NCBI RefSeq assembly: GCF_023920225.1 | Contig: NZ_CP092587.1 | Location: 2,480,001-2,544,000, forward strand | DNA from: Vibrio gazogenes | GTDB lineage: Bacteria; Pseudomonadota; Gammaproteobacteria; Enterobacterales; Vibrionaceae | Direction: 5' to 3' | DNA: 64,000 bases | Shown: positions 1 to 64,000 of the stretch, in pieces | How positions within the stretch are numbered: position 1 is the stretch's first letter | How the letters are laid out: each line of letters begins with the position of its first letter | Position numbers and translations under genes: made by a program | The notes under the pieces: generated by a model | Databases searched by the model: none | The model's input: the letters and a program-made list of their open reading frames with translations, nothing else | What the model was told of the DNA's origin: nothing

Positions 1-169
1 CGGAATCTGCTTGCCGATCTTTCATCTCTTCGGCAAGTTTGTCCATTCGTTCTGCATCGTTATTCACAGAAACACTTCTTGCACTATTACTGTCATTCTC
101 TGAAGCAATTTTAGTGCCATTTTGTGAGCCGTAAGGCTGGATGTTCGATGTGTAGGATGAAACTTCCAT
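1..169 (-). CDS. flaG: FlaG family flagellar protein, N-terminal part
   Basis: The reading frame opens with ATG at 169 behind a GGGAG ribosome site and runs off the window edge after 56 codons, so only the N-terminus is visible. It starts MEVSSYTSNIQPYG and is polar and Ser/Asn-rich, ending in a charged helix (DAERMDKLAEEMKDR). A short protein of this kind directly after the last flagellin of the flaE-flaD-flaB group is FlaG in Vibrio. FlaG proteins influence filament length; the mechanism is not well defined. The call rests mostly on position, since the conserved C-terminal part lies outside the window. Confidence 0.75.
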   Translation of the reverse strand, partial: MEVSSYTSNIQPYGSQNGTKIASENDSNSARSVSVNNDAERMDKLAEEMKDRQADS

Positions 170-207
170 AACAATCTCCCTTCCACCTCATTGGGTTCAA
201 ATCATCA

Positions 208-237
208 GACTACTTTGACCCCAAGCTCAAAATAGTC
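208..237 (-). other. Hairpin between flaB and flaG
   Basis: Directly after the flaB stop codon the minus strand reads GACTATTTTGA, an 8-base loop, then TCAAAGTAGTC: an 11-bp stem with one G-U pair. No U-run follows, so it is not a classical terminator. It may stabilise the 3' end of the abundant flaB mRNA or dampen read-through into flaG. That role is inference. Confidence 0.5.
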
Positions 238-243
238 CGTCGA

Positions 244-1374
244 TTATCCCAATAGACTAAGAGCTGCAGATGGAGCCTGTTTCGCCTGCGCCAGTACCGA
301 AGTACTTGCTTGTTGCAGAATTTGAGACTTGGTCATCTGCGTTGTTTCTTTGGCATAGTCAGTATCTTTAATGCGACTCCGTGATGCATTCACGTTTTCG
401 TTAATATTTTCAAGGTTACTGATTGCATGTCCAAAACGGTTTTGGAAAGCCCCCAAAGAAGCCCGCTGACTATCAACTGATTTCAGCGCACCGTCAATCA
501 CAGCCACCGCCAGTTGGGAACCACCGACAGTTGAGACATCAACACTTTGAACGTTCATATCCTGACCTTGACCGAAACCGATTTCAGATCCCAGTCCACC
601 GCCAATGGTGACATCGCCAGTTACTTTTTGTGAAGAAGCAAATAGCTGTAATTTACCATCATCTCCAACAGAAGCCTGAATATCACTATTCTGTCCATTA
701 ATGTAAGTTGCTACCTCTTCCAGATCATCGCCAGCTTTCGCATTAATCGTCAACTCTTGAGCGTCACCATCTTTGTTAGTATAACTCAAGGTAAGATCGG
801 TTGCGTTAGAGACCGTCCAGTCTGATGCTTTTCCCTCTTGCGCGACATAGGCCCGACCACCCATATTTTGCGTATCGGTACGCATGTTACTCATCGTCAA
901 AGATACGGCTTCACCAGAATCAGCACCGATCTGAAAAGATTTGCTACCAAACGTCCCATTGAGGAGTTTATTTCCCCCGAACGATGTCGTTTCAGCAATC
1001 CGATTCAGCTCATCATTTAATGCTGAAACCTCTTCCTGAATCGCACTACGCTCCGAACTTGAGTTGGAGCCATTTGAAGATTGTAGAGACAGATCTCGCA
1101 TCCGCTGCAAGATAGATGTGGTTTCACTCATCGCACCTTCAGCGGTTTGTGCAATTGAAATGCCATCATTCGCATTTCTAACCGCCATGTCTAACCCGCG
1201 GCTTTGCGAAGTTAAGCGATTCGAAATTTGCAACCCTGCGGCATCATCTTTCGCACTGTTAATCCGATAACCGGAAGATAGCCGCTCCATTGATTTCTGA
1301 GCGCTATCCGCAGCATTATTCAAATAACGCTGCGCGGTCATACCCGAGATATTGGTATTTACACTAATTGGCAT
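244..1374 (-). CDS. flaB: Flagellin (FlaB-type)
   Basis: This is a 376-residue polar-filament subunit. The N-terminal D0/D1 domain ([38 protein letters not shown]) and C-terminal D1/D0 domain ([20 protein letters not shown], ending [10 protein letters not shown]) are the conserved flagellin ends, with a shorter variable centre. The segment [16 protein letters not shown] is the conserved D1 stretch that TLR5 recognises in gammaproteobacterial flagellins. It is the third gene of flaE-flaD-flaB and lies just before flaG, which is the basis for the letter B; paralogue lettering in Vibrio is positional. A near-perfect FliA promoter lies 80-110 bases upstream and the ribosome site is AAAGGAG. Confidence 0.85.
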
Positions 1375-1454
1375 ATTGATCTCCTTTAACGGATAGTTGA
1401 TGTGCTGCTGTGTCTCTCACCTCACTTTCACACATCTCATTTCTCTCAATCTTG

Positions 1455-1481
1455 TTAACGGCTAGGGATCTATATCCTTTA
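1455..1481 (-). promoter_or_regulatory. FliA (sigma-28) promoter of flaB
   Basis: On the minus strand the elements are TAAAGGAT, 11 bases, then GCCGTTAA. Element order and the 11-base gap match the enteric FliA consensus TAAAGTTT-N11-GCCGATAA, with the -10 element differing at one base. Confidence 0.8.
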
Positions 1482-1574
1482 GAATATTTTTAATTTTTTC
1501 GTTCAACTGGCCCATTGTGTAAAAAAAGCGTGAATTACATCAAAATTATTGCCTAAACGATGCCTCTCATGTAC

Positions 1575-1602
1575 AAAAAAATCCAGCCGAAGCTGGATTT
1601 TT
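1575..1602 (-). terminator. Terminator after flaD
   Basis: On the minus strand AAAATCCAGC, a short loop and GCTGGATT precede a run of seven Ts. It lies 29 bases beyond the flaD stop codon and is almost the same sequence as the terminator after flaC at about 35.5 kb. Confidence 0.85.
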
Positions 1603-1630
1603 AAACAAAGTCTGTCTTGTGGTAAATGGT

Positions 1631-2764
1631 TTATCCAAGCAGGCTCAATGCTGAGTTTGGCGCTTGTTTGGCCTGCGCCAGAATCGAACTTGATGCCTGA
1701 CCCAGAATCTGAGCTTTGGTCAATGCAGTTGTTTCTTTCGCAAAGTCGGTATCTTTGATCCGGCTCTTCGATGCATTGACATTCTCATTGATGTTATCCA
1801 AGTTACTGATTGCATGGTTGAATCGGTTCTGGAATGCACCCAGTTCAGCACGATGACTATCAACATATTTTAATGCTGAGTCAATGATAGCAACAGACTG
1901 TTGCGCGCCACCGACAGAAGTCACATCAATGGTATCGACGGTTACATCTTTACCTTCACCAATGCCTAACTCACCCGCTAATGCACCACCGAATGTAACG
2001 TTACCATCAACTTTATTATTACCGGCAAAGATTTGTAGTTTGCCATCTTGGTCGACTGACGCTTTAATCGCATCGGTTTGACCATTGATGTAGGTTGCAA
2101 GTTCTTCAATATCATCGCCCGCTTTAGCAGAGATAGCGATGTTTTGCTCTTTCCCGTCTTTGTCTATCAGATTGATCTGAAGATCATTCTGCCCGGCTTG
2201 AACGCTCCAGTTTTTGTCCTTACCATTTTCCGCGATATAGCTGGTGCCACCCATGTGTTTATTATCGCTACGCATATCTTTCAGGTTCAGCATAACAGCT
2301 TCACCATTATCAGCACCAATCTGGAACGATTTCGTTTGGAAAGTGCCGTTTAAGAGCTTGTTACCACCAAAAGAGGTTGTTTCCGCAATCCGATTCAATT
2401 CATCATTCAACGCTGTCACTTCTTCTTGAATCGCAGTTCGCTCTGATTTAGAGTTCGAACCATTCGAAGACTGGAGTGACAAGTCTCGCATCCGTTGCAG
2501 AATGTTGGTCGTTTCGTTCATTGCCCCTTCAGCGGTTTGCGCAATAGAGATACCATCATTCGCGTTGCGTACAGCGACATCTAAGCCGCGACTTTGTACA
2601 CTCAAGCGGTTAGAAATTTGCAAACCCGCAGCATCATCTTTCGCGCTATTGATTTTAAAGCCTGATGATAAACGTTCCATTGATGTATTCTGAGCTTGTG
2701 TTGCAGAATTCAGGTAACGCTGTGCGGTCATTGCTGATACGTTTGTGTTTACATTCACTGCCAT
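1631..2764 (-). CDS. flaD: Flagellin (FlaD-type)
   Basis: This is a 377-residue flagellin starting [19 protein letters not shown] and ending [11 protein letters not shown]. Conserved D0/D1 ends flank a variable central domain, and the TLR5-type [16 protein letters not shown] segment is present. It is closest to FlaC in this window: both share the [20 protein letters not shown] start, the SVQSRGL and ATYINGQTD segments, leader hairpins and terminator sequence. Its own FliA promoter lies about 85-110 bases upstream, and GGAGAAG is the ribosome site. The letter D follows its place as the middle gene of the flaE-flaD-flaB order known in V. cholerae. Confidence 0.85.
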
Positions 2765-2799
2765 GATGACTTCTCCAATTGATTTTCCGATGTTTCCGG

Positions 2800-2817
2800 T
2801 TTCCGACGTCTCGGAAA
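2800..2817 (-). other. Leader hairpin of flaD
   Basis: The minus-strand leader contains TTTCCGA-GACG-TCGGAAA, a perfect 7-bp stem with a 4-base loop, followed by two further CGGAAA repeats before the GGAGAAG ribosome site. The flaC leader contains the same hairpin. GGA-containing motifs in leaders are typical CsrA/RsmA contacts, so translational control is possible but unproven. Confidence 0.55.
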
Positions 2818-2846
2818 ACCAAGTAGCTCTCTCAAAGTTACTTTTA

Positions 2847-2873
2847 TTAACGACGTAAATAGGAAAATCTTAA
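2847..2873 (-). promoter_or_regulatory. FliA (sigma-28) promoter of flaD
   Basis: On the minus strand TTAAGATT, 11 bases, then GTCGTTAA. Spacing is exact for FliA; the -35 element has one mismatch in TAAA and the -10 element differs from GCCGATAA at two positions. Confidence 0.7.
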
Positions 2874-3365
2874 GTATTTTTTTGATTTTTTTCCGACAAA
2901 AAACTCAATCGCGCAAGGATTGAGCAGTTAATCATGTTCATTGCATTTTTTGCTAAAGATGCTCTCAAACCGGACGATACAGGGCGTTTTTCTTTTTTTT
3001 GCAACGGTTCATCAACAGCCGTAGACCGTGACATCAATATACTTTTGATACCTTTTAGCCTTTTCTACGACGAATCCCTTTTTTTACTCGATATGAGAGA
3101 ACATACTTGATATGAGAAAGACGAGCGGAAGACATTTCGAACAAACCAGAAGGGAGCCTGCAACCATATCGGTGTTAAATCACTCAACTCATATTCTCAC
3201 TGAATAGGATGTGAGTCGCTAAATCATGCACAATATGAAAGGCAATGATTCACTGGGGAAATAGGATTTGTTTAACGGGCATCAGCAACCATACGCTGCT
3301 GCAAAACCGTGAACCCCAAACGAGATACAGTACTTATCTCAATCGTCTTTTATTTCTAAACTGAT
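2874..3365. other. Long intergenic stretch between flaE and flaD
   Basis: About 490 bases hold no convincing reading frame. A weak hairpin (GAGATA, 7 bases, TATCTC, at 3322-3340) follows the flaE stop without a T-run. A 14-base imperfect direct repeat, ctcgatatgagaga at 3087 and cttgatatgagaaa at 3106, is visible. Nothing else could be identified. Confidence 0.5.
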
Positions 3366-4499
3366 TCATCTTAATAAGTATAAAGCGACATTGGGCTGCC
3401 TTTTGGCTTGTGCCAAAATTGACATACTGACTCGCTGCAAGATCTGTTGCTTCATACTTTGAGTTGCTTCCCGAGCATAATCCGTATCTCGGATACGGCT
3501 TCTGGAAGCGGCCAGATTCTCATGAATATTGTCCAAATTCTGGATGGCATGTCCGAAACGATTCTGAAATGCACCCAACTCAGCCCGATTTTTATCGACG
3601 AACGATAACGCAGTATCCAAGACGGAAACCGCCCTTTGTGCACCACCGACCTGAGTGATATTGATATCATTAACCGATTCATACCCCATCACACCGATTT
3701 GTAGTTCACTGGCAAGCGAGCCACTGAAATCAATCGTGCCAGCGGTCTCTTTGCCGGCCATAAATATCTGCAATTGCCCCTGCTCATTCACCGAAGCAGA
3801 AACTTGATCCGTCTGGCCATTGATATAGGTTGCTAACTGTTCAATATCATCCCCGGCTTTGGCTTCAATATCGATCTGTTGATCGACCCCTTGCGCATCC
3901 TTAAAACGCATGGTGAGCTGATTCTGCTCCGACTGAACGCGCCAATTTGATGGTGGCACCTTCTGGGCGAGGTAGCTAAACCCTCCCATATCGAGTGTAT
4001 CGGTACGCATGTTACTGAATGAAAGTTGTACTGCTTCTCCGGCACTCGCACCGATCTGAAAAGATGAAGTGCCAAAAGTCCCGTTCAATAACTTTCTGCC
4101 ACCGAAAGAGGTGGTCTCAGCAATGCGGTTCAACTCATCATTCAGGGCAACATATTCTTCTTGCAACGCCTGCCGATCCGCTTGGGAATTCGAACCATTG
4201 GCCGACTGTAACGCCAGATCACGCATTCGCTGTAAGAGCGATGTGCTTTCCTGCATAGCGCCTTCAGCGGTCTGCATGATTGAAATGCCATCATTTGCAT
4301 TTCTCACCGCAACATCCAACCCGCTCATTTGTGTCCCCAAGCGATTTGATATCTGCAAACCGGCCGCATCATCTCTTGCATGATTGATACGGTAACCGGA
4401 AGATAAACGCTCCATCGCTTGTACCCAGGCACTGTTTGCCTGATTAACATAATGCTGAGCCAGCAATGCCGATATATTGGTATTGACTGTAATTGCCAT
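3366..4499 (-). CDS. flaE: Flagellin (FlaE-type)
   Basis: This 377-residue flagellin is the most divergent of the five: [20 protein letters not shown], then [13 protein letters not shown] and an unusual C-terminus [13 protein letters not shown], where the other sigma-28 flagellins end in ALSLLG or ALGLLG. A GTG codon three codons upstream also opens the frame, but the ATG at 4499 gives the family-typical start and sits 8 bases after AGG. It is first in the flaE-flaD-flaB order. A FliA promoter lies 35-61 bases upstream. Divergent FlaE proteins are known in other Vibrio species as minor filament subunits. Confidence 0.82.
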
Positions 4500-4533
4500 A
4501 ATTTTCACCTAAAATCACTCAGGATTCCCCCCC

Positions 4534-4560
4534 CTATCGGTGTTTCTAGAGATATCTTTA
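4534..4560 (-). promoter_or_regulatory. FliA (sigma-28) promoter of flaE
   Basis: On the minus strand TAAAGATA, 11 bases, then ACCGATAG. The TAAAG and CCGATA cores and the spacing fit FliA. Confidence 0.75.
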
Positions 4561-4563
4561 GTG

Positions 4564-4590
4564 AAAAAAACCGAGCGCTCAGGCTCGGTC
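4564..4590 (-). terminator. Terminator between the peroxidase gene and flaE
   Basis: On the minus strand ACCGAGC, a 6-base loop and GCTCGGT are followed by seven Ts. It ends transcription from the DyP peroxidase gene just before the flaE promoter. Confidence 0.85.
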
Positions 4591-4636
4591 ACATTATGTA
4601 CAGCTACTATGATATGAACTTTATAGTAATGCGTAT

Positions 4637-5539
4637 TTATCGCATGGTCAGTGACTGTAGCATTGCTGCAGAGGGGGCAAATAAGTAAGCACCAGTCACC
4701 GCTTGCGTAAACCGGAGCATTTGATCTGTTTTACCATCACGCTCGCCATACATACTCTCTAACATCGCCTGGAAGTTATGCAAAGTCTGGCAATATGCGA
4801 TGAAAAGTAAGCCATGATCACCACTCACTGTCCCATATGGCAAGCTATGTCTGAGGATTTTCAACCCTTGCCCGTTCTCTTTCAAATCAACACGCCCGAC
4901 ATGAGATGCAGCCGGCACATCATCTAGTTCAACTGAATCGTCTTTCGTTCTGCCGATTACTTTCTCCTGAGCGGCAATGTTCAATCTTTCCCATGCCGGT
5001 AACTGGTGAACAAACCGCTGCATCATCACATAACTACCACCGGCAAATTCACCATCGTGGATAAGTGCAACTTCCTGACGTCGTTCATCTTTCGGATTCT
5101 CAGTGCCATCAATGAACCCTGTCATATCTCGCGCATCGAGATAACGATATCCGTAAGTTTCATCAATAATGTCCACCCATTCGGAAATTCCACTCATCAG
5201 TTGGCGCAACACATAAAACAGTAAGTCATGGCGCTGACCGTGCACATGAATCAAAAAATCGACGTCGGTCGCTGGCGCACGAATGTTCCCCTGACCTAAT
5301 GGGGTAAAATCCACCAACTCAGGCGGTAAAGCCGCGTCTAATTGTTTCCAGAATGAATGACTGAATGCAATGGAAAGGGACAGGTCAGCACCGGGCTGAG
5401 ATGCATTCAGTGTCTCGACCAGCTCCGGTAAAGATTGTAACTGACGCAATACCGATGCCGCTTCTTGCTTGACTTTAAAGATGGCATACAGCGCAAATGG
5501 TCCGGGTTCTGGCAAAATTGCAGTTTGAGGATGAGACAT
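4637..5539 (-). CDS. DyP-type haem peroxidase
   Basis: This 300-residue protein is a dye-decolourising peroxidase, a haem enzyme that uses H2O2 to oxidise varied substrates; the natural substrate is usually unknown. The hallmark GFIDG motif is at 141-145 with catalytic Asp144, the probable proximal haem ligand is His213 in ASHVGR, and the distal Arg is about 230 in LRHSLPYG. There is no signal peptide or Tat motif, so it should be cytoplasmic. An in-frame upstream start exists 13 codons earlier, but ATG 5539 follows AGGGA at good spacing. It is a single-gene unit closed by a terminator, with no encapsulin gene in view. Confidence 0.9.
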   Translation of the reverse strand: MSHPQTAILPEPGPFALYAIFKVKQEAASVLRQLQSLPELVETLNASQPGADLSLSIAFSHSFWKQLDAALPPELVDFTPLGQGNIRAPATDVDFLIHVHGQRHDLLFYVLRQLMSGISEWVDIIDETYGYRYLDARDMTGFIDGTENPKDERRQEVALIHDGEFAGGSYVMMQRFVHQLPAWERLNIAAQEKVIGRTKDDSVELDDVPAASHVGRVDLKENGQGLKILRHSLPYGTVSGDHGLLFIAYCQTLHNFQAMLESMYGERDGKTDQMLRFTQAVTGAYLFAPSAAMLQSLTMR

Positions 5540-6029
5540 AAAAGATCCCTGATGTGTAGTTGTCTTGGGACATATCATACTCCGTCAGGCGTGAAGAACA
5601 AACTGCTAACATCGTTATCTAAATCACGATGAATGACTTTATTGTGCTGTGCTTTAATGGCGAGATGACGGACGCTTGCGGCCCGAATTCGGCATGATTT
5701 CCATTATCAAAACAACCACCAAGGAGCATGATCCCCAGTAGCATGAATAGTGAAACCAAATCTAATGTCAAAACAGTGTGCGAACCTGTTTGAATGATGG
5801 ACACAATTCAGAAAAGAGAAGGGACAAAAGCCAGAACATTCTGGCTTTTAGGCTTGTGTATTATCGACTCACAACCAAAGATAATCGTCAGCTGATTCTG
5901 CCAAGAATATCAATTCGAACATGCCCCTCGCTGCCTTTGACAAGCTCGGGCAGAGGAACCATAGACCATCATTGACTCTGTTGATTTTCATACAGTAAAG
6001 CGCGATGAAACGATACCCGTTTCCTCGAT
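5540..6029. other. Intergenic stretch upstream of the peroxidase
   Basis: About 490 bases without a gene I can support. It holds an 11-bp palindromic terminator at 5826-5849. A 61-codon minus-strand frame at 5619-5804 begins with GTG, has no clear ribosome site and contains a hydrophobic segment ending in LLGGC; I do not call it a gene. Confidence 0.5.
5826..5849. terminator. Palindromic terminator, both directions
   Basis: AAAAGCCAGAA and TTCTGGCTTTT form a perfect 11-bp dyad around two bases, with T-runs on both strands. On the minus strand it lies about 180 bases past the winged-helix gene. Confidence 0.7.
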
Positions 6030-6317
6030 CTAAAGGGATTTACCCAGACTGGCGGCTATATCATCCTGACGCTCAACGATCCATTGACTATCAAATGGCC
6101 CCCAATCGGACAACCGATAGTACCCGTCATTATGTCGTCTCCCGTCTTGGATAAACATGAGTTGAATACCGATCGCCGGTAATGCTTTCAACACATCCTG
6201 AATTGTGCGACGAGGCCACCCGGTATGTTCAATTAATCTGGGGACATTTGGCCTGTCTAAATTTTCAACCAAGTAGGCTAGATAAAGCCTTCTTGCAAAA
6301 ACAGGACTCAATTCCAT
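6030..6317 (-). CDS. Small winged-helix protein
   Basis: This 95-residue protein has a predicted winged helix-turn-helix: residues about 25-55 (VPRLIEHTGWPRRTIQDVLKAL) look like a recognition-helix region and residues about 55-75 (IQLMFIQ...DGYYRLSDWG) like the wing. A GTG two codons upstream overlaps the AGGAGG site, so ATG 6317, five bases after it, is chosen. It is transcribed divergently from yffB-dapE. Homologues occupy the same place in other Vibrio as conserved hypotheticals. DNA binding is inferred from the fold; no target is known. Confidence 0.72.
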   Translation of the reverse strand: MELSPVFARRLYLAYLVENLDRPNVPRLIEHTGWPRRTIQDVLKALPAIGIQLMFIQDGRRHNDGYYRLSDWGPFDSQWIVERQDDIAASLGKSL

Positions 6318-6521
6318 TGACACCTCCTATCTACGTGCCAGACCATTATTTCGGTTTTCACACAAAGAGTGTTGCGTTCGATCAATAACTTCATTTTTAT
6401 CTGTCACTCGATGAATAAAATACCCTCCATCTCAATCAAGCCTGCGGTAAATCATGACTTTGTCAGCGCACTCACTTCCTGCTACGATGCGCTCACAGCC
6501 TGCTCTAATTTGAGGAATCAT

Positions 6522-6869
6522 ATGACCATTACGCTTTATGGCATCCCCAACTGCGACACAATAAAAAAAGCACGTCGCTGGTTAGATGCTGAAAATATCG
6601 AATATCGTTTTCACGATTTCCGTAAAGACGGCATCCATGCCGAACTCGTTGAAGAATTTTGTCAGAATTTAGAATGGGACAAGGTTGTCAATAAACGAGG
6701 CACAACCTATAGACAACTGACACAAGCACAAAAAGACAGTTTAAACAGTACAACCGTGATTCCTCTGTTGGTTGAATACCCGGCAATGATTAAACGTCCG
6801 GTTTTGGTGGTCAACAACACCTTCCACCTTGGTTTTTCACCTGAACAATACTCTGAGATATTTGCATAG
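6522..6869 (+). CDS. yffB: ArsC/Spx-family thioredoxin-fold protein YffB
   Basis: This 115-residue protein has an N-terminal [16 protein letters not shown] segment with a single Cys at position 11, typical of the YffB branch of the ArsC/Spx family, and a C-terminal RPVLV segment. E. coli YffB is thought to be a GSH-dependent thiol reductase; arsenate reduction has not been shown for this branch. The long upstream frame is ignored because ATG 6522 follows GAGG at the right distance. It is 14 bases from dapE and the same yffB-dapE pairing exists in E. coli. Confidence 0.88.
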
Positions 6870-6883
6870 AAAGGAACAAATGG

Positions 6884-8020
6884 ATGAGCGATAGCCCGGT
6901 ACTCGCCCTTGCTAAAGAATTAATTTGTCGTCGTTCGGTTACACCGGAAGACGCAGGATGCCAAGACTTGATGATAGAACGACTCAAGGCACTCGGCTTT
7001 GAAGTTGAAATCATGGTTTTTGAAGACACAACCAACTTTTGGGCCCGCCGAGGGACACAGGCCCCCCTATTTGCCTTTGCCGGCCATACAGATGTTGTGC
7101 CTGCCGGAAAAGCAGAATTATGGCATACCCCGCCATTTGAACCGACCGTCATTGATGACTATCTACATGGCCGTGGCGCAGCAGACATGAAAGGGTCACT
7201 TGCCTGTATGATTGTTGCGGTTGAGCGCTTTATTGCAGCACATCCTGACCATCAAGGGTCTATTGCATTTCTGATCACATCGGATGAGGAAGGCCCGTTT
7301 ATCAATGGGACAACACGGGTTGTCGATACCTTGATGGCACGGGATGAAATCATTGATATGTGTATTGTCGGTGAACCCTCCAGCACCCATGCCGTCGGTG
7401 ATGTGGTCAAAAATGGTCGTCGAGGCTCGTTGACCGGTGACTTAGTCGTCAAAGGTATTCAAGGCCATGTCGCCTATCCTCATTTAGCCAATAATCCGGT
7501 CCATCAAGCACTGCCAGCATTGACCGAACTTGCCGCAATTCAATGGGATGAAGGCAATGCATTTTTCCCGCCGACGAGCTTTCAGATTCCTAATGTACAT
7601 GCAGGAACTGGTGCATCCAATGTGATTCCGGGTGAATTCCATGTCCAATTTAACTTCCGCTACAGTACCGAGCTGACAGCAGAAGAGATTCAGCGTCGTG
7701 TGCATTCCACATTCGACGCCCATGGCCTGGATTATGACCTGAAATGGACTTTGAATGGTAAACCGTTTTTAACTGATGCCGGTAGCCTTGTGGAAGCCGT
7801 CACCAAGTCTGTCAGCCAGATTAATCATAAAGAACCGGCACTGCTTACAACCGGCGGAACCTCCGATGGTCGGTTTATTGCCCAGATGGGTACTCAGGTT
7901 GTTGAACTTGGCCCGGTCAATGCGACGATTCACAAAGTCAATGAATGTGTCAGTATTCCTGACCTTGAGAAATTGACCGATATGTATCAACACACATTGA
8001 ACAACTTACTGGCCCGATGA
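6884..8020 (+). CDS. dapE: Succinyl-diaminopimelate desuccinylase
   Basis: This 378-residue M20 metalloenzyme hydrolyses N-succinyl-LL-diaminopimelate to LL-diaminopimelate in lysine and peptidoglycan precursor synthesis. Zinc ligands and catalytic residues are visible: His68 and Asp70 (HTD), Asp101 (ADMKGS), Glu135-Glu136 (DEEGP), Glu164 (GEPSS) and His350. Length matches the family. The ribosome site AAGGAA is just upstream. It forms a tight operon with yffB, the M15 peptidase gene (1-base gap) and the DUF2897 gene, and dapA of the same pathway lies 2 kb away. Confidence 0.96.
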
Positions 8021-8021
8021 T

Positions 8022-8705
8022 ATGACGCCTGAGCAATTAACCGGAAAAAGTGAGCAACATCTGCAAGCATGTCTTGTAGACAGTAAGACCTTCCTGATCC
8101 ATCGGCAGGTCTTTCAAGATTTTTTTGCGTTGAAACAGGCCGCTGACCAAGCAGGATTCCAGTTACAGATTGCCAGCGGATTCCGTGATTTTCACAAGCA
8201 GCTTTCTATCTGGAATCTAAAATTTTCGGGAGAACGGCCGCTGCTCGATTCACAGAGCCATCCGCTTGACGTCTCAAACATGCCAGAGCAAGAAAAAGTT
8301 TTGGCAATTTTACGCTGGTCAGCCCTTCCCGGAGCCAGTCGGCATCATTGGGGCACAGACTTTGATGTGTATGACAGAAATGCGCTACCCGCCAATGAAT
8401 CGCTACGTCTGGAACCCTGGGAATATCAATCCGGTCATCAGGCTCACTTTTCGGCATGGTTAACCAAGCATCTCTCTCAATTTGGTTTTTTCCTGCCGTA
8501 TCAACAGGATCGGGGCGGCGTGTCGATCGAACCTTGGCATATCAGTCATCATCTCATTGCAACACAATGTCTCAATCAGATGTCACCTGATATTATTTTT
8601 CAGGCATTGGCTGATGAATCGATCGCAGGCAAAGACACGATCCACAAAATGATCCATACTATCTACACTCAATTTGTTATCAATATCGAGCAGAGCGGTG
8701 CATAA
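8022..8705 (+). CDS. M15-family D-Ala-D-Ala carboxypeptidase-like protein
   Basis: This 227-residue protein has the VanY/M15 zinc signature: SRHHWGTDFD (Ser106, His108, Asp115) and EPWH (Glu170, His173). Such enzymes trim the D-Ala from peptidoglycan stem peptides. No signal peptide is evident, which is unusual for a wall enzyme, so the export route or an alternative substrate is unclear. The start codon is one base after the dapE stop, suggesting translational coupling and a link to wall metabolism. Confidence 0.82.
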   Translation: MTPEQLTGKSEQHLQACLVDSKTFLIHRQVFQDFFALKQAADQAGFQLQIASGFRDFHKQLSIWNLKFSGERPLLDSQSHPLDVSNMPEQEKVLAILRWSALPGASRHHWGTDFDVYDRNALPANESLRLEPWEYQSGHQAHFSAWLTKHLSQFGFFLPYQQDRGGVSIEPWHISHHLIATQCLNQMSPDIIFQALADESIAGKDTIHKMIHTIYTQFVINIEQSGA

Positions 8706-8706
8706 C

Positions 8707-8898
8707 ATGGATTTCCTGGCTTCCCCTTGGTTCATTATCACTGTCGTTATCAGCATCATTATTGGGAACATTGCCGCACTAAAATATCTGACGCCCAAAA
8801 ATCTCGATAAGCTGAAAAAGAGACAAGGAAATGATTTGGATCGATTGATCGAGTTAGATAAAAAGCATCAACAAGAGATCAAAAAAAAGGATGAATAA
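8707..8898 (+). CDS. DUF2897 family small membrane protein
   Basis: This 63-residue protein has one N-terminal membrane helix (residues about 8-27, PWFIITVVISIIIGNIAALK) and a highly charged, Lys/Glu-rich cytoplasmic tail. It matches my memory of the DUF2897 family, which has no known function. Start ATG 8707 is adjacent to the M15 gene stop, so it is probably co-translated with it. It ends inside the operon terminator. Confidence 0.75.
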   Translation: MDFLASPWFIITVVISIIIGNIAALKYLTPKNLDKLKKRQGNDLDRLIELDKKHQQEIKKKDE

Positions 8899-8912
8899 TC
8901 ATCCTTTTTTTT
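8880..8912. terminator. Terminator of the yffB-dapE operon, also usable by bamC
   Basis: AAAAAAGGATGA, a short loop and TCATCCTTTTTT form a strong symmetrical stem with T-runs on both strands. It overlaps the last codons of the DUF2897 gene and faces the bamC stop codon. Confidence 0.88.
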
Positions 8913-8927
8913 GATCTATCACCGTGT

Positions 8928-9950
8928 CTAGTGCGATTGATGAAACAATGCCGCTAACGCGGTAGAAAACGCCTTAAGCTTCTCTTCAGTAACAGGTTTG
9001 TCACCCTTGCCTGTGATATTAATAGACGTCCGGTTACCCAAGTCCCCCAGCAATAATGTGTATGTGCCGTTATCAAGAGAAACAGGTGCGACACCAAGCG
9101 CTTGCCAGACTTCATCATCCGGTTGACTGAATTTAACTTTTATCGTGCCTTGAGAGCGGTTGCGATCTTCGACACTAAAACCAATCTTAGCTAAGGCATC
9201 TGGCAGGCGTTGCCACATATTGTCATATGGTGTTCTGGCTATCACTACAGGCAAACCACTGCGATCTGCCCCCATGGCAACAGCAATCTGTTGAGCCATT
9301 TGACGCGATTTTCTCGCCGCTTCTTCCTGAGCCTGACGATCATATTGCATTGTAATCGCATTCGCCATGATCACGGTGTAACGATTCTGAATGTAAATTG
9401 CTTTTTCTGCTGTTGAATCACGCTGCTGCATATCCAGCAAAGAGACCTGAATACCGTACTTTTTCCCCTGCTGTAAACGGGTATAGCGGTATCTCGCTTT
9501 CACGGGAGCAACTTCATCTTCTGCTGACCATGATATCCAAGCAGTATCGATCAGTGATGGGCGAGACTGCGAACGTGCGACTTGATGCTGCTCTAAATAC
9601 TGTGAAATAACATGCCAGATTTCATCCGCAAGCTGTGGCTGCACCGTCCAGAACGTAACCTGATTCTTATCACTGTCGATCCGTACACCCGGGATCAAGG
9701 TCAATACGGACTGAGGCGGACGAATATCCACTTGCTCCCCCAATCCACCCTGATATTTTCCATCGGGAATATCGTAATTGTGGTAGCGCTGTAATTCAGC
9801 ATCCGGAGGCATTTTCCAAGCCGTGGATAATTTTGCGTTTAAATAATCAAAGTCGCCTTCTGCAGTTTGTCGTGTCAACGCACTATCAGAACATCCAGAC
9901 ATCATAAATACAGCCAGTGAACTACAAACCAGCTGATTGAAAAATTTCAT
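8928..9950 (-). CDS. bamC: Outer membrane assembly lipoprotein BamC
   Basis: This 340-residue lipoprotein has a signal peptide ending in MMSGC (lipid-modified Cys20). The mature N-terminus (DFDYLNAKLSTAWKMPPDAEL) is the extended segment that contacts BamD, followed by two helix-grip domains at about 100-215 and 225-340. BamC is an accessory subunit of the BAM complex that folds outer-membrane proteins. It lies downstream of dapA on the same strand, the same pairing as in E. coli. Confidence 0.93.
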   Translation of the reverse strand: MKFFNQLVCSSLAVFMMSGCSDSALTRQTAEGDFDYLNAKLSTAWKMPPDAELQRYHNYDIPDGKYQGGLGEQVDIRPPQSVLTLIPGVRIDSDKNQVTFWTVQPQLADEIWHVISQYLEQHQVARSQSRPSLIDTAWISWSAEDEVAPVKARYRYTRLQQGKKYGIQVSLLDMQQRDSTAEKAIYIQNRYTVIMANAITMQYDRQAQEEAARKSRQMAQQIAVAMGADRSGLPVVIARTPYDNMWQRLPDALAKIGFSVEDRNRSQGTIKVKFSQPDDEVWQALGVAPVSLDNGTYTLLLGDLGNRTSINITGKGDKPVTEEKLKAFSTALAALFHQSH

Positions 9951-10050
9951 TCATACTCCTACACGAAAACCAACGCTCGGTTCCGTACAATTATTCTCGT
10001 ACAACGATTGCCGTCCCATAATACTGGCACAGCAATCAAACCTCAAAAAC

Positions 10051-10929
10051 CTATAGTAATCCGGCAGAAGCCAACGCCTGTAATACTATCGGTTGATTGG
10101 GCTCTGATAATTCTGTCATGGGTAAACGTAACAAGCCACCATCAATCAATCCCATTTTATGGGCTGCCCACTTCACTGGGATCGGGCTCGACTCAACAAA
10201 CAGATTTTTATGTAAACTCATTAATTTTTCATTCAACGCTTCAGCGGCATCAAACTGCCCGTCCAAGGCAAGATGAACCATCTGTGCCATTGCTGCTGCC
10301 GCAACATTGTTGGTCACGGAAATCACACCATGACCACCCAACTTGATAAATTCCAATCCAGTCGAATCATCACCGCTCAGTAAGACAAAGTCTTCTCCGC
10401 AAAGTTCACGATGTTTCGCAACCCGGCTCAAATCACCGGTCGCATCTTTAATACCGATAATGTTCTTTATTTCAGCTAAGCGCGCGACTGTTTCCGGCTG
10501 CATATCCACCGCTGTACGGCCCGGTACGTTATATAAAATCAGCGGGATATCGGTCTCTTCTGCAATGGCTCGATAGTGAAGGAACAAACCTTCTTGCGTT
10601 GGTTTGTTGTAATAAGGTGTGACACTTAAGAACCCGGAAATACCGGTATTACACAACAGACGGCTAAATGTCAGAGATTCATGTGTGGCATTCGCACCTG
10701 TTCCGGCAATCACCGGAATACGGCCTTGTGCATACTCAACCGTTTTTGAGACAACTTTGACATGCTCTTCAATAGTCAGTGTTGCCGATTCTCCAGTGGT
10801 GCCAACGGATACAATCGCATCGGTTCCAGCATCTACATGAAAATCGACCAATTTTTTGAGACTTCCGTAGTCTACTTCTCCATCGCTATCAAAAGGGGTA
10901 ATTAGTGCGACTATACTTCCAGAAAACAT
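10051..10929 (-). CDS. dapA: 4-hydroxy-tetrahydrodipicolinate synthase
   Basis: This 292-residue TIM-barrel enzyme condenses pyruvate with aspartate semialdehyde, the first committed step of diaminopimelate and lysine synthesis. Schiff-base Lys161 (GIKDATG), Tyr133 (LYNVPGRT) and the GTTGES loop near 44-48 are present. A longer frame is open, but ATG 10929 follows GGAGAAAGAC and gives exactly the E. coli length. It is transcribed ahead of bamC. Confidence 0.96.
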
Positions 10930-11316
10930 GTCTTTCTCCATAAGTTGACTCTCACTGCATGGTACTGTAAGGATACTGAGAAACACAAGTGAATAAGTTC
11001 TCTTATTTGAGTAAAATAAGAGAATCTATCCAAATGATTTATCGGTGTTGTTTCTTCATGTTTCCGGGAATATTTGTCCGAATGAATTGAATCTCAGTTT
11101 TCTTACAGTCTGACTTGAGTCTCTATCACTCTCAGGGTATAAAATCTCGAGAATATTAGAGTGCCACCATAAAGCCATCCACGATAGTGCGACCACTCAA
11201 CAGAATAATTTGTTATCGATAAACAGACACTCTAACGATATAAAAACACAAAACAGGACGTCGCTAACAACACGACGCCATACCACTTAAATTGAGAGAG
11301 AGTAAGGACCAAAATC
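10930..11316. other. Intergenic gap where gcvR lies in E. coli
   Basis: In E. coli gcvR sits between dapA and bcp. Here 387 bases separate them and no ACT-domain reading frame or recognisable remnant is visible. The gap holds a perfect 11-bp hairpin at 10998-11024 (TTCTCTTATTT, GAGTA, AAATAAGAGAA) about 70 bases upstream of dapA, without a T-run, and a GC-rich inverted pair, GGACGTCG with CGACGCC, 40-70 bases before bcp. Confidence 0.6.
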
Positions 11317-11781
11317 ATGACGATCGAAGCAGGACAAACTGCACCAGATTTCACCCTCAATGACCAAGATAACAACCCAGTAACGCTCTCCGAGCTGCAA
11401 GGAAAGAAAGTCTTGATCTACTTCTACCCGCGCGCTTCAACACCAGGCTGTACCGTTCAGGCGCAAGGGCTGCGTGATACGAAAGCTGAGCTAGATGCCC
11501 ACAACGTTGTTATTCTTGGGATTAGCCCGGACACACCGAAAAAGCTGACTAATTTTATCGACAAACAAGCGCTTAACTTCACCTTGCTCGCCGATGAAGA
11601 GCACGCAGTTTGTGAAAAATACGGTGTTTGGCAACTCAAGAAGTTCATGGGCCGTGAAAACATGGGCGTCGTCAGAACAAGCTTTTTGATCAATGAATCT
11701 GGTGAACTTGAGCATGTGTTCAACAAGTTCAAGACGAAAGATCACCATCAAGTCGTATTGGACTACCTAAATAGCAAATGA
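11317..11781 (+). CDS. bcp: Thiol peroxidase (Bcp/PrxQ family peroxiredoxin)
   Basis: This 154-residue peroxiredoxin reduces H2O2 and organic hydroperoxides. Peroxidatic Cys45 lies in RASTPGCTVQA. The resolving Cys found five residues later in E. coli Bcp is Gln50 here, so the enzyme should work by a one-Cys route or use another thiol such as the Cys in EEHAVCEKYG. It is preceded by AAGGACC and is monocistronic. Confidence 0.93.
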   Translation: MTIEAGQTAPDFTLNDQDNNPVTLSELQGKKVLIYFYPRASTPGCTVQAQGLRDTKAELDAHNVVILGISPDTPKKLTNFIDKQALNFTLLADEEHAVCEKYGVWQLKKFMGRENMGVVRTSFLINESGELEHVFNKFKTKDHHQVVLDYLNSK

Positions 11782-11943
11782 TCGTCCATCCGCTTTTGAC
11801 GCCCGACTGGAATGCAGACTGAATCAACTGCATTCCAGTATCCGGTTGATATAAAGCCAACGAAGAATCACCAAGAGAACATCGGCAGGGTGGTGCTTAG
11901 AACGTCCAGTCCAATCGGTGCGAAGAACCGGGAGCAACCGATG

Positions 11944-11970
11944 TAAAAATGCCAGCCTGACGGCTGGCAT
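11944..11970. terminator. Terminator between bcp and the chemoreceptor gene
   Basis: AATGCCAGCC, 4 bases and GGCTGGCATT form a 10-bp stem. The T-run (ATTTTTAC) is on the minus-strand side, so it mainly serves the convergent chemoreceptor gene. Confidence 0.82.
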
Positions 11971-12002
11971 TATGTTTGGCAAATATCTCATTCAATCACA
12001 GC

Positions 12003-13874
12003 TCAAACAATAAACTGATTCAGCAGTTTTTCCTGTTGATGAACTTTATCAACCTGTAACTGGGTTGCATGGCTTGCCCCTTTGGCAGAATCAGCAACTT
12101 CACCACTGATATCTTTAATTTTCACCATGTTATTGTTGATTTCTTCAGCAACCAGACTTTGCTCTTCCGCTGCCGAAGCGATCTGAATATTCATATCACT
12201 AATCTGTTGAATCGCCTGACTGATACGCTGTAGTGCCTGATTGGCAATATGCGATTTATCAACCGCTTCAGCCGCCTTCCCTTTACTCTCGCCCATTGTG
12301 GCAGACACAGAAGATGCACCGGACTGCAACTGCTCAATCATGGTCCGAATCTCGGTTGTTGATTTCTGCGTTCTTTGTGCCAACGTGCGCACTTCGTCAG
12401 CAACAACAGCAAATCCACGTCCGGAGTCTCCCGCTCTGGCTGCCTCAATCGCAGCATTCAATGCCAACAGATTGGTTTGATCCGCAATCTCATTAATTAC
12501 TTCCAGAATCGTTTCAATATTTGCCGTCGCCGACTCTAATTGTGTGACTTCTTCAACTGCTTGATCAATTCTTGCTGAGAGTTCATTAATTGACTGCGTG
12601 GTATAACTGACAACCTCAGCGCCTTCATTCGATGCATCATCAGCTTCTTTTGCTGCCGTCGCAGCACCTTGCGCATTATGAGCAACTTCAGATGCTGTCG
12701 CAGCCATCTCATTCATTGCCGTTGCAAGCTGATCCACTTCCAGCATTTGGGATTGCATACCTTCAGCCGAATGACTCGAATGATTAGCAATGGTTTTGAT
12801 ACCATCAAGAATATCGCTGCTAATCTCTTTCGACTGACTGATTTGATATTGTAGCTTTTCGGTAAACTTGTTGAAACCAATCGCTAGTGTCGCAAATTCC
12901 TGATCCAGATCGGTTTCCAGTCGTTTGGTTAAATCGCCTTCACCGGAAGCAATATCGTCAATCGCAGTATTCAGGATACCAAGCGGACGCATCAGCCGTT
13001 TAATCAGCAGAGATAGCAAGATCAAGCTGATAATCACACCAGCCAGCGTATAGAGAATAGAGCTGTTTCTTAATGAAGAAAGTGTACTAAAAGCGATAGA
13101 TTCATCAATCACAGCACCAACATACCAATGCTCACTCGGCACTGCCGTGAAGTTAATCAGGTAATTTTTACCATCAATTTCTACACGCTGCATACCCGTT
13201 TTCAACTGGGCACCGGGTAGATAATCGGTAAATTTCTTCCCATTATACTCCCGGTTCGGATGGGCAATGGTTTCCCCTTTTTCAGTCACGATAAATAGGT
13301 GACCTGCATCGAAAAGGTTGACGGAGTTCACTACATTCGAGAGACCTGAGAGATCCAGATCATAATACATCCCACCAACCCACTGACCATTTTTATAAAT
13401 CGGTGTCGCAATAGAAATAATGATTTTCTTCGACGTGAAGTCTATATAAGGTTCGGTGACGAACATTTTCCCTTGTTTTTTAACATCAATGTACCAAGGC
13501 CGTTTCCTCGGATCATAATCCGATGTGGGTTCCCAGTTATCGTCGTTCTCGATCACTGCACCATCACCGGCATATCCCAACCCAACAGCAACAAAACCTG
13601 ATTTGAGCGTGGGGGTTTCTAACACATTCTTAACGTAATCCCGATTATTGGGATCCAACTGAATGACCTCTGTCATCGAATGAGCCATTGCTTCTTTCGC
13701 TCGCATATCAGTCGTGATGCTATTCTTCACACCTGAAACTAACTCTTGTAAGCTGCTGTAAACTAGGGACTCAAAGCTACTTCTAACCGTTCTTAATTGT
13801 TGCAAAGACAACAACAAAATCGTCACGATCAAAAGTAGCGATGACGCTGCTACTATCTTTTGACTAAACCTCAT
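12003..13874 (-). CDS. Methyl-accepting chemoreceptor with amino-acid dCache domain
   Basis: This 623-residue receptor has TM1 (about 8-26), a periplasmic double-Cache domain (about 30-268), TM2 (about 272-291), HAMP (about 292-345) and a cytoplasmic signalling hairpin with its tip at about 459-505 ([22 protein letters not shown]). The ligand site matches the amino-acid dCache consensus: Tyr120, Arg125, Trp127-Tyr128, Tyr143, Asp145 and Asp172. Position between bcp and the PerM-like gene fits V. cholerae Mlp24 (VC2161), an amino-acid receptor. No C-terminal CheR-binding pentapeptide is present. ATG 13874 after GAGAGG is chosen over an upstream in-frame codon. Confidence 0.92.
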
Positions 13875-14030
13875 AGCAAACCTCTCTGACACCACAATAA
13901 AAAACCACACTCATCAACACGACAAATGTGAAAACAAATTTTAAATATCCAAAAATACGGTCTTTTTTATTATGAATTATTATATGTATAAATACCGATT
14001 TTTATAATTTTATGATGCAGTTTGTAAAAG

Positions 14031-15089
14031 TTAATCCTCTACTTCACCAGAGGGTAAAGCATGCCAAACTGCTTTCACTAAAGTCGCCAGAGGGATGGCA
14101 AAGAACACGCCCCAGAAACCCCACATCCCGCCAAAAACCAGCACCGCCACAATAATTGCAACCGGATGAAGATTAACCGCCTCAGAAAACAAAACCGGAA
14201 CGAGCACATTACCGTCAAGCGTCTGAATCACACCGTAAACGACCAATAACCAATAAAATGATGGTGTAAATCCCCATTGAAAAATACCGACAATCGCAAC
14301 AGGGATCGTCACAGCCGCCGCACCGATATAGGGAATAAGCACAGAAAAACCGACAGCCACAGCAAGCAATACAGAGTACCGTAAATCCAGAATGGCAAAC
14401 GCAATGTAACTCACCCCTCCAACTATCAGGATTTCCAGCACTTTGCCACGGATGTAGTTCGAAATTTGTTCATTCATTTCGAGCCAGACTTTAGTCACCA
14501 GTTTTCGGTTTCTGGGCATGATATTGCTGGCAGTGTTGAGCATCTCTCCCTTATCTTTCAGGAGAAAAAAAATCAGCAGCGGGACTAATATCAGGTATAC
14601 CGCCAATGTCGCAATACTCACTAGAGAAGCCAACGAACCTTTAACGACACTTTCACCAAAATGCAGTGCCTGATTCTTAATGTTGTCCATCATCGGCTCG
14701 ACAATCGCCAGATCAGCCAGCTCCGGGTATTTTTCCGGCACGGTATTGATCAGATGTTGTAATTGACTATACATGTTCGGAATATCATTAATCAGGTTGC
14801 CGACTTGGTTCCAAATCGTTGGTATCAGCACGAATACAGCGACCAACATCAAACTGACGAAAACAGCAATAACCAGAATCACACTCAACGTTCTTGGGAT
14901 CCCCATTCGAACCATATGTATGATCGGCCACTCCAGCAGGTAAGCCAGCACAATGGCAACCAGAAGCGGTGCAATTAAATGCCCCATAAAATAGATAATC
15001 AGGAACCCGAAGAATAACATTGCAAAAAGGCTAACGGCATGGGGGTCGGAAAAGCGCCGTTTGTACCACCGATTCAACATATCGAACAT
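14031..15089 (-). CDS. PerM/AI-2E family membrane protein
   Basis: This 352-residue protein has seven to eight predicted membrane helices: pairs at the N-terminus (about 20-65), one at about 68-90, a soluble central part (about 95-150) and a C-terminal group rich in Gly and Val. It belongs to the AI-2E transporter (PerM/TqsA) family. PerM sits beside bcp and bepA in E. coli as well, which favours PerM over TqsA. The transported substrate is not established. Confidence 0.83.
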   Translation of the reverse strand: MFDMLNRWYKRRFSDPHAVSLFAMLFFGFLIIYFMGHLIAPLLVAIVLAYLLEWPIIHMVRMGIPRTLSVILVIAVFVSLMLVAVFVLIPTIWNQVGNLINDIPNMYSQLQHLINTVPEKYPELADLAIVEPMMDNIKNQALHFGESVVKGSLASLVSIATLAVYLILVPLLIFFLLKDKGEMLNTASNIMPRNRKLVTKVWLEMNEQISNYIRGKVLEILIVGGVSYIAFAILDLRYSVLLAVAVGFSVLIPYIGAAAVTIPVAIVGIFQWGFTPSFYWLLVVYGVIQTLDGNVLVPVLFSEAVNLHPVAIIVAVLVFGGMWGFWGVFFAIPLATLVKAVWHALPSGEVED

Positions 15090-15525
15090 GTAATGACGTC
15101 CTTTTATTACGTGAAGTTGAGAATAACCATCGAATTACTTACATTCCGCGGATATATGCACATTGACCAATGAGATCTGAAAATATTCTAAGCTGGTTTT
15201 GTATTGATATTGTCAGATATGGGAGAGCCGACCTCATCACTAAAATATTGCTTTCTGGCATTGATGTTAAACCATAAAACAAAGAAGATAAGGCTGCACT
15301 ATGTGTGTCAATTGGGAGGAAACAGCGTTTCATGCTTTCACTTGATGCTTATTATAGGGCTGTTATTGTATAGTGTTTTACAACGTATGCCACCGTTAAT
15401 CATGCCGTAAAATAGGAAAATGGATCGCACAAAATCACTCTGCTGCTGATGTCGATACATCGGGGAAACCAATAGCAGAAGAAAAGGTCCTATAGTCAGG
15501 ACTGTAAAGGAAAAATAGTATAAAT
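15090..15525. other. Intergenic stretch between perM-like gene and bepA
   Basis: This 436-base divergent region must hold the promoters of both flanking genes. Short open frames here lack ribosome sites and family features. No hairpin or repeat stands out. Confidence 0.5.
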
Positions 15526-16986
15526 ATGATGAGTCTACCAATCAGAAGTTTACTCTGTTCATGCCTGTCTGTATCGATATTGTTATCTGCATCAGTCTCG
15601 GCTGATACCAATGATCTTCCTGATATCGGCACGGTCGCTGGCGCGACACTGAGTATTGATCAGGAAGAACAATATGGTGATGCTTACATGCGGATTCTCC
15701 GTAGCAGACAACCCATCATTAATGACCCGGTGTTAAATGAATACATTAATACACTGGGCCACCGTTTGGTTTCACATGCCAATGATGTGAAGACACCATT
15801 TACTTTTTTTCTGATCCGCAACCGTGAAATCAATGCGTTTGCTTTCTTCGGCGGTCACGTTGCGCTGCATTCAGGGTTATTTTTACATACTCGGACAGAA
15901 AGTGAACTAGCCTCCGTCATGGCGCATGAAATTGCCCACGTGACCCAGCGCCATCTCGCCAGAAGCATGGAAGCTGAAGCAAAACGTTCTCCGGCAACCA
16001 TTGCTGCACTCGCGGGTTCACTCTTGTTAGCGATTGCGGCCCCTGAAGCAGGGATCGCGGCAATCACAGCGACAACTGCGGGCTCAGTTCAGAGTCAGAT
16101 AAACTATACTCGGGCGAATGAAAAAGAGGCCGATCGCTTTGGCATTGAAACTTTGGCAAGATCTGGATTTGATCCCTATGCCATGCCAGGTTTTTTTGGC
16201 AAATTATCCGCAGAGTATCAATACTCCAGCCATCCGCCAGCCATGCTGCTGACTCACCCATTACCGGATAGTCGGATCACAGACAGCCGAGCCAGAGCAC
16301 AACACTATAAACATGTAAATATCCCTTACGCCGAGAACTATCAATTAGCCCGCGCCAGAGTCGTCGTACGCTATGCCGGAATTGATGATAAAGCCGCGCT
16401 GGATTGGTTACGGCGCCAACGGAAAAAGAACGACCCGGTGATTCAAGCCGCCTGTGATTATGGTACCGCGCTGGTCTATCTCGACAATAAACAGTACGAT
16501 AAAGCGGCACCGATTCTGGAACGTCTGCTTAAAGCCGAGCCACAAAACAACTTCTATCTTGATGCGGCATCCGATCTCTATATCGGGCAGGGGAAAGCCA
16601 AACAATCCATTCAATTACTCGCACAAGCGCTGAAACAATCACCTCATAATTCAGTCCTGACGATTAACTATGCCAATGCTTTAATGGCGGACAAACAATA
16701 TCAGCGTGCCGTACAGACACTGCAACGCTATACCCACAATCATCCGGATGATCCGAATGGCTGGTCTATACTCTCACAAGCCAATAACCATGTGGGGAAT
16801 CAACAGGAAGAATACGCAGCTCGCGCTGAATTGTTTGCGCTGAAAGCAAACTGGGATCAAGCGATCCAGTATTATACCCGGGCCAGCCAACTCGCCAAAT
16901 TAGGCAGTTTGGAGCAAGCCCGTTACGATGCAAGAATCGACCAACTCATCACTCAGCGGGAACAATTCCTCGCTTTACAAAAATAA
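15526..16986 (+). CDS. bepA: Periplasmic M48 metalloprotease/chaperone BepA
   Basis: This 486-residue protein has a signal peptide (about 1-26, ending ASVSA), an M48 zinc protease domain with HEIAH (His134, Glu135, His138), further Glu ligand in NEKEADRFG (about 199-201) and a possible regulatory His244, then a C-terminal TPR region (about 290-480). BepA helps assemble or degrade the LptD lipopolysaccharide transporter. The bepA-arsC order is shared with E. coli. Two ATGs are adjacent at the start and either may be used. Confidence 0.92.
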   Translation: MMSLPIRSLLCSCLSVSILLSASVSADTNDLPDIGTVAGATLSIDQEEQYGDAYMRILRSRQPIINDPVLNEYINTLGHRLVSHANDVKTPFTFFLIRNREINAFAFFGGHVALHSGLFLHTRTESELASVMAHEIAHVTQRHLARSMEAEAKRSPATIAALAGSLLLAIAAPEAGIAAITATTAGSVQSQINYTRANEKEADRFGIETLARSGFDPYAMPGFFGKLSAEYQYSSHPPAMLLTHPLPDSRITDSRARAQHYKHVNIPYAENYQLARARVVVRYAGIDDKAALDWLRRQRKKNDPVIQAACDYGTALVYLDNKQYDKAAPILERLLKAEPQNNFYLDAASDLYIGQGKAKQSIQLLAQALKQSPHNSVLTINYANALMADKQYQRAVQTLQRYTHNHPDDPNGWSILSQANNHVGNQQEEYAARAELFALKANWDQAIQYYTRASQLAKLGSLEQARYDARIDQLITQREQFLALQK

Positions 16987-17004
16987 TCCGTTAAAGGAGT
17001 CATT

Positions 17005-17936
<932 letters not shown>

Positions 17937-17944
17937 ACTGCCTC

Positions 17945-18020
17945 GTCTATAAGCTTTATCGTTTCGTTTATAGACTTTCTCACCTGTAAGCTTTTTCATC
18001 TGTAAGCATCTTCACCTATA
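17945..18020. repeat. Short degenerate repeats after the wrbA-like gene
   Basis: Four imperfect units built on ctrtaagctttttc occur in about 75 bases: ctataagctttatc, ttatagactttctc, ctgtaagctttttc and ctgtaagcatcttc. They precede the terminator and code for nothing visible. Confidence 0.45.
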
Positions 18021-18026
18021 AAAAAT

Positions 18027-18050
18027 TAGGGCCATTCAGGCCCTTATTTT
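18027..18050 (+). terminator. Terminator after bepA-arsC-wrbA
   Basis: AGGGCC, ATTCA and GGCCCT form the stem, followed by TATTTTT. Confidence 0.82.
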
Positions 18051-18067
18051 TGCTAATGACATAATTG

Positions 18068-19405
18068 TTACGGTGTATCTTGAGGGATCTGACTCTGGGA
18101 CAAAGTATCTCGTGAATCCTCTGCCTGAGGAGCATCATCTGATGGCTCGGTCACCGAGCGCTGGCGCCACTGATATTGCAGTGAAGATTGACCGGTTTCT
18201 ACTGGCGGATTGACCGTTGCTTGCGAATCAACATCATTCACGGACTTCTTTTCCATCGAATCCTTCGGCGAATGTGCCTCGGATAATGGTTGATCAGATA
18301 GCGGTTGATCAGAGAATGATTCGTCACTCAGAGTTCCGTCAACGGCGGCCTCTTCAGATGATGTAGGTTGCTCCGCTTGAGAAGATACAACGGGTTGTTT
18401 ATCGAACGCCTCCTCTCCATCAGGTTTAGGCTGTCGCTCAATCAAATTGAGTGAATCCAGCTCCTGTTCAAATGCTTCCTGAGTGGTTAACAGATGCACC
18501 CGGAATGTGACTTCATCCCCTTGAATTCGGATGACATCAACACTCGCCACTGAGCTTAGTTGGTTGAGCGCTTGTTCCAGCTTGAAAAAGTGAATGGCCC
18601 GGCTTAAATGTTTCACATTGAGAATCATCGAATGAGACGATTGCCCGGCAACCACCACCCGATTTTTCTTGGCATAGTATTGCGTTAATTGATTAACCAA
18701 CTGTGCAAGTTCGTCGTCACCACTTAAGCTCCCGCTCATTGGTGGCACCGAAATATCTAACAGTTTTTCTGGTGTTTGATCATAGAGCTTCCAGTTCAGC
18801 GTGTCTGACTGAGCCCGAATAATCAAAATTGCATCCGGATGATAACGCTCACTCGCATCACGAATAGGCTGAAGAAACTCACCCCAGATATCCGAAGCTT
18901 CAATACTGGTAATATCGTCAAAGTCACCGACCGGGACAATGAGAGGTAATCCTCGTTTTTCAGCCAATTGTTTCAATTGCTGAACATTCTCATTCGTGAC
19001 GTTTTCCCATGCGATATGACGCTGAAAATTTTGGTCTTCAACATACCAGACAAGAATCGTCGCCCGTTTCACCGGCCAGAAAGGGAGTTGTGCCTGAGTC
19101 AGCAATGTTCGTATCTGCTTAGCACTAAACTGCATCTTGACTATCTTTTGGTCATCTTTCTGACCATAGCTAATCTGAGACAAATAAAGACGATTTTGAG
19201 ACAGCGCTTTTTTAACCACTGGGTTATTCACAGCGTCTTGCTCCCCGGTCGCCCGAATAATCACATTCTCCATGCCCTGAATTCGAGCCTGAGACTCATC
19301 TTGTTCTTGATCAAGCGTGACTTCCGAACGATAAATATTGACCTGAGTTGCCGCATAACCGGAAAAAGTCAGGCATAACAAAATCAGACAAGCGAAATTT
19401 CGCAT
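18068..19405 (-). CDS. DUF2066 domain protein, exported
   Basis: This 445-residue protein has a signal peptide (MRNFACLILLCLTFSGYAAT) and a DUF2066 domain over about 20-320. The last 120 residues are a low-complexity, Ser/Asp/Gln/Pro-rich tail with repeated SDQPLSDQPLS units. Function is unknown. The frame is open 39 codons further upstream, but only ATG 19405 gives an export signal at the N-terminus. It is divergent from uraA. Confidence 0.8.
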   Translation of the reverse strand: MRNFACLILLCLTFSGYAATQVNIYRSEVTLDQEQDESQARIQGMENVIIRATGEQDAVNNPVVKKALSQNRLYLSQISYGQKDDQKIVKMQFSAKQIRTLLTQAQLPFWPVKRATILVWYVEDQNFQRHIAWENVTNENVQQLKQLAEKRGLPLIVPVGDFDDITSIEASDIWGEFLQPIRDASERYHPDAILIIRAQSDTLNWKLYDQTPEKLLDISVPPMSGSLSGDDELAQLVNQLTQYYAKKNRVVVAGQSSHSMILNVKHLSRAIHFFKLEQALNQLSSVASVDVIRIQGDEVTFRVHLLTTQEAFEQELDSLNLIERQPKPDGEEAFDKQPVVSSQAEQPTSSEEAAVDGTLSDESFSDQPLSDQPLSEAHSPKDSMEKKSVNDVDSQATVNPPVETGQSSLQYQWRQRSVTEPSDDAPQAEDSRDTLSQSQIPQDTP

Positions 19406-19532
19406 AGTAATCCAAAATACATCAACAATCGTGTCCCGATCATAAGCAACTATTGGTTTCCCGGCAAGAAAACCCTGCCACAATGGCAAATATTCCTGCT
19501 TCCCCCTGACAAAAAATAGCATCTTTGAAACA

Positions 19533-19548
19533 TGGCAAACGTTTCAAT
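19533..19548. promoter_or_regulatory. Possible PurR operator before uraA
   Basis: TGGCAAACGTTTCAAT carries the palindromic core AAACGTTT and the GCAAACGTTT part of the gammaproteobacterial PurR box. It lies 45-60 bases before the uraA start, so purine-responsive repression is plausible but is inferred from the motif only. Confidence 0.5.
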
Positions 19549-19592
19549 AAGTGATAGAATCCTCAAAATTTGTCTTAATCAGGGAAAAAAAC

Positions 19593-20834
19593 ATGAAAAA
19601 TGCCATATTAGGCGTGCAAATGCTCTTTGTTGCATTTGGCGCGCTGGTTCTGGTTCCGCTGCTAACGGGACTCGATCCAAACGTCGCTCTCTTTGGCGCC
19701 GGTATCGGAACCCTTCTTTTTCAACTTATCACCCGTCGCTCCGTCCCCATCTTCCTCGCTTCTTCTTTCGCTTTCATCGCACCAATCCTCTACGGCGTTC
19801 AAGCTTGGGGCATACCTGCCACAATGGGTGGTCTGATCGCTGCCGGAGCCGTCTATGTTTTGCTCGGCGGATTAATCAAAGTCAATGGCGCAGAGTTTAT
19901 CCATAAACTTCTGCCACCGGTTGTCATTGGCCCAATCATTATGGTGATTGGACTAGGGCTTGCCCCGACAGCCGTCAATATGGCACTGGGAAAAACGGGA
20001 GATGGTTCCGTTCAATTAATTGATGGACAGGTTGCCCTCTGGATTTCATGTATTTCTTTGTTTACGACAATTCTCATCAGTGTCTTTGCCCGCGGCATGT
20101 TTAAACTGCTGCCGATTTTCGGTGGCATTATCGCCGGTTATACACTGAGCCTGATTTTCGATGTGGTCAGTTTCGAAGCGGTTGAGAATGCTGCTTGGTT
20201 CTCACTCCCTCACTTCACCATGCCTGAATTTAATATTAATGCCATCCTGTTTATGATTCCGGTTGCCATTGCGCCGGCCGTCGAGCATGTGGGGGATATT
20301 CTTTCTATCTCCAATGTCACCGGCAAAAATTATCTGAAAAAGCCGGGACTACACCGCACCATTGCCGGTGACGGCATTGCAACCATCGCAGCGGCAATGG
20401 TTGGGGCACCACCGAATACAACCTATAGTGAAGTGACTGGCGCGGTCATGCTGACCAAGGCGTTCAATCCCGTGATTATGACTTGGGCGGCCGTGACTGC
20501 CATTGTTTTAGCGCTGGTCGGCAAACTCGGCGCTTTACTTCAAACCATCCCCGTGCCAGTGATGGGCGGTATTATGATTTTGTTATTCGGCTCGATTGCT
20601 TCGGTCGGTTTGAATACCCTGATCAAGAATCATGTTGATCTGCACAAATCCAGAAATCTGGTGATTGTCGCGGTGACCTTGGTATTCGGTATTGGCGGTA
20701 TGGCCTTCGGTATCGGTGAATTCAGCTTACAGGGAATCAGTCTCTGTGGTGTCGTTGCTATCTTATTAAATCTCATCTTGCCAGATGACCTGGGCGAAAA
20801 CCATGTCGTTGACAATGCGCAGATTGAAGATTAA
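19593..20834 (+). CDS. uraA: Uracil permease
   Basis: This 413-residue inner-membrane protein of the nucleobase:cation symporter-2 family has about 14 hydrophobic helices. Characteristic segments are LFGAGIGTLLFQLIT, AVEHVGDI (the Glu that binds uracil in UraA) and GAPPNTTYSE. It imports uracil with protons. ATG 19593 after AGGGAA is preferred to the open frame 14 codons earlier. There is no upp gene beside it. Confidence 0.92.
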   Translation: MKNAILGVQMLFVAFGALVLVPLLTGLDPNVALFGAGIGTLLFQLITRRSVPIFLASSFAFIAPILYGVQAWGIPATMGGLIAAGAVYVLLGGLIKVNGAEFIHKLLPPVVIGPIIMVIGLGLAPTAVNMALGKTGDGSVQLIDGQVALWISCISLFTTILISVFARGMFKLLPIFGGIIAGYTLSLIFDVVSFEAVENAAWFSLPHFTMPEFNINAILFMIPVAIAPAVEHVGDILSISNVTGKNYLKKPGLHRTIAGDGIATIAAAMVGAPPNTTYSEVTGAVMLTKAFNPVIMTWAAVTAIVLALVGKLGALLQTIPVPVMGGIMILLFGSIASVGLNTLIKNHVDLHKSRNLVIVAVTLVFGIGGMAFGIGEFSLQGISLCGVVAILLNLILPDDLGENHVVDNAQIED

Positions 20835-20851
20835 TCCACACATCACGAATA

Positions 20852-20886
20852 AAAAAATCCCGGGAGCGTCAACGCCCGGGATTTTT
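20852..20886. terminator. Terminator between uraA and ybaK
   Basis: AAAAATCCCGGG, a 10-base loop and CCCGGGATTTTT form a strong symmetrical stem serving the two convergent genes. Confidence 0.9.
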
Positions 20887-20910
20887 ATCTGCTCTGACAA
20901 TGTGGGTGAT

Positions 20911-21414
20911 TTATTGATGTTCCAGTCCCGTCGGTTCACTCTCTAAACATAATGGTAAAAATTTTGCGTGTGTCAGATCCGCCAGATCCCGAGGCGCTAA
21001 TTCAATTTCCAAGCCTCTCTTCCCCGCACTGACGCAAATCGTTTCTTGGTTTTCAGCACTAGTGTGAATGAATGTCGGCAACATTTTCTTCTGCCCGAGT
21101 GGACTAATACCACCAACCACATATCCAGTTATTTTCTGTGCAATGTCAGGATTTGCCATTTCCGCTTTTTTTACACCAGCCGCTTTTGCCGCCAGTTTCA
21201 AATTCAGCTTTTGCTCAACCGGAATAATCGCGACAGCCAGCGCTTTAGGTTCGCCGTTCAGCGCGAACAGTAATGTTTTAAATACCTTCTTCGGATCCTG
21301 CCCGAGCACTTCAGCCGCTTCCAGCCCGAAGCTGGTATGATTCGGGTCATGGTCATACTGATGGATTGTATGAGAAATCTTCTTTTTCTTTGCCAAACGA
21401 ATCGCAGGAGTCAT
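20911..21414 (-). CDS. ybaK: Cys-tRNA(Pro)/Cys-tRNA(Cys) deacylase YbaK
   Basis: This 167-residue protein is of the YbaK/INS family, which hydrolyses Cys-tRNA(Pro) made in error by ProRS. Lys46 in VFKTLLF corresponds to the catalytic Lys, and YVVGGISPLG near 100-110 is the conserved glycine-rich segment. Length fits. Confidence 0.9.
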   Translation of the reverse strand: MTPAIRLAKKKKISHTIHQYDHDPNHTSFGLEAAEVLGQDPKKVFKTLLFALNGEPKALAVAIIPVEQKLNLKLAAKAAGVKKAEMANPDIAQKITGYVVGGISPLGQKKMLPTFIHTSAENQETICVSAGKRGLEIELAPRDLADLTHAKFLPLCLESEPTGLEHQ

Positions 21415-21525
21415 ACGTCAGTCCTTTTTATCAATCAAGCAATGCGCCACCTTCAGCAATTGAAAAGGCGGCAATTTTGCCGCCTCAAGTAAAAATCACT
21501 CGGGAATCCGAGTCAAACACTTTTT

Positions 21526-23250
21526 TTATTGATAAGTGATTTCACCTTTCGGTTGGTATAGCGAAGCATCAACCGGGCTATGGGTCTGTAAATACTCTTT
21601 TAAAACATCGGCATCGACAAATCCGGTATTCACGTAACCGACATGCTCCGTCAGTTTTGGATACCCATCCCCCCCGGCAGCATTAAAACTTGGCACGGTA
21701 AACCGATAGGTTTTTGTCATTTGAATCGGGGCACCACCAATTTTCACGTCAGACACACCGGAAGCACTGACCGTCATGGAAAGACCGGCAAACTGAGCAT
21801 AAGCCCCCGAATCAACGGGTTTAGTCGCAACCTGATTCAGATAGTCAATCACCTCAGCACCAGACATATCGACATAGGTGATAATATTGGCAAAAGGCTG
21901 CACTTTCAGCACATCTTTATAAGTAACATCCCCTGATTCAATGGAATCCCGAACCCCACCGGAATTCATCACAGCAAAATCAGCTTTGACTTTATTCTTA
22001 TGTGCCGTTGCAATTAAATGGCCCAGATTGGTTTGCTGAAAACGCACCACATTTCTGTCACCTTCCAGACGCCCTTTTACGGTGGCAATTTTTTGCTCTA
22101 ATTTAGCCTTTCCTTTCTCTTCATAAGGCGTCAAAAACTTCAGTAACGCTGGATCTTCTGGTATCTGTTGATTGATCAATACGCGTTGTTTCTTGCCATT
22201 GCGCATCACTTTTTTCTTAAGATTGACGGGTATCAGTTGATAACTGACCATCTTCAACTGCCCATTGCGGAACTCATAATCTGCCCGACCCACATATTTG
22301 CCCCACTCATGCGCCTGAACAATATACGTCCCGTTCTGAATATCCGGCTGACACTCATCTCCCGGCTGAAAATGAGTATCGGCAACGTTCGGGGATTCCA
22401 TACAAACCGGCTCTTGAGAATGACCACCCACAATCATATCCAGTGATCCGGGCTCCAGATAACGAGCGAGAGCGACGTCACCCGGTGCATTGATGCCATG
22501 TTGACCATTGACGTAATGCCCCATATGCGTCACAGCAAAAATCAAATCCGGCTGTTCTGTTTTTTTCAGTGTCGCGATCACTTTCTTCGCTTCAACTTTC
22601 GGATCTCTGAATTCAACATTACCGATATATTCCGGATTACCAATTTTCGCGGTATCTTCTGTTGTCAAACCAATTACCGCGATACGAACCCCTTGCTCAT
22701 CAAAGATCTTATACGGACGGAACAAGCGTTTGCCGGTTGTTTTGTCATAAATATTGGCCGAGAGCATGGGGAAATTCGCCCATAGGCGCTGTTTGAATAA
22801 CACAGCCAACGGATTATCAAACTCGTGATTGCCAACCGCCATGGCATCATATCCGATGATATTCATTCCTTTAAAATCAGGCTCGGCATCCTGCAAATCC
22901 GATTCCGGGACACCGGTGTTGATATCCCCACCAGAAAATAGCAGTACACTACCGCCTTCGGCTGCCACTTCCTGACGAATCTGATCAATCAGAGTTTTTC
23001 GGGCAGACATACCATATTCATCATATCTGTTCTTCCAGAACCGACCATGATGATCATTGGTGTGAAGTACCGTCAGATGATACGTTTCATCCTGATGCCA
23101 CTGTTTTTGAGGGGTTGTTGTACATCCCCATAGCAACACAAGTAGTAGTGCGCCGAGAATGGTTTTCGAGTAACGCCATTGATTTGAAAATAGTTGATTT
23201 GAAAACTGTCGATTTAAAAACCATCGCGTTGAAATAAGTGATAATCGCAT
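21526..23250 (-). CDS. ushA: 5'-nucleotidase/UDP-sugar hydrolase, lipoprotein
   Basis: This 574-residue periplasmic enzyme hydrolyses nucleotides and UDP-sugars for salvage. The metallophosphatase domain shows LHTNDHHG, GGDINTG, GNHEFD, THMGHY and GGHSQEP; the C-terminal substrate domain shows NSGGVRDSIESGDVTYKDV. It has a lipobox LWGC with Cys43, as in V. parahaemolyticus 5'-nucleotidase, whereas E. coli UshA is soluble. The signal is unusually long because of an N-terminal extension made of five-residue repeats. ATG 23250 follows AGGA and is preferred to an upstream in-frame codon. Confidence 0.9.
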   Translation of the reverse strand: MRLSLISTRWFLNRQFSNQLFSNQWRYSKTILGALLLVLLWGCTTTPQKQWHQDETYHLTVLHTNDHHGRFWKNRYDEYGMSARKTLIDQIRQEVAAEGGSVLLFSGGDINTGVPESDLQDAEPDFKGMNIIGYDAMAVGNHEFDNPLAVLFKQRLWANFPMLSANIYDKTTGKRLFRPYKIFDEQGVRIAVIGLTTEDTAKIGNPEYIGNVEFRDPKVEAKKVIATLKKTEQPDLIFAVTHMGHYVNGQHGINAPGDVALARYLEPGSLDMIVGGHSQEPVCMESPNVADTHFQPGDECQPDIQNGTYIVQAHEWGKYVGRADYEFRNGQLKMVSYQLIPVNLKKKVMRNGKKQRVLINQQIPEDPALLKFLTPYEEKGKAKLEQKIATVKGRLEGDRNVVRFQQTNLGHLIATAHKNKVKADFAVMNSGGVRDSIESGDVTYKDVLKVQPFANIITYVDMSGAEVIDYLNQVATKPVDSGAYAQFAGLSMTVSASGVSDVKIGGAPIQMTKTYRFTVPSFNAAGGDGYPKLTEHVGYVNTGFVDADVLKEYLQTHSPVDASLYQPKGEITYQ

Positions 23251-23481
23251 AATATTCCTGCCAATCCTGATCCCTGACATAGCTGTCCATTGCTATTCAG
23301 GCCACCTCAAGAGACCTGAATATAAGTTAGCCCTATACATTAACTGATAAAGAATACTATAAGATTATGAACTTAAGGTCACAAATATTTGATGATGTGA
23401 TCGCACGTCAGATCCCCATTCACCAGAGCCCGTACCACATTGATTGACTGTCAGAGCTACATTCAGCCCTACGACAGGTAT

Positions 23482-23512
23482 AAAAAAACCATCGCATAAG
23501 ACGATGGTTTCT
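23482..23512 (-). terminator. Terminator after kdsA
   Basis: On the minus strand AAACCATCG, a short loop and CGATGGTT are followed by seven Ts, about 40 bases beyond the kdsA stop. Confidence 0.88.
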
Positions 23513-23549
23513 ACTGTTCTGATGTGTTCTGTCTCACCGGTGAAACAAT

Positions 23550-24425
<876 letters not shown>

Positions 24426-25241
24426 TTAGTGGATTGTTACGGCTGTACTACGCAACAAATTCACCTGATTTTTCAATAATTCGGCAGCGGGATCATCCGG
24501 ACAATGCTCAATAAAATACTGATAATCCGAAAGCGCAATTTGATGACATTCCAGTTGCTGATAAATGAAGCCACGGTCACGAATTTCATAAGGATCATCG
24601 GGGACAAACGTTAATGCCAGATTGGTACACTTCAATGCCAAAGTATAACGTTCTTCACGCATCAACGCACTTTTCAGTAAAGCCAGCCAACGTCCGATGA
24701 TGGTCGGGTGATCGCTGGCCTGAAGGTGTTTCGACTTTAATTTGGCAAGGGGTCCTTTGCTACCGATCAACCAAGCTTGCAACGTATGCTTCGAAACATA
24801 TTCGCCAGAAAATGGATTCAAATAAACAAGTTCTTCATCGGGCCAAGCAACCTGAATCAAAAACTGGGTCGGAAACATCACTGGCTTCAGCGGAAATCCC
24901 AGTCGATGACTAAAATACAATATCAAGGCACCCAAACTGACAGGAATTCCTTTACGATGCTCCAGCACCTGATCGATGAATGCATTACGAGACTCAAAAT
25001 AAGCCTCGTGATCACCGGCAAACCCCCAATCCTGATAAAATAATTGTAAAAAAGCGGCAAATCGTGCTTTTGGATCGGCATCATCATCCAGATACGCTTC
25101 GGCTTCATGGGTCATCTTCACTAATGTCTGTTCCGCCCACGTAACCCGGGTCTCAGGATTAATGGCCTGGTTCAGTACCAGCGCACCCTCCACCAGCTCC
25201 ATCGCATCAAAATCTTCGTCAAATAATTCAATCATAGACAT
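24426..25241 (-). CDS. sirB1: SirB1 family transglutaminase-like/TPR protein
   Basis: This 271-residue protein has an N-terminal transglutaminase-like fold (segments YFESRNAFIDQVLEHRKGIPVSLGALIL and GFPLKPVMFPTQFLI) and a C-terminal TPR-like part (about 185-260). The usual catalytic triad of transglutaminases is not evident. The family is conserved next to prfA-prmC-kdsA, with unknown function. Confidence 0.85.
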   Translation of the reverse strand: MSMIELFDEDFDAMELVEGALVLNQAINPETRVTWAEQTLVKMTHEAEAYLDDDADPKARFAAFLQLFYQDWGFAGDHEAYFESRNAFIDQVLEHRKGIPVSLGALILYFSHRLGFPLKPVMFPTQFLIQVAWPDEELVYLNPFSGEYVSKHTLQAWLIGSKGPLAKLKSKHLQASDHPTIIGRWLALLKSALMREERYTLALKCTNLALTFVPDDPYEIRDRGFIYQQLECHQIALSDYQYFIEHCPDDPAAELLKNQVNLLRSTAVTIH

Positions 25242-25253
25242 ATCGGCCCAGTA

Positions 25254-25637
25254 TTAATGCATAAATATCGGTAACTTGGTCCAAGAAATGTTTGCAGCCA
25301 TGGCAACCCAGCCTAGCGCACCAAGGAATGCGAAAGTCCGCAGCAATTTCCCTCGGCCTAGTTTCAAGGTAAACACGCCTAATGCGATATAAGCCAGCAT
25401 ACACATGAGTTTTTCCGTCAGCCAAGCAGCCTCAGGTGTAAAGGGAATAAAGCCAGTCACGACACACAATGCAACACCGGATAACAACAATAATGTATCT
25501 ATTACATGTGGTGCGATTTTCAAAAAACGATGGTGAAGCGCTTGAGAGTTCATCATCATCAGCCCGTAGCGAAGACAAAATAAAGCAACACTGGTCACAA
25601 TGGTAAATAGGTGAAAATATTTTAATCCCAGATACAT
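25254..25637 (-). CDS. sirB2: SirB2 family inner-membrane protein
   Basis: This 127-residue protein has four predicted membrane helices (about 5-25, 42-62, 72-90 and 98-118). ATG 25637 follows AGAGGA; the longer upstream frame is not used. It belongs to the SirB family named from a Salmonella locus and is of unknown function. It is 12 bases upstream of sirB1. Confidence 0.85.
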   Translation of the reverse strand: MYLGLKYFHLFTIVTSVALFCLRYGLMMMNSQALHHRFLKIAPHVIDTLLLLSGVALCVVTGFIPFTPEAAWLTEKLMCMLAYIALGVFTLKLGRGKLLRTFAFLGALGWVAMAANISWTKLPIFMH

Positions 25638-25693
25638 AAACGTCCTCTTATGGGCACTTTTTAGGCATAAATAAAGCGATGGTATCAATAACG

Positions 25694-26551
25694 TTATGGC
25701 AGAAAGCAACCGACTGTCACGCGATCATTTCCAGAATCATCTTGCTCAGTGTGAATCGACTGATAACCCAGAGATTGCAGTAATTCTCTAACTGATTCGG
25801 CTTGCTCATAACCATGTTCAAACAGCAGCCATCCCTGAGGTTGCAGGTATTGCTTTGCCGCGACTGCAATGGTTCGGATATCCGCCAGCCCCTGCTCTTC
25901 TGCAACCAAGGCAGACAGAGGTTCAAAACGAACATCTCCACATCGTAAATGCGGGTCGTCCGCATCGATATAAGGTGGATTTGAAACGATCAAAGCAAAT
26001 TTCGTACCTTCATCAATACCATCAAACCAATTTCCCTGATGAAACTGCACATTGGTGATTCCCAACTGAGCCGCATTTGTCTTTGCCAACTCGCACGCTT
26101 TCGGCTGAATATCAACCCCGGTCACACGGATATCAGGTAACTCAGAAGCCAGAGCCAAGGCGATTGCGCCTGTGCCGGTACCCAAGTCCAAGATAGGCCC
26201 TGTCACTTCCCGCGCCTTTTCCAAAGCAACAATCACCAAACATTCGGTATCCGGACGTGGAATCAACGTGGCCGAAGAAACTTGCAACGGCAAAGACCAG
26301 AATTCCCGTTGCCCAAGAATATAGGCAATCGGCTCACCGCTTTGACGGCGGTTCAATAACTCAGCAAACCGGTTGAGCTGAGATTCGGTGAGTGTTTTCT
26401 CTGGCCATGTCAGCAAATATGAACGAGGTTTCTCCAGGACATGGCAAAGTAATACCGCGGCATCAATCGCAGGCGAAGGACTGCCGCTTTCCAATAACAC
26501 GGCAGTGCTGTAACGAGTTAATTCGTCGATTCGGGTTGGCAGAGACATCAT
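25694..26551 (-). CDS. prmC: Release factor glutamine methyltransferase
   Basis: This 285-residue SAM-dependent enzyme methylates the GGQ glutamine of release factors. The SAM loop is LDLGTGTGAIALAL (121-134) and the catalytic NPPY is at 191-194. It starts three bases after the prfA stop, so enzyme and substrate are made together. Confidence 0.95.
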   Translation of the reverse strand: MMSLPTRIDELTRYSTAVLLESGSPSPAIDAAVLLCHVLEKPRSYLLTWPEKTLTESQLNRFAELLNRRQSGEPIAYILGQREFWSLPLQVSSATLIPRPDTECLVIVALEKAREVTGPILDLGTGTGAIALALASELPDIRVTGVDIQPKACELAKTNAAQLGITNVQFHQGNWFDGIDEGTKFALIVSNPPYIDADDPHLRCGDVRFEPLSALVAEEQGLADIRTIAVAAKQYLQPQGWLLFEHGYEQAESVRELLQSLGYQSIHTEQDDSGNDRVTVGCFLP

Positions 26552-26554
26552 CGA

Positions 26555-27643
26555 TTAGCTTTGCTCAGCCAATGCAGCCAGAAGATCGGCCTGATGTTCT
26601 TGCATAACCGGACCAATCAAGCTATCCAATTCTCCGTCCATCACATCTGAAAGACGGTACAATGTCAGATTGATCCGATGATCAGATACCCGCCCTTGCG
26701 GATAGTTGTAAGTTCGGATACGGTCACTGCGATCGCCACTGCCTAGCAAATTACGCCGGGTATCAGAGACTTCAGCCGCCCGTTTCGCTTCTTCAGCCTG
26801 CGCTAACCGAGCCGCCAGTACCGACATGGCTTTGGCTTTGTTTTTATGCTGAGAACGTTCATCCTGGCACTCAACGACCACACCGGTCGGCAAGTGGGTA
26901 ATCCGAATGGCAGAGTCGGTGGTGTTAACGTGCTGACCACCCGCGCCCGAAGAACGGAAAGTGTCGATTTTCAGGTCACTGGCTTTCATCTCGGGTAACT
27001 CGGCTTCCGGTATTTCCGGCATAATGGCAACCGTACAGGCGGAGGTGTGAACTCTTCCCTGTGATTCCGTTGCCGGTACTCGCTGAACTCGGTGACCGCC
27101 AGATTCAAATTTTAATGTCCCGTAAACACCGTCACCATCGACTTTAGCAATCATCTCTTTATAGCCGCCATGCTCAGCTTCACTGAATGACATGACTTCA
27201 ATACGCCATCCTTTTCTTTCGGCAAAACGGCTATACATGCGAAACAGATCACCCGCAAAAATGCCCGCTTCGTCGCCCCCGGCACCGGCACGAATCTCAA
27301 GAAAACAATTCCGCTCATCATTCGGGTCTTTCGGGAGCAATAATATTTGTAGTGTATCGGTTAGTTGTTCAATCGACGCTTGTGCTGCTTCTATCTCTTC
27401 CTGAGCCATTTCTTGCATCTCTGCGTCATCTTCTTTCGCCATTTCTTCGGCAGCAACTAAATCTTCTTGCGCCTGCTGATAAGCTTGAAAACATTGAGTC
27501 ACTTCTTCAAGTTGAGAATACTCTTTTGATAACGCACGGAATCTGTTTTGATCCCCAATAATGTCAGGATCACCAAGCAGGTGCTGAACTTCCTCATAGC
27601 GCTCAGCGAGCGTTTCAAGCTTTTGTAAAATTGACGCTTTCAT
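26555..27643 (-). CDS. prfA: Peptide chain release factor 1
   Basis: This 362-residue protein decodes UAA and UAG. The stop-codon reading tripeptide PAT is at 190-192 and GGQ at 235-237, with Gln237 the expected PrmC target. The N-terminal part is a Glu-rich helical domain. It sits between hemA and prmC, as in E. coli. Confidence 0.97.
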
Positions 27644-27675
27644 AGTTTCTTCTTTATACGGAAATAATATCGAAA

Positions 27676-28932
27676 TTAAAGATTATCAAGCCCCAGACTC
27701 TGTCTGATTATAGCCAACTTCGCAGGCTCTCCCTGCTCGGCAGCTTGCTGTAATGCTCGAGTCGGCGCATGAATTAATTTATTGGTTAACTTATAACTGA
27801 GTTCCTGAAGGATTTTTTCCGGATCACCCCCCAACGAGAGCGCCTGAAGACTTTTATTGACCAGCTCTTCACGGATATGATTCGCGCTGTCACGGTAATC
27901 GCGGATACTATCAACGGCCTGTAACGACCGCATCCAGCTCATGAAGGCTGCACTTTCTTCACTGACAATCGCTTCAGCCTGAATCGCTTCGACTTTTCTC
28001 TGTTCGATATTGCTGTCTACAATCGACTGCAAATCATCGACACTATACAGATAAGCGTCTCCAATCTCGCTGACTTCCGCTTCAACATCTCTCGGCACCG
28101 CAATATCAACCAGTAACATCGGTTGGTAACGCCGGGCTTTAAGGGCTTTTTCCACCATCCCTTTACCGATAATCGGTAAAGGACTGGCTGTCGAACTAAT
28201 CACGATATCAGCTTTGGCAAGATGTTCCGGAATCTCTTGTAAACGAATCACCTGCGCATCAAATTGCGCAGCTAATCCCATCGCTCTTTCCCGGGTGCGA
28301 TTCGCCACGATAATCTTCTGACAACCATTGGCTGCCAGATGCTTCGCCACCAACTCGATAGTTTCGCCGGCACCGACTAATAACACCGTCGCATTGGTCA
28401 AAGATTCAAAAATATGTTTTGCCAGCGTACAGGCGGCATAAGCGACAGAGACGGCATTGCCACCGATATCCGTTTCAGTCCGGACTCTTTTGGCAACTGA
28501 GAATGCTTTCTGAAAGAGTTTCTCTGTCGCGGCATCAACCGATGCCAGATCTTTCGATTCTGAATACGCCTGCTTGACCTGCCCGAGGATTTGAGGCTCG
28601 CCTAAAACCAAAGAATCGAGACCACAACAAACCCGCATTAAGTGGCGGATTGCGGCTTGCTCTTCATGAATATAAATGCTCGATTTTAACTCTTGAGGAT
28701 TGACACGGTGAAACTCAGATAACCAATCGATCAAACGTCCTTTACTCGTTGGTTTTATCTCACAGTACACTTCTGTACGGTTACAGGTCGAAAGTATCAC
28801 ACTCCCTTTAACATCCGCATATTCCCGAAGCTGACTCAGCGCTTCAGGAAGCTTATCTGGCCCAAACGCAACTTTTTCACGCAGTTCCAGAGGCGCTGTT
28901 TGATGATTTATTCCAATGGCAAGTAAGGACAT
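27676..28932 (-). CDS. hemA: Glutamyl-tRNA reductase
   Basis: This 418-residue enzyme reduces Glu-tRNA(Glu) to glutamate-1-semialdehyde, the first step of C5 haem synthesis. Catalytic Cys50 is in [10 protein letters not shown], followed by an NADPH-binding domain ([17 protein letters not shown]) and a C-terminal helical dimerisation domain. It is divergent from lolB, as in E. coli. Confidence 0.96.
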
Positions 28933-29101
28933 CGACTGGAGGTACTCTGATCACATCTTCTAAGGGGTAAGACAGGAATTTTACTGTATGCCCTTATTGA
29001 AGAAAAGACTTTAACGGATTTGTTTTTATAACTTCGTGATATCAATGTTATAGTATTTTAGTTTTAAAGCACCCGTTTTTCGACCAACAAAAGCCGTATT
29101 T

Positions 29102-29710
29102 ATGACTTATCGTATCCTCCAAGTATTCTTGAGTATCATCATTTTAGCTGGCTGTAGCAGTGTTCAGACACCACTTCAACCCGTGGAATGGCAATCACAC
29201 CAGCAGCGTCTCCAACAGATCAGCGCTTATCAAATCGCAGGGAAATTGGGCTACATATCGCCACAAGAACGTCGCTCGCTCAATTTTCAATGGAAGAAAT
29301 CTGACCATCATAGTCAACTGCGTCTAACCACATTTCTGGGGCAAACCGTCTTGAAGATGGATATTTATCCACAACGCGCGGAAGCCGAGACCTATGAGGG
29401 ACAACACTATACAGCGCAGACACCGGAATTATTACTGCATCAACTGACCGGACTGGATATTCCCCTGAGTTCACTCAGTCAATGGATTCTGGGCCGTCCG
29501 GCCCTTGCGGATACGTATGCTCTCAAACCGGATAACACGCTGGATAGCCTAAAGAAAAAACTCGCCAATCAACAATGGCGAGTACAGTATAAAACATACA
29601 CTGCCGTGACCTTCAAAGCGCAGCAACTTCCACTGCCCGAGCGTTTATTCCTGCAACAAGGACCAACCAAAATCAATATCCATATCTCGCAATGGAAAGT
29701 CACCCAATGA
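29102..29710 (+). CDS. lolB: Outer membrane lipoprotein receptor LolB
   Basis: This 202-residue lipoprotein has a signal ending IILAGC with lipid-bearing Cys18. LolB receives lipoproteins from LolA and inserts them into the outer membrane. Recognisable segments are [21 protein letters not shown] and [17 protein letters not shown]. Its stop overlaps the ispE start (ATGA). Confidence 0.93.
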
Positions 29711-30600
29711 ATACATCAGATGTTATCAATCCCGACCAAACTGTCTGGCCATCACCAGCCAAACTGAATTTATTTCTCTACATCACGGGTCAACGGGATG
29801 ATGGTTATCATGAGTTACAGACACTTTTTCAGTTTCTCGATTACGGCGATGAATTGACGATCCAAATCAATACCAGTGGGGAGATCACTATCTCTCCGGA
29901 AATTGACGGCGTACCGTTACATGATAATTTGATCTGGAAAGCCGCCCGAAAACTTCAGCGCGACACACAAACATCGTTGGGCGCTGATATTCACTTACAT
30001 AAAGTGTTACCGATGGGTGGTGGGATCGGCGGGGGCTCATCCAATGCGGCGACAGCCTTAGTCGCACTCAATCATCTCTGGCAATGCGGGTTATCCCAAC
30101 ATCAACTGTCTGAAATCGGATTGCAGCTCGGTGCTGATGTACCCGTTTTCGTTGAAGGCCATGCGGCATACGCAGAAGGCGTCGGAGAAAAGCTGACACT
30201 CGTCACACCCCAAGAAAAATGGTACCTCGTTGTCAGACCCGATGTCAGCATTTCAACCGCTACCATTTTTTCGCATCCCAAATTAACTAGAAACACGCTC
30301 AAGCGAGATCTGGCAACGCTTTTACAAGCGCCGTACGAAAACGATTGCGAAAAAATTGTCCGAAAGCTCTACCCAGAGGTTGATAAGCAACTTTCATGGC
30401 TGCTACAATACGCGCCGTCGAGATTGACCGGGACTGGGTCATGTATCTTTGCTGAATTTTCAAACAAAAATGAAGCACAACATGTTCTTTCCCGTTTGCC
30501 GGACGGAGTTTCTGCTTTTGTAGCAAAAGGATGTAATATTTCGCCGCTAAAAGAAACTTTGACAGGCTATACTCACCGTTGTGAAGACAACAATTGTTAA
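29707..30600 (+). CDS. ispE: 4-diphosphocytidyl-2-C-methyl-D-erythritol kinase
   Basis: This 297-residue GHMP kinase phosphorylates CDP-ME in the non-mevalonate isoprenoid pathway. The ATP loop [17 protein letters not shown] is at about 102-118; [10 protein letters not shown] near 16-25 and the C-terminal [12 protein letters not shown] are family motifs. ATG 29707 overlaps the lolB stop. Confidence 0.95.
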
Positions 30601-30705
30601 GATGGAAAGTGACACATAGGTCAGCTAACCGTCACGACAAGAGTATGATCAATCGGCCCACACCCAACCTATTTAAATACTGGACGCAACCCTGAGGTTT
30701 CCACC

Positions 30706-31650
30706 GTGCCTGATATGAAGCTATTTGCCGGTAACGCTACCCCTGAACTAGCCCAACGTATTGCTGATCGCTTGTATATTTCTCTTGGAGATGCTGCTGT
30801 TTCCCGTTTTTCAGACGGTGAAGTTGCAGTGCAAATCAACGAGAATGTGCGAGGAAGCGACGTATTTCTCATCCAATCAACCTGTGCACCAACCAACGAC
30901 AACCTGATGGAACTCGTGGTAATGATTGATGCGATGCGCCGTGCTTCAGCAGGCCGTATTACCGCTGTTATCCCTTATTTTGGATATGCTCGCCAAGACC
31001 GTCGTGTCCGTTCTGCCCGTGTACCAATTACCGCGAAAGTCGTCGCAGACTTTCTTTCGAACGTTGGTGTTGACCGCGTACTGACGATCGATCTGCATGC
31101 TGAACAGATTCAAGGTTTCTTTGATGTTCCTGTTGATAACATTTTTGGAACACCCGTTTTACTTGAAGATATGAAAGCAAGAAGTCTGGAAGATCCAGTC
31201 GTCGTATCACCTGATCTGGGTGGCGTTGTCCGCGCACGCGCAACCGCGAAAGCACTCGGGGATATTGATATTGCGATTGTTGATAAACGCCGTCCCCGCG
31301 CTAACGTTTCTGAAGTGATGAACCTCATTGGTGATGTTGAAGGCCGTGACTGTGTCATTGTCGATGACATGATCGATACTGGCGGCACACTATGTAAGGC
31401 CGCTGAAGCTTTAAAAGAACGTGGCGCAAAACGTGTGTTTGCTTACGCGACTCACGCAGTATTCTCAGGCAGTGCAGCGAAGAATATTAAGAACTCCGTT
31501 ATTGATCAGGTCATTATCACCGATTCCATTACGCTTTCGAAAGAAATGCAGGCAACAGGTCGTGTGACTCAGTTGACTCTCTCAACGATGCTTGCCGAAG
31601 CAATTCGCCGTATCAGTAACGAAGAGTCAATCTCAGCGATGTTCAATTAA
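30706..31650 (+). CDS. prs: Ribose-phosphate pyrophosphokinase
   Basis: This 314-residue enzyme makes PRPP from ribose 5-phosphate and ATP. Segments [35 protein letters not shown] and the PRPP loop [11 protein letters not shown] are visible. The start is GTG at 30706, ten bases after GAGG; the next in-frame ATG is three codons later, and the [10 protein letters not shown] start aligns with E. coli Prs. Confidence 0.96.
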
Positions 31651-31668
31651 TCGTTCATTTCTGTTGTG

Positions 31669-31696
31669 AAAAGCATCTCTCCGGAGATGCTTTTTT
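31669..31696 (+). terminator. Terminator after prs
   Basis: AAAAGCATCTC, TCCG and GAGATGCTTTTTT form an 11-bp stem followed by a T-run. Confidence 0.9.
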
Positions 31697-31848
31697 ATTT
31701 CCTAAAGTTTGCTATCAACTTTGGCTTCCTAAAAATAAGTTGCAACACAAATCATCACAACTGATGCCATTTTTCAGGAAGTTTGGGGATAAAAAATTCT
31801 GTGCTATCATACCGCGCTTTTCATTGTAGACATCAGGAGAGCCTGACT

Positions 31849-32439
31849 GTGAGTCAACCCATAAAACTACTTGTTGGGCTAGCCAATCCAGGCCCAGAGT
31901 ACGCAAGAACAAGGCATAACGCAGGAGCATGGGTCATCGAAGAACTAGCCCGTGTTCACCATACAGTGTTAAAAAATGAGCCCAAATTTTTTGGCCTGAC
32001 TGGTCGAATCACCATTCAAGGTCAGGATTTACGTTTATTGATTCCGACCACGTATATGAACTTATCCGGAAAAGCCGTCTCGGCTCTGGCAAAGTTTTAT
32101 CAGATCCAGCCGGAAGAGATTATGGTCGCTCACGATGAGCTCGACTTACCGCCCGGTGTTGCTAAATTTAAACAAGGTGGCAGTCATGGCGGTCATAACG
32201 GCTTAAAAGATACCATCAGTAAACTGGGCAATAACAAAGAATTCTACCGTCTCCGGATAGGCATTGGTCACCCGGGACATAAAGATAAAGTTACAGGTTA
32301 TGTGTTAGGTAAGGCGCCTGAAAAAGAACAGGAATGCCTCGATGCCGCTGTAGACGAGTCTGTCCGCTGTTTGGATATACTGCTCAAAGAAGGTCTTACG
32401 AAAGCACAAAATCGTTTACACACATTCAAAGCTGAATAA
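31849..32439 (+). CDS. pth: Peptidyl-tRNA hydrolase
   Basis: This 196-residue enzyme frees tRNA from peptidyl-tRNA dropped by ribosomes. Catalytic His23 is in [15 protein letters not shown]; further motifs are [20 protein letters not shown] and GGHNGLKD. The start is GTG 31849, ten bases after AGGAG, giving the normal family length; the frame is open upstream. It is 10 bases from ychF. Confidence 0.95.
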
Positions 32440-32449
32440 GGTTATAGTC

Positions 32450-33541
32450 ATGGGGTTTAAATGTGGCATTGTTGGTTTACCAAACGTTGGCAAATCAACA
32501 CTTTTTAACGCTTTAACCAAAGCAGGAATTGAAGCGGCAAATTTTCCGTTTTGTACGATCGAACCAAATACAGGTATTGTTCCTGTTCCGGATTTGCGTC
32601 TTGATGCGCTGGCTAAAATTGTAAACCCTCAACGGGTATTGCCGACAACCATGGAGTTCGTCGATATTGCCGGTTTAGTTGCCGGAGCATCGAAAGGGGA
32701 AGGGCTGGGCAACAAGTTCTTGGCAAATATTCGTGAAACAGACGCAATTGGTCATGTGGTTCGTTGTTTCGAAAACGAAAACATTGTGCACGTCTCTGGC
32801 AAAGTGTCTCCGCTCGAAGATATCGAAGTCATTAACTTAGAATTGGCTTTGGCCGATTTAGACACTTGTGAACGAGCGATTCAACGCCAAGCCAAACGTG
32901 CTAAAGGTGGTGATAAAGCGGCAAAATTTGAAATTTCCGTGCTGGAAAAACTTCTTCCCGTACTCACCGAAGGCGGAATGGCTCGCAGTGTGACACTGGC
33001 AAAAGAGGAATTGGCGGCTATTGGTTATCTCAATTTCCTGACCCTCAAACCGACCATGTATATCGCGAACGTCAATGAAGACGGTTTTGAAAATAATCCT
33101 TATCTGGATGCGGTTCGGGAATTCGCAGCGCAAGAAAATAATGTTGTCGTCGCTGTTTGTGCCGCCATTGAGTCAGAACTTTCTGAATTGGATGATGAAG
33201 AGCGAGATGAGTTCCTTGCCGATTTGGGTATTGAAGAGCCAGGATTGAACCGTGTGATTCGTTCAGGCTATGAACTCCTAGAGCTGCATACCTATTTTAC
33301 TGCTGGTGTGAAAGAAGTCAGAGCTTGGACAATCCCTATCGGCTCAACAGCCCCACAAGCTGCCGGGAAAATTCATACGGACTTCGAACGTGGTTTCATT
33401 CGCGCGGAAGTCGTCGGTTATGATGATTTCATTCAGTACAATGGTGAGAGTGGCGCCAAAGAAGCAGGTAAATGGCGTCTGGAAGGGAAAGATTATATTG
33501 TTAAAGATGGCGATGTGATCCATTTCCGCTTCAATGTCTAA
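32450..33541 (+). CDS. ychF: Ribosome-binding ATPase YchF
   Basis: This 363-residue Obg-family protein has the P-loop GLPNVGKST (about 9-17), [17 protein letters not shown] in the switch II region, and NVNE at the base-recognition position instead of NKxD; the NxxE form is what makes YchF prefer ATP. The C-terminal TGS domain ends [11 protein letters not shown]. The pth-ychF pair is widely conserved. Confidence 0.95.
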
Positions 33542-33567
33542 TCCGATTACAAATATTCTCTGAACAT

Positions 33568-33590
33568 AAGGCCTTCAATCGAAGGCCTTA
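33568..33590 (+). terminator. Terminator after ychF
   Basis: AAGGCCTTC, AATC and GAAGGCCTT form a 9-bp stem; the following ATGTTTAAT is only a weak T-run. Confidence 0.7.
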
Positions 33591-33751
33591 TGTTTAATAT
33601 CCCCATCATATCCTCTTCTGAAACATCAATCCTGAATCGCTCTTCACGACTCTCAGCCAATTGATTTACGAGTTATTTTGTCTATAAACAGCTCGGTTTG
33701 ACTAAAAAAAAAACGAACAGTTGTTTTTCATCGATTTATTCAAAAAAACTA

Positions 33752-33780
33752 TTGACGCTCTCAAGTCATATCCGCATAAT
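33752..33780 (+). promoter_or_regulatory. Promoter of the tRNA array
   Basis: TTGACG, 17 bases, CATAAT, followed directly by the GC-rich GCGCTCC. The near-consensus hexamers, ideal spacing and GC-rich discriminator are typical of stringently controlled tRNA promoters. It is 45 bases before the first tRNA; no other good promoter was seen inside the array. Confidence 0.82.
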
Positions 33781-33824
33781 GCGCTCCGTTCGCAGGATTA
33801 TGGTTTTCCTGTTCTGGGGTTTGT

Positions 33825-33901
33825 GGCTACGTAGCTCAGCTGGTTAGAGCACATCACTCATAATGATGGGGTCACAGGTTCGAATCCCGTCGTAGCCACC
33901 A
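33825..33901 (+). tRNA. tRNA-Met (CAT), elongator
   Basis: This 77-base cloverleaf has acceptor GGCTACG/CGTAGCC and anticodon CAT. It is nearly identical to E. coli elongator metT, and its G1-C72 pair excludes the initiator. It is first in the array. CCA is encoded. Its T-loop reads GTTCGAATC. Confidence 0.97.
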
Positions 33902-33944
33902 TTTCCTAAGTACTTTTAATATGAAAAGTCTTTAGGAAAGATAT

Positions 33945-34029
33945 GCGGAAGTGGCGAAATTGGTAGACGCACCAGATTTAGGTTCTGGCGCCGCAAGGTG
34001 TGAGAGTTCAAGTCTCTCCTTCCGCACCA
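33945..34029 (+). tRNA. tRNA-Leu (TAG)
   Basis: This is an 85-base class II tRNA with a long variable arm, acceptor GCGGAAG/CTTCCGC, anticodon TAG in GATTTAGGT and encoded CCA. It is the first of four identical-looking copies. Confidence 0.97.
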
Positions 34030-34066
34030 TATTTAAGATAACTTCTTTAAGCGAAGTTATGACAAC

Positions 34067-34141
34067 AGGTCTATAGCCAAGCGGTAAGGCAACGGGTTTT
34101 GATCCCGTCATCCCCTGGTTCGAATCCAGGTAGACCTGCCA
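34067..34141 (+). tRNA. tRNA-Gln (TTG)
   Basis: This 75-base tRNA has anticodon TTG (GTTTTGATC) and encoded CCA. The acceptor stem is AGGTCTA/TAGACCT, so the first pair is A1-U72, the reverse of the U1-A72 pair in E. coli tRNA-Gln. It is the first of four copies. Confidence 0.97.
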
Positions 34142-34220
34142 TATTTTATTTGTCTCAATCTGGGAAAAAAGAGATTGAAACAAACAGCGGGATTGATTAT
34201 ATTGTCTCGCTCTAAAATGA

Positions 34221-34297
34221 GGCTACGTAGCTCAGCTGGTTAGAGCACATCACTCATAATGATGGGGTCACAGGTTCAAATCCCGTCGTAGCCACCA
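34221..34297 (+). tRNA. tRNA-Met (CAT), elongator
   Basis: Second elongator Met copy, 77 bases. It differs from the first in the T-loop (GTTCAAATC for GTTCGAATC). It opens the first copy of the duplicated block. Confidence 0.97.
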
Positions 34298-34322
34298 TAT
34301 TAAATTCTTTTGCTACTCATAT

Positions 34323-34409
34323 GCGGTGGTGGCGGAATTGGTAGACGCGCTAGCTTCAGGTGCTAGTGTCCGTTAGGACGTGAGGGTTCAAGTCCCTCCC
34401 TCCGCACCA
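34323..34409 (+). tRNA. tRNA-Leu (CAG)
   Basis: This 87-base class II tRNA has anticodon CAG in the loop TTCAGGT. The acceptor GCGGTGG/CCTCCGC has an unpaired T5-T68 position. CCA is encoded. Confidence 0.95.
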
Positions 34410-34424
34410 GCAAAAGAATGTTAC

Positions 34425-34499
34425 AGGTCTATAGCCAAGTGGTAAGGCAACGGGTTTTGATCCCGTCATTCCCTGGTTCGAATCCAGGTAGACCTGCCA
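34425..34499 (+). tRNA. tRNA-Gln (TTG)
   Basis: Second Gln copy. It differs from the first in the D-loop (AAGTGG for AAGCGG) and variable region (CATTCC for CATCCC), so two sequence versions of this tRNA exist in the array. Confidence 0.97.
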
Positions 34500-34574
34500 T
34501 ATCAAATGACTTTGAACACTGTGTTGTTTAAGTACTATGTTGAAAGTCGGAGCGAAAGCTCAACAATATACAAT

Positions 34575-34659
34575 GCGGAAGTGGCGAAATTGGTAGACGC
34601 ACCAGATTTAGGTTCTGGCGCCGCAAGGTGTGAGAGTTCAAGTCTCTCCTTCCGCACCA
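34575..34659 (+). tRNA. tRNA-Leu (TAG)
   Basis: Second Leu(TAG) copy; the mature sequence is the same as the first. It closes the first copy of the duplicated block. Confidence 0.97.
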
Positions 34660-34697
34660 TATTTTAAGATAACTTCTTTAAGCGAAGTTATGACAAC

Positions 34698-34772
34698 AGG
34701 TCTATAGCCAAGCGGTAAGGCAACGGGTTTTGATCCCGTCATCCCCTGGTTCGAATCCAGGTAGACCTGCCA
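34698..34772 (+). tRNA. tRNA-Gln (TTG)
   Basis: Third Gln copy, of the AAGCGG version. The spacer before it (taagataacttctttaagcg) repeats the spacer before the first Gln copy. Confidence 0.97.
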
Positions 34773-34848
34773 CATCGAATGACTTTGAACATTATGTTGC
34801 TTTACATACGATGTTGAAAGTCAGAGCGAAAGCTCAATAATATACAAT

Positions 34849-34933
34849 GCGGAAGTGGCGAAATTGGTAGACGCACCAGATTTAGGTTCTGGCGCCGCAA
34901 GGTGTGAGAGTTCAAGTCTCTCCTTCCGCACCA
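34849..34933 (+). tRNA. tRNA-Leu (TAG)
   Basis: Third Leu(TAG) copy with the same mature sequence. Confidence 0.97.
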
Positions 34934-34964
34934 TGAATTTGTTATCATACTGATAACTGAATAT

Positions 34965-35041
34965 GGCTACGTAGCTCAGCTGGTTAGAGCACATCACTCA
35001 TAATGATGGGGTCACAGGTTCAAATCCCGTCGTAGCCACCA
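34965..35041 (+). tRNA. tRNA-Met (CAT), elongator
   Basis: Third Met copy, of the GTTCAAATC version. It opens the second copy of the duplicated block. Confidence 0.97.
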
Positions 35042-35066
35042 TATTAAATTCTTTTGCTACTCATAT

Positions 35067-35153
35067 GCGGTGGTGGCGGAATTGGTAGACGCGCTAGCTT
35101 CAGGTGCTAGTGTCCGTTAGGACGTGAGGGTTCAAGTCCCTCCCTCCGCACCA
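35067..35153 (+). tRNA. tRNA-Leu (CAG)
   Basis: Second Leu(CAG) copy, identical to the one 744 bases upstream, including the T5-T68 mismatch. Confidence 0.95.
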
Positions 35154-35168
35154 GCAAAAGAATGTTAC

Positions 35169-35243
35169 AGGTCTATAGCCAAGTGGTAAGGCAACGGGTT
35201 TTGATCCCGTCATTCCCTGGTTCGAATCCAGGTAGACCTGCCA
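35169..35243 (+). tRNA. tRNA-Gln (TTG)
   Basis: Fourth Gln copy, of the AAGTGG version, identical to the copy 744 bases upstream. Confidence 0.97.
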
Positions 35244-35318
35244 TATCAAATGACTTTGAACACTGTGTTGTTTAAATACTATGTTGAAAGTCGGAGCGAA
35301 AGCTCAACAACATACAAT

Positions 35319-35403
35319 GCGGAAGTGGCGAAATTGGTAGACGCACCAGATTTAGGTTCTGGCGCCGCAAGGTGTGAGAGTTCAAGTCTCTCCTTCCGCA
35401 CCA
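35319..35403 (+). tRNA. tRNA-Leu (TAG)
   Basis: Fourth Leu(TAG) copy and last tRNA of the array, followed within 8 bases by the array terminator. Confidence 0.97.
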
Positions 35404-35410
35404 TGAATTT

Positions 35411-35440
35411 AACCCAGACGATTGTCTGGGTTTTCTTTTA
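35411..35440 (+). terminator. Terminator of the tRNA array
   Basis: AACCCAGAC, GATT and GTCTGGGTT form a 9-bp stem followed by TTCTTTT. Confidence 0.88.
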
Positions 35441-35518
35441 TCTGAACCACGCAAATCGCACCTAGTGATTTGTGGAATGCAATCGATTCAGCGCCTATTT
35501 TATGCCATTTTCTCACCA

Positions 35519-35548
35519 TAAAAAAATCCAGCCGTAGCTGGATTTTTA
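35519..35548 (-). terminator. Terminator after flaC
   Basis: On the minus strand AAAATCCAGC, a short loop and GCTGGATT are followed by seven Ts, 20 bases past the flaC stop. It is nearly the same sequence as the flaD terminator. Confidence 0.88.
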
Positions 35549-35566
35549 TCGTAAGGATAGAACTGA

Positions 35567-36700
35567 TTATCCAAGTAATCCTAATGCAGCACTTGGAGCT
35601 TGTTTCGCTTGTGCTAAAACAGAGCTTGATGCCTGAGAAAGGATTTGGGACTTCGTCAATGCGGTGGTTTCTTTCGCGAAGTCGGTATCTTTGATCCGAC
35701 TCTTCGAAGCATTCACATTTTCATTGATGTTATCCAAGTTGCTAATCGCATGTCCGAAACGGTTTTGGAATGCACCGAGTTCAGCACGATGACTATCCAC
35801 ATACTTCAGTGCAGCATCAACGACAGCAACCGACTGTTGAGCACCGCCAACCGAAGTCACATCAATATCGCTGACTGTTGTTGCTTTCCCTTCACCGATA
35901 CCGAGTTCGCCAGCAAGGCCGCCACCAAAGCTCACTGAACCATCCACTTTACTACTATCCGAGAATAATTGCAGTTTACCTTCATCATCAACAGACGCCT
36001 TCACCATATCAGTCTGACCATTGATATAGGTTGCCAGCTCTTCAATATCATCACCTGCTTTCGCATTGATATTGATGGTTTGCTCGCCATTTAACTTATC
36101 ATTGACTGTAATGGTCAGATCGTTGGCACCATTTTGAACTTGCCAGTCTTTCCCCTTACCATTCGCAGCAATATAAGACATACCGCCCATCATGTTATTA
36201 TCGCTACGCATATCTTTCAGGTGGAGCATAACCGCTTCACCGCTGTCAGCACCAATCTGGAAAGATTTAGTATCGAAAGTACCATTGAGAAGCTTATTAC
36301 CGCCGAATGATGTTGTTTCCGCAACACGGTTTAATTCATCATTCAATGCTGTAATTTCTTCCTGAATCGCAACACGATCCGATTTCGAGTTAGAACCATT
36401 CGAAGATTGAAGAGACAAGTCTCTCATCCGTTGCAAAATACTGGTTGTTTCATTCATTGCCCCTTCCGCAGTCTGAGCAATTGAAATACCGTCATTCGCG
36501 TTACGAACAGCAACACCCAATCCCCGGCTTTGAACACTCAAACGATTTGAGATTTGAAGGCCAGCCGAATCATCCTTAGCACTGTTGATTCGATATCCTG
36601 AGGATAAGCGTTCCATTGATGAATTCATCGACTTCGTTGCACTGTTCAGATAGCGCTGGGCCGTCATCGCAGAAACGTTCGTGTTAACATTAACCGCCAT
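35567..36700 (-). CDS. flaC: Flagellin (FlaC-type)
   Basis: This 377-residue flagellin starts [19 protein letters not shown] and ends [10 protein letters not shown]. The D0/D1 ends and the TLR5-type [16 protein letters not shown] segment are conserved. Two departures from the other copies are visible in D1: DDSAGLQ for DDAAGLQ and RGLGVAV for RGLDVAV or RGLDMAV. It has its own FliA promoter about 95-120 bases upstream and hairpins in the leader. Its place next to flaA matches V. cholerae flaC. Confidence 0.85.
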
Positions 36701-36718
36701 AGTGGTTTCTCCTATTGA

Positions 36719-36767
36719 TTTTCCGACGTCGCGGAAATTCTTGACTGTTTTCCGACGTCTCGGAAAA
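36719..36767 (-). other. Paired hairpins in the flaC leader
   Basis: Two dyads lie between promoter and ribosome site: TTTTCCGA-GACG-TCGGAAAA at 36748-36767 (8-bp stem) and a second TTTCCG/CGGAAA stem around CGACGT at about 36719-36737. The first is also in the flaD leader. Both put CGGAAA close to the AGGAG ribosome site. Confidence 0.6.
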
Positions 36768-36794
36768 CTATAGTTCTCTCAAAGTTCGACCTTT

Positions 36795-36821
36795 TTAGCG
36801 ACTCAGAATGGATTTCCTTTA
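36795..36821 (-). promoter_or_regulatory. FliA (sigma-28) promoter of flaC
   Basis: On the minus strand TAAAGGAA, 11 bases, then GTCGCTAA. The TAAAG core and spacing are ideal; the -10 element has two mismatches to GCCGATAA. Confidence 0.75.
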
Positions 36822-37195
36822 GAAAAAAGAGGGGGTTTTCGTCATGAAGGAATCGTCCAGCATAGAAAATGAGAGAAGCAACACAAATTTCATATAAAAC
36901 TCAGAAAAGACTCAAGTTTTTTCTCATTGTGCCGAGAGGGCTGGAATTGATGCTGCCGATGAACCGCTCACAATAGCGCTTGAAGTCATCTGATTTGGGG
37001 ATAACGAATTGATATGGCGGGAAAAGAAAAAGCCCCTTATCTTTGAGAGAACCGGGGCTATTGGTGGTAAGTCAATCATGTGGAGATCAAGAGAAATGAA
37101 CACATCATGACTAACCGGGTGTATGATAAGGAATGAATATAAAGCAGGTGTTAAACTTGAGAGAGCTTTATATCATCCACAAATCACACTTTACC
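36822..37195. other. Intergenic stretch between flaA and the flaC promoter
   Basis: About 370 bases without a gene. A second hairpin is present at 37022-37060: on the minus strand AGCCCC, a 20-odd-base loop, GGGGCT and TTTTTCTTTT, which could act as a back-up terminator for flaA. Nothing else was found. Confidence 0.55.
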
Positions 37196-37241
37196 AAAAA
37201 AGCTTTATCATATACCCACGTCTGAGCTGAATGATAAAGCT
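37196..37241 (-). terminator. Terminator after flaA
   Basis: On the minus strand AGCTTTATCAT, a 19-base loop and ATGATAAAGCT form a perfect 11-bp stem that runs into TTTTT, starting 6 bases after the flaA stop codon. Confidence 0.88.
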
Positions 37242-37247
37242 CTACTA

Positions 37248-38387
37248 CTACTGCAATAGTGATATTGCAGAGTTTGGTAACTGTTTTGCCTGAGCAAGTA
37301 TTGAGGTACCTGCTTGCTGCAATATTTGAGCTTTTGTCATCTGCGTCGTTTCTTTCGCAAAGTCGGTATCTTTAATCCGACTCTTCGACGCTTCAACATT
37401 TTCCTGTATGTTCGACAAGTTGTTGATACTGTGACTTAAACGGTTCTGTTTTGCCCCTAAGTCTGCTCGCTGTGAATCAACATACTGAAGCGCAGCATCA
37501 AGTACACCGACCGAATTCTGCGAATTACCAACATTCGTAATATCAGTGGTTTGAACCGTCGTATTCTGTCCAGGTCCGCCATTCAGACCTAACTCTGTTG
37601 CTAACCCGCCAGAGATAGAGAGGTTACCCTGAAGATTAGGCTCCGCCATAAAGAGCTGAAGGTGTCCGTCATCATCTACTGAAGCGGTAACATCATCGAC
37701 CTGCCCATTGATGTAAGTTGCCAACTCTTCGATGTCATCACCAGATTTCGCCATGACATCCACAGATACCTGCTCACCATTTTTCTTGGTAAACTCTAAC
37801 TTCATATCCCGAGCATTCTCAGGAACGCCCCAGCTCATGTCTTTCCCTTGTTCGGACACAAATGTCTGACCACCCATACGGAAATCATCGGCACGAATAC
37901 TGGTGAGACCAACAATGATCGCTTCACCGGAGCTGGCACCAATTTGGAAAGCAGACTCACCAAACGTACCGTTCAACAGTTTCCGACCACCGAATGAAGT
38001 TGTTTCAGCGATTCGGTTTAATTCATCTTGAAGGGCTGAATACTCTTCATTCAGTGCCTTACGCTCAGATGTGGAGTTCGTTCCATTTGTAGACTGGAGT
38101 GCCAGATCTCGCATCCGTTGCAAGATACTAGTTGACTCATTCATTGCCCCTTCAGCAGTCTGTGCAATCGAAATACCATCATTGGCATTTCGCATCGCGA
38201 CATCCAACCCTCGGGACTGAGCAGTCAATCGATTCGAAATCTGAAGACCTGCCGCATCATCTTTCGCACTGTTAATTCGGTTTCCCGAAGACAGGCGCTC
38301 CATGGAGGTGTTTAACTCACCCGTTGCCTTATTCAGGTAACGCTGAGCGGTCATCGCTGACACATTGGTATTGACTGTGATGGTCAT
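37248..38387 (-). CDS. flaA: Major flagellin FlaA
   Basis: This 379-residue flagellin has [39 protein letters not shown] and the C-terminal [13 protein letters not shown], which match V. cholerae FlaA closely. FlaA is the subunit needed for filament formation in V. cholerae. Unlike the other four copies it is preceded by a sigma-54-like element and not by a FliA promoter, the arrangement known for V. cholerae flaA. It lies downstream of flgL and ends in a strong terminator. Confidence 0.92.
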
Positions 38388-38824
38388 AGTTTGCTCTCCT
38401 ATTGAGTCCGCAAGCTTTCTGCGAAGCGGTCAGCTTTAACTCTTATTTGGAAGCACTGACCGTAAATAACTTGCCACATCTGCAACATTGCCGGTTCCAA
38501 ACCGATAACTTGCGCTCTGATAGATTTAATTCAATTACTGTGCCAACTTTAAAATAAATTTTTTTATCAAATTAAATCAACAGGTTAAATAAAACAGAAC
38601 GACATAAAAACGGATTTTGTTTGCTCTGTAATCCTGTTTTATTTCCGCTTTGCCGCTCGATTGCCGCTTGATTGCCTCGGCAATAACGACGTTGACATCC
38701 GCAACAGACAAAGCCTTGCCTTCCTTAACTTGCGCCTCAAATCAGAGTGCTCGTTTCAACGAAGAACAATATTCAACACAACTCCTTTCGCGACTTATGG
38801 CATGGCACATAAGGCAAGTGAAAG
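38388..38824. other. flaA upstream region
   Basis: This 437-base region carries the flaA leader of about 130 bases and a sigma-54-like element at 38530-38546. The rest may hold FlrC enhancer sites, but I could not recognise one. No terminator for flgKL was found and no coding frame looks real. Confidence 0.5.
38530..38546 (-). promoter_or_regulatory. Sigma-54-like promoter of flaA
   Basis: On the minus strand TTGGCACAGTAATTGAA. The -24 part TTGGCAC is perfect; the -12 part is TTGAA and not TTGCA, so GG-N10-GA replaces GG-N10-GC. It lies about 143 bases before the start codon. Confidence 0.68.
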
Positions 38825-40018
38825 TTAGATATAGTTGAATAGTGTCAAATCCTTCGTTTTGCTGAAAGCCTTCTGAGATGCCTGAAGTGCACGAGTATTT
38901 TCATTAAAGTCGATCACGGCATCTGCATAATCAAGATCTTCAAAACTACTTTTGGATTTTGCCAATGTCAGTTTGAAGTCTTCATGTTCTTGCTCCTGAA
39001 TATCCAATGTATTCAGCCGCGCACCAATATCCGTTCTCACTTTTGTTAAGTGGATAAAGGCCGCGTGGAACTCTCTTGTCACTTGATGGAGCTTAGCGGT
39101 CGCTGATCCATCGGCAACGGAATCACGTGAGTATTCCATTGCCTTTTTGAAACTATCAAAAATATTGAATGTCTTTCTGGGAGACAGCTCGATAACATCC
39201 CCCGGTGAAATCTGGCCTTTCAGCTCAATATTGACCCCTTCGTAATTAATACCGGTTTTGGGGTCAAATTCTCCGGCCTGAACAGCACTGCCATTTTGTT
39301 CCAACTGATAGCCATATTTGCCGTTACCCATATCAACAAAAGTAACCGTATATTTCGATTGATCTTGAGGATCGGTATTGGTGGCTTTTTCCAGTAATAA
39401 CTCAGAGCCTTCCTGCAACCGATAATCAGGTTCATAGTCACCAAAAGGATTATTGATTTGCATAAATACTTTACTGCCGGGATTGTTGAACGGCATTTCC
39501 AGACTATTGGAGATTTTCATCTTGCGTTGATAATCATCACCGGCATAGGTCACATTGCCTTCTTTATCACGAAAGAAAGGCTGCTTATTCGGTTTAGTCC
39601 CGGAAAAAATGTAGTTTCCCAGTTCATCCTGAACATTCGCCAGATTCAAAAAGTTATCAGCCAGCTCTTCCAACTCTCGCTCTTTCGCCTGGCGATCTTC
39701 AGGTGATAAAGAACCATTGATCATCTCCATGACGGTACGCTTTGCCTCATCGGCATAATCTTCCGCATTGGAGATAATGACTTCTTGATGGCCAAGTCGG
39801 TTACGCACCAGAACAATCGAATCAAGGTATTGGCGCAGTTGCTCTTCTTGCTGCCCCACATTCTGAATGTAATGCGTTGCCAGTGGATTATCACTGGGAG
39901 ACATCAGCTTTTTGCCTGATGCCAATTGAGCCTGATTGTGATAAACCTTAGCTTCTTGACGGCGAATATCATTCTGAACAGCCTGATAGTTATGGAAGCT
40001 TGAAATACGACCAACCAT
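38825..40018 (-). CDS. flgL: Hook-filament junction protein FlgL
   Basis: This 397-residue protein (HAP3) joins hook to filament. The N-terminus RISSFHNYQAVQNDIRRQEAKV with LASGKKLMSPSDNPLAT and the C-terminal coiled part DLDYADAVIDFNENTRALQAS are flagellin-like. It has a GGAGGAGGA ribosome site and lies 13 bases after flgK, with which it forms an operon. Confidence 0.94.
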   Translation of the reverse strand: MVGRISSFHNYQAVQNDIRRQEAKVYHNQAQLASGKKLMSPSDNPLATHYIQNVGQQEEQLRQYLDSIVLVRNRLGHQEVIISNAEDYADEAKRTVMEMINGSLSPEDRQAKERELEELADNFLNLANVQDELGNYIFSGTKPNKQPFFRDKEGNVTYAGDDYQRKMKISNSLEMPFNNPGSKVFMQINNPFGDYEPDYRLQEGSELLLEKATNTDPQDQSKYTVTFVDMGNGKYGYQLEQNGSAVQAGEFDPKTGINYEGVNIELKGQISPGDVIELSPRKTFNIFDSFKKAMEYSRDSVADGSATAKLHQVTREFHAAFIHLTKVRTDIGARLNTLDIQEQEHEDFKLTLAKSKSSFEDLDYADAVIDFNENTRALQASQKAFSKTKDLTLFNYI

Positions 40019-40031
40019 AAGATCCTCCTCC

Positions 40032-41906
40032 CTATCTCAACTGTAAAATGGTATTAAAGGTGTCATTGGCCGCCTGCATAATCCGCGAAGATGCCATATA
40101 TGCCTGCTGAAATTTCATCATGTTGGCGGCTTCTTCATCCAGATTCACCCCGGACACAGAAGCAATCCGTTCTTGGGCAGCTTCTTTCTCGAGTCGGGCT
40201 ACATCAGTCAATCGAGACGCAGTAGACATTCTCAGACCAACATTGGTATTCAGATTGTGGTACACATCCAAAATCGTGGACTCATTATTGTCTAGCTTCT
40301 TCTCCGTCTGGATATCCTGCATTTTTCTCAGGTTGCCGTTGTCCCCTTCAGAGGGCACCAAGTTCGCGGTAAACTTATCTTTCGGCAAAGCACCGGCAGA
40401 CAGTTCAAATGTTGTTCCCATCACGGTCACAGGGCCAGACGGCGGATAAGCTTGATTTTCTGCCACGATATTGCCGTCTTTATCTTTAACCGTGAAGGTA
40501 TCTCCCAGCTCAGAGACATCAATTTCAAACTCTCGCAAATCACCGGCCTGTACAATGTTAAAAGTGGCGCTTCCCTGAGCAAAGGTGGTTGAAGCTTCAT
40601 AACTCTGAGCGGCAATTTTTGCCGGATCGTTCATTTCCATTTTGATGGTTGCCGCACCGGAACGAGTTGGCCGGACGAGCACTCGCTCACCTTTTTTCGG
40701 TTCATTGCGAATTTCAATTCTCATCCCGTCGATATAGATTTCGCCACTACTGGGAGAAAGCACCTTCTGCTCACCATTTGGTAAAATCGCAATATAGTCA
40801 CTTCCATCATAAAGGAGTGAATACTCACCGCCTTTCAGTTGTGAAACATCTTCGATATAAGCCGCCATATCAGCTTCAGATTCACTACTGGTGATCACCC
40901 GTTCTTTGGCGATCCGTTCATCATTCACATCGGTAAACATCAAGTCACCGATATCACCATTCAAATCGAGACCCTGCCGCTGCAGTTTATTCACACCATA
41001 AGAGAAGCTGGTCGCAAGACGGCCAATCTCATCAAGTACGTTGGGAATTTCGTTATCACGCATATTAAATAACGCCCCGATTTTGCCCCCCATATCTTTC
41101 GATGTAATGGCTTTAATACCTTTCCCTTCAACCATTGCCAGACGCCATTGATGTGTATCAGGATAACCATCGATCATCTTCAATTGGCTAGCTTCAGTAC
41201 CAGAAACCAAGGTGTGTCCGTTACCGATATGAATATTAAAGCCTTCGGCATTTTTCCGTGGTGTGACGGTCACTTTGGTGTACTCAGAAAGCTCTTTCAC
41301 TAACTTTTCATGTTGGTCCATCAGGTCATTATGTGGCCCGGGAGTTCGCATCATTAAACGCTGTAAATCTCTAATTTCTAAAGCAAGTTGGTTAATTCTC
41401 TTGATGCCGAGATCTAATCCTTTATTGACCGTCTCATACTGGCGACGAATCGTTTCATGAAAATCATTCAGGTTTTGGGTCATTAACTGAGATTTTTCCA
41501 GCACAACTTTCCGTGCTCCCATATCATTCGGGCTATCAGCGAGCGTTTTGAGCGCATCAAACCATTCATTCATATTTTCCGGGATTTTCTTAGAAGCAAC
41601 GGAAGAGAGCATCTTGGATAACATATCCAGATTTTGCTCAGTATCATGCTTGTAGGAGTAATCTGTGGTGGCAATATTTAGCTCTTTGACGGCAAACTGA
41701 TCCCACGAGCGGCGAACATTTTCCACATGAACACCCATACCATAGGTCTGACCGCCGTACATACGCGGGGCATTCACGCCCTGAATTACAGATTGACGAC
41801 TGTAACCTTCTGTATTTACGTTAGATATATTGTGACCGGTTGTGTTGAGCTGTCTTTGAGATGTTAAGACACTCTGAGTCCCAATATTCAATAAATCAGA
41901 CGCCAT
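40032..41906 (-). CDS. flgK: Hook-filament junction protein FlgK
   Basis: This 624-residue protein (HAP1) has the N-terminal rod/hook motif ASDLLNIGTQSVLTSQRQLN followed by TTGHNISNVNTEGYSRQ, and the C-terminal GVNLDEEAANMMKFQQAYMA. It caps the hook at its junction with FlgL. A sigma-54 promoter directly upstream separates flgKL from the flgFGHIJ unit. Confidence 0.95.
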   Translation of the reverse strand: MASDLLNIGTQSVLTSQRQLNTTGHNISNVNTEGYSRQSVIQGVNAPRMYGGQTYGMGVHVENVRRSWDQFAVKELNIATTDYSYKHDTEQNLDMLSKMLSSVASKKIPENMNEWFDALKTLADSPNDMGARKVVLEKSQLMTQNLNDFHETIRRQYETVNKGLDLGIKRINQLALEIRDLQRLMMRTPGPHNDLMDQHEKLVKELSEYTKVTVTPRKNAEGFNIHIGNGHTLVSGTEASQLKMIDGYPDTHQWRLAMVEGKGIKAITSKDMGGKIGALFNMRDNEIPNVLDEIGRLATSFSYGVNKLQRQGLDLNGDIGDLMFTDVNDERIAKERVITSSESEADMAAYIEDVSQLKGGEYSLLYDGSDYIAILPNGEQKVLSPSSGEIYIDGMRIEIRNEPKKGERVLVRPTRSGAATIKMEMNDPAKIAAQSYEASTTFAQGSATFNIVQAGDLREFEIDVSELGDTFTVKDKDGNIVAENQAYPPSGPVTVMGTTFELSAGALPKDKFTANLVPSEGDNGNLRKMQDIQTEKKLDNNESTILDVYHNLNTNVGLRMSTASRLTDVARLEKEAAQERIASVSGVNLDEEAANMMKFQQAYMASSRIMQAANDTFNTILQLR

Positions 41907-41962
41907 ACCGCCCCCACAAGATAAAAATCATCAGTAAAAAACTGAACCTTCTATCAACATGA

Positions 41963-41979
41963 AGCAATATGTATGCCAT
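41963..41979 (-). promoter_or_regulatory. Sigma-54 promoter of flgKL
   Basis: On the minus strand ATGGCATACATATTGCT: TGGCA at -24, TTGCT at -12 and the exact GG-N10-GC spacing. It is about 57 bases before the flgK start. Confidence 0.85.
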
Positions 41980-42016
41980 TAAATTAATCAGATAAAATAC
42001 AATGGGTTACTAAGAT

Positions 42017-42040
42017 GCCGGAAGGAAATTTCCGCCCGGC
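42017..42040 (-). terminator. Possible weak terminator after flgJ
   Basis: GCCGG and CCGGC enclose an inner GGAAATTTCC palindrome, just beyond the flgJ stop. No T-run follows, so it may only stabilise RNA ends or slow polymerase. Confidence 0.4.
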
Positions 42041-42060
42041 AGAGAAAGGGAGGAAGTGTA

Positions 42061-42999
42061 CTAATCCATTTGCTGAATTTGAGAACGAACCCGCAGAACT
42101 TTGTTTGCGTAATCAGGGTCGGTTGCATATCCTGCCTGATGAATCCCTTCAATGAAAGAATTCGGATTCCCCTGATGATTATTCAGCGCAGCCATGTAAC
42201 GCGGATTCTTTTTCAAGAAGTGGACATAGTCATTGAAACTGTCTTGATACGAGTCATAAGAGCGGAATGAAGCTTTTTCGACAACCGGAGTTTGATCATA
42301 ATATTCTAGGGTCTGAGTTGCCATTTTGTCGCCCTGCCAGCTTCGATCGGCTTTGATATTAAACAAGTTATGGCTGCTTCCGCGAGCATTCGCGACCACT
42401 TTAGTCCCCCACCCTGTTTCCAGTGCGGCCTGAGCCAACAATACCGACGCATCAACCCCCAATACGCGAGCCGCTTTTTCGGCATAAGGTTTCAATGTAC
42501 GAATAAAAGATTCTGGAGAATCGAATCGACGCGGCTCCGTCACAGCAGCAGACTGACGAACATCCGTCATACTTTCCGGCTCAGAAGTTTGCTGTTGATG
42601 TGCCCGGACACGAGCCAATGCCTGTAACAAAGGATCAGGTTGGGATGATTCTTCAGCGGTTTGCGAAGCCTGCCCATCAATATTGGTAGAAAGCTGCGCG
42701 ACAATCATGTCTGCGAGCCCTAACCGACCAGAAGAACTCAGTTGGCTCGCCATCTGTTCATCCAACATCTCGCGGTAAAAATCTTCCGTTTTACTATGTA
42801 ACAGATCGGATTCAAAACCGGAATTCGCCTTGCGCATCGACTTGAAAAGCATCGATGTAAACACCGCCTCAAATTGTTTGGCTGCGGCAGTTAATGCTGA
42901 TTTCTCACTCGTTTTATCACCGCTGACCGCCTGCTTACGCAGTTGATCCAGTTGGGTAATATCTTGTACAAAGCCGATATCTTTTACGTCATTGACCAT
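42061..42999 (-). CDS. flgJ: Flagellar rod-capping protein and muramidase FlgJ
   Basis: This 312-residue protein has an N-terminal rod-binding domain (about 30-105, KQFEAVFTSMLFKSMRKAN and YREMLDEQMASQLS), a linker, and a C-terminal glucosaminidase domain (about 160-310) with Glu194 in AALETGWGTK. It caps the growing rod and opens peptidoglycan. It is last in flgFGHIJ, 11 bases after flgI. Confidence 0.94.
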   Translation of the reverse strand: MVNDVKDIGFVQDITQLDQLRKQAVSGDKTSEKSALTAAAKQFEAVFTSMLFKSMRKANSGFESDLLHSKTEDFYREMLDEQMASQLSSSGRLGLADMIVAQLSTNIDGQASQTAEESSQPDPLLQALARVRAHQQQTSEPESMTDVRQSAAVTEPRRFDSPESFIRTLKPYAEKAARVLGVDASVLLAQAALETGWGTKVVANARGSSHNLFNIKADRSWQGDKMATQTLEYYDQTPVVEKASFRSYDSYQDSFNDYVHFLKKNPRYMAALNNHQGNPNSFIEGIHQAGYATDPDYANKVLRVRSQIQQMD

Positions 43000-43010
43000 C
43001 GTGCTTCCCC

Positions 43011-44102
43011 TTAAATGATAATCAGCTGGCCTTCGATCGCACCGGCTTGTTTGAGTGCCTGTAAAATAGCCATTAAGTCCGATGGTGCTGCACCAACCTC
43101 ATTCACGGCACGGACGAGATCATCAAGCGTGACTCCCGGCTGGAAATTGAACATTTTCCCTTTCTTCTCTTTCACAGAGATATCTGAATCCGGTACCACA
43201 GCCGTTTGACCGTTTGAAAATGCTCCAGGCTGACTCACACCCAGTTTCTCTTTGATAGCAACAGTCATGCCACCATGTGTCACAGCAGCAGGCTTTAACC
43301 GCACATACTGACCAACCACGATCGTCCCAGTTCGCGAATTAACAATAATTTTCGCGGCACCCACAGCGGTGTTAAATTCAAGGTTTTCAACCGCAGAAAG
43401 AAATGCGACACGCTGCCCTGCATCTCTTGGCGCCCGAACTTGCACCGATGTCGCGTCAATTGCTGTCGCCATTTGGGGACCAAGAAACTGATTCACGGTA
43501 TCCGCCATACGCTGGGCGGTAGTGAAATCGGAGTCAATCAGATTAAAGGTGATGTAATCGCCCCGGGCAAATGGATTCGGGACTTCACGTTCAACACTGG
43601 CACCATTGGAAATGATACCGACAGTGGGGTTATTACCCACGATTTTGGAACCATCAGCACCATTGGCACTGAACCCACTAACCACGAGATTGCCCTGTGC
43701 AATCGCATAAACCTGACCATCCAGACCTTTAAGAAACGTCTGCATGAGTGTGCCGCCGCGTAAACTTTTGGCTGAACCAATCGAGGAAACAGTGACATCA
43801 ATCGTCTGTCCCTGCTTGGAGAATGCCGGCAGCTCGGCTGTAACAATCACAGCGGCAATATTTTTAGTCTTCGGCTTTGTGCCTCGCGGCAATTGAATGC
43901 CGAAATTTTGCAACATAGCATTGAAGCTTTGATCGGTAAATGGCGTCGATTCGCCGGTTCCCGGTAACCCAGAGACTAAACCATAGCCCACTAACTGGTT
44001 ACTACGCACCCCGGCCACTTGTGCGACATCTTTAATTCTTGCCGCCTGTCCCTGTAAGGAAACAAACAGTGTCGCCAGCAAAAAAAGTGTTAACTTTTTC
44101 AT
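43011..44102 (-). CDS. flgI: Flagellar P-ring protein FlgI
   Basis: This 363-residue periplasmic protein has a cleavable signal (about 1-20, ending LQGQA). Segments [29 protein letters not shown] and the C-terminal [20 protein letters not shown] are typical. It forms the P ring with help of FlgA, whose gene lies about 8 kb away. Confidence 0.95.
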
Positions 44103-44172
44103 TCAATTTACCTTGTGCTTCTCTACTATGCACGCCGTCTTCTATGCCAAAAAAACGACGTTTAAACCGAAC

Positions 44173-44955
44173 CTATAAAGCGATATTGAAAAATCGTGCC
44201 AAAAAGCCAGGTTCTTGCATATCTTGATTGGTTCCGGTACCTGAATATTGAATTCGGGCATTCGAAATCCGATTCGATGAAATGGTGTTATCAAAGTCAA
44301 TGTCATCCGGACGAACCGTACCACTCAAACGAATATATTCATCACCGGTGTTCAATGTCAGCCACTTTTCACCACGAATCACCAAGTTACCATTGGTAAG
44401 TACATCAATGACTTCAACCGTGATTGACCCGGAAATGCTGTTACTCTGGTTGGCTGCGGCACTGCCAGAGAATTTATTATCGTTGCCAAGTTTGTATGAA
44501 AAATTGTAATCCCCAATTTTCATCTCCTTACCGCCCACTTCCAATGGGTCCATCGAAGCATCATTCTTTTTCGATAGATCGGCATCCGCACTTTTGGCTG
44601 CTTTAGTGCTTTCATTCAGGGTCACGGTGATGATATCGCCGACTTGTCTGGGCTTTGAATCATTATATAAGCTAGTGGCAGCACTGAGATTAAACAGAGA
44701 ACCGGTTTCCGCGGCATAATGCTTCGGACGATGATTGGGATGGATCGGTGCCCAGGCTGGATCATCGGCAACCGGATCTGCACGCCGAGTCAATCCATCC
44801 AACAATCCCTGACCACCCGTATTGTCAGATTTATCGCCTTCGACTGCATCAACCAATGTTGTGCCACTATCACCTTGCTCTTCCGTGGTTCCCTGCGGCA
44901 TGAGCGAGCAGCCCGATAAAAAACAGATGAATCCCAAAATGAATAAGCGTCTCAT
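44173..44955 (-). CDS. flgH: Flagellar L-ring lipoprotein FlgH
   Basis: This 260-residue lipoprotein has a signal ending FLSGC with Cys16. [21 protein letters not shown] and [21 protein letters not shown] are family motifs. It forms the outer-membrane ring of the basal body. Confidence 0.95.
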
Positions 44956-44979
44956 CGAATACCTCTCATATCATCTCAA

Positions 44980-45768
44980 TTAGAGCTGTTGGTTCACGTA
45001 GCTCATCATTTTATCTACCGCAGAAATGACCTTGGAATTCATTTCATACACTCGCTGCGCTTCGATCAGATTCACTAACTCTTCAGTGACATTCACATTT
45101 GAACTTTCCAACATCGACTGACGAATATTTCCCAAACCATCTAACCCGGGAACCCCTTCTTGCGGATCACCACTGGCACCGGTGGGTAAATATAAGTTCT
45201 GGCCGACAGGTTCCAGGCCTCCGGGGTTAATGAAATCAACCGTCGTAATCTGACCAATGACCTGATTATTTTGCTGGCCTCGGACCCGAACAGAGACCTG
45301 ACCGTCATTGCCGACCGTCACAGAAACTGCATCCTGTGGCACCACGATTTCAGGTTGTAATGGATACCCGGAACCGGATGTGACAATCGTTCCCTCAGCA
45401 TTTAAGGTAAACTGCCCGTTTCGAGAGTAACCCATATTGCCGTCAGGCATCATAATCTGAAAGAACCCGTCGCCTTCAATCATCATATCCATACTGTTAT
45501 TGGTTGTTTGCACATTCCCGTTGGTATGAACTTTCTGAGTCGCAACGACTTTAGAGCCGGCACCGAGCATCAACCCGCTTGGCAGTTCGGTATTCTGCGA
45601 AGACTGACCACCGGGTTGGTTGATATTCTGATAAAAAAGATCTTCAAACACAGCCCGGCTTTTTTTAAAGCCGACTGTGGAAGCGTTCGCAAGGTTGTTC
45701 GAAATCGTCGCAATGTTAGTCTGCTGCGCATCTAAACCTGTTTTACTTACCCATAGAGCTGGATGCAT
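44980..45768 (-). CDS. flgG: Distal rod protein FlgG
   Basis: This 262-residue rod protein has the N-terminal motif TGLDAQQTNIATISNNLANAST and the C-terminal SSNVNVTEELVNLIEAQRVY with KVISAVDKMM. It starts 19 bases after flgF ends. Confidence 0.95.
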   Translation of the reverse strand: MHPALWVSKTGLDAQQTNIATISNNLANASTVGFKKSRAVFEDLFYQNINQPGGQSSQNTELPSGLMLGAGSKVVATQKVHTNGNVQTTNNSMDMMIEGDGFFQIMMPDGNMGYSRNGQFTLNAEGTIVTSGSGYPLQPEIVVPQDAVSVTVGNDGQVSVRVRGQQNNQVIGQITTVDFINPGGLEPVGQNLYLPTGASGDPQEGVPGLDGLGNIRQSMLESSNVNVTEELVNLIEAQRVYEMNSKVISAVDKMMSYVNQQL

Positions 45769-45787
45769 GTTCTTCTCCTCTCACTCA

Positions 45788-46537
45788 TTAACCGGTGCGC
45801 AACAGAGAGTTGGACGCTTTATCCATTTCTTCTGCTGTACTCATCATTTTGACTTGCATTTCAAACTGGCGCTGTAGATCAATGAGATTGGTCATTTCTC
45901 CAACAGCATTGACATTACTTCCTTCCAGAGCACCGGTTAGTAAGGTCACACTCGCATCTGCATTAAATACTGTGTTCGGTTCTTTAGCCCGAAACAAACC
46001 GACTGAATCTTTGTATAACGTACGATTATCAGGGCGAACCAATTTAATTCGTCCGACAGTTTCGAGAGCGTTAGCCGGTGCACCTCGAGGAATGACAGAC
46101 ACGGTACCATCCTTGCCGATCTCAATTTTACTCAGTGGAACCGGCAAGGTAATCGGTGCATCATTGTCACCCAAAACCAGATGTCCACTACTATTCTTGA
46201 GTAAGCCATTGACATCAATCTGGAAGTCTCCGTTGCGGGTCAGGCCTTCTGTACCGGCATCATCCAGCACCGAAATCCATCCATCCCCCTGAATGGTGAC
46301 ATCCAAATCACTGCCTGTAGTCATGACGCTGCCTTGAGCAAAATTATTTCCCGGACGTTCCGTCATACTGAATACGCGGGTTGGTAGCCCGTCACCGTAG
46401 CTCTGCATAGCGCGAGCCTGAGCAAGGTCAGCCCGAAAGCCAGTCGTGCTCACATTGGCTAAGTTGTTCGCTCTGAGCTGCATCTCTTGCATATTCTGCT
46501 TTGCGCCACTCATTGCCAGAAACAATGCACGGTCCAT
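45788..46537 (-). CDS. flgF: Proximal rod protein FlgF
   Basis: This 249-residue rod protein has ALFLAMSGAKQNMQEMQLRA followed by NNLANVSTTGF, and C-terminal EGSNVNAVGEMTNLIDLQRQ. It is the first gene of a separate unit: a terminator-like hairpin follows flgE and a sigma-54 promoter lies 36 bases upstream. Confidence 0.94.
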   Translation of the reverse strand: MDRALFLAMSGAKQNMQEMQLRANNLANVSTTGFRADLAQARAMQSYGDGLPTRVFSMTERPGNNFAQGSVMTTGSDLDVTIQGDGWISVLDDAGTEGLTRNGDFQIDVNGLLKNSSGHLVLGDNDAPITLPVPLSKIEIGKDGTVSVIPRGAPANALETVGRIKLVRPDNRTLYKDSVGLFRAKEPNTVFNADASVTLLTGALEGSNVNAVGEMTNLIDLQRQFEMQVKMMSTAEEMDKASNSLLRTG

Positions 46538-46572
46538 AATCTACTCCTATCATCGTCATACGATAGACATTA

Positions 46573-46589
46573 AGCAATAGATATGCCAA
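46573..46589 (-). promoter_or_regulatory. Sigma-54 promoter of flgFGHIJ
   Basis: On the minus strand TTGGCATATCTATTGCT: TTGGCA at -24 and TTGCT at -12 with exact GG-N10-GC spacing. The flgF start is 36 bases downstream. Confidence 0.87.
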
Positions 46590-46681
46590 GTTATAATAAT
46601 CATATAATTCAAATAATTAGCAGCAGAAATGAAAACAGAAAGGCTGTTTTTGCCGCAAGATTGCCGGAGGGTGGAAAAAGT

Positions 46682-46705
46682 CAGACCGACTTTGCCGTCG
46701 GTCTG
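46682..46705 (-). terminator. Terminator-like hairpin between flgE and flgF
   Basis: CAGACCGAC, 6 bases and GTCGGTCTG form a perfect 9-bp stem on either strand; on the minus strand ACTTTTTCC follows. It divides flgBCDE from flgFGHIJ. Confidence 0.78.
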
Positions 46706-46721
46706 AGTCAAACATTATCAA

Positions 46722-48026
46722 TTAGCGGATTTGTAGAATCGTCTGTTGGGTTTGATTATGGACTTCTAATGCACGGGAGTTTGCTTGGAAGTTCCGTTGT
46801 GCGGAAATCAAATCAACCAATTCTTGGGTCATATCAATATTGGATTGCTCTAACGTCCCACTATTAATCGTCCCAAATGAACCTTTATTGGATTCACCCC
46901 AGATCTTATCACCAGAAGCATTGGTCGAATCCCACTGGGTCCCACCTTTCTTATCCAATCCTTGTTCATTCGGAACTCGGACTAAAGCGACACGACCCAA
47001 GGTCACATTCTCACCGTTTGAATATGTTCCAAGAATGCTACCTTCTTCATTGACATCAACTTTGGTTAAAAATCCTGTTGTCGCGCCATCTTCATCAAAC
47101 TTAGTCAGCTCAAATGGTGCCGCAAACTGGGTTGAAGAATCCAGACCGAATGAAAGCACTTGGTTGATATCCGCACCGTTGAGGTTAATTGGGTTTGCTC
47201 CGGTCCCTAGCGGTTCAGACACAACATTTTGTCCGTTGTTTATACTCGCCAATGTCCCGTCATTATTAAATTTCAAGGTATGGCCGACATGCCCTGTCGG
47301 TGTCGTCGCATCACCACCGACGATATTGATTGGTTTTTCCCCTGCAGAATCGGTCATCGTATAATAGACCTGCCAAGCATTAGGCTGAGTCTGATCCTTG
47401 AGGTAATAAGTCGTCATTTTGTAGGCTTGACCCATCGAGTCATAGATCGTCGATGAAGTCGAACGGTTATATGTCTCTGGATCCTCGTAATCGAACAGCG
47501 CAGGATCTTTCAAGTCACCGTTGGCTGGCAAGTTAACACCAACATCAATATTGGAGGTCTGCTTCGGTTTACCGAACTCAGCCGGAATATTGATCGGTGA
47601 TGCCTCATAAGACAATACATCACCTGTATCTGGATTCACGTTATAACCGAGTAGGTATTCGTCATTCGAGGTGACTAAATAGTTATCATGGTTAATGTGA
47701 AAAGCACCGTTACGTGTCAACTCATTCTGTTGCGGTACCAAGCGATCTTTTGCTACAGAGAAAAAACCGGTCCCGGAAATCCGCAAATCCATGGGGTTGT
47801 TGGTATAAATGCTCGACCCTTCATGAAACTGTTGAGCAACCTTGTTGACCTGTACCCCTTTCCCCGGGGTTGTTTTCGCATTGGTAAACAATGAATTTGA
47901 ATATACATCACCAAACTCTGCACGCGATTCTTTAAAACCATAGGTATTCGCGTTGGCAATATTGTTACTGGTGGTATTGAGGTCAAGTTGAGCGGCCGAT
48001 AAACCACTTAATGATACATATGACAT
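46722..48026 (-). CDS. flgE: Flagellar hook protein FlgE
   Basis: This 434-residue hook subunit has the N-terminal LSAAQLDLNTTSNNIANANT with YGFKESRAEFGDVY and the C-terminal SNIDMTQELVDLISAQRNFQ. It is the last gene before the hairpin and follows flgD, whose product caps the growing hook. Confidence 0.95.
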   Translation of the reverse strand: MSYVSLSGLSAAQLDLNTTSNNIANANTYGFKESRAEFGDVYSNSLFTNAKTTPGKGVQVNKVAQQFHEGSSIYTNNPMDLRISGTGFFSVAKDRLVPQQNELTRNGAFHINHDNYLVTSNDEYLLGYNVNPDTGDVLSYEASPINIPAEFGKPKQTSNIDVGVNLPANGDLKDPALFDYEDPETYNRSTSSTIYDSMGQAYKMTTYYLKDQTQPNAWQVYYTMTDSAGEKPINIVGGDATTPTGHVGHTLKFNNDGTLASINNGQNVVSEPLGTGANPINLNGADINQVLSFGLDSSTQFAAPFELTKFDEDGATTGFLTKVDVNEEGSILGTYSNGENVTLGRVALVRVPNEQGLDKKGGTQWDSTNASGDKIWGESNKGSFGTINSGTLEQSNIDMTQELVDLISAQRNFQANSRALEVHNQTQQTILQIR

Positions 48027-48053
48027 CCTGAATTCTCCTATCTAGCTAGCGTA

Positions 48054-48764
48054 TTACGCTTTGCCTACTTCCAGTACCTCAGCAAGTCGAACTGGCGAAT
48101 CAAAGCCAGCCAGATTGAGTAGTACGTTACCATCACCTTTGCCAAGAAGAACGCTGTTGACGTTTGCATAAGTTGAAACATCAAATTCTTTGCTCTTTCC
48201 GTCTACGAGACCTGAAGCTTTAACTTTATATTTGCCTCCCGGTAAAGGGTTGCCGTTTTGATCTTTGCCGTCCCATTCAATCCGGTTATCACCGCCAGGT
48301 TTAGCCCCGACATCAAATGTTCTTACCAGCTGCCCGGCAGCATCTTCAATCCGGACAAGTAAATTATCGACAGACGCAGGAAGTTTCACCATTGCCGCCA
48401 TGTTGCCTTGATCTTTCTTCACTCCGCTGGATCCGGGCACCAATACGTCCCGACCAACTAATGAAGAGGCCTGCAACGCTTGATTCGACGTCATTGAAGA
48501 GTTAAGACTCTCAAACTGAGTGTTCATCTTCCCGATACCATCAACCGTCGCAAATGATGCCATTTGAGCAATCATCTGATCATTACTGACCGGCTTAAAT
48601 GGATCTTGCTGTGACAGCTGTTTGGTGAGCAGTGACAAAAAGTCTTCCTGTTTCAGATCCTGTTTACCAGTGACCTCATCAGGCTTTTTCTGCTCTTGAA
48701 GCTTCTTGAGTTGATCGATATAGGACAAACTGCCATTTTGACCAACATTATCTATTCCGGCCAT
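48054..48764 (-). CDS. flgD: Hook-capping protein FlgD
   Basis: This 236-residue scaffold protein has LKQEDFLSLLTKQLSQQDPF near the N-terminus, which is the conserved region needed for hook assembly, then an Ig-like/tudor domain (GGDNRIEWDGKDQNGNPLPG). It is transiently present at the hook tip. Confidence 0.94.
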   Translation of the reverse strand: MAGIDNVGQNGSLSYIDQLKKLQEQKKPDEVTGKQDLKQEDFLSLLTKQLSQQDPFKPVSNDQMIAQMASFATVDGIGKMNTQFESLNSSMTSNQALQASSLVGRDVLVPGSSGVKKDQGNMAAMVKLPASVDNLLVRIEDAAGQLVRTFDVGAKPGGDNRIEWDGKDQNGNPLPGGKYKVKASGLVDGKSKEFDVSTYANVNSVLLGKGDGNVLLNLAGFDSPVRLAEVLEVGKA

Positions 48765-48781
48765 ATGTTATCTCCTATACC

Positions 48782-49198
48782 TCACTGACCCATCTGCAAT
48801 GTTCTGAGCAACATCTGCTTACTTGCTTCAGCCAGCTGAACATTGGTTTCATATGCTCGTGAAGCTGAAATCATATTTGCCATTTCTTCCATCACATTCA
48901 CATTCGGCTTATAAATATAACCATCTGCATTTGCCAGAGGATGGTCAGGATTATATTCCGCAACTAATGGTTTGTTACTTTCCAAGACCCCTAAGACTTT
49001 CACCGGTACGGTATAGTCATCTTTCGATTTTGCTCGGTTTAACTCAGCGGCAAATATCGGATGACGCGCCTTATAAGTATCCTTTGCAGAACTACTCACA
49101 CTATCAGCATTCGCCAAATTACTTGAGGTTGTATTTAGACGAACAGACTCAGCACTCATGGCAGAACCTGTAACATTGAATACGTTAAATAGACTCAT
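48782..49198 (-). CDS. flgC: Proximal rod protein FlgC
   Basis: This 138-residue rod protein has VTGSAMSAESVRLNTTSSNLAN with the YKARHPIF segment and the C-terminal PNVNVMEEMANMISASRAYE. It is five bases after flgB. Confidence 0.95.
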   Translation of the reverse strand: MSLFNVFNVTGSAMSAESVRLNTTSSNLANADSVSSSAKDTYKARHPIFAAELNRAKSKDDYTVPVKVLGVLESNKPLVAEYNPDHPLANADGYIYKPNVNVMEEMANMISASRAYETNVQLAEASKQMLLRTLQMGQ

Positions 49199-49203
49199 CT
49201 AAT

Positions 49204-49599
49204 TTACTCCCCTTTAATCGCTTTGGTCATTCCTTTGAACTTTCCACCTAGAAAGTCAAGGGAAGCCTGATGACGAAGCTGATTTTGCATAAAAAGATTT
49301 CGCTCTAAATCGACATCAACCGTGTTGCCGTCACCGGTATCTGGTTGTGTCGGGATGCGGTAAAGCTCTTCCCCTATTACCGACATGGAGGCAGGAATAT
49401 GCCGTCCATTGGTACGAGTCAGACTAATACTTGCCCCCGAACTTGCCGCTTGTAATGCTTTGTCAAAATTTAAAGCTTTGGCCTTATATCCCGGCGTATT
49501 CGCTTGTGCGATATTGCTGGAAATCATCTCTGCATTACGCTCACGAACACCAACAGTATACTGGTGAATGCCCAACGCTTTATCAAATGAGATTGCCAT
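49204..49599 (-). CDS. flgB: Proximal rod protein FlgB
   Basis: This 131-residue rod protein has the EMISSNIAQANTPGYKAKAL motif and C-terminal GNTVDVDLERNLFMQNQLRH. It is first in flgBCDE with a sigma-54 promoter about 45 bases upstream. Confidence 0.95.
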   Translation of the reverse strand: MAISFDKALGIHQYTVGVRERNAEMISSNIAQANTPGYKAKALNFDKALQAASSGASISLTRTNGRHIPASMSVIGEELYRIPTQPDTGDGNTVDVDLERNLFMQNQLRHQASLDFLGGKFKGMTKAIKGE

Positions 49600-49643
49600 A
49601 TACGCCTCTTCATGAATATATTGATTGCCACACTATAACTTTT

Positions 49644-49660
49644 AGCAATTTGTGTACCAA
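49644..49660 (-). promoter_or_regulatory. Sigma-54 promoter of flgBCDE
   Basis: On the minus strand TTGGTACACAAATTGCT: TTGGTAC at -24, TTGCT at -12, GG-N10-GC spacing exact. It is about 45 bases before the flgB start. Confidence 0.85.
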
Positions 49661-49794
49661 CTTTAACTTTTATTACTCATCCTAAGATAATCATAGTGAA
49701 CATATCATCACTTTACTTCATCATGACTTTTACCATGACCTTTAACCTAAAATATACGCAAATTTCAGACCAATGCTGTGAGAGCAGAAAAGAA

Positions 49795-49816
49795 AAACCC
49801 GGCATTGCCGGGTTTA
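49795..49816 (-). terminator. Terminator after cheV-cheR
   Basis: On the minus strand AAACCCGGC, AAT and GCCGGGTTT precede TTC and a further T-run. It isolates cheVR from flgB. Confidence 0.88.
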
Positions 49817-49834
49817 AAAAGAGAATGAAGCTAT

Positions 49835-50662
49835 TTATTTAAGCTTATAGATGATGCCGGGATTACAACGCACCATCTCAAAACGGTCCGTCAGGCCAGT
49901 CAACGACTCTGAAGCCCCCAGCAATAGATATCCGTTCGGATTCAGGCTATTAGCCATTTGATTGAGAACTTTCGACTTCATATCCGCTGAGAAATAAATC
50001 AAGACATTCCGACAAAAAATAATGTCAAACTTACCCAGCATTGAATAGCTTTCCATCAAATTCTGAGGTTTAAAACTCACCAAACGTTTTACATTATCTT
50101 TGATCTTCATTCTGCCGTCTCCGGCATCTTCAAAGAAAATGCGGCGACGCTCAGGGGATAAACCACGTCCCAATGCTAGACTATCGTAACTACCGATACG
50201 GCAAATATCTAACATCGTTGAAGAGATATCCGTCGCGGTAATCGAACAATTCGTTAACAATCCTGGTTTCTTCTGCTGCGTTTCTAGAATCGTCATCGCA
50301 ATTGAATAAGGTTCTTGGCCAGAAGAACTCGCTGCCGACCAAATCTTAATCGGCCGACGATTCGCTGCCAATTCGGGTAGCAATCGTTCTGACAGGACTG
50401 TAAAAGGGTAACTATCACGAAACCACAAGGTTTCATTGGTTGTCATGGCATCGACAGCGGCAATTCTCAGATCTCGACTGACACCTCTCGCCACTTCTTT
50501 CAGTAATGTCGATAAAGAATCCATCTTAAATTTTGTAACTAACGGGCTAAGACGGCTTCGAACTAGATATTGCTTACTATCCCCAAGTACAATCCCACAT
50601 TGAGACTCTAAAAAGCGGCAAAAATCTTTATATTCTTGTTCGCTGATCGTTATTGCAGTCAT
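49835..50662 (-). CDS. cheR: Chemotaxis protein methyltransferase CheR
   Basis: This 275-residue enzyme methylates glutamates of chemoreceptors with SAM. It has an N-terminal helical domain, TTNETLWFRD, IWSAASSSGQEPYSIAM (SAM loop) and FDIIFCRNVLIYF. Its ATG overlaps the cheV stop. The cheV-cheR pair next to flgB is characteristic of Vibrio. Confidence 0.95.
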   Translation of the reverse strand: MTAITISEQEYKDFCRFLESQCGIVLGDSKQYLVRSRLSPLVTKFKMDSLSTLLKEVARGVSRDLRIAAVDAMTTNETLWFRDSYPFTVLSERLLPELAANRRPIKIWSAASSSGQEPYSIAMTILETQQKKPGLLTNCSITATDISSTMLDICRIGSYDSLALGRGLSPERRRIFFEDAGDGRMKIKDNVKRLVSFKPQNLMESYSMLGKFDIIFCRNVLIYFSADMKSKVLNQMANSLNPNGYLLLGASESLTGLTDRFEMVRCNPGIIYKLK

Positions 50663-51612
50663 TCACTTCTCTTTAGCTCAGTGTCAATCAATGCAGCTTT
50701 TACCGCATTACCAAGTTCATCAGGATTAAACTTCGCGATGAATGTATTCGCACCTACTCTTTCTACCATAGCCTGATTAAATACACCACTTAATGATGAG
50801 TGGAGAATAACATAAAGATCTTTCAGTTTCGGATTACGCCGAATTTCAGCAGTGAGGGTATATCCATCCATCTCTGGCATTTCGATATCTGAAATAACCA
50901 ATGAAATATGGTTAAAAATATTATCCGTGTCAGAAAGCTCAACCAATTTTTCATAAGCTTCCTTACCATCTTTTACCGCAATCACTTCAAACCCGATTGA
51001 TTCTACTGCACGCTGTACCTGCTTACGGGCAACGGTTGAATCATCAGCTATCAAAATACGACGAACAAATTCCTGTTCTTTATGTTCTTCGGCATGAGCA
51101 ATATCTTCAGCAATGGTTGAATCCATCGTTTCATCAATCGGTGCGATTTCCGCTAAGATTTTCTCAACGTCAATAATTTCAACCAGTTCGTTCTCAATGT
51201 TGGTGACTGCTGTCAGATAGTTTGCTTTCCCAGCGCCTTCAGGCGGTGGTAAAATCTCTTCCCAACGCATATTCACGATACGTTCAACCGAAGCGACGAG
51301 AAACGCTTGAATGGTCCGGTTAAACTCAGCGATAACCACAAAACTTTTCTCGACATCAGTTGTTGCCCGCCCGCCAATCGCTAAGCTTAAATCAATGACA
51401 GATACGGTTTGTCCACGGATATGAGCAACACCTTTCACTAAACGATGTAGATTTGGCATTGCAGTTAGCTTTGGGCACTGCAACACTTCTTTTACTTTAA
51501 ATACATTAATGCCGTAACGCTGGCGACCATTCAACCGGAATGTCAACAATTCTAAGCGGTTCTGCCCAACGAGTTGTGTACGCTGATTCACAGAATCAAG
51601 AATACCCGTCAT
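50659..51612 (-). CDS. cheV: Chemotaxis coupling protein CheV
   Basis: This 317-residue protein has a CheW-like domain (about 15-155) and a receiver domain (about 184-310) with acid pair Asp190-Asp191, phospho-acceptor Asp242 in ISDIEMPEMDG and the conserved Lys in FIAKFNP. CheV links receptors to CheA and can act as a phosphate sink. The start is ATG 51612 after GGAGATGGGG; a longer in-frame start exists. Confidence 0.94.
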   Translation of the reverse strand: MTGILDSVNQRTQLVGQNRLELLTFRLNGRQRYGINVFKVKEVLQCPKLTAMPNLHRLVKGVAHIRGQTVSVIDLSLAIGGRATTDVEKSFVVIAEFNRTIQAFLVASVERIVNMRWEEILPPPEGAGKANYLTAVTNIENELVEIIDVEKILAEIAPIDETMDSTIAEDIAHAEEHKEQEFVRRILIADDSTVARKQVQRAVESIGFEVIAVKDGKEAYEKLVELSDTDNIFNHISLVISDIEMPEMDGYTLTAEIRRNPKLKDLYVILHSSLSGVFNQAMVERVGANTFIAKFNPDELGNAVKAALIDTELKRSE

Positions 51613-51696
51613 AACCCCATCTCCATCTCTCAAACTTTTTCTGTAAAAAAGTGATAGTCTACAACAAGCGATGAATAAATTAAGGGAACCAGAATC

Positions 51697-52440
51697 ATGT
51701 TCAAGAAACTGTGCTTATCCCCTCTGCTCTTTACTAAGTGTAGAGCTTTCTTCAAACTTTTTTATAGCATTATCGTCATTTTATCTGTTTTCTTTAATAT
51801 TTCGACTCAGGCAGCAACTCAAGAACAACTTGATCATATTAGAGAAACCGCAGAGAAATACGCTACCACTGTTATCGAGCATCCAACAGGTGGGAAAATT
51901 GTTGCCACAGCAGCACCTCTTGATAATCGGATACAAGCATCCGATTGTCCAACAGGATTAAAGGCTTTTTCTTCATCAAGAAATGGTTCTGCAAGCCATA
52001 TCACTGTTCTTGTTGAATGCCCGACAGATAATTGGCGGATTTATGTTCCCGTTCGATTGGATATCACAGTCCCTGCCGTACTCGCTGCCACCCCGCTAAA
52101 TCGAGGACAAATCATTACTCAACAAGATGTTAGTTTGGGTATGGTAGATCTGCTTCGCTTCCGACAGCAAGGATTTTCGACAATTGATCAAGTGATCGGG
52201 GCAAAAGTTAAAAGAAATATTCCACGAAATGATATCATTAGTGACCGAGATATTTGTATTGTCTGTCGCAATGAAACCGTGACAATCAAAGCAATTAAAA
52301 ATAGTTTATCCATTATTACGCAAGGAACCGCGCTGTCAGACGGTGACTTGGGAGAGCAAATTCGGGTTAAAAACGATAAATCCAACCGAATCATTGATGC
52401 ACAAGTCTCAGGAATTGGTGAAGTAACCGTCCGGTTTTAA
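51697..52440 (+). CDS. flgA: P-ring assembly chaperone FlgA
   Basis: This 247-residue periplasmic protein has a long signal region (about 1-40, hydrophobic core FYSIIVILSVFFNIS) and a C-terminal SAF domain (about 120-245, LAATPLNRGQIITQQDV and GAKVKRNIPRNDIISDRD). It helps FlgI assemble. It is divergent from cheV and followed by flgMN. Confidence 0.92.
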   Translation: MFKKLCLSPLLFTKCRAFFKLFYSIIVILSVFFNISTQAATQEQLDHIRETAEKYATTVIEHPTGGKIVATAAPLDNRIQASDCPTGLKAFSSSRNGSASHITVLVECPTDNWRIYVPVRLDITVPAVLAATPLNRGQIITQQDVSLGMVDLLRFRQQGFSTIDQVIGAKVKRNIPRNDIISDRDICIVCRNETVTIKAIKNSLSIITQGTALSDGDLGEQIRVKNDKSNRIIDAQVSGIGEVTVRF

Positions 52441-52474
52441 CATTTCTACCATGCCGCATAAAAAAACATCATTT

Positions 52475-52491
52475 TTGGCAAAGAAAATGCT
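52475..52491 (+). promoter_or_regulatory. Sigma-54-like element before flgM
   Basis: TTGGCAAAGAAAATGCT has TTGGCA at -24 and TGCT at -12 with GG-N10-GC spacing; the -12 part lacks one T of TTGC. It abuts a sigma-28 element. Confidence 0.58.
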
Positions 52492-52517
52492 AAAGTAAGG
52501 TGTAGGTCTGTCGATAT
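52491..52517 (+). promoter_or_regulatory. FliA (sigma-28) promoter of flgMN
   Basis: TAAAGTAA, 11 bases, GTCGATAT. The -35 element and spacing are ideal and the -10 element has two mismatches to GCCGATAA. The predicted start is about 35 bases before the flgM ATG. Confidence 0.72.
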
Positions 52518-52557
52518 TGACGGTACAGGTATTTAACTTTGATAAAAAGGCTCAATT

Positions 52558-52878
52558 ATGGCAAGCATTGATAATGTGCGTTCTGGCCAGTCTCTGACGA
52601 ACACGAGTCGGAACTCGACCCGTACAGAGCACAATACATCAAATTCAGAGAAAATAAATCACGCTTCATCATCGGATAAGAAAGATGCAGTGTCTCTGAG
52701 TTCACAAAGTAAAGCGATGGGTGAAATTCATAGTAAACTTGCATCAAGCCCTGCTTTTGATAGCGCGAAAGTCGAGGCTATCAAAGAAGCAATCGCAAAT
52801 GGTTCTTATCGTGTTGACGCAGACAAACTAGCAGATAACATGATCAAATTCGAAAAAGAGCTGGGTGGACTGCAATAA
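52558..52878 (+). CDS. flgM: Anti-sigma-28 factor FlgM
   Basis: This 106-residue protein is polar and probably disordered at the N-terminus; the C-terminal half (VDADKLADNMIKFEKELGG) is the sigma-28 binding helix region. FlgM holds FliA inactive until export through the finished hook or basal body. It is upstream of flgN with 62 bases between. Confidence 0.92.
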   Translation: MASIDNVRSGQSLTNTSRNSTRTEHNTSNSEKINHASSSDKKDAVSLSSQSKAMGEIHSKLASSPAFDSAKVEAIKEAIANGSYRVDADKLADNMIKFEKELGGLQ

Positions 52879-52940
52879 TCGAACGATTGTTATCGGTCGA
52901 TATAACGGACATCTGCGCCAAGAAATCAGGTAATTAAGTC

Positions 52941-53366
52941 ATGGCAGCACTACAAGACCTACTTGAGTTTCAGTTAAACAATGCTCAGTCTCTCTCCGAA
53001 CTTTTAGAACAGGAGAAGATCGCTATTACGCAGCGAGACTCATCGCAAATTGAAGCCATTGCCAAACAGAAAATTACTTTGATTAATCAGCTCAACGAGA
53101 CTGACCGACGGGTTGAATCACATCCTCATGTATCGAGCCTGCAAGAGGATGAGACATTAAAAAGTCTGGTCGAACAAATTAAGTCCATCATTTGGGATTG
53201 CCAACAAGCAAATAATATTAATGGTGAAGCCCTCAATCGAGCACAGATGAGTTTTCATAAACTGAATAATCTGATGCAACAGAGTCAAGGGAAAATGGGC
53301 ATGACTTACACTGCTGAAGGACAAACACGCTCCATTTCGACTTTGGGCACGAATATCAAAGCTTAA
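52941..53366 (+). CDS. flgN: FlgK/FlgL export chaperone FlgN
   Basis: This 141-residue helical protein (LLEFQLNNAQSLSELLEQEK, then a coiled-coil pattern to about 110) fits FlgN, the chaperone for the junction proteins encoded at 38.8-41.9 kb. It shares the flgM transcript. Confidence 0.88.
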   Translation: MAALQDLLEFQLNNAQSLSELLEQEKIAITQRDSSQIEAIAKQKITLINQLNETDRRVESHPHVSSLQEDETLKSLVEQIKSIIWDCQQANNINGEALNRAQMSFHKLNNLMQQSQGKMGMTYTAEGQTRSISTLGTNIKA

Positions 53367-53414
53367 TACTGCTTCCTCATTCATTCGCTCCCAACACTCT
53401 CGTAGATTTCAATA

Positions 53415-53446
53415 TAAAAAAGCGGCAATCATTGCCGCTTTTTTAT
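53415..53446. terminator. Terminator between flgMN and flgOP
   Basis: AAAAAAGCGGCAAT and ATTGCCGCTTTTTT form a long symmetrical stem with T-runs on both strands, serving the convergent operons. Confidence 0.92.
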
Positions 53447-53498
53447 ATTCTGGAGAGAAAGGAGAAAGAACTTGCCGCTCATGTGGCATCACGACGGA

Positions 53499-53930
53499 TT
53501 AAAATAAGGTCTGCTGCCGCTTTTCAGGAACCTGCTGGACTTCACCATAATCTCTCAGCTTTTCCATCTTATCTACATTCAAACGCAGTTCTGTCACGTA
53601 ACTATCACCGACTTTATAGCTTCTTACAACTTCGGCCCCGCGAATAACGCCGTCAACAGCACCAGATGTCGCTTCTGTTCCAAGCCGTTGATCCATAAGT
53701 TCCGCTCTCCCACTAACCCGCATACCATACACCTGCTCTGCCAGCTCACGATAAGCATCAATTTTAGATGCTCGCATGGCACGAACTTGCTTCTCTTCTA
53801 CATTGCGACCTTTTTGTTCACTAATCGAAGCATAACCGACTGCCGTCAGCCATTCTTGTTTATTCATGGTCTGCAACGGCTGACATCCGACCAAGAATAA
53901 AAACATAGCGCTCATTAACCAAACTTTCAT
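53499..53930 (-). CDS. flgP: Outer membrane flagellar lipoprotein FlgP
   Basis: This 143-residue lipoprotein has a signal ending FLVGC and an LPP20-type domain (VEEKQVRAMRASKIDAYREL). In V. cholerae FlgP is an outer-membrane protein needed for motility and builds a disc around the basal body. ATG 53930 sits after AGGAG; the TTG two codons earlier is not needed. It is 9 bases from flgO. Confidence 0.9.
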   Translation of the reverse strand: MKVWLMSAMFLFLVGCQPLQTMNKQEWLTAVGYASISEQKGRNVEEKQVRAMRASKIDAYRELAEQVYGMRVSGRAELMDQRLGTEATSGAVDGVIRGAEVVRSYKVGDSYVTELRLNVDKMEKLRDYGEVQQVPEKRQQTLF

Positions 53931-53939
53931 CAGCAACTC

Positions 53940-54575
53940 CTAAGGACGCAGAATAACAGTGTAAGGCTGAGTCATTGTTGGATCAGAACGAATCAATACC
54001 CCATCTTCAGTCCGAACCGCATTCAATGTATCCAAATCCCGACCAATTCGATCAGCTGGCAAGAATCCTTGAGCTGTTGCTACAACCACTCGGGATTGCA
54101 TCCCTACAACTCGGGCATTAACCAGTACCCCACCTTCCTGACGTAACATGGTTCCGGTTAACACATATTGGATTTCCTGCTGTTGGACCAGGTCTTTCCA
54201 ATCTCGACTAAACGCAAAATCCCCTTGATGGGTTACTTGAATGGAACCTGTTGTTTTAAAATCAACGACTTGGAACCCCCGTTGTTGCAACTGGTGAATG
54301 AATCCCTCAGTCACTGAATTCCCTAACCAGTTGGTGGTATCCATATTTTGCAAGTCGACGAATGAAGTGACGGCAATCGGTGTTCTTGCCGTTACACTGG
54401 TATTCGACTTCATTAAATCTTCAGTCATACTATCAACGAAAAAATCTAAAGTATGACGAGGACTCTCTAATAACATAAACTGGGAGCCTTTATAGGGCTC
54501 TTTACCATTATATATCGGGGCATAGGAACACGCTGTTAAAAATAACGCGGGCACTAACAATAGCCATTTTTTCAT
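53940..54575 (-). CDS. flgO: Outer membrane flagellar lipoprotein FlgO
   Basis: This 211-residue lipoprotein has the signal MKKWLLLVPALFLTAC with Cys16 and a FlgO domain (DSMTEDLMKSN, TPIAVTSFVDL, GTMLRQEGGVLVNARVV). In V. cholerae FlgO is needed for flagellar stability and motility. It is transcribed ahead of flgP and divergent from flgT. Confidence 0.9.
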   Translation of the reverse strand: MKKWLLLVPALFLTACSYAPIYNGKEPYKGSQFMLLESPRHTLDFFVDSMTEDLMKSNTSVTARTPIAVTSFVDLQNMDTTNWLGNSVTEGFIHQLQQRGFQVVDFKTTGSIQVTHQGDFAFSRDWKDLVQQQEIQYVLTGTMLRQEGGVLVNARVVGMQSRVVVATAQGFLPADRIGRDLDTLNAVRTEDGVLIRSDPTMTQPYTVILRP

Positions 54576-54747
54576 TTTTCCGCTCTCCAGATAGCTCGGT
54601 CATTCAAGCGTCCAGTTTTTGACGCAAAAGTGGAACACTCTTTGCTTTTCTCTTGTTATTCATCATAAAGAAAAGCTTTGCCGATAACTGCTCTTATCAC
54701 CGTTATCAGAATAACAAGCAAATTTTATACCTAATTGGTAGGTAAAT

Positions 54748-55887
54748 ATGAAAAATGTAAGAACCATCCTCTTATCACTTTCTTTGTTCATATTCGGTAC
54801 AGTGCCGACAATGGCTTCATGGTATGAAGTCACCGGCAGTGCAGCGGTCGTTTCATCAGAAAATCAGGCAAAACTGTATGCACTTGAAGATGCCGTATAT
54901 AAAGCGATCAGTTTTTCCGGAGCGGATATCGGTAGCATCAGTAACCTCTACCCATTACTGGATGCTCAGCGTACTGAGTTTCAGTTTACCAATCATGAGG
55001 TCCGCTACATTCTGGTCGAAGAACAGACGGTCAAAAACAATGTTGCTTATGTCAAAGTTCGAATCGATATTTATCCATCCGCATCAGGTTGTCAGGTAGA
55101 ACAGTATAAGAAAACCGTATTGGTAAGTAATATTACGGTAGCTTCCCCACAACAGGCTGTGATGGGACAAATCTACCAGATTGGCGATGACTTTTCCCAA
55201 GTATTAAATAAGCAATTGGATAAGGAATCACATAGTTTTATCTCGGTCGGTACCACAGATTATGAGATTGATAAAAATTATCCAGCAAGACTCAAAATGA
55301 TTGCTGAAGATAATAATGCCCAATACATTATTGCCGGTAACATCACAGACCTCACAGCAACAATCGCTGCAGACCCATCAGGAGATGAAGTGGTTAATCG
55401 TCAATTTGCAATGGATCTGAGTGTCTTTGATGGCGAAACGGGAAATGCAATCATCAATCGCAATTATCGTGAAATTGCACGTTGGCCATTTCCAAGAACC
55501 AGTCAGGTCGATACGAAAAGCGCTCGTTTCTGGGCTTCCACCTATGGTGAGATGCTGCTCCGTCTTAGCCGCCACGTGATGTTGGATCTTGAATCAGAGC
55601 TATCGTGTAAAATCACTTTGCCGGAAGTCATTTCTAAATCAGGCCATATCGTTATGATGAATTTAGGCAGAATTCACGGCGTCCAAAAAGGAGATAAGCT
55701 TCAGTTGTGGCATACAGGTTCCTTTATCGATCAAAGGGGATTAGCTCGCAACAAGGTCACCCAAAGTGATATCACACTCACGGTTGATCGTGTCTATGAG
55801 ACGGAAGCCGAACTGTCCGTTGATCAAGCCGAATTAGCTGATAGCATTCAAATTGGCGACGTAATGCACAAACAGCTCATAAAATGA
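54748..55887 (+). CDS. flgT: Flagellar H-ring protein FlgT
   Basis: This 379-residue periplasmic protein has a signal peptide (about 1-23, ending TMA) and three domains; the central part is TolB-N-like (about 120-280) and the last 70 residues form a FlgT C-terminal domain. In V. alginolyticus FlgT forms the H ring needed for the sodium motor's T-ring. It is divergent from flgOP. Confidence 0.9.
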   Translation: MKNVRTILLSLSLFIFGTVPTMASWYEVTGSAAVVSSENQAKLYALEDAVYKAISFSGADIGSISNLYPLLDAQRTEFQFTNHEVRYILVEEQTVKNNVAYVKVRIDIYPSASGCQVEQYKKTVLVSNITVASPQQAVMGQIYQIGDDFSQVLNKQLDKESHSFISVGTTDYEIDKNYPARLKMIAEDNNAQYIIAGNITDLTATIAADPSGDEVVNRQFAMDLSVFDGETGNAIINRNYREIARWPFPRTSQVDTKSARFWASTYGEMLLRLSRHVMLDLESELSCKITLPEVISKSGHIVMMNLGRIHGVQKGDKLQLWHTGSFIDQRGLARNKVTQSDITLTVDRVYETEAELSVDQAELADSIQIGDVMHKQLIK

Positions 55888-55935
55888 AATCAAGGCTTAA
55901 CTTATCTTAGTTAAATCAGTACTATATGGATACAT

Positions 55936-55962
55936 TGCTGTACAGTTTCTGACTGTGCAGCA
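55936..55962. other. Hairpin before tRNA-Arg
   Basis: TGCTGTACAGT, TTCTG and ACTGTGCAGCA form an 11-bp stem with one mismatch or wobble pair. It starts 9 bases before tRNA-Arg and has no T-run. It may process or terminate flgT mRNA, or form part of the tRNA control region. Confidence 0.5.
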
Positions 55963-55971
55963 AATACCGAT

Positions 55972-56047
55972 GTCCCCTTAGTTCAGCTGGATAGAACAAG
56001 GACCTCCTAAGTCTTAGACGTGAGTTCAAATCTCGCAGGGGACGCCA
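55972..56047 (+). tRNA. tRNA-Arg (CCT)
   Basis: This 76-base cloverleaf has acceptor GTCCCCT/AGGGGAC, anticodon CCT in the loop CTCCTAA, a G discriminator and encoded CCA. It reads the rare AGG codon. tRNA-Arg(CCT) genes are frequent integration sites, but no integrase or repeated 3' end is visible. Confidence 0.96.
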
Positions 56048-56060
56048 CATCGGCCAATTT

Positions 56061-56657
56061 CTATGGCATATTTTTCATAATCGCCTGAACGACATGACTT
56101 CTGCCGCGATGCATGACCCCTTCGTAGATCTCCCTTTCTTTCTCTTCAATATACCAGGGGGACAACGTCGGAAGCTCTTGAATCAAAACTTGCCGTGATA
56201 ACATCATATCAGCCACAGAAGGACCACCCGTTTTATATTTCAACTGCTCTGGCGTATACCCTTCTACCAGATAAACCCCATTTTCTTTAAGGCTTCCCGG
56301 CAATGACTGGTGTAATTTTTGCCGAACTACGGGTGGAAGATGGCAAAAGACTGCCACAACCGCTTGCCACTGTTCGAGACCTAAATCGAACTCGTCCAGA
56401 TCAGCCTGAATAAAATTCACAGATACACGCTGTTTAGCTGCAAACCGACGGGCTTTTTCAATCGCAACTGCAGATAACTCAACCGCTGTCACGTCATAGC
56501 CACATTTCGCCAGATAAACAGAATTCCGCCCCTCACCATCAGCCAGACACAAAACCGGTCCTAGCGGAAGGTATTGATGTTTCACACTTTCATGCAGAAA
56601 ATCATTTGGCTCTTTGCCATAGATATATGTATCGACCTGATATCGGTCATCCCACAT
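56061..56657 (-). CDS. Class I SAM-dependent methyltransferase (TehB-like)
   Basis: This 198-residue protein starts MWDDRYQVDTYIYGKEPNDF, a signature of the TehB/thiopurine-type group, with SAM loop LCLADGEGRNSVYLA at about 36-50 and the acidic end of strand 2 at VTAVELS. Substrate unknown. It converges on tRNA-Arg. Confidence 0.82.
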   Translation of the reverse strand: MWDDRYQVDTYIYGKEPNDFLHESVKHQYLPLGPVLCLADGEGRNSVYLAKCGYDVTAVELSAVAIEKARRFAAKQRVSVNFIQADLDEFDLGLEQWQAVVAVFCHLPPVVRQKLHQSLPGSLKENGVYLVEGYTPEQLKYKTGGPSVADMMLSRQVLIQELPTLSPWYIEEKEREIYEGVMHRGRSHVVQAIMKNMP

Positions 56658-56810
56658 AACATTGCCCTACCCATTAAATTAGAATATTCTAATTTAAAAG
56701 AAACGATCAATTATTTCAAGAGACAAACCATTTACCCTCACGATTCAACCACTCAGCACCACAGCCGTCATAAGAGTGATACCTTGCATGATGAAAAATA
56801 GCACAGACGA

Positions 56811-56837
56811 AAAAGGCAGCTCGATAAGCTGCCTTAA
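56811..56837 (-). terminator. Terminator after ompW
   Basis: On the minus strand AAGGCAGCT, TATCG and AGCTGCCTT precede TTTC, about 20 bases past the ompW stop. Confidence 0.83.
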
Positions 56838-56859
56838 GTCCATATAAAAATGAGCGTGT

Positions 56860-57504
56860 CTAAAACTTATAGCCACCAGAAATCATCACGATAACAGGAT
56901 CGATATGCACTTCAGTGGATTGGTTAGCACCTTTGTATTTATAGGTTGCCGTCGAATCAATATCAGCATACCAAACTGAAGCATTCATAAACCAATTGTC
57001 ATTGAGTTTATAATCAACACCGGCATTCACAGCAAATCCCCAAGAGTCATCCATACTCAGATCACTCAAGCCGGCAGCAGCACCATTACCATTGATTTTT
57101 TCATCAAAGAATGTGGTGTAGTTGATACCAGCCCCGACATAAGGTTGAAATTGTGAGTCTGACTGACCGAAGTAGTATTCAAACATAAATGTTGGAGGCA
57201 GCTGTTTTGTCTCACCAATATCACCTAAATTTGAAAGTGGTGTTGAAATATCATGAGAAAAAGGCGTCGCAGCTAAAACTTCAAAGCTGACATTATCCGT
57301 AATCATATAACCTAGCGTTAAACCAAGTTGAGTATTCGTATTGACTTCCAACTCTTCCTGACTTCCTAAAATTTTATCACTGCTGTCATTTGGGATAACC
57401 GATGTAATCCCTGCACGCACGATAAAATCACCCGCTTGGTGAGCAAAAGCACCAGCAGAAACGAAAGCGGTCATGATGGCTAATCCACAAAGTGTTTTTT
57501 TCAT
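56860..57504 (-). CDS. ompW: OmpW family outer membrane protein
   Basis: This 214-residue protein has a signal peptide (MKKTLCGLAIMTAFVSAGAF-A) followed by HQAGDFIVRAGITSVIPND, the usual OmpW start, and ends VIVMISGGYKF with the terminal Phe of an outer-membrane barrel. OmpW is an eight-stranded barrel with a hydrophobic channel. ATG 57504 after AAGGA replaces the longer frame. Confidence 0.92.
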   Translation of the reverse strand: MKKTLCGLAIMTAFVSAGAFAHQAGDFIVRAGITSVIPNDSSDKILGSQEELEVNTNTQLGLTLGYMITDNVSFEVLAATPFSHDISTPLSNLGDIGETKQLPPTFMFEYYFGQSDSQFQPYVGAGINYTTFFDEKINGNGAAAGLSDLSMDDSWGFAVNAGVDYKLNDNWFMNASVWYADIDSTATYKYKGANQSTEVHIDPVIVMISGGYKF

Positions 57505-57806
57505 TATATTTTTCCTTGTCATTGGGCGAAAAGACTCTACTGGGCGCACGGTAGCACATAAAAACCACACTGTTTTGATGGAAATCAATTTGTAAAATTT
57601 ATAAACAGAAATTGCATCATTATGTTAAAAAAATCACATTTTCCATGAAATATAATGTTGAGAAAATTAAAAATATTACTCATGGCTACATAGAAAACGC
57701 CACCCGAATATTGACTTACATCAATTCACAAGCATGTTTTGATTTAAATTTCGGAACACGTCCTACACTTATAAAGAGTTCGAGGATGCCAAACAGGAGG
57801 ATTGTG
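57505..57806. other. Divergent ompW/hsp20 control region
   Basis: This AT-rich stretch of about 300 bases holds both promoters. The clearest element is a TTGAC-N4-ATCAA dyad at 57711. No small gene is evident; the 65-codon in-frame extension upstream of hsp20 is AT-rich and lacks a ribosome site. Confidence 0.5.
57711..57724. promoter_or_regulatory. FNR-like box before hsp20
   Basis: TTGACTTACATCAA matches the FNR consensus TTGAT-N4-ATCAA at nine of ten positions. A possible -10 element TAAATT lies at 57745-57750, roughly the distance of an activator-type site. Anaerobic control is inferred. Confidence 0.42.
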
Positions 57807-58232
57807 ATGAGCTTAATTCCACGAGACTCATGGTCTGATTTCTATCATTTATTTGATCATGCTTTTCCGTCGATTCGGCCAAGCTTCAATATTGAATCTT
57901 TTTCTCCGCGGGTTGATGTACTGGATAAAGAAACTGCATTTGAAATTATCGCGGATTTACCCGGGGTCGAAAAAGATGATATTTCAGTGAGCTGTCAACA
58001 TGGCACTCTGACTATCGAAGCATCGACCTTAAAAAATGAACAGAAAACCGATGGAGATAAAGTCATTCATAGAGAGCGCTATCAAGGCAAAATGGTACGC
58101 AGCTTTACTTTAGGTGACAATATCAACGCGAAAGAAATTTATGCAGAGTATCAAGATGGTGTACTGGTTGTTGTCGTACCGAAAATAGAAATGAAGCCAG
58201 GCGAAGCTACTCAGCATATTAAAATCAACTAA
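57807..58232 (+). CDS. Hsp20/alpha-crystallin small heat-shock protein
   Basis: This 141-residue chaperone has an alpha-crystallin domain (about 35-125) with SPRVDVLDKETAFEIIADLP, GTLTIEA and DGVLVVVVPK. ATG 57807 is six bases after a perfect AGGAGG, so the upstream open frame is not coding. A terminator follows. No sigma-32 promoter was recognised. Confidence 0.92.
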   Translation: MSLIPRDSWSDFYHLFDHAFPSIRPSFNIESFSPRVDVLDKETAFEIIADLPGVEKDDISVSCQHGTLTIEASTLKNEQKTDGDKVIHRERYQGKMVRSFTLGDNINAKEIYAEYQDGVLVVVVPKIEMKPGEATQHIKIN

Positions 58233-58252
58233 TGTTGAAAAAGCAAATGACT

Positions 58253-58279
58253 AAAAAGCGGTGTATCCCACCGCTTTTT
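58253..58279. terminator. Terminator between hsp20 and eamA
   Basis: AAAAAGCGGTG, TATCC and CACCGCTTTTT form a symmetrical stem with T-runs on both strands, serving convergent genes. Confidence 0.9.
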
Positions 58280-58305
58280 CTGTTTCATCCTTCATGAAAT
58301 CTTGG

Positions 58306-59217
58306 TTATTTCCCTGAGAGTGGCTGAAGATGATTCTTCGATACACTTCGATACTTCTGATAACTTTTCACGAACTGTGGGAATAAAGACATCACAATCA
58401 TACCGACCATCAAACTATATTGTATCGGCGTATAAGATTCACCAACCAACAGCAGACCACACAGAATCCCTGCAATCGGATTGGCAACCCCGGCAAAAGT
58501 AAATTCAACTACTGAAAGCTGTCTGAGTGCCCAAACATAAAGAGAATATGCAACCGCAGTATTCATGATACAGAGCCAAAACAGTCCTAACACGTTTTTA
58601 CCTGACAAATGCTGCCATGCGCTGAGATAGAGAGCTGGCTCGTAGCTCAAGTGAATCAACGCAATCAATAATAATGCAAAACCACCCAGAATCAGTTGCC
58701 AAGTCAACACACACCACCACGCCAATTTCTGGTTCAACATTTGAGTCAATGTGCTCCCGCAAATCATACATAAGATACCAATCAACATGGCAGAAAGCCC
58801 AAACAAGCTCAGATCCAAGCGACCGGGGTCAAATAGTAACGCAGCGAATCCAAACAAAGCCAAACCAGAAACCATCTGAATCACTGATGGCCGCTTTCTC
58901 ATCACTATCCATTGGAGCAGCATGGCAAATACAGGCACAGACATCATTCCAACACTGGATATCGCTGAAGGTAAGGTCAATGCCATCACAAATATGCAAC
59001 CGAAAAATATAGCAATGTTCAGCAAACCGGTAGCGAGTAACACCTTCCAAGTGCCTTTATCAGGAAAAGTTGGCTTAATTGCGAAAAGGATAATACCTGC
59101 CGGTAGTGCCCGTAACACACCGAGCAACAACGGTGGCCATCCCGGTAATGTTGCTTGAGTGACTGCATAAGTCGTTCCCCACAAAAATGTAGCCACCATT
59201 GCTAATATTATATTCAT
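58306..59217 (-). CDS. EamA/DMT family transporter
   Basis: This 303-residue protein has ten predicted membrane helices in two EamA repeats (about 2-128 and 142-280), with GTTYAVTQATLPGWPPLLLG and NPIAGILCGLLLVGESYTP motifs. It probably exports a metabolite or drug; the substrate is unknown. It is divergent from a MarR regulator with paired operators between them. Confidence 0.85.
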   Translation of the reverse strand: MNIILAMVATFLWGTTYAVTQATLPGWPPLLLGVLRALPAGIILFAIKPTFPDKGTWKVLLATGLLNIAIFFGCIFVMALTLPSAISSVGMMSVPVFAMLLQWIVMRKRPSVIQMVSGLALFGFAALLFDPGRLDLSLFGLSAMLIGILCMICGSTLTQMLNQKLAWWCVLTWQLILGGFALLLIALIHLSYEPALYLSAWQHLSGKNVLGLFWLCIMNTAVAYSLYVWALRQLSVVEFTFAGVANPIAGILCGLLLVGESYTPIQYSLMVGMIVMSLFPQFVKSYQKYRSVSKNHLQPLSGK

Positions 59218-59235
59218 GTAAAGTATCTTTATGTT
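59218..59235. promoter_or_regulatory. Operator repeat 1 between eamA and marR
   Basis: GTAAAGTATCTTTATGTT, containing the dyad TAAAG/CTTTA, touches the eamA start codon. An almost identical copy lies 54 bases away. Confidence 0.58.
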
Positions 59236-59271
59236 GAAATTTTATTAATCATAAAAAAGTAATTTGTTTTT

Positions 59272-59289
59272 GTAAAGAATCTTTATGTT
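59272..59289. promoter_or_regulatory. Operator repeat 2 between eamA and marR
   Basis: GTAAAGAATCTTTATGTT differs from the first copy at one of 18 bases. It lies 40 bases before the marR start, so a bound MarR dimer could repress both genes. Confidence 0.58.
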
Positions 59290-59328
59290 AAGATATCATT
59301 ATCCTCTTTGAATCAGGTGCATAGGGCT

Positions 59329-59841
59329 ATGGATATTATCGACAGGATCGTCAATCAGTGGGCGGCAGAAAAACCAGAACTGAATACACTGCCTATGAGC
59401 ATTTTTGGCCGGATACTACATTTGGCTAAACATTTAGAACAAGAAATTGCCAATATTCATAAACGATATGATCTCAAATCAGGAGAGTTTGACGTACTTG
59501 CAACATTACTCCGCTCTGGTGCCCCTTATCAGCTAACCCCTTCCGCATTAATCAGTACTGCGATGCTAACCTCAGGCGCGATGACAAACCGACTTGATAA
59601 GTTGGAGCAAAAAAATTTAATTACCCGGATTCATAGCAACATTGATCGCCGAAGTATTTCTGTACAATTAACCGAGCAAGGCTACCAACTCATCAATCAA
59701 GCACTGGCAGAGCATGTTCAGGCTCAGGAAAGATTGATCAGCGTTTTAAACCAAACAGAGCAATCACAACTCTCCACTCTGCTTAAGTCTTGGTTATCGT
59801 CATTTGACCCGAGCACCCCATCAGGTAGTGACATTGAGTAA
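59329..59841 (+). CDS. MarR family transcriptional regulator
   Basis: This 170-residue protein has a winged helix (about 60-125): GEFDVLATLLRSGAPYQLTP, SALISTAMLTSGAMTNRLDK and the wing SNIDRRSISVQLTEQG with its conserved Asp-Arg-Arg. ATG 59329 after AGGG is chosen over an upstream TTG. It probably controls itself and the divergent transporter in response to a small ligand. Confidence 0.9.
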   Translation: MDIIDRIVNQWAAEKPELNTLPMSIFGRILHLAKHLEQEIANIHKRYDLKSGEFDVLATLLRSGAPYQLTPSALISTAMLTSGAMTNRLDKLEQKNLITRIHSNIDRRSISVQLTEQGYQLINQALAEHVQAQERLISVLNQTEQSQLSTLLKSWLSSFDPSTPSGSDIE

Positions 59842-60136
59842 CAAAGCGTGCCCGTGTTACTTTTCTTGCAATAAAAATTGAATGGAATTCTCGAATATTG
59901 CCACAATTGTTGTGTGTTATCTCAAACTAGCTCAGAATACCAAAAGTGTTGCTCATATGACGTGGATCTGTCTGAATCCTTATCTGGATTGAAAGGAAGA
60001 TTAAGACATACGAATCATAACAGCCATGAGCGGTATTTCCTGTCGCATCACTCATGACTGAAGCGAACGGAACCACTTCACCTTAGTGGTGATTTGATCT
60101 ATTATTGTTAATAATAAAAATATAGATAACAAACGG
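59842..60136. other. Intergenic stretch after marR
   Basis: About 295 AT-rich bases with no gene. A small CACC-TTAGT-GGTG hairpin lies near 60080, and an imperfect CATGAG/CTCATG pair at about 60027-60057. No clear terminator for marR was found. Confidence 0.45.
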
Positions 60137-60643
60137 ATGAAGAAGAGTAATCTTGAAACCAATACTGGCCATCGTTTTATTTCTAAAGCGAAAACTGCTT
60201 ACAAAATTCATATACATACGCCAGATGATAAAGTTTTACACCGCTCTGTTGGTTTCATCCGTATTGGTGAAAAAAAAGGGCTAAAGAAAGCGATTTTGCT
60301 TCGTAATGAACTCGGCCGTCAAATGTGGGGAAAGCACTGGCGAATGCTTCTCAAAGATCCCTATCTAATGACACGGCTACCCCACAGCCTTGAACCTAAA
60401 ATTATCTATAAACCTCGCCCCACCAAAGACAACCCAAGCTATCGGGATACTTGCTACATTGCTGCTTGGCGTACCTATGACGATCAAGGAAAGTGCCACT
60501 TCAAGAGTGTGGTTTGTTCAATTAATAAGCATGGTAAGCTAGCCGCATATACGAAAACCAAAAAGGCGCTTCTCGATGCGCACAAAGATTATCTCGATAT
60601 TCTAATTTTTATGGGCCGATTAAATAGCATCGATCTGAAATAA
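60137..60643 (+). CDS. Conserved two-lobed protein of unknown function
   Basis: This 168-residue basic protein has two similar halves: about 10-68 (FISKAKTAYKIHIHTPDDKV ... AILLRNELGRQMWGKHW) and about 105-160 (CYIAAWRTYDDQGKCHFKSV ... TKKALLDAHKDYLDIL). Each is a small beta-sheet followed by a helix, resembling AP2-like DNA-binding folds. Similar Vibrio proteins are, as I recall, sometimes mislabelled as iron-citrate transporters; there is no signal peptide or transport motif here. There is no strong ribosome site. The function is unknown; DNA binding is a guess from basic charge and fold. Confidence 0.7.
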   Translation: MKKSNLETNTGHRFISKAKTAYKIHIHTPDDKVLHRSVGFIRIGEKKGLKKAILLRNELGRQMWGKHWRMLLKDPYLMTRLPHSLEPKIIYKPRPTKDNPSYRDTCYIAAWRTYDDQGKCHFKSVVCSINKHGKLAAYTKTKKALLDAHKDYLDILIFMGRLNSIDLK

Positions 60644-60724
60644 TGACGCTCCCGACACAGTGAGCAATTCATTCCATCCGTATTTCCCATTCTCTTAATA
60701 CTAATTTTACGGCTAAATACATAT

Positions 60725-60771
60725 AAAAACGCTGCGATATGCGAGCTTTAAGCCCTCATATCGTAGCGCTG
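60725..60771 (-). terminator. Terminator after ompA
   Basis: On the minus strand AGCGCTACGATATGAG and a partly matching CGCATATCGCAGCG arm form a long imperfect stem followed by TTTTTAT. Confidence 0.72.
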
Positions 60772-60801
60772 AATCAAGTTGAATTCGAAATTGTTTTGCG
60801 T

Positions 60802-61803
60802 TTATTCTTTGATGACAACCTGATAAGTGAATGTCGGCACTTCAACTTCAACCCGTCGGTTTTGCGCCCGACCTTCTTTGGTATCGTTGGATGCGACAGG
60901 CTCTGATTCTCCCATACCACGTACGGTGATTCGATCCGCATCAACTCCTTGAGAAATGATCTGATCCGCAACAGCCTGTGCTCTTTTCAACGACAGTGAT
61001 TGGTTGTATTCCTTTGAACCGGTTGAATCGGTATACCCCGTCACCATCACTGTCGCTTGAGAATAACGAGACATCAATTCAACGACTTCCTGAAGATCAG
61101 CAACGCCCTGTTTACTCAGTGCAGCACTGTTTAATGCAAAGCTACTGGCACTATTCAAGCTCTTTTTCACAGTTTTAATCACCTGTGTTTCAACTGGTTC
61201 TGCCGGAGCCGGTTCCGGTGCTTCTGCAACAACGGCCGGCTCTGCAACAGCTGGCCGAGGTTTGCTTGTCACGACAGGTACAGACTCAGAGCGACCAAAA
61301 CGATAAGTAACGCCCAATGTAGCCATATTGCCTTGCGCTCGTACAATATCATTATTCATATCAGTGAGCGCCTGATATTCCAGACGAACAGCCACATTGT
61401 CATTCGCACTCAATTCAAGACCTGCGGCTGCCAGATAAGACCAATCATCTTTAGAGCCATAGTCAACATAAGCGCCACCGAGTTTTGCATACAGGTCAAG
61501 ATTTTGATAAAGAGGAAAATTAAACTTAGGCGCAATGGTTACTGCATTCACATGGTCATTGACCATACCTGCCCCGGTAAATTTCCCTAAGTGATCATAT
61601 CCGGCCTCCAATGCGACATGATCCCAAACCTGATAGCCAAGAAAAGCCCCAACTGCCGATGAATCATCATCGCAGACATCTGTCGGACGGCATGAATCAT
61701 CCAGCCAAGACTTGCCCACTTTACCACCTACATAAACCTCGGCATGAATTATTGTGGAAACCATCCATGATGCTGCCGAGATCACCATTATCATTTTATT
61801 CAT
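60802..61803 (-). CDS. ompA: OmpA family outer membrane protein
   Basis: This 333-residue protein has a signal peptide (about 1-21), an eight-stranded barrel (about 22-170, ending LGVTYRFG), a Pro/Ala hinge (about 185-210, rich in AEPAVVAEAPEPAPAE) and a peptidoglycan-binding OmpA domain with TGYTDSTGSKEYNQSLSLKR and NRRVEVEV. A cysteine pair (SCRPTDVC, about 37-44) lies in an outer loop. It ties the outer membrane to the wall. Confidence 0.92.
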   Translation of the reverse strand: MNKMIMVISAASWMVSTIIHAEVYVGGKVGKSWLDDSCRPTDVCDDDSSAVGAFLGYQVWDHVALEAGYDHLGKFTGAGMVNDHVNAVTIAPKFNFPLYQNLDLYAKLGGAYVDYGSKDDWSYLAAAGLELSANDNVAVRLEYQALTDMNNDIVRAQGNMATLGVTYRFGRSESVPVVTSKPRPAVAEPAVVAEAPEPAPAEPVETQVIKTVKKSLNSASSFALNSAALSKQGVADLQEVVELMSRYSQATVMVTGYTDSTGSKEYNQSLSLKRAQAVADQIISQGVDADRITVRGMGESEPVASNDTKEGRAQNRRVEVEVPTFTYQVVIKE

Positions 61804-62007
61804 GCTGCTATTCCTTTTTTATTGTGAGGCTCAAGCTGACTCGCTTCGAGCACATAGAATCAGCGTTACTCTATGGCATCACTGTAAAAAATGAGAGAGG
61901 AGCGTGTTAAATTACTGTCACCTTTTACTCGTCCTGAAATACGGCAACGTATTGAGCAGCGCCAACTGAGATGTATGATTGTATATATGATATGTATAGG
62001 ATCGAGA

Positions 62008-62036
62008 CAAAAAAGCCGCAACATCTATTGCGGCTT
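62008..62036 (-). terminator. Terminator after gltX
   Basis: On the minus strand AAGCCGCAA, 6 bases and TTGCGGCTT precede TTTTG. Confidence 0.87.
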
Positions 62037-62070
62037 CTCAACTATCTTCAGTTATCTTGTTCTTGTGGCC

Positions 62071-63498
62071 TTAGCCCGCATTCGCTTCACGCTGCTCAAT
62101 AAATTCAAGTGCCATCTGGATCCGCTTCATCACCCGCGCTTTACCGATCAGCTGCATTGTGGCATCGACAGATGGAGACTGCCCCCCGCCGGTCACTGCA
62201 ACACGTAACGGCATTCCCACTTTACCCATACCGAGCTCCAGCGTCTCACATACATCAGTAATGACCTGATGCAAACTCTCAGTGGTCCATGTCTCCAGCG
62301 CTGTTATTTTTTCCAAAGCCAGAGCGAGAGGCGCTTTTGCTACCGGACGCAGATGTTTCTTCGCGGCAGCCTCATCAAACGCATCAAAGTCTTCATAGAA
62401 ATAACGCGCCTGCTGCGCCAGTTCAACCAAGGTGTGTACCCGATCAGCCAGCAGTTGGATAACTTCCGTTACCGCAGGGCCATTTTCCGGGTTGATTCCC
62501 TGATGATCCAAATGCCATTGCAGATGTCCGGCAACGTATTCTGGATCCGAGTTTTTGATATAGTGATGGTTTAGCCATAACAGTTTATCAGTATTAAACG
62601 CAGAAGCTGATTTGCTAATCGCATTCAGACTAAAGTGCTCAATCATTTCATCACGAGAGAAAATTTCCTGATCACCATGAGACCAACCAAGCCGTACTAA
62701 ATAGTTATTTAATGCTTCAGGCAGGTAGCCGTCATCCCGATATTGCATCACCGAAACAGCGCCATGACGTTTCGAAAGTTTGGCGCCATCATCCCCTAAG
62801 ATCATGGCACAATGAGCAAACGTTGGTACCGTCGCGCCCAGCGCTTCATAGATATTGATTTGACGTGCGGTGTTGTTGATATGATCTTCTCCCCGCACAA
62901 CATGAGTGATGCCCATATCCCAGTCATCAACAACCACACAGAAATTATATGTGGGAGAACCGTCCGTCCGGCGGATGATTAAATCATCGAGTTGATCATT
63001 ACGAATTTCGATCCGTCCACGAATTTGATCGTCAAAAACAACACTTCCCTCTTTCGGGTTGCGGAAGCGCACGACAAAAGCATCGCCATCTTTTGCCGCA
63101 TCATTCACTGCTTTGATCTTCGGATGATTCGCGTCATAGCGAGGATTCTCTTTGTTGGCTTCCTGCTCTGCGCGAACGTCATCCAACAGCGCTTTGGGGG
63201 CGTAACACTTATACGCGTTTCCTGCTGCAAGTAACTGTTCAACCACTTCATCATAACGATCAAAACGTTTCGTCTGATAATAAGGACCTTCATCCCAATC
63301 CAATCCTAACCAGCTCATGCCTTCCAGAATTGCATCGACCGCTTCCTGCGTTGAACGCTCTAAATCGGTATCTTCAATTCTTAATACAAATTCACCGCCC
63401 TGATGTTTTGCATAGAGCCAAGAATACAATGCCGTACGGGCACCACCGACATGAAGAAACCCTGTAGGGCTTGGAGCAAAACGCGTTTTAACCGTCAT
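62071..63498 (-). CDS. gltX: Glutamyl-tRNA synthetase
   Basis: This 475-residue class I synthetase charges tRNA-Glu. The HIGH-type motif is in [16 protein letters not shown] (about 8-23) and the KMSKS-type motif is KLSKRHG. Residues about 345-475 form the anticodon-binding domain. ATG 63498 is preferred because the additional upstream 11 codons are not family-like. It supplies Glu-tRNA both for translation and for the hemA reaction. Confidence 0.96.
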
Positions 63499-63680
63499 GA
63501 GATTTACCTTTATTCTGATCGAGTTTAACAACTTCGGATCTAGATGTATCAGCCAAAATTTGGCCAGTATTCTAGCACCTGAGTATCAATCACGACAATG
63601 ACCCTTTGTCCTGAATTTTCAGTCATGTCAGTGGATAGCGCGTCACGCTCAGCAGAAAAAACCAGAAATAGCGAAATGCC

Positions 63681-63711
63681 TTGACCTTCCCCTTGCGTCA
63701 AGGTTTATTTT
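63681..63711 (+). promoter_or_regulatory. CueR-type promoter of copA
   Basis: TTGACC, 19 bases, TATTTT. The overlong 19-base spacer with ACCTT/AAGGT dyad (ACCTTCCCCTTGCGTCAAGG-T) is the MerR/CueR architecture, in which copper-bound CueR twists the DNA to activate. It lies 32 bases before the copA start. Confidence 0.8.
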
Positions 63712-63742
63712 GATGCGAAATGGGATAGAGAAAGAGACGAAC

Positions 63743-64000
63743 ATGTATCATTTAAAACTACCGTTATCAGGCTTGCATTGTATGGGCTGCGCTCGGAAAG
63801 TAGAACGTCAGCTCAAAGCGAATTTGAATGTCGAAATCTGCAATCTCTCCCCGTCTCTCATTGAGATGGATACCGATGCATCCATCGATGAAATCGTCGA
63901 AAATATCGAATCTCTCGGCTATCAGGTGGGTAAAAAACAACATTACACATTACAGGGTTTACACTGTGGCAAGTGTGTTCAAAAACTCACCGACCTTCTG
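63743..64000 (+). CDS. copA: Copper-exporting P-type ATPase, N-terminal part
   Basis: Eighty-six codons are visible before the window ends. They hold a first heavy-metal-associated domain with GLHCMGC (about 10-16) and the beginning of a second with GLHCGKC (about 73-79), both Cu(I)-binding CxxC sites, as expected for the N-terminus of CopA. The frame is open to the edge; the ATPase core lies outside. The CueR-type promoter and position beside gltX, as in V. cholerae, support copper. Confidence 0.88.
   Translation, partial: MYHLKLPLSGLHCMGCARKVERQLKANLNVEICNLSPSLIEMDTDASIDEIVENIESLGYQVGKKQHYTLQGLHCGKCVQKLTDLL

Follow-up and report, generated by a model that had tools for sequence, protein, structure and literature searches.

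The window, i.e., the whole 64,000-nt stretch of Vibrio gazogenes DNA that was analysed, contains an array of tRNA genes, parts of which are repeated together with their spacers. This raises the question of whether such an array is a young, unstable duplication or an old operon, and of how its genes are transcribed and released from the precursor. Our analysis indicates that it is likely an operon located after ychF, corresponding to metT of E. coli and being the sole source found of its tRNAs, with a tail which would be driven by an internal promoter (P2), recombine under selection for dosage, and be processed with the aid of its spacers.

Thirteen tRNA genes, all on the forward strand, were found by ARAGORN at positions 33825–35403, and the same number of matches was obtained with the Rfam tRNA model, confirming the array described in a sequence-only reading of this DNA. 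Their order (ARAGORN) was Met-LeuUAG-Gln-Met-LeuCAG-Gln-LeuUAG-Gln-LeuUAG-Met-LeuCAG-Gln-LeuUAG. Coordinates of the features are given in Table 1. The terminator pattern matched once in the region against an average of 2.5 in shuffled sequences and was not significant by itself; the site is credited because of its place after the last gene.

Table 1. Features of the tRNA array of V. gazogenes and its surroundings (positions in the window).
Feature	Position	Strand	Details	Basis
ychF, upstream neighbour used as anchor	32450..33541	+	ORF of 363 aa, 99% identical to a V. ruber protein; presumably ychF	
P1	33752..33780	+	TTGACG, 17 bp, CATAAT, then GCGCTCCG (discriminator)	Sequence scan
Constant head	33825..34141	+	Met 33825-33901, Leu(UAG) 33945-34029, Gln(UUG) 34067-34141	ARAGORN, Rfam
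Met-Leu spacer hairpin	33902..33944	+	-12.9 kcal/mol, z -3.8	Folding; covariation in 63 distinct orthologous spacers
Leu-Gln spacer hairpin	34030..34066	+	-7.0 kcal/mol, z -3.5	Folding; covariation in 49 distinct orthologous spacers (the 49 of 59 of similar length)
Gln to second Met spacer	34142..34220	+	79 bp; hairpin and promoter-like site P2	
P2, promoter-like	34175..34203	+	TTGAAA, 17 bp, TATATT, then GTCTCGCTC	Sequence only
Repeat copy 1	34221..34660	+	Met 34221-34297, Leu(CAG) 34323-34409, Gln 34425-34499, Leu(UAG) 34575-34659	ARAGORN, repeat comparison
Putative clamp, Leu(CAG) copy 1	34304..34419	+	ATTCTTTTGC (34304-34313), predicted to pair with GCAAAAGAAT (34410-34419)	
Gln-Leu spacer, two hairpins	34500..34574	+	Related spacers 34773-34848, 35244-35318; z -3.4, -4.7, -4.9	
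Hairpin related to that at 34030..34066	34660-34697	+		
Intervening pair	34698..34933	+	Gln 34698-34772, Leu(UAG) 34849-34933	ARAGORN
Leu-Met spacer hairpin	34934..34964	+	z -3.0	Folding
Repeat copy 2	34965..35404	+	Met 34965-35041, Leu(CAG) 35067-35153, Gln 35169-35243, Leu(UAG) 35319-35403	ARAGORN, repeat comparison
Putative clamp, Leu(CAG) copy 2	35048..35163	+	35048-35057 with 35154-35163	Predicted pairing
Intrinsic-terminator-like site, 3' of last tRNA gene	35411..35432	+	Single match in region	Pattern scan

The array had been proposed to serve only Met, Leu(CUN), and Gln codons, and the census of the genome supports more than this: all genes found of the four kinds belong to it, namely 4/4 Gln, 4/4 Leu-UAG, 2/2 Leu-CAG, and 3/3 elongator-like Met genes, with three further CAU genes resembling initiators and one resembling Ile2 in their sequence features. 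The census comprised 87 genes above the Rfam cut-off from 150 of 275 first-look candidates scored; 86 tRNA genes were typed, plus Arg-CCT of the window. The single Leu-GAG gene, also a CUN reader, sits outside the array. A DNA search of the genome with the array revealed no second near-identical copy (19 of 19 candidates scored).

Like the array, the E. coli metT operon combines elongator Met, Leu-UAG, and Gln genes in a co-directional unit that begins with Met-Leu-Gln, and it has no other kinds of gene. The promoter core P1 is near-identical in both: TTGACG-N16-18-CATAATGCG was present in 80 of the 81 regions upstream of Vibrio arrays (CATAATCCG in the remaining one), with a GC-rich discriminator, and the E. 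coli upstream region reads GTTGACG ... CGCATAATGCGC. Stringently controlled tRNA promoters combine such a discriminator with repression by ppGpp; at P1 of V. gazogenes, GCGCTCCG occupies the discriminator place. The E. coli operon, however, has 7 genes against 11–21 in Vibrio arrays, lacks Leu-CAG, which belongs to another E. coli unit, and is flanked by asnB and ubiF instead of ychF and a flagellin gene as in V. gazogenes. Due to these different neighbours, the array is not a positional ortholog of metT but an operon of the same kind, probably of common origin. The E. coli operon, containing all metTU, leuW, glnUW, and glnVX genes, is listed among essential units in PMC11480407; the array is chromosomal and probably essential as well.

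One strong promoter had been suggested for the whole array. P1 is indeed present and conserved, but a single promoter is doubtful because a promoter-like site was found 5' of the second Met gene in all 74 complete Vibrio arrays. A P2-type spacer of 72–95 nt (interquartile range 77–79) separated the head Gln from the second Met in 72 of them, and in the two others, having a different head, the element was located one pair later. The -10-like box was TATATT in 63 arrays, TATAGT in 8, and TATCCT or TATTCT in 3. The -35 box was looser: 44 of 72 began with TTG and 22 were ATGGCA or ATAGCA. The best promoter match in 59 distinct P2 spacers was 9.42 versus 8.09 in shuffled ones, although 7 spacers scored no better than shuffles. 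In three other spacer classes promoter scores equalled those of shuffles, the excess being confined to the P2 class.

Alternatively, the P2 spacer could be conserved as an RNA structure only, its -10-like box being incidental and P1 alone driving all 13 genes. Such a role would fit its strong folding (mean z of -3.45) and the position of the -35-like box, often a poor match, inside a hairpin arm. It is nevertheless unlikely: hairpin arms vary, whereas the -10-like box is preserved together with the CTCGCTC-type sequence after it; no promoter-match excess occurs in other spacers of ≥60 nt; and the two arrays whose head differs still have the element before the second Met. The hairpin itself rests on single-sequence folds and z-scores, because aligned P2 spacers yielded a consensus fold without structure. 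A compensatory pattern in the inverted repeat at the -10 box, which single sequences seemed to display, was considered and dropped, as arms swapped between sequences paired equally well (stem of 6.1 versus 5.9 native and 4.5 shuffled), i.e., without covariation. The E. coli metT operon has no P2-like spacer since only 15 nt precede its second Met gene. We prefer the organization with two promoter-like sites, P1 before the first gene and P2 before the second Met, in which P2 would drive the tail.

The operon type is long known; the conserved internal promoter-like site and the hairpins in most gaps are unexpected. Searches of open-licence literature gave no title or abstract beginning that describes either the array of Vibrio, an internal promoter in it, or hairpins in its spacers. 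Older work reportedly dealt with repetitive tRNA clusters of Photobacterium.

Variation of the array was analysed in 82 Vibrio loci from 196 genomes searched, which are a non-random sample because they were picked from the best DNA matches listed. Eight loci (L117, L138, L140, L150, L154, L157, L164, and L165) were dropped due to contig ends, N runs, or an oddly called gene, leaving 74; 13 arrays whose assemblies had over five contigs were set aside, and the remaining 61 entered the main counts, related genomes among them being non-independent samples. Gene number in these 61 arrays varied from 13 to 21 and gene order was shuffled, while the Met:Leu:Gln composition was nearly fixed for each array length. 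Their heads were MLQM in 55, McLQM in 4, and MLQcQM in 2 (c, Leu-CAG). All 20 nineteen-gene arrays had Met4 Leu9 Gln6, in 10 different orders. Composition differed in 0 of 148 same-length pairs with upstream divergence below 20% versus 13 of 152 pairs above it. Thus, the anticipated expansion and contraction is supported between species, but the order is identical in the target genome and in the four nearest relatives whose array could be read.

Differences in length and order could also be largely artefacts of assembling a repetitive region, since wrongly threaded repeats would yield a permuted order with a constant composition. Breakage of short-read assemblies at the array, which had been foreseen, is supported: among the best 80 of 584 places matching ychF, 11 of 21 Vibrionaceae contigs ended within 2.5 kb after ychF and none within 6 kb before it. 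Runs of N were present inside the array in L117, L154, L164, and L165, and two genomes whose 280-bp upstream regions were identical had 11 and 19 genes, the former being a draft of about 50 contigs. The 13 draft arrays included an 11-gene one, an 18-gene one, and deviating compositions, e.g., Met3 Leu9 Gln7 at 19 genes. Since Vibrio draft assemblies break at the array, draft-derived tRNA counts need caution. Ordinary long reads, however, exceed the 1.6–3 kb of these arrays, and the pattern persists in the 61 arrays from assemblies of at most five contigs, which makes a mainly artefactual origin quite improbable.

In the preferred explanation, near-identical units would recombine, shuffling the length and order of the tail between species, while selection on total dosage would keep the Met:Leu:Gln ratio. 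Since close Vibrio relatives often differ in order and seldom in this ratio, dosage selection is directly testable, and the locus represents a natural experiment on tRNA dosage. The codon-use comparison gave no support to the proposed tuning of tRNA dosage to flagellar genes. Tandem duplication changes tRNA dosage also in Pseudomonas fluorescens SBW25, where, according to PMC7661048, new tRNA gene copies arose through large tandem duplication; that change took place in laboratory evolution and spanned large regions, whereas the Vibrio array is old and homogenised.

An exact duplication of a 744-base block, as described in the sequence-only reading, was not found. Met-LeuCAG-Gln-LeuUAG does occur twice, spacers included, but the repeated unit is 440 bp long with 438 identical positions (mismatches at 34532 and 34567 divide it into matching stretches of 311, 34, and 93 bp), and 744 bp is the period, i.e., the start-to-start distance of the copies, which are separated by 304 bp containing their own Gln-LeuUAG pair. 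Repetition also affects further stretches of the Leu-Gln type, as that reading noted, and of the Gln-Leu type, with exact runs of 110, 99, 96, and 92 bp. Repeats of this length are, judged informally, far beyond chance; their spacers are the informative part because near-identity is expected anyway among genes for the same isoacceptor.

Such close copies, the variable gene number among Vibrio species, and one E. coli strain in which the operon is one gene shorter (variation within E. coli being present but rare) would agree with a young tandem duplication at strain level, gained and lost from one strain to another. This is very unlikely, as one 13-gene order was common to five species, the target genome plus the four nearest ones whose array could be read (V. 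ruber and three more species), yet orthologous blocks were only 89.4–97.3% identical between these genomes, compared with 98.6–99.5% within a genome, and blocks paired by genome in five of five. One old duplication homogenised by recombination is simpler than five recent and identical ones. The duplication is older than at least five species, its copies having been kept alike by concerted evolution. Homogenisation is incomplete, since the middle Gln-Leu spacer of one genome (G068) grouped with a different species in the spacer tree. In a fifth near relative, G131, the first Met gene is followed by 1312 N, so the array order is unreadable and a candidate loss of the array was dropped.

Among the best 80 of 584 places, ychF was found 5' of Met-Leu-Gln arrays in Vibrionaceae and in many Alteromonadales loci; the Enterobacterales loci fetched had no tRNA array near ychF. 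Long tRNA arrays do occur on phages and mobile elements, but a mobile or phage-borne origin is hardly conceivable here, as P1 matches E. coli and the location, instead of varying as in mobile arrays, is conserved, with tRNA-Met downstream of ychF in 20 of the 21 Vibrionaceae contigs from those places and the remaining one (L022) ending 368 bp after ychF.

Spacers of the array are often structured. With one length cut-off of 20 nt for all groups, z-scores below -2 were obtained for 178 of 250 Vibrio array spacers sampled from 798 distinct ones and for 8 of 10 in the V. gazogenes array. The values for comparison were 7 of 26 spacers in the remaining tRNA clusters of V. gazogenes, 15 of 46 at the ychF locus of Alteromonadales, and 0 of 4 in the E. 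coli operon. A loose hairpin criterion was satisfied by 719 of 798 real and 443 of 798 shuffled spacers. Where hairpins were absent, the two spacers flanking a tRNA often paired instead, forming a putative clamp; those around the first Leu(CAG) did not fold alone (z of 0.1 and 0.3).

An insulating function of the hairpins against tRNA misfolding was rejected because native spacers gave no consistent gain over shuffled ones (0.467 versus 0.439 and 0.426 versus 0.445 in two arrays, 10 shuffles each). RNase III has a stem-length requirement and was considered less likely as a general cutter, many Leu-Gln stems having only 6–8 pairs. We infer that hairpins or clamps may help RNase E and RNase P to cut the precursor into single tRNAs. 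PMC4191395 and PMC9841416 describe RNase E cutting of the orthologous E. coli metT precursor, stimulated by nearby unpaired and structured parts, with stem-loop replacement performed on the argX-hisR precursor, not metT. This evidence concerns E. coli RNA, the spacers of which are unlike those of Vibrio: in metT they are 9–47 nt long, and three of six fold at -6.0 to -7.4 kcal/mol. The function of P2, the processing role, and dosage selection are each suggested by comparison, and their combination into a machine of two parts (P1 serving a constant head and a genus-wide internal promoter serving a recombining tail, with a hairpin-or-half-clamp processing code, free order, and a selected ratio) is put forward tentatively, at somewhat less than even chances. 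The hairpins and clamps of these arrays represent a large and varied set of precursors for studying the cutting of polycistronic tRNA transcripts.

Thirteen tRNA genes for Met, Leu and Gln were found in the window, ARAGORN and the Rfam tRNA model being concordant (see the table). The names of the two flanking genes, ychF and flagellin, are presumptive. The genome assembly consists of 2 contigs with a total length of 4.71 Mb; the encoded YchF shares 99% identity with its Vibrio ruber counterpart. Two adjoining flagellin-like genes (377 and 379 aa) are convergent with the array.

Features of the tRNA array and its surroundings (window positions)
Feature	Position	Strand	Remark
ychF (presumed)	32450-33541		one flank of the array
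P1, promoter-like site	33752-33780		before the first tRNA gene
tRNA array	33825-35403	+	13 tRNA genes
Met-LeuCAG-Gln-LeuUAG, first copy	34221-34660		repeated block
Met-LeuCAG-Gln-LeuUAG, second copy	34965-35404		repeated block
terminator-like site	35411-35432		after the last tRNA gene
flagellin gene (presumed)	35567-36700	opposite to array	other flank of the array
two flagellin-like genes	35567-38387	-	adjoining the array

A total of 87 tRNA genes at or above the Rfam cut-off were found in the source genome (150 of 275 first-look candidates scored), 13 of them in the array. By typing, the array holds all Gln (4/4), Leu-UAG (4/4), Leu-CAG (2/2) and elongator-like Met (3/3) genes; the remaining CAU genes resemble three initiators and one Ile2, classes which we assigned by sequence features. 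A DNA search of the genome with the array as a query revealed no second near-identical copy. Other repeated tRNA clusters of this genome, L212 (C1:2969100-2970600), L198 and L214, are of Phe-Thr-Asn, His-Pro and Gly-initiator Met types.

The array is the Vibrio counterpart of the metT operon of E. coli, an operon type already known but larger in Vibrio. It shares with that operon (order M-L-Q-Q-M-Q-Q; M, Met; L, Leu-UAG; Q, Gln) the gene kinds and the promoter core, GTTGACG...CGCATAATGCGC in E. coli and TTGACG...CGCATAATGCGC in the window. Of 81 Vibrio loci, 80 carried the motif TTGACG-N16-18-CATAATGCG ahead of the first Met gene. Met-Leu-Gln arrays lie downstream of ychF in Vibrionaceae and in many fetched Alteromonadales loci (3–9 genes in the latter), while none was present after ychF within the fetched stretches of Psychromonas, Idiomarina, Pseudidiomarina, some other Alteromonadales, Enterobacterales and Pasteurellaceae. 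The equivalent E. coli unit is essential according to PMC11480407; by analogy, the Vibrio array is very probably essential as well. The array is a real, well-conserved and probably essential operon.

Loci were fetched from 82 of 196 Vibrio genomes searched, and 74 contained complete arrays of 11–21 genes. In 61 complete arrays from assemblies of at most 5 contigs (13–21 genes), composition was nearly fixed at each length, the counts being descriptive because related genomes are non-independent: Met3 Leu6 Gln4 in 7/7 13-gene arrays, Met4 Leu9 Gln6 in 20/20 19-gene arrays (in ten orders), and one composition each for 15 (9/9), 16 (5/5), 20 (4/4) and 21 (5/5) genes. Two compositions occurred at 14 genes (3 and 1 arrays) and at 17 genes (5 and 2). 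Of 172 pairs of these arrays that diverge by less than 20% upstream, 34 agreed in gene order, 114 in composition but not in order, and 24 differed in length; none had equal length with a different composition. Above 20% divergence, composition differed in 13 of 152 same-length pairs. Thirteen draft arrays, left out of the main counts, had further compositions. In our reading, dosage is under selection while gene order recombines freely. A rival explanation is that the shuffled order reflects mis-threaded assemblies. The array does break draft assemblies, as the sequence-only reading expected: 11 of 21 Vibrionaceae contigs among the ychF matches listed end 0.4–2.5 kb after ychF, versus none of 21 in the 6 kb before it. 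Two loci with identical 280-bp upstream regions, L162 and L173, carry 11 and 19 tRNA genes, respectively; this is either assembly collapse or true contraction, since the shorter one is a draft.

Regarding the "exact 744-base block" claimed from the sequence alone, a repeat is present; however, 744 bp is the start-to-start distance of the copies, and the block itself comprises 440 bases, 438 of them identical. The 13-gene order is shared by four relatives, including V. ruber. In five genomes, the two blocks of one genome were 98.6–99.5% identical, versus 89.4–97.3% for the same block between genomes; the blocks paired by genome in the tree (5/5, support 0.76–1.00), as did their Gln-Leu spacers (5/5). 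The middle Gln-Leu spacer can fall outside the genome pair, grouping with another species in the relative G068 and standing apart in the source genome. Taken together, the shared order, identities and tree pairing indicate that the duplication predates these five species and that the copies were homogenised, most simply by gene conversion. In G131, a fifth close relative, the first Met gene is followed by 1312 N in place of the array (L117, 2284-3595), either an assembly gap or withheld sequence.

A second promoter-like site, P2, is kept before the second Met gene in every one of the 74 complete arrays. From the first Gln gene to the second Met gene, the spacer measures 72–95 nt in 72 of these arrays, with an interquartile range of 77–79, other spacer classes being more variable. 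Its -10-like box (TATATT in 63, TATAGT in 8, TATCCT or TATTCT in 3 of 74) is followed by a CTCGCTC-type sequence and preceded, at 17–18 bp, by a looser -35 (TTG start in 44/72, ATGGCA or ATAGCA in 22/72). The best promoter match averaged 9.42 of 12 in 59 distinct spacers versus 8.09 after shuffling, with seven spacers scoring only 8; this excess was absent in three other classes of spacers of at least 60 nt (8.20/8.08, 8.15/8.18 and 7.89/7.94, real/shuffled). The element also lies before the second Met gene in the two arrays whose head differs, MLQcQM (c, Leu-CAG). The corresponding spacer of seven Photobacterium and Enterovibrio loci measures 11–62 nt, except in one locus, where it is 79 nt long and has no evident -10 box. 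No such internal site was found in the literature searched.

Most array genes are separated by predicted hairpins or by clamps, in which the spacers flanking one tRNA pair with each other. Seven spacer classes folded better than dinucleotide shuffles (mean z from -2.2 to -4.6; at most 60 distinct sequences each); Leu-Leu, Met-LeuCAG and LeuCAG-Gln (one sequence) spacers did not. Around tRNAs flanked by non-folding spacers, the two spacers tend to pair together: against mononucleotide shuffles, clamp z was -4.9 for Met-c-Gln (11 cases), -5.1 for Met-c-Leu (7), and -2.4 for Met-Leu-Leu (34) and -2.9 for Gln-c-Gln (4), whose first spacer is in both cases able to fold by itself as well, versus about 0 to -0.65 in common classes with hairpins in both spacers. 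With one 20-nt length cut-off for all groups, z was below -2 in 178/250 Vibrio array spacers (sampled from 798 distinct), 8/10 of the source-genome array (the other two being clamp spacers), 39/64 of Photobacterium and Enterovibrio, 15/46 of Alteromonadales and 7/26 of other tRNA clusters of the source genome, unlike the E. coli metT operon (0/4). Structure in L212, L198 and L214 was weaker overall, except for one strongly folding Gly-Met spacer of L214 (z -5.5). By a loose count, a hairpin within the spacer itself was present in 1015 of 1174 spacers, only a clamp in 119, and neither in 40; the loose test was passed by 719/798 real and 443/798 shuffled spacers, so the z-scores carry the weight. 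In structures derived from the same alignments of orthologous spacers, arms covaried in the first Met-Leu spacer (97.8% of cells paired versus 30–59% when slid; 8/8 pairs changed on both sides) and the Leu-Gln spacer (88.4% versus 23–65%; 6/6 pairs in 64 cells, one slid version also giving 6/6 in 34 cells). Neither hairpins nor clamps between array genes were found in the literature searched.

P1 and P2 would probably feed one terminator. In the 719 hairpin spacers, the sequence after the CCA end is U-rich (T in 76% at position 1 and 68% at position 2), with medians of 7 unpaired bases before the hairpin and 7 between it and the next tRNA. In E. coli, RNase E cuts the metT precursor 2 nt after metU and requires nearby unpaired regions (PMC4191395); the glnW tRNA upstream stimulates cutting, and a simple stem-loop could stand in for the neighbouring tRNA in the argX-hisR precursor (PMC9841416). 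By analogy, the Vibrio hairpins may act as RNase E-stimulating neighbours. A small test gave no support to hairpins as insulators against tRNA misfolding.

Met, Leu-CUN and Gln together accounted for 14.1% of codons in a sample of 170 predicted genes (eleven 20-kb stretches), versus 11.8% for the ribosomal-protein region and 13.1% for the part of the window beyond 35.5 kb, where presumed flagellar genes extend to 41.9 kb or further. There, CUN was lower than in the sample (4.8% vs 6.4%), and Met (2.8 vs 2.4%) and Gln (5.5 vs 5.3%) slightly higher. These figures give no sign that the array is specialised for flagellar genes.

Variation between strains, which the sequence-only reading expected of the Vibrio array, exists in the E. 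coli metT operon but is rare there. The Gln-Gln junction of the K-12-like operon occurred in 5,293 of 5,426 genomes (5,333 places, some genomes having more than one copy) and any match to the operon in 5,374; therefore, at most about 81 lack the junction at the search sensitivity used. In strain EcPF18 (L233), the operon has six annotated genes and lacks one Gln gene relative to the K-12-like L234; 65 genomes match this arrangement at 80% or more in one place. In E. coli NZ_CP166080.1 (693776-694307; H63, H113), both metT flanks match with no tRNA annotated between them, perhaps because the strain was engineered or the operon moved elsewhere.
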